From a bacterium (GTDB lineage: Bacteria > SM23-31 > JAUVVT01): a stretch of DNA of 12,500 nt. The stretch is from NCBI GenBank assembly GCA_030616165.1, contig JAUWXV010000097.1, forward strand, positions 1 to 12,500. The letters are read 5' to 3'. The notes beneath the pieces are model-generated. The model saw only the letters and a list, made by a program, of their open reading frames with translations, was not told the DNA's origin and made no database searches. A program made the position numbers and the translations under genes. Below, piece by piece: positions 1 to 12,500 of this stretch (within the stretch, counting starts at the first letter, position 1; every line of letters starts with the position of its first letter).

Positions 1-1535
1 AAAGCCTCATCATCTTTATTATTTAAAAGAAGTTCCGACAATTTTGTTCGTATAGGTTCAAGCCTCTTCAGTTTAGAGAGTTTGAAGATATTTGTCAGTT
101 CATGCGCCTCTTTCAATTCATCACTATATATCAACTCCCTATATATATGATATAATTTCCTGAGAAAATCATCATTATTATTGAGTTTAGGAATAACATC
201 GAACAATCCATCAAGTTTATTAAATGAATCAAAGTTTTTGGATTCAAGAAATTCAAGGCTCTTTTTTTTAATGGAGGGAAATACATCATTTACTTTCAAT
301 TGAAATTCATCATAAACCTCCCGCATAGGTTTAAGTTGATTATTTTCAAGATAAATTTCGAAGATTCTTGTTCCTATATTCTTCACTGCTTTTTTCTGAA
401 TTGAGGATTGTTTGTAAATTTTAATCAGTATCTCTTGATAATCAAATGCTTCCCCAAGACTATTCAGATTTTCATCAATTTTATTTAATATATCGGCTGT
501 AATGTTTTCGCATCCTTCGTACCTTTTTGTATCTGAAGAATCTGAGAGATTAAAATCGACTATAATGCTTGAACAGAAAAATGATTTAGTCAGTAAATCT
601 ACATCTTCATACTCATCAGAAGAAGTAAGTTTTTTCAAAAAAGAATATCCTATACCTTTTATTTCTTTAATACATTCGAGTAATTCTTTGCTTTTTGTAT
701 TAATTTTATCCAGTAATGTATATTTATTAATTAATTCAATTGCTGATTTATATGGATCATTTTCTTCAAATTTAACTTTTCCAGAATACTCTTTATTATC
801 AAACTTTTGTATAAATTCAGAAAACTTTTTTTTGAACACAAAAGTTGCCGCTTTTTCTAATTTCTCAGAAGGTAGTTCAAATATCTTTGCAATTTCGGCT
901 GCCTGCAAAAAATTCTCATGCATTATGTTATATCTATATTGTGTATCTGCAAGATGAATGGTTGTTTTATCATCAAGGTCATATATCTCTTTAACAAAAA
1001 ATGCCTTTTTATAGTCTCTTTCAATCCGGGATGTTTCAAATGTCATCATTTTTTCGAAATATTTTGTTCCATATTTTTTTAGAGTCTCCTCGGAGATTAT
1101 ATTTTTATACTTTCTCTTCAATGATAATGCTTCATCATATTTATTATTTTGAATGAGGTTGAAAATCTTCGGGAGAACAGCCTCATTGACTCTTTTCTCA
1201 TCCAATAAAAACTGCGCCGTTAGATTGAACATATTTTCATTTTCATTTTTATATTTTGCTATATCAAAAGCAATTTTTGCAATTTCCAGCATCTCTTCTT
1301 TCGTAAGAGAGATATAATTACCGTATTTTCTGGCTGTCTCAATGTCATTTTTATAAAGTAAATTAACTATTTCGTTTACTACTTCGTTTGTTCTTATTGA
1401 ATCAAGTTTTTCATTTTTTTGCACTGCCTCTTCAAGTTCTGGTCTTTTCACCTCCAAAATATTCTTTAGCAATTCAGGCTCTGGAATAGACTTACTTATT
1501 CCAACTTTTAATTGTTCTATATATTTTTTTAACAT
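1..1535 (-). CDS. Helical-repeat protein of unknown function (C-terminus off the window)
   Basis: On the minus strand an ATG at 1535 opens a frame that stays free of stops to the left edge, 511 codons, so the C-terminus is missing. The translation begins MLKKYIEQLKVGISKS. It is rich in Lys, Glu, Asn, Leu and Ile and has no signal peptide or membrane segment, so it is probably cytoplasmic. It reads as mostly alpha helix. A degenerate unit of about 36 residues recurs at roughly 63-95, 130-164, 207-242, 399-434 and 471-506. Each unit has the form short polar turn, D/E-x-A-x-x-L/I-x-x-F/Y, then a second amphipathic helix. This resembles TPR-like or other alpha-solenoid scaffolds, but I recognise no family. 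The start is favoured because an upstream in-frame stop lies close by; the ribosome binding site (AAAGATAAA) is weak. Codon use is very A/T-rich. Open reading in the opposite strand at 502-957 is a shadow. Coding status is strong, function unknown. Confidence 0.85.
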   Translation of the reverse strand, partial: MLKKYIEQLKVGISKSIPEPELLKNILEVKRPELEEAVQKNEKLDSIRTNEVVNEIVNLLYKNDIETARKYGNYISLTKEEMLEIAKIAFDIAKYKNENENMFNLTAQFLLDEKRVNEAVLPKIFNLIQNNKYDEALSLKRKYKNIISEETLKKYGTKYFEKMMTFETSRIERDYKKAFFVKEIYDLDDKTTIHLADTQYRYNIMHENFLQAAEIAKIFELPSEKLEKAATFVFKKKFSEFIQKFDNKEYSGKVKFEENDPYKSAIELINKYTLLDKINTKSKELLECIKEIKGIGYSFLKKLTSSDEYEDVDLLTKSFFCSSIIVDFNLSDSSDTKRYEGCENITADILNKIDENLNSLGEAFDYQEILIKIYKQSSIQKKAVKNIGTRIFEIYLENNQLKPMREVYDEFQLKVNDVFPSIKKKSLEFLESKNFDSFNKLDGLFDVIPKLNNNDDFLRKLYHIYRELIYSDELKEAHELTNIFKLSKLKRLEPIRTKLSELLLNNKDDEA

Positions 1536-1675
1536 TTTATCTTTTATTCATAATGGAAAAATTTTACCACTTTCTAGAGTAAAGTTATTGTTTTTTTTTC
1601 ATTTTTTGCAAGTTTTTTTTAAATTTCCGACTTTTTTTATTTTTTTATCTTTACATAATTAATTCTATTTTTTAA

Positions 1676-1708
1676 TGCAAGGCGAGGTGTTCTTCACCCT
1701 CGCCAGCA
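1676..1708 (-). repeat. 33-base palindromic dispersed repeat, copy 1
   Basis: An imperfect hairpin: GGCGAGG pairs with CCTCGCC, extended by TG/CA across a one-base bulge, around a TTCTT loop. Outer TGC/GCA arms are separated by an AA/A mismatch. Its reverse complement matches 24 of the first 25... positions through the ACACCT block at 4903-4935, with only one substitution in that stretch; after it the two copies differ by small indels. It has the look of a REP-type extragenic palindrome and lies between divergent genes. Confidence 0.75.
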
Positions 1709-1768
1709 TAATAGAATATCAACTATAATAATTAGTTTTAAGAATTATTCAGATTCATTGTTTTTCAA

Positions 1769-1797
1769 TTGAAATATACATAATTATTTTTTATATT
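1769..1797 (+). promoter_or_regulatory. Putative sigma70-type promoter for the glycoside hydrolase gene
   Basis: TTGAAA (1769-1774) and TATATT (1792-1797) are separated by 17 bases, in a very A/T-rich stretch. If used, transcription would start near 1804, giving a leader of about 170 bases that contains the inverted repeat at 1844-1906. The A/T richness makes chance matches easy, so this stays tentative. Confidence 0.4.
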
Positions 1798-1843
1798 TTT
1801 TTAAATTTAAATAAAATTATATTTCATAAAACAATTAGTGCAG

Positions 1844-1906
1844 TATTTACCCGGCGAAATTTCACTAATCAGGAACTCCCCGCCGTCATACATGTTGCAG
1901 TAAATA
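1844..1906 (+). promoter_or_regulatory. Nested inverted repeat in the putative leader of the hydrolase gene
   Basis: TATTTAC (1844-1850) is the exact reverse complement of GTAAATA (1900-1906). Inside it CGGCG (1852-1856) is the reverse complement of CGCCG (1881-1885). This gives a two-level stem with G+C-rich inner arms in an otherwise A/T-rich leader, ending 66 bases before the ATG at 1973. It could be a structured mRNA leader, an operator or another dispersed palindrome. I recognise no riboswitch class. Confidence 0.35.
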
Positions 1907-1960
1907 TGGAATTATTGTTTGTCTTTTAAAAAAATCAATCGACCAAGTGCTATCTTAATT

Positions 1961-1966
1961 AGGAGA
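1961..1966 (+). promoter_or_regulatory. Ribosome binding site deciding the start at 1973
   Basis: AGGAGA lies six bases before the ATG at 1973. The frame can be extended to a TTG at 1919, but that codon has no such site, and the extension would put extra residues before a well-formed signal peptide. Confidence 0.75.
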
Positions 1967-1972
1967 AATATT

Positions 1973-3592
1973 ATGGACAACAAACCGAAAAAAAAATGTT
2001 CAAATCCATACCTCCAAAAAAAAAGAATAATACTCAGCCTACTTTTGTTTATCTTTAGTGTGACAATCTTTATAAATTCTTGTATCTCTCAGGAAACACA
2101 GATTCCTCGGTGGCGGCCTCACGATTTCAACTTCAAGAGCAAAAGCAATCATGAGAATCCCTTCACAGTTGATTTTTCTGCGGCAGTGAAAGGACCAGAT
2201 GGCACCGAGTTCACCACTCTTGGTTTTTATAATGGCAACAAGACGTGGGAAATACGAGTTGCACCAAATGTTGAAGGGCCGTGGGTGCTTGAAACACACT
2301 CTAATGACCCTCAACTCGATGGTAAAACTGCTTCATTCATGTGCATTCCGAATGATAATCCAAACATTCACGGCAAGCTCCTTGTGGACCCTGAACATCC
2401 ACATCACTTCATATTCGAGGATGGAAGTAGGTATTTTTTGATGGGATACGAATGTGACTGGCTGTGGGCTCTTGATATGGAAGAAAAAAACTTGCCGACA
2501 CTTAATCCTTTTCTTGACAGACTGGCATCACATGGGTTCAACCACATAATCCTCAACGCATATGCCCATGATACCAAATGGCGTAAAGGAAATACAGAGG
2601 ATGGTGATTATGGTCCCCCACCGATGTTTGCATGGGAAGGGAGTAATGAAAATCCTGTACATAATCGGTTTAACTTGTCATACTGGGAGCACTATGACCG
2701 CGTGATGAATGCGCTTTATCAACGCGGCATTATGGCTCATATTATGATCAAGGTATACAACAAATTTGTTAATTGGCCGAAAATAGGGAGTAAAGAAGAT
2801 GACCTTTATTTCAGATGGATTATAGCCCGTTATGCCGCATATCCAAATGCCGTCTGGGATTTTTCTAAAGAGGCACACAACGAAAAGGGAATTGATTATA
2901 AACTTAACCGTCTTCGTCTTATCCGAGAACATGACCCATACCATAATTTGATTACTGTTCACGATGACAATCAACTGTATGATAACGGAACCTATAGTGA
3001 TATACTTGATTTCCGCTCCGACCAACATCATAATAAATGGCACCCAAAAATATTAGAACAGCGCACGCAAAACATTTGGCCAGTGGTGAACGTTGAATTC
3101 GGTTATGAACATGGTCCTCAAGGTCTAAATGACAAAACATATAACGTAGTTCAGAGTCCAAAGGAGGTTTGCCGTCGAGGATGGGAAATTTGTTTGGCTG
3201 GTGGATACATCGCTTATTATTATACATATACAGCATGGGATATAATTCGTCCGGAAGACATACCAGAAGGATATGCATATTTCGAACACCTGCACGAATT
3301 CTTCGAAAACACTAACTATTGGTTAATGAAACCATCAGACGAACTGGTGAGTGAAGGGTACTGTATATCAAATCGTGGTAAAGAATATATCGTGTTTCTC
3401 AACAACGCAAAACCATTCACTCTCAAAATCGAAGGAGCAAATAGTCAACTCAAATCGGAATGGTATCATCCATTCACCGGTGAGAAAGCAGATGCCGGAA
3501 AAGTTACTAATGGCACAGTCAAGCTGACACCGCCGCAGGAGTGGGGCGATATTCCTATTGCTCTGCATGTATTCTCGGCACCAAAAGATTGA
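1973..3592 (+). CDS. Exported glycoside hydrolase with DUF5060 domain (lipoprotein-type)
   Basis: 539 residues from the ATG chosen by its AGGAGA site. A Lys-rich N-terminus, a hydrophobic stretch (about 19-35) and INSC ending at Cys37 suggest a signal peptidase II lipoprotein; Asn at -2 is unusual. Residues about 43-125 match the DUF5060 beta-sandwich (W-R-P-H-D-F start, NPF, GFYNGNKTWEIR, GPW). A TIM-barrel follows (about 135-450), similar to the DUF4038/GH140-like group. It has a likely acid/base Glu300 in WDFSKEAHNE, where relatives carry a NEP-type motif, and a likely nucleophile Glu375 in VNVEFGYE. The last about 85 residues form a beta domain like the putative collagen-binding domain at the end of such enzymes. 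The inferred role is cleaving a plant or microbial glycosidic bond outside the cytoplasm; the substrate cannot be read from sequence. Its G+C is visibly higher than the flanking genes, and two nine-A tracts lie in the first 55 bases. Confidence 0.85.
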   Translation: MDNKPKKKCSNPYLQKKRIILSLLLFIFSVTIFINSCISQETQIPRWRPHDFNFKSKSNHENPFTVDFSAAVKGPDGTEFTTLGFYNGNKTWEIRVAPNVEGPWVLETHSNDPQLDGKTASFMCIPNDNPNIHGKLLVDPEHPHHFIFEDGSRYFLMGYECDWLWALDMEEKNLPTLNPFLDRLASHGFNHIILNAYAHDTKWRKGNTEDGDYGPPPMFAWEGSNENPVHNRFNLSYWEHYDRVMNALYQRGIMAHIMIKVYNKFVNWPKIGSKEDDLYFRWIIARYAAYPNAVWDFSKEAHNEKGIDYKLNRLRLIREHDPYHNLITVHDDNQLYDNGTYSDILDFRSDQHHNKWHPKILEQRTQNIWPVVNVEFGYEHGPQGLNDKTYNVVQSPKEVCRRGWEICLAGGYIAYYYTYTAWDIIRPEDIPEGYAYFEHLHEFFENTNYWLMKPSDELVSEGYCISNRGKEYIVFLNNAKPFTLKIEGANSQLKSEWYHPFTGEKADAGKVTNGTVKLTPPQEWGDIPIALHVFSAPKD

Positions 3593-3619
3593 ATATAATT
3601 ATTATTTTTTATATTTTTT
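3589..3619 (+). promoter_or_regulatory. Possible promoter for the oxidoreductase gene
   Basis: TTGAAT (3589-3594) overlaps the stop codon of the hydrolase. A TATTTT or TATATT box follows at about 3610-3617 with 15-17 bases between. The segment shares a 19-base A/T identity (3601-3619) with the promoter region of the preceding gene (1783-1801), and both lie about 205-210 bases before an ATG. A/T richness keeps confidence low. Confidence 0.25.
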
Positions 3620-3637
3620 AAAAAATTTAATTAAACT

Positions 3638-3675
3638 GGGTTATTCACAAATTTTACATTTGTTGTGAATAATCC
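3638..3675. promoter_or_regulatory. Thirteen-pair hairpin between hydrolase and oxidoreductase
   Basis: Arms 3638-3650 (GGGTTATTCACAA) and 3663-3675 (TTGTGAATAATCC) pair over 13 positions with one G-T wobble, around a 12-base loop. No T run follows on the plus strand, so a simple intrinsic terminator for the hydrolase is not well supported. It may be an operator, an attenuator in the leader of the next gene, or an mRNA-stabilising 3' hairpin. Confidence 0.5.
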
Positions 3676-3798
3676 GTATACATACATATAAGTGAAACTG
3701 ATTTTGTCATGCCAAGCGAAGTCCCAAACATTTATATGTTGTATCCAATTCATTTGATCAAATAATTTAAAATATTCAGGCAAATTAAAGGAGAAAAA

Positions 3799-4830
3799 AT
3801 GAATAGAAAATTTAAGTTTGGTATAATAGGAATGGGTATGATCGGAGAACATCATGCCAAAAGTATAATAGAACTCGAAGAGGCAGAACTTGCTGCCATT
3901 CAATGTCGGACTATAAGTAAAGGAGAAAATCTATCAAAAAAATTAAATATTGAATATTATCACGATTATCTTGATATGATAAAGAGGGAAGATATCGATA
4001 TAATAGATATATGTTTACCATCAGGGATGCATATGGAGCCGGCAGTTTCAGCAGCAAAAGCGGGCAAACATGTTATCGTCGAAAAGCCCATCGATATTAC
4101 ACTTGAAAGGGCTGACAAAATAATAAATACTTGCAGAGAATGCGGAGTCAAACTTGCCGTTATATTTCAGAGTCGATTTGCTGAGCCCACCAGAAAATTA
4201 AAAGAAGCAGTGGTAAATGGAGAGTTGGGTAAACTAGTCTTGGGAGATGCATATATAAAATGGCATAGACCACAAGGCTACTACAATTCAACAGATTGGC
4301 GAGGAACTCTAAAGGGAGATGGAGGCGCCGCATTGATAAACCAATCTATACATACAATCGACCTTCTTCAGTGGATTATGGGTCCAGTGAAAAGAATTTA
4401 TGGAAAAACTGCCACACTAACACACGATATCGAAGGTGAAGATGTTGGAATTGCAGTTCTTGAATTTGAAAATGGTGCTTTGGGTGTAATCGAAGGCAGT
4501 ACATCGGTTTACCCCGGATTTCCACAGAGATTGGAGATTCACGGAGAAAAAGGCTCCGTAATACTTGAATCCGATGAAATAAAATATTGGACCATACAAG
4601 GAAAAGAGCAAACCCAGCCCGTAGAAGAAAAAAGTGATGGAACCGGGGCTTCTGACCCTATGGCTATAAGCCATATTAAACATAAACGACAGATTAAAGA
4701 TATGATTGACGCTATCAAAGAAGATAGAGAACCTTTTGTAAATGGTGACGAAGGAAGAAAAGCTCTTGAGATTGTAATAGGAATTTACACATCATCTAAA
4801 GAGGGAAAACCTGTTGATCTACAATTATAA
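3799..4830 (+). CDS. Gfo/Idh/MocA-family NAD(P)-dependent oxidoreductase
   Basis: 343 residues, the usual length for the family. The N-terminal Rossmann fold shows the dinucleotide loop G11-M-G13-M-I-G16 after a beta strand, then EKP at 95-97 (the conserved Lys96 that contacts cofactor and substrate). The C-terminal alpha/beta domain has GDGGAALINQSIHTIDLLQW, with His185 and Asp188 in the place of the family's catalytic His and its partner. There is no signal peptide, so it acts in the cytoplasm. The ribosome binding site AAAGGAGA (3787-3794) fixes the ATG. Relatives oxidise or isomerise sugars, inositols or UDP-sugars, and the exact substrate is open. Sitting 206 bases after an exported hydrolase, it plausibly oxidises a released sugar, but this is inference from position. 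UDP-N-acetylglucosamine 3-dehydrogenase-type and levoglucosan dehydrogenase-type enzymes are both possible relatives. Confidence 0.9.
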   Translation: MNRKFKFGIIGMGMIGEHHAKSIIELEEAELAAIQCRTISKGENLSKKLNIEYYHDYLDMIKREDIDIIDICLPSGMHMEPAVSAAKAGKHVIVEKPIDITLERADKIINTCRECGVKLAVIFQSRFAEPTRKLKEAVVNGELGKLVLGDAYIKWHRPQGYYNSTDWRGTLKGDGGAALINQSIHTIDLLQWIMGPVKRIYGKTATLTHDIEGEDVGIAVLEFENGALGVIEGSTSVYPGFPQRLEIHGEKGSVILESDEIKYWTIQGKEQTQPVEEKSDGTGASDPMAISHIKHKRQIKDMIDAIKEDREPFVNGDEGRKALEIVIGIYTSSKEGKPVDLQL

Positions 4831-4902
4831 CTTCAGCCTAAATTATATAATCTGAATAATTACCCGTAGCAAAAGAACATAATAGATTTTGAAATTATTT
4901 CA

Positions 4903-4935
4903 TGCTGGCGAAGGTGAAGAACACCTACGCCAGCA
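4903..4935 (+). repeat. 33-base palindromic dispersed repeat, copy 2
   Basis: TGCTGGCG pairs with CGCCAGCA, then across an A/A mismatch AGGTG pairs with CACCT around an AAGAA loop: 13 pairs in 33 bases. It is the inverted counterpart of 1676-1708. It lies between the oxidoreductase and glycosyltransferase genes, so it could also act as a hairpin separating their transcripts. A possible ATG at 4902 opening the glycosyltransferase frame is made by this repeat and is probably not a true start. Confidence 0.8.
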
Positions 4936-4975
4936 GCGACAGTTTAATACAACTTGTATCAAATAATATAATATC

Positions 4976-4981
4976 AGGAGA
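4976..4981 (+). promoter_or_regulatory. Ribosome binding site deciding the start at 4986
   Basis: AGGAGA lies four bases before the ATG at 4986. This favours 4986 over the in-frame ATG at 4902, which sits inside a dispersed palindrome and has no comparable site. Confidence 0.75.
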
Positions 4982-4985
4982 CATC

Positions 4986-6209
4986 ATGAAAGTGACTATG
5001 ACTATCCCCAGTTATTGGGGTCGAAAAAGGGGCGAAGGATGGAAAAAAGGAGACGTAATATATGACCATCCTACTCCTCTGGACGAAGAAGGTACATTAC
5101 GTCGAGTAATCGAAAGTACTTCCATGCTAAACAATAAGGATTTCCAACTGGTTATTATAGGAGCGGCTACCTCTGATGAAATAAGCAATGAAGTGGAGGC
5201 TAAAATTACTTCAATTATAAAAGAAACCTCGGCTGATGTGGAGGTATTATTTTTCTCTCACTCTCACCTCGCAAAAATTCATAATTATCTTGAAAAAAAC
5301 CACAAGGAAGATTTCGCCCAAGTTTTAAAATTGAAAGGTTATCCAGATATTCGCAACCTTTGTACGTTCCTGCCGCATCTTTTAGGGTCTGAGGTCGCTA
5401 TTCTGATTGATGATGACGAGATATTCGAAGATCCGCAGTTCATGGACAAGGCTTTAAAATATATAGGTAAGCATATTGCGGGGCAGATTGTATATGCAGT
5501 TACTGGTTATTGTGTAAACCCGGATAACGACTATCTAATTAATCAAGAAGTAAAACCATGGATGACTGCATGGAATAAAATTGATTGTATGAACCGTGCT
5601 TTAAAAGAGTTTATCGGTAAAGAACCGAGGCTTAAGAAAACTCCTTTTGCATTTGGAGGTATTATGATAATTCATCGTGATTTATTTACATATGTGCCGA
5701 ATGATCCAAATATCACCAGAGGAGAAGATATGGATTTTCTGATAAATGCAAAGATGTTTGGCTATACTTTTTTTCTTGATAACCTGCTGTCCATTAAGCA
5801 TAAAGCACCCCCTAAATTCCATCCTGTATGGAGTCAGTTAAGAGAGGATATTTATAGATTTGTTTTTGAGAAGGCTAAACTTGATACTCAAGAAGAAATG
5901 CCGAACCTTTTCACCGTGAGGGCTGAAGACCTTGACCCTTATCCAGGAGAATTCCTCAGGGATGATTTAGAAGAAAGAATATTTAAATCCAATCAAATGC
6001 TGGCATTGGATTATTTTCTAAAAGATGATAGAGAGGGCGTCAAGGAATGTATGAATAATATTTATCTTGCTAAATATAATGCTGTTCCAAGAAACAATCC
6101 TTTTAAAAATCTTTTAAAACTTCAAAACACCTGGAGGGATTTAATGGAGTATTTCTCAAACAGGAAGAATGCCAAACAACTCTGTGAACTTATTAAATTT
6201 CCCGGATAA
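4986..6209 (+). CDS. GT-A-type glycosyltransferase, donor and acceptor unknown
   Basis: 407 residues from the ATG with AGGAGA upstream. The start MKVTMTIPSYWGR is the first strand of a GT-A (family 2-like) nucleotide-sugar fold. IDDDEIFEDP around Asp142-Asp144 is the DxD-type motif for metal and sugar nucleotide. FAFGGIMIIHRDLF (221-234) and TRGEDMDFL (244-252, Glu247-Asp248) match the acceptor-side and catalytic regions of such enzymes, and His272 in SIKHKAP may be a metal ligand. The C-terminal about 120 residues are helical. There is no signal peptide or membrane helix, so it is cytosolic. The enzyme probably transfers a sugar from a nucleotide donor to a small molecule, lipid or polymer precursor. 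The RGED motif and lack of membrane anchor recall solute-forming transferases, but I cannot assign one. It is separated from the preceding gene by the palindromic repeat. Confidence 0.75.
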   Translation: MKVTMTIPSYWGRKRGEGWKKGDVIYDHPTPLDEEGTLRRVIESTSMLNNKDFQLVIIGAATSDEISNEVEAKITSIIKETSADVEVLFFSHSHLAKIHNYLEKNHKEDFAQVLKLKGYPDIRNLCTFLPHLLGSEVAILIDDDEIFEDPQFMDKALKYIGKHIAGQIVYAVTGYCVNPDNDYLINQEVKPWMTAWNKIDCMNRALKEFIGKEPRLKKTPFAFGGIMIIHRDLFTYVPNDPNITRGEDMDFLINAKMFGYTFFLDNLLSIKHKAPPKFHPVWSQLREDIYRFVFEKAKLDTQEEMPNLFTVRAEDLDPYPGEFLRDDLEERIFKSNQMLALDYFLKDDREGVKECMNNIYLAKYNAVPRNNPFKNLLKLQNTWRDLMEYFSNRKNAKQLCELIKFPG

Positions 6210-6227
6210 TAAGTAAAAACTGGCAAT

Positions 6228-6253
6228 AAAAATATTTATAAAAAATATTTTTT
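6228..6253 (+). terminator. Possible weak A/T hairpin terminator after the glycosyltransferase
   Basis: AAAAATATTT (6228-6237) and AAATATTTTT (6243-6252) form a ten-pair stem with a five-base loop, followed by T residues to 6253. All pairs are A-T, so stability would be low. Its position 18 bases after the stop and just before a promoter fits a transcript boundary. Confidence 0.3.
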
Positions 6254-6260
6254 AAAAATC

Positions 6261-6289
6261 TTGACATTTATTTTTTATGTTATTAATAT
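6261..6289 (+). promoter_or_regulatory. Sigma70-type promoter for the permease fusion gene
   Basis: A consensus TTGACA (6261-6266) is followed after exactly 17 bases by TAATAT (6284-6289). Transcription would start near 6296, about 44 bases before the ATG at 6340. This is the best promoter match in the window and implies the fusion gene has its own transcript. Confidence 0.6.
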
Positions 6290-6339
6290 TTAAATAAAAA
6301 GCAAAGCTAAACATACGTATAAATCATAGAATCAAAGAT

Positions 6340-9300
6340 ATGCAAATTTTAGGAATAGCAAAATATGAATTTCTGCTTTTAAGACGTACTATACGCTTTA
6401 AATTAGCGATTCTGCTTTATGCTGTCGTAATCGTGTTATTGAATCTTTTAATTGCCCAAAGGGATCTAATCGGGCGAAGCCCTATGATTACAACATTGTC
6501 AGGTTTTTCCCCATACATATCCGCTTTTTTCTTTTCATTTATTTCTGCCTTTATTATACCATTTATAGTCGGAAACTTCCTCACAGACGACAAAAAAACA
6601 CGAATAAAAGAAGTCATCTACTCCAAACCCATCTCAAACTTAAAATATATAACCGGAAAATTCATCGGCTCAAATTTAGCGTTAATAACTATTTGTGTAA
6701 TTGTAATGTTCCTCTCTTCAGTTATTCAGATATCAATAGCCGTCAGACCCTACAAACTTTATCCATATATAACTTCGTTTCTCCTTATCTGTTTACCTAC
6801 AATCATTTTTATTACTGGATTTGTTTACGCTTTAAATTTCATAATTAAAAATCGCTGCCTGGTATTTTTGACAGTGGTGGGATTTTCAATTCTTTCAATA
6901 TTTATAATCGGTGAAAAAATATACAGACTTTTCGACTTTGCTGCAATAACCCTTCCTCTTAATCCGTCTGACATCATGGGCTACGGAAACATAGATCAAG
7001 AAATAATTCAGAGAATTGCATATACATTCCTCGGTCTGTCTTTAGTGTTTTTGTCTGCAGTATTTCCGTTCCGCCTTTCCGGAATTAGATATTTACGCAT
7101 TAAGATGCTCATCATTTCCACTATAACTGCTCTTATTCCCGTTTTTCTTTTTATGATTATTTTAAATGACTATTCTAAAGATAAACAAATAAGACTAAAT
7201 ACATTGCAAGCGCATGACAAATATTCAGAATTTCCTGTTATTGAAGTTCCTCATTATGATATGAATATAACACTTTTCCCTTCAAAACATCGAATGAAAG
7301 CGGATGTAAAGATGAATATATTATTTCCAGAAGATGAGAAAGTGAGTCAATTAGTTTTTGTTTTGAATACAGGATTAAAAATTAATAACATTACAGATGA
7401 AAATGGACTTGATTTACCATATAGCCGAGAATATTCCATTCTCGCTATAAATGTTGAAAAATTTAATAATCCCCCAAAACAGATAAATATCTCTTATGAA
7501 GGTTCTATAAACGAAAACAGTTTCTACCTGCTTGATGAAACAAAAGAGAAAATATATCTTGAATTTTCCAGTTTCAGAATTCCTCAGTTAAGATGGAATG
7601 TTGGAGAATGCTCATCATGGATTGGCACTGGTAATATATTTCTTATTCCTGAATCGAGGTGGTATCCTGTCCCAGGTGCTGACTATAGGGAGAGAGTAAA
7701 AATATCAAAACCTGTGAATTTTTCCACTGCCAATATTTCCGTTACTATCCCAGAAAAATACAAAGTTATAACTCAAGGTTCACTTATTAATACTAAAAAT
7801 GAAGATAATAGAATAATTTATACTTATAAAACTGACATCCCTGTCCCACAGTTCTCAATAAATGCAGGCGAATATATAGTAAAACATACTTGCGTTGACA
7901 GTATCGATTTTTATGCATATTACAGCCCACAACATAAACGGCATGCTGAATTTTTTGCAGATACAAGCAGCATCATTCAGGAAACTATTAAAGAACTTAA
8001 AGATTGGATAGAAACAGAAACTACGTTAAAATATCCATATCCCTCATTTTCTCTTGTTGAGGTTCCTATCGATTTCAGAACATATTTTGAAGCCTACGGA
8101 GATTTTAATCCGAAGGTTCAGCCGGGTATTGTTATGATTTCTGAAAACAATATTAACCTATTAGGTGTTCAATATGTCAATTATTTTAATGCCGATAAAA
8201 ACCGTGCAAGAAGAAGTGGAGGCGAATTAAATATATCAGATAGAAAGAAATTTTATTTAAAAAAATACCTGGCGTCAAATCTTGCTAATACGGGTATATT
8301 TGGTGGAAAAGATGGTAACGAAATGGATTGGGGATCATATTTTTTAAATATCATCACAGAATATTGGGGATTTCAAATAGGCTGTCAAGACAGGTTATCA
8401 AGTTTGATCAGGAAAGGCATTAACAGGCAAATACCTCAATTTCTAAATGCAGATGGTGATGAAATATTTCCTATTAGTATAAATAAGATTCTCAAAGCAA
8501 TTGAAACAAAACCGCTCATCGAATTCTCACCTAAAGAAGATGGAATACTTTATAATAGCGTTATGAAGTTAAAATGTCCTGCTATCATAAAATGCTTCTG
8601 TCAGGAAATTGGTGAAGAAAAATATAAAGAAATTATATTGAAATTTCTTGAAAAATATAGATATAAAAATCCCTCCTTTGAAGATTTTAAACGCTTTGCG
8701 GAAGAAATTTCCGGGAAGAACTTTGATAATTTTTTCCATCAATGGTTTGAGACAATAGACCTTCCGGGATATACCATTACAAAAGCTGAAAGCTACCCTT
8801 TGGAAACTAATAAAATGGAAAATAAGTATCAAATGATAGTAAGAGTCAGGAACTGGGAAGAAGGTCGTGGAAATATCAAAGTTCACTTCAAAACAGAAAA
8901 AGATGATATTTATAGAGATGTTCTCTTTGAATCTTATGAAGAAAAAGAAATAAGGGTTATTGTCCCTGATAAGCCGAGATATGTTGAGATAGACCCGATA
9001 TTCGCTAAAAACTGGACACGCCTTAGGTTCACCTACAAAGTTCCGGAAAAACCTGTGAAAGTCATTCCATTCGAAGGCATAAAAACGGTCAAATCTGAAA
9101 AATCAAAGGAAATCATCGTAGATGATCAGGATGCAGGCTTCTCCATTGTCAGTCTGAAAAAAGAACGAATGAGAATTTTCGGAAAGAAAAAAGATAAATC
9201 AAATATTACAGAAGAATTTAATGGCATTTCTGAGACACTTATGGCTACCCTTTCCCGAATCGGTAATTGGACAAGGTTTTATTATGGGCAATCTTACGGT

Positions 9301-9648
9301 AAATACAGAAACAGCCTTGTCGTAAAAAATAAAGGCAAAGGTAGTTCCTATGCATCATGGAAGACTGTAATCCCTGAAGACAACATTTATGACACATATA
9401 TCTTTATCAATAATTATACCAGAAACTACCGGCCTTTTGGAGAAAATATAGGAAGCATGTTTTACATCATTGTAGTTTATAATGACGGCAAAAGCAATGT
9501 TGATCTAAAGACATCTCGAAATATGGACGGGTGGCACTATCTCGGTGAATTTGAATATAAAAAAGGAGATACAGCTGAAATAAGACTATCTGATAAATGC
9601 GATGGAGTAGTGATTGCGGATGCAGTCAAGTGGGTTCCGGCAGATTAG
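6340..9648 (+). CDS. ABC-2-like permease fused to an inactive-looking M1 peptidase domain and a golvesin-like domain
   Basis: 1102 residues in three parts. Residues 1-275 carry about seven membrane helices (21-39, 58-79, 111-131, 143-168, 174-191, 227-244, 255-275) after a short basic start, as in ABC-2 permeases. With the N-terminus inside, the rest would face outward. Residues about 300-515 read as an M1-type beta-saddle and 520-805 as its catalytic region, ending FFHQWFETIDLPGY like M1 relatives. No HExxH occurs: the aligned place (about 640-656, LKKYLASNLANTGIFGG) has neither zinc histidine, and the GxMEN motif is also missing. Residues about 925-1100 resemble a golvesin/xanthan-lyase C-terminal domain (GWHYLGEFEYKKGD, VIADAVKWVP). 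Permease-M1 fusions are known; in them an ATPase gene is usually adjacent, but none is here. The ribosome binding site is weak. Likely role: an outward-facing binding or assembly factor rather than a peptidase. Confidence 0.8.
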   Translation: MQILGIAKYEFLLLRRTIRFKLAILLYAVVIVLLNLLIAQRDLIGRSPMITTLSGFSPYISAFFFSFISAFIIPFIVGNFLTDDKKTRIKEVIYSKPISNLKYITGKFIGSNLALITICVIVMFLSSVIQISIAVRPYKLYPYITSFLLICLPTIIFITGFVYALNFIIKNRCLVFLTVVGFSILSIFIIGEKIYRLFDFAAITLPLNPSDIMGYGNIDQEIIQRIAYTFLGLSLVFLSAVFPFRLSGIRYLRIKMLIISTITALIPVFLFMIILNDYSKDKQIRLNTLQAHDKYSEFPVIEVPHYDMNITLFPSKHRMKADVKMNILFPEDEKVSQLVFVLNTGLKINNITDENGLDLPYSREYSILAINVEKFNNPPKQINISYEGSINENSFYLLDETKEKIYLEFSSFRIPQLRWNVGECSSWIGTGNIFLIPESRWYPVPGADYRERVKISKPVNFSTANISVTIPEKYKVITQGSLINTKNEDNRIIYTYKTDIPVPQFSINAGEYIVKHTCVDSIDFYAYYSPQHKRHAEFFADTSSIIQETIKELKDWIETETTLKYPYPSFSLVEVPIDFRTYFEAYGDFNPKVQPGIVMISENNINLLGVQYVNYFNADKNRARRSGGELNISDRKKFYLKKYLASNLANTGIFGGKDGNEMDWGSYFLNIITEYWGFQIGCQDRLSSLIRKGINRQIPQFLNADGDEIFPISINKILKAIETKPLIEFSPKEDGILYNSVMKLKCPAIIKCFCQEIGEEKYKEIILKFLEKYRYKNPSFEDFKRFAEEISGKNFDNFFHQWFETIDLPGYTITKAESYPLETNKMENKYQMIVRVRNWEEGRGNIKVHFKTEKDDIYRDVLFESYEEKEIRVIVPDKPRYVEIDPIFAKNWTRLRFTYKVPEKPVKVIPFEGIKTVKSEKSKEIIVDDQDAGFSIVSLKKERMRIFGKKKDKSNITEEFNGISETLMATLSRIGNWTRFYYGQSYGKYRNSLVVKNKGKGSSYASWKTVIPEDNIYDTYIFINNYTRNYRPFGENIGSMFYIIVVYNDGKSNVDLKTSRNMDGWHYLGEFEYKKGDTAEIRLSDKCDGVVIADAVKWVPAD

Positions 9649-9753
9649 ACTGTTATAAGTATTAGATATTTTTTAAATCCTGATATTTATTTTTCTTATC
9701 ATTTTATTATTACCTAAATAACAAATTTCAATTCTTAAATAGGAGTAAAAATC

Positions 9754-10005
9754 ATGAACAAAGCACAATTAATCTCAGAAGTAGCAAAGAAAGCAAATTT
9801 AAGTAAGAAAGACGCAGCAAATGCTGTAAATGCTACTATTGATGCCATTAAGAAAAATGTTAAAAAGGGAGTAACACTTGTTGGTTTCGGAACTTTTAAA
9901 GTTATAAGAAGAAAAGCAAGGACTGGTAGGAATCCTCAGACAGGTGAAAAGATAAGAATAAAAGCAAAAAATGTTGTGAAGTTTAAACCGGGGAAAGGAT
10001 TATAA
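9754..10005 (+). CDS. HU/IHF-family nucleoid DNA-binding protein
   Basis: 83 residues, slightly short of the usual 90. All family landmarks are present: an N-terminal MNKAQLISEVAKKANLSKKD helix pair, GFGTF at 44-48, and the beta-arm motif RTGRNPQTGE with the DNA-intercalating Pro61. The C-terminus KNVVKFKPGKGL ends early but keeps the last conserved helix start. It acts as a dimer that bends and compacts DNA. AGGAG at 9741-9745, eight bases before the ATG, supports the start. It stands alone between two unrelated large genes. The upstream gap (9649-9753) has only a poor promoter match, CTGATA near 9680 with T/A-rich sequence after it. HU versus a one-chain IHF-like role cannot be separated from sequence alone. 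Confidence 0.95.
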   Translation: MNKAQLISEVAKKANLSKKDAANAVNATIDAIKKNVKKGVTLVGFGTFKVIRRKARTGRNPQTGEKIRIKAKNVVKFKPGKGL

Positions 10006-10043
10006 ATCGTTATCTTCACAATTTATGCTTTAAAAATAGCCGA

Positions 10044-10076
10044 AATTTACTATAAACTACAAGTAAATTATATAAT
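10044..10076 (+). promoter_or_regulatory. Operator-like inverted repeat abutting a -10 box before the GH42 gene
   Basis: AATTTACT (10044-10051) and AGTAAATT (10062-10069) are perfect eight-base inverted arms around ten bases. They sit directly before TATAAT (10071-10076), a perfect -10 hexamer 63 bases upstream of the ATG at 10139. A -35 match is poor (TTTACT at 10046-10051, 19 bases away). The arrangement fits a dimeric regulator binding over the promoter, though a small hairpin is also possible. Confidence 0.4.
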
Positions 10077-10138
10077 ATCTTTCTCTTTATTTTCATTTAC
10101 TTCTAATATTATAACAAAATAAGAGGGAATCTATAGCT

Positions 10139-12250
10139 ATGTTTATTCATTTATATCTAAAAAATCAAAAAATTAGTTTAAAAAAACTTTTTCTTCTTGC
10201 GATTCTTCCATTATTTTTTAATTATTCTGAAGGAGCAGCAGAAACTCCTGAAATTAGCACAATACTTTATGGAGCGTCCTATTATCATGAATACATGCCT
10301 TATGAGAGGCTTGAAAAAGATATTCAGTTGATGAAAAAAGCAGGTATCAATTTTGTTCGATTAGGAGAATCGACCTGGAGCAGTTGGGAACCAAGCGAAG
10401 GAGAGTTTAAGTTTGCCTGGATGGAAAGGATTTTAGACCATCTGAATCAAAATGGTATTAAGGTGATTTTGGGTACTCCAACCTATTCTATTCCACCCTG
10501 GCTTTACAGAAAACATCCTGAAATTTTGGTCACCCGGCTGGGCGGTGAAAAAAGCTTTTACGGTCCCAGGCAGAATATGGACATCACTCACCCCACATAT
10601 CTTTTTTATGCAGAGCGGATTATACGGAAGATTATTTACCATTTTAGAGACCATCCTGCTATTATCGGTTACCAGATTGACAATGAAACCAGTTCTTATG
10701 GAACTGCAGGAAGGAATGTTTATTTCGGATTTGTGGATTATCTTAAGAAAAAATTCAAATCAACCGCTGCATTGAACAAAATTTGGGGATTTACTTACTG
10801 GGGGCAACTATTGAACGATTGGGATGAACTTCCACCAAGAGACGGTATTCTTAATCCTGGTTACAAACTCGAATGGGAGCGCTACCAACAGAAAATCGTT
10901 ACTGATTTTCTTGCCTGGCAAGCCTCTATTGTGAACGAATACAAACGACCCGGTCAATTTATTACGCATAATTTCGTCGGTGGAGTCCGCACCAATATTG
11001 ACGAGTTTGAAATTGCCAAACACTTGGATATCACCAGTGTTAATCCCTATCATCCTGTTCAGGATGAACTCGATGGTGAGCGGATAGCCCTCTCAGGTGA
11101 CCTCTGCCGTTCACTAAAGCAAAATAACTACCTCGTAACAGAAACCAATGCCCAAACAATTGGTTGGGATTCAAAGAATCAATTCCCTCCTTATGATGGT
11201 CAACTTCGCTTGAATGTTTACAGTCATCTGTCCAGCGGAGCTAATTTAGTAGCATATTGGCACTGGCACTCACTCCATTATGGGCAGGAAACCTACTGGA
11301 AAGGAGTGCTTTCTCACGACCTTGAACCCAATAGGGTATATCAGGAAGTAAGCCGTATTGCTCATGAATTGAAACAGGTAGGACCTCAGTTGGTAAACCT
11401 GAAGAAAAACAATAAAGTTGCAATACTCTATAGTGTAGATTCTTACCAAGGTATCCAGTTTATGCCTTTTCACGACAATGTCGATTATATGACCATTCTG
11501 CATCAGTTTTACAAAACTCTATACCGTCTGAATGTTGGTGTGGATTTTGTCTTTCCCCAAAGTTCAAGTTTTTCCAACTATGACATAATTGTCGTACCGC
11601 CGCTTTATATTGCAAGCGATGCGTTACTGGAGAAATTAGTAGATTTTGTCAAAGAAGGAGGACACCTTCTCCTTTCTTTCAAAAGCGGATTTTGTAATGA
11701 ATACTCAACAGTGCGTTGGACCAAAATGCCCGCTTCTTTGCGTGAAGCATGTGGATTTTACTATCAGGAGTTTTCCAATTTAAAAAAGGAATTACCGCTG
11801 AGAGGGGATCCCTACAAGGTAGAAGAAGAAAATAGGGTCTCAGTATGGGCAGAATTACTCATTCCCGAAAATGCAACTCCCCTGGCTTTTTATGAGCACC
11901 CGTTCTTTGTTAAATATCCTGCTCTTACCCGCAATAAATACGGCAAAGGAACTGTGACCTATCAGGGAACAGTGCTTTCGGATAAACTTCAGGAAAAAGT
12001 TATGTCGGAAATTCTGGACTTAGCCGGCTTGACAGGACCAGACCAAAAACTCACACCACCAGTAAGGGTAAAACATGGAGTGAACAATGCTGGGAAAAAC
12101 ATTCACTATTATTTGAATTATTCCGGCCAAACTCAGACTTTTACCTATACATATGCAAACGGCACTGATCTTCTTACAGATAATCCAGTTAAGAAATCTC
12201 AAGCCGTAACTCTGAATGCATGGGACCTTGTAATTATCGAAGAAGAGTAA
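10139..12250 (+). CDS. Exported GH42 family glycoside hydrolase (beta-galactosidase-like)
   Basis: 703 residues. A basic start and hydrophobic stretch (about 15-30) ending near EGAAET form a signal peptide, so the enzyme is exported, unlike many cytoplasmic GH42 enzymes. The TIM-barrel (about 40-420) opens with LYGASYYHEYMP and GINFVRLGESTWSSWEP. Acid/base Glu183 is preceded by Asn182 in YQIDNET; nucleophile Glu335 lies in LVTETNAQT. Both match the clan A pattern of GH42. Residues about 425-635 are the Rossmann-like middle domain used for trimer contacts (IIVVPPLYI, EGGHLLLS), followed by a small beta domain to the end. The zinc-cluster cysteines known in some GH42 members are absent (GPRQNMD replaces the Cys-containing stretch). 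AGAGGGA at 10122-10128 precedes the ATG. The expected reaction is release of beta-linked galactose, or of another sugar such as arabinose or fucose, from oligosaccharides outside the cytoplasm. G+C is higher than in the two neighbours. Confidence 0.92.
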   Translation: MFIHLYLKNQKISLKKLFLLAILPLFFNYSEGAAETPEISTILYGASYYHEYMPYERLEKDIQLMKKAGINFVRLGESTWSSWEPSEGEFKFAWMERILDHLNQNGIKVILGTPTYSIPPWLYRKHPEILVTRLGGEKSFYGPRQNMDITHPTYLFYAERIIRKIIYHFRDHPAIIGYQIDNETSSYGTAGRNVYFGFVDYLKKKFKSTAALNKIWGFTYWGQLLNDWDELPPRDGILNPGYKLEWERYQQKIVTDFLAWQASIVNEYKRPGQFITHNFVGGVRTNIDEFEIAKHLDITSVNPYHPVQDELDGERIALSGDLCRSLKQNNYLVTETNAQTIGWDSKNQFPPYDGQLRLNVYSHLSSGANLVAYWHWHSLHYGQETYWKGVLSHDLEPNRVYQEVSRIAHELKQVGPQLVNLKKNNKVAILYSVDSYQGIQFMPFHDNVDYMTILHQFYKTLYRLNVGVDFVFPQSSSFSNYDIIVVPPLYIASDALLEKLVDFVKEGGHLLLSFKSGFCNEYSTVRWTKMPASLREACGFYYQEFSNLKKELPLRGDPYKVEEENRVSVWAELLIPENATPLAFYEHPFFVKYPALTRNKYGKGTVTYQGTVLSDKLQEKVMSEILDLAGLTGPDQKLTPPVRVKHGVNNAGKNIHYYLNYSGQTQTFTYTYANGTDLLTDNPVKKSQAVTLNAWDLVIIEEE

Positions 12251-12252
12251 TT

Positions 12253-12355
12253 TTTTAGGTCCAGCAGCATAATTTCTCATTAAATGAACACCTGTGATGA
12301 ATAGATATAACAAGAATGATAATTGTATTATCTCGAAAAAAATTGCTGCCTAAAA
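12253..12355. repeat. Imperfect inverted repeat after the GH42 gene
   Basis: TTTTAGG (12253-12259), GCAGCA (12264-12269) and AATTT (12271-12275) match in order the reverse complement of 12340-12355, with a four-base and a short A/T insertion in the left copy. The arms are about 64 bases apart. It may be a decayed palindromic element or a weak bidirectional terminator between convergent genes. Confidence 0.3.
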
Positions 12356-12402
12356 GTATTACATCAATCCAAACAACAATGCAATCGTATTATCCTAATG
12401 CG

Positions 12403-12500
12403 TCATCCAGGTCTCGATAGGCAAAAAACACTAATTATTAGTTCATCAAATCCTTCCTCACTAAATATTTCATTAAGCTCAGTCGGAACCGGTTTTAACT
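12403..12500 (-). CDS. Possible C-terminal end of a minus-strand gene entering from the right
   Basis: On the minus strand one frame is open from the right edge for 31 codons to a TGA at 12405-12403. The peptide has a protein-like composition (PTELNEIFSEEGFDELIIS) and would be convergent with the GH42 gene. It is too short to identify, and an open frame of this length can arise by chance. The other two minus-strand frames have stops near the edge. Confidence 0.3.
   Translation of the reverse strand, partial: LKPVPTELNEIFSEEGFDELIISVFCLSRPG

Follow-up and report, generated by a model that had tools for sequence, protein, structure and literature searches.

The window, as we term the whole 12,500-nucleotide stretch of bacterial DNA analyzed here, contains an open reading frame (6340-9648, +) that starts with ATG and encodes a fusion protein of 1102 amino acids, joining an ABC-2 permease half, a zinc-less M1-like region and a golvesin domain in a single chain, and present here as an orphan copy. 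The permease half (residues 1-285; 6340-7194, +), recognizable by Pfam, by hydropathy and by its match to the active permease-M1 fusions, has seven hydrophobic segments and is followed by an M1-like N-terminal beta-saddle together with the start of the catalytic domain (residues 300-569; 7237-8046, +), which hhalign aligned to M1 enzymes and an HMM to the active fusions. Next comes a remodelled catalytic core (residues 570-742; 8047-8565, +) with neither an HExxH motif nor the second glutamate ligand and of variable length across the family, and then the C-terminal helical part of the M1 catalytic domain (residues 743-810; 8566-8769, +; Pfam Peptidase_M1 and hhalign), which contains FFHQWFETIDLPGY. 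An M1-type beta-sandwich (residues 811-905; 8770-9054, +; hhalign) and a Golvesin_C domain (residues 921-1100; 9100-9639, +) complete the protein. The AT-rich gap upstream of the gene holds a candidate promoter of its own (TTGACA-17-TAATAT; 6261-6289, +); the count of promoter-like sites around these positions is not above that of shuffled sequence, and we treat the candidate as a lead only.

The window looks sugar-oriented, based on a gene for a GH42 beta-galactosidase with an N-terminal hydrophobic stretch (10139-12250, +; 307.9 bits) and a Gfo/Idh gene at 3799-4830. A gene for an HU-type DNA-binding protein (9754-10005, +) lies directly 3' of the orphan fusion. The remaining neighbors are a putative glycoside hydrolase with a lipoprotein-like start (1919-3592, +; DUF5060, apiosidase-like, Collagen_bind_2), whose true start probably lies downstream of the listed TTG, an unassigned 435-amino-acid protein whose sole hint of identity is a faint glycosyltransferase-2 match (4902-6209, +; E 0.066), and a 511-amino-acid open frame that runs off the window end and has no Pfam match at E 0.001 (3-1535, -).

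All three parts of the fusion named in the original prediction were recovered by Pfam and profile alignment, and its landmark motifs, FSLVEVP at residues 570-576 and FFHQWFETIDLPGY from residue 798, are present where it had placed them. In the window protein, Golvesin_C (PF25275) passes the Pfam cut-off (46.5 vs. 31.6 bits; residues 971-1098), and the golvesin part also gives a weak match (E 0.008) to the C-terminal part of the Paenibacillus xanthan lyase 6f2p: there, the domain belongs to a secreted polysaccharide lyase, whereas in the window protein it is tethered to an inner-membrane permease, with sugar binding as its putative role. A single-sequence scan places ABC2_membrane_3 (residues 54-219) and Peptidase_M1 (residues 735-802, the end of the profile) just below their Pfam thresholds. 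The permease half gives a weak match to GldF-type ABC-2 permeases (TIGR03518) that falls far below the cut-off (16.4 vs. 288.5 bits), and its assignment as GldF was rejected. Hydropathy and positive-inside counting predict seven transmembrane segments with the K/R-rich loops (residues 1-19, 79-112 and 245-256) all on one side of the membrane, the loop at 79-112 being cytoplasmic, which would put the M1-like arm on the periplasmic side, in agreement with the outer-face location first proposed for it. AlphaFold runs on the full protein and on residues 520-905, each with a two-row alignment (L017 as the extra row), yielded pLDDT values of 34 and 45, too low for the models to be of use; the beta-sandwich was the best-modelled part of the second run (block pLDDT 47-78).

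Because single-sequence evidence for an M1 domain is confined to residues 735-802, family profiles were built. With a 28-row family profile, residues ~303-886 of the window protein align to secreted HExxH-bearing M1 enzymes (hhalign probability 99.9, E 3.5e-35). The permease and M1 parts together (residues 2-888) align to the HExxH-bearing permease-M1 fusions at E 2.6e-44; column-shuffled controls gave E-values of 0.05-0.84, and shuffled M1 controls 0.33 or worse. The M1 beta-saddle, catalytic domain and beta-sandwich are matched end to end, making the region M1 by fold and homology, and the M1-like character originally proposed for residues 300-805 is upheld by profile alignment.

A motif scan likewise bore out that HExxH occurs nowhere in the window protein, and neither HExxH nor a relaxed version of it (H[DEQNS]xxH, HExxxH or HxxEH) was detected in any of 42 family members, the window protein included, that span at least four phylum-level groups. 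The motif was also missing from the further loci screened beyond this set. When run on most active fusions, the family M1 profile matches at profile positions ~1-270 and 443-593, which correspond to residues 300-570 and 743-892 of the window protein, so that only the zinc core between them (~residues 570-742) is left unmatched. The proposal that a particular stretch had replaced the zinc site held as to the loss of the site but not as to the exact stretch: its placement differs between alignments, and the position of the zinc helix is filled, with low confidence, by either LNIITEYWG or ISDRKKF/LASNLANTG. Similarly, the GxMEN motif is absent as predicted, but active HExxH-bearing permease-M1 fusions are also without it, and its absence is thus not diagnostic of catalytic loss. 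The M1-like domain has lost its zinc ligands and is probably catalytically dead.

The source genome encodes four family copies: the window copy (contig C265) and, by identity to it, those on C24 (70%), C202 (66%) and C228 (31-37%), of which the C228 copy is clustered with pump genes and the other three are orphans, 66-70% identical. The family occurs in five of the six genomes searched from the source phylum, counting a partial copy in genome G001. In other phyla, 49 of 82 genomes (phylum of G195) reach E 1e-15 or better against the full-length profile, a minority of them through M1-only matches, 31 of 64 (phylum of G149) match a permease/saddle profile, and one of 68 (phylum of G144) has a match. 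Every full-length member scanned for the golvesin domain has it, and the viral contigs searched contained no relative of the fusion. In a quick tree of 47 rows, with long branches at its root, the active fusions and the zinc-less family fall apart, and the orphans occupy two positions, one comprising the window, C24, C202 and G001 copies (support 100) and the other four copies from genome G471 (support 99), which points to two independent escapes from the cluster. G471, which belongs to another phylum, contains these four divergent orphan fusions (L160-L163) in addition to a clustered copy (L167), constituting an independent expansion.

The cluster itself has a fixed order on one strand: ABC ATPase, fusion, TolC-like outer-membrane efflux protein (OEP), HlyD-like adaptor and RND pump. 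All five genes occur in this order and on the same strand at 26 loci (22 + 4) from three phylum-level groups, usually with a second RND gene 3' of them, and five further loci have the arrangement ATPase-fusion-adaptor-RND with no recognized OEP. A cognate ATPase gene adjoins the fusion genes of nearly all clustered relatives; in the source genome, the C228 copy is flanked by an ABC ATPase gene and by genes for an outer-membrane efflux protein, an HlyD-type adaptor and an AcrB-type RND pump. Because the architecture is both widespread and fixed in a pump cluster, its primary context is a transporter complex rather than a free-standing docking protein, and the window copy, like its close paralogues, is a free-standing derivative of the clustered fusion. 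The closest relative of the cluster ATPase in the source genome is the C228 ATPase itself; the next, on contig C190, is 44% identical to it and is situated beside its own ABC-2-like membrane protein of 248 amino acids. This C190 locus (L153; 4251-9733, -) gives the genome another ABC+RND arrangement, which consists of the ATPase, the 248-amino-acid membrane protein, which has no M1 or golvesin part, and an RND gene. Within the open-access literature, we found no description of zinc-less fusions with a golvesin domain, nor of the gene cluster that combines ABC and RND parts, a weak sign of novelty.

Among described systems, the nearest is the permease-M1 fusion of Myxococcus (TCDB 3.A.1.145.1), which has a zinc-dependent peptidase domain and has been suggested to export some amino acid, amino acid derivative or metabolic product of amino acids (PMC3924187); the Myxococcus xanthus protein Q1D520 (TCDB 3.A.1.145) has 1200 amino acids and 13 TMS (PMC3924187). 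Fusions of this type resemble the window protein in combining an ABC-2 permease and then an M1 fold in one chain, with an end-to-end profile match, and, like nearly all clustered relatives of the window type, they lie beside an ABC ATPase gene. Unlike the window type, however, the fusions examined have two permease halves, an HExxH motif and no golvesin match, whereas the window type has one half (seven segments rather than ~13 TM), which matches both halves of the active fusions, ends in a golvesin domain and is devoid of zinc ligands, and its relatives occur in an OEP-MFP-RND cluster. The window fusion is a variant of the TCDB 3.A.1.145 type that has neither the zinc-dependent peptidase nor the ~13 TM of that type. 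TAF2 is an inactive M1 relative that, along with yeast Tma108, works by binding rather than by cutting, as the window type would; both are eukaryotic and soluble, whereas the window family is bacterial and membrane-bound. Tma108, which binds nascent chains and is treated in a review of pseudopeptidases, is listed as having kept its HExxH motif (PMC11266112), in contrast to the window family, where every member tested is without it.

The reading that we consider reasonably likely makes the window protein an orphan paralogue of an exporter subunit that is itself conserved, its clustered form being a homodimeric ABC-2 exporter with a non-cutting cargo arm serving an RND/TolC system, and we infer the dimer, the hand-over of cargo, the binding of a glycan and the partnership in trans in the following form. 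The clustered fusion would be the membrane subunit of the exporter: because each chain has one permease half where active fusions have two, two copies would pair in the inner membrane, driven by ATPases from the upstream gene, and would project two periplasmic arms, each made up of the zinc-less M1 fold, the beta-sandwich and the golvesin domain. These arms would not cut; instead, the old peptidase groove may bind or gate cargo, and the golvesin domain is probably there for a glycan, either in the cargo or in the envelope. From the arm, the cargo would pass on to the products of the neighboring genes, namely the RND pump, the HlyD-like adaptor and the TolC-like channel. In the window lineage, copying of the gene to sites outside the cluster would have given rise to the three diverged orphans of the source genome, which most likely act in trans with the clustered ATPase and pump set, or with another cargo. 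A more elaborate version, which we regard as speculative and rather doubtful, is a hitherto undescribed dual-energy exporter in which an ATP-driven ABC-2 unit uses its dead M1/golvesin arm to feed its cargo, either a glycoconjugate or a glycopeptide, to an RND/TolC channel driven by protons, the arm having been copied out at least twice to serve as a stand-alone cargo receptor.

Two features of this reading of the clustered form can be questioned, namely the coupling of its ABC and RND parts and the inactivity of its arm. The two parts could be independent exporters that share only regulation and the outer channel, with the fusion acting together with the ATPase alone. The presence of a single OEP/adaptor set per cluster and the completeness of the RND pumps are compatible with such independence, but gene order is constant across three phylum-level groups despite deep divergence, which would exceed what shared regulation usually keeps, and we view independence as possible but not the likelier arrangement. 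Far less probable is that the M1-like domain is still an enzyme, through a rebuilt metal site or some other catalytic chemistry in the remodelled core. Although this core (residues 570-742) is a replacement and not a deletion, and both E574 and E602 are family-invariant, these two and H532 are the only fully invariant histidine, cysteine, aspartate or glutamate residues between residues 520 and 815, and all three look structural, since their counterparts can be read in the alignment of the active fusions, whose zinc sits elsewhere. The length and sequence of the core, moreover, vary widely among relatives. A search of the sequence for an alternative zinc site returned no conserved ligand set, making a hidden metal site in the core unlikely.

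Turning to the orphans, no ATPase, OEP, MFP or RND gene neighbors the window, C24 or C202 copies, so that the window copy is only a putative transporter; the partial G001 locus has no pump genes alongside either, and no conserved neighbor genes of orphans were seen. When the window, C24, C202 and G001 copies are compared pairwise, dN/dS comes to 0.11-0.19 overall and to 0.12-0.21 for the permease segment, some segment values being unreliable due to saturation of synonymous sites, and the orphans are maintained genes under purifying selection. An orphan probably either depends on an ATPase encoded elsewhere or has taken on a new role as a binding protein: we infer use of the C228 ATPase in trans as the most economical proposal, with the repurposed binding protein as its main rival. 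Under that rival, the orphans would transport nothing, the permease being a mere anchor and the pseudo-M1/golvesin arm a periplasmic or surface protein for binding, docking or assembly, the role suggested in the original prediction. The absence of pump genes at all four loci and the fact that orphaning occurred twice speak for it, as does the pattern of retention, in that orphans keep 0.83-1.00 of the M1 and golvesin signature positions while the permease falls to 0.61-0.88. This lower range is that of the G471 orphans, which stand out more clearly, against 0.92-1.00 in their clustered sisters; the window group keeps 0.75 of the cluster-conserved positions in the permease, 0.92 in M1 and 0.96 in golvesin. 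However, divergent clustered copies used as leave-clade-out controls show comparable permease drift (retention 0.54-0.80), selection on the permease segment equals that on the rest of the protein, and the invariant residues of the permease have mostly been retained in the window lineage, G106 and K107 in the cytoplasmic loop among them. An orphan without any transport function strikes us as a less likely, if serious, alternative to partnership with the clustered ATPase.

Permease-M1 fusions have been on record for more than 10 years, and we found no established function for them in the literature. In the clade described here, all tested members are without the peptidase site, yet the fold, the additional golvesin domain and the cluster of ABC and RND genes have been retained. 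We take this as an argument that the M1 arm of an exporter can serve to bind instead of to cut. The cluster also makes it possible to test whether an ATP-driven pump is linked to a proton-driven one, and in the free-standing copies, the fusion has been uncoupled from its pump by nature. Interrupted fusion genes were also encountered, as a result of either sequencing error or decay: at L023 (2186-5438, -), the frame is split in contig C9 of genome G005, and at L137 (contig C134 of genome G452), the gene is broken by one TAA.
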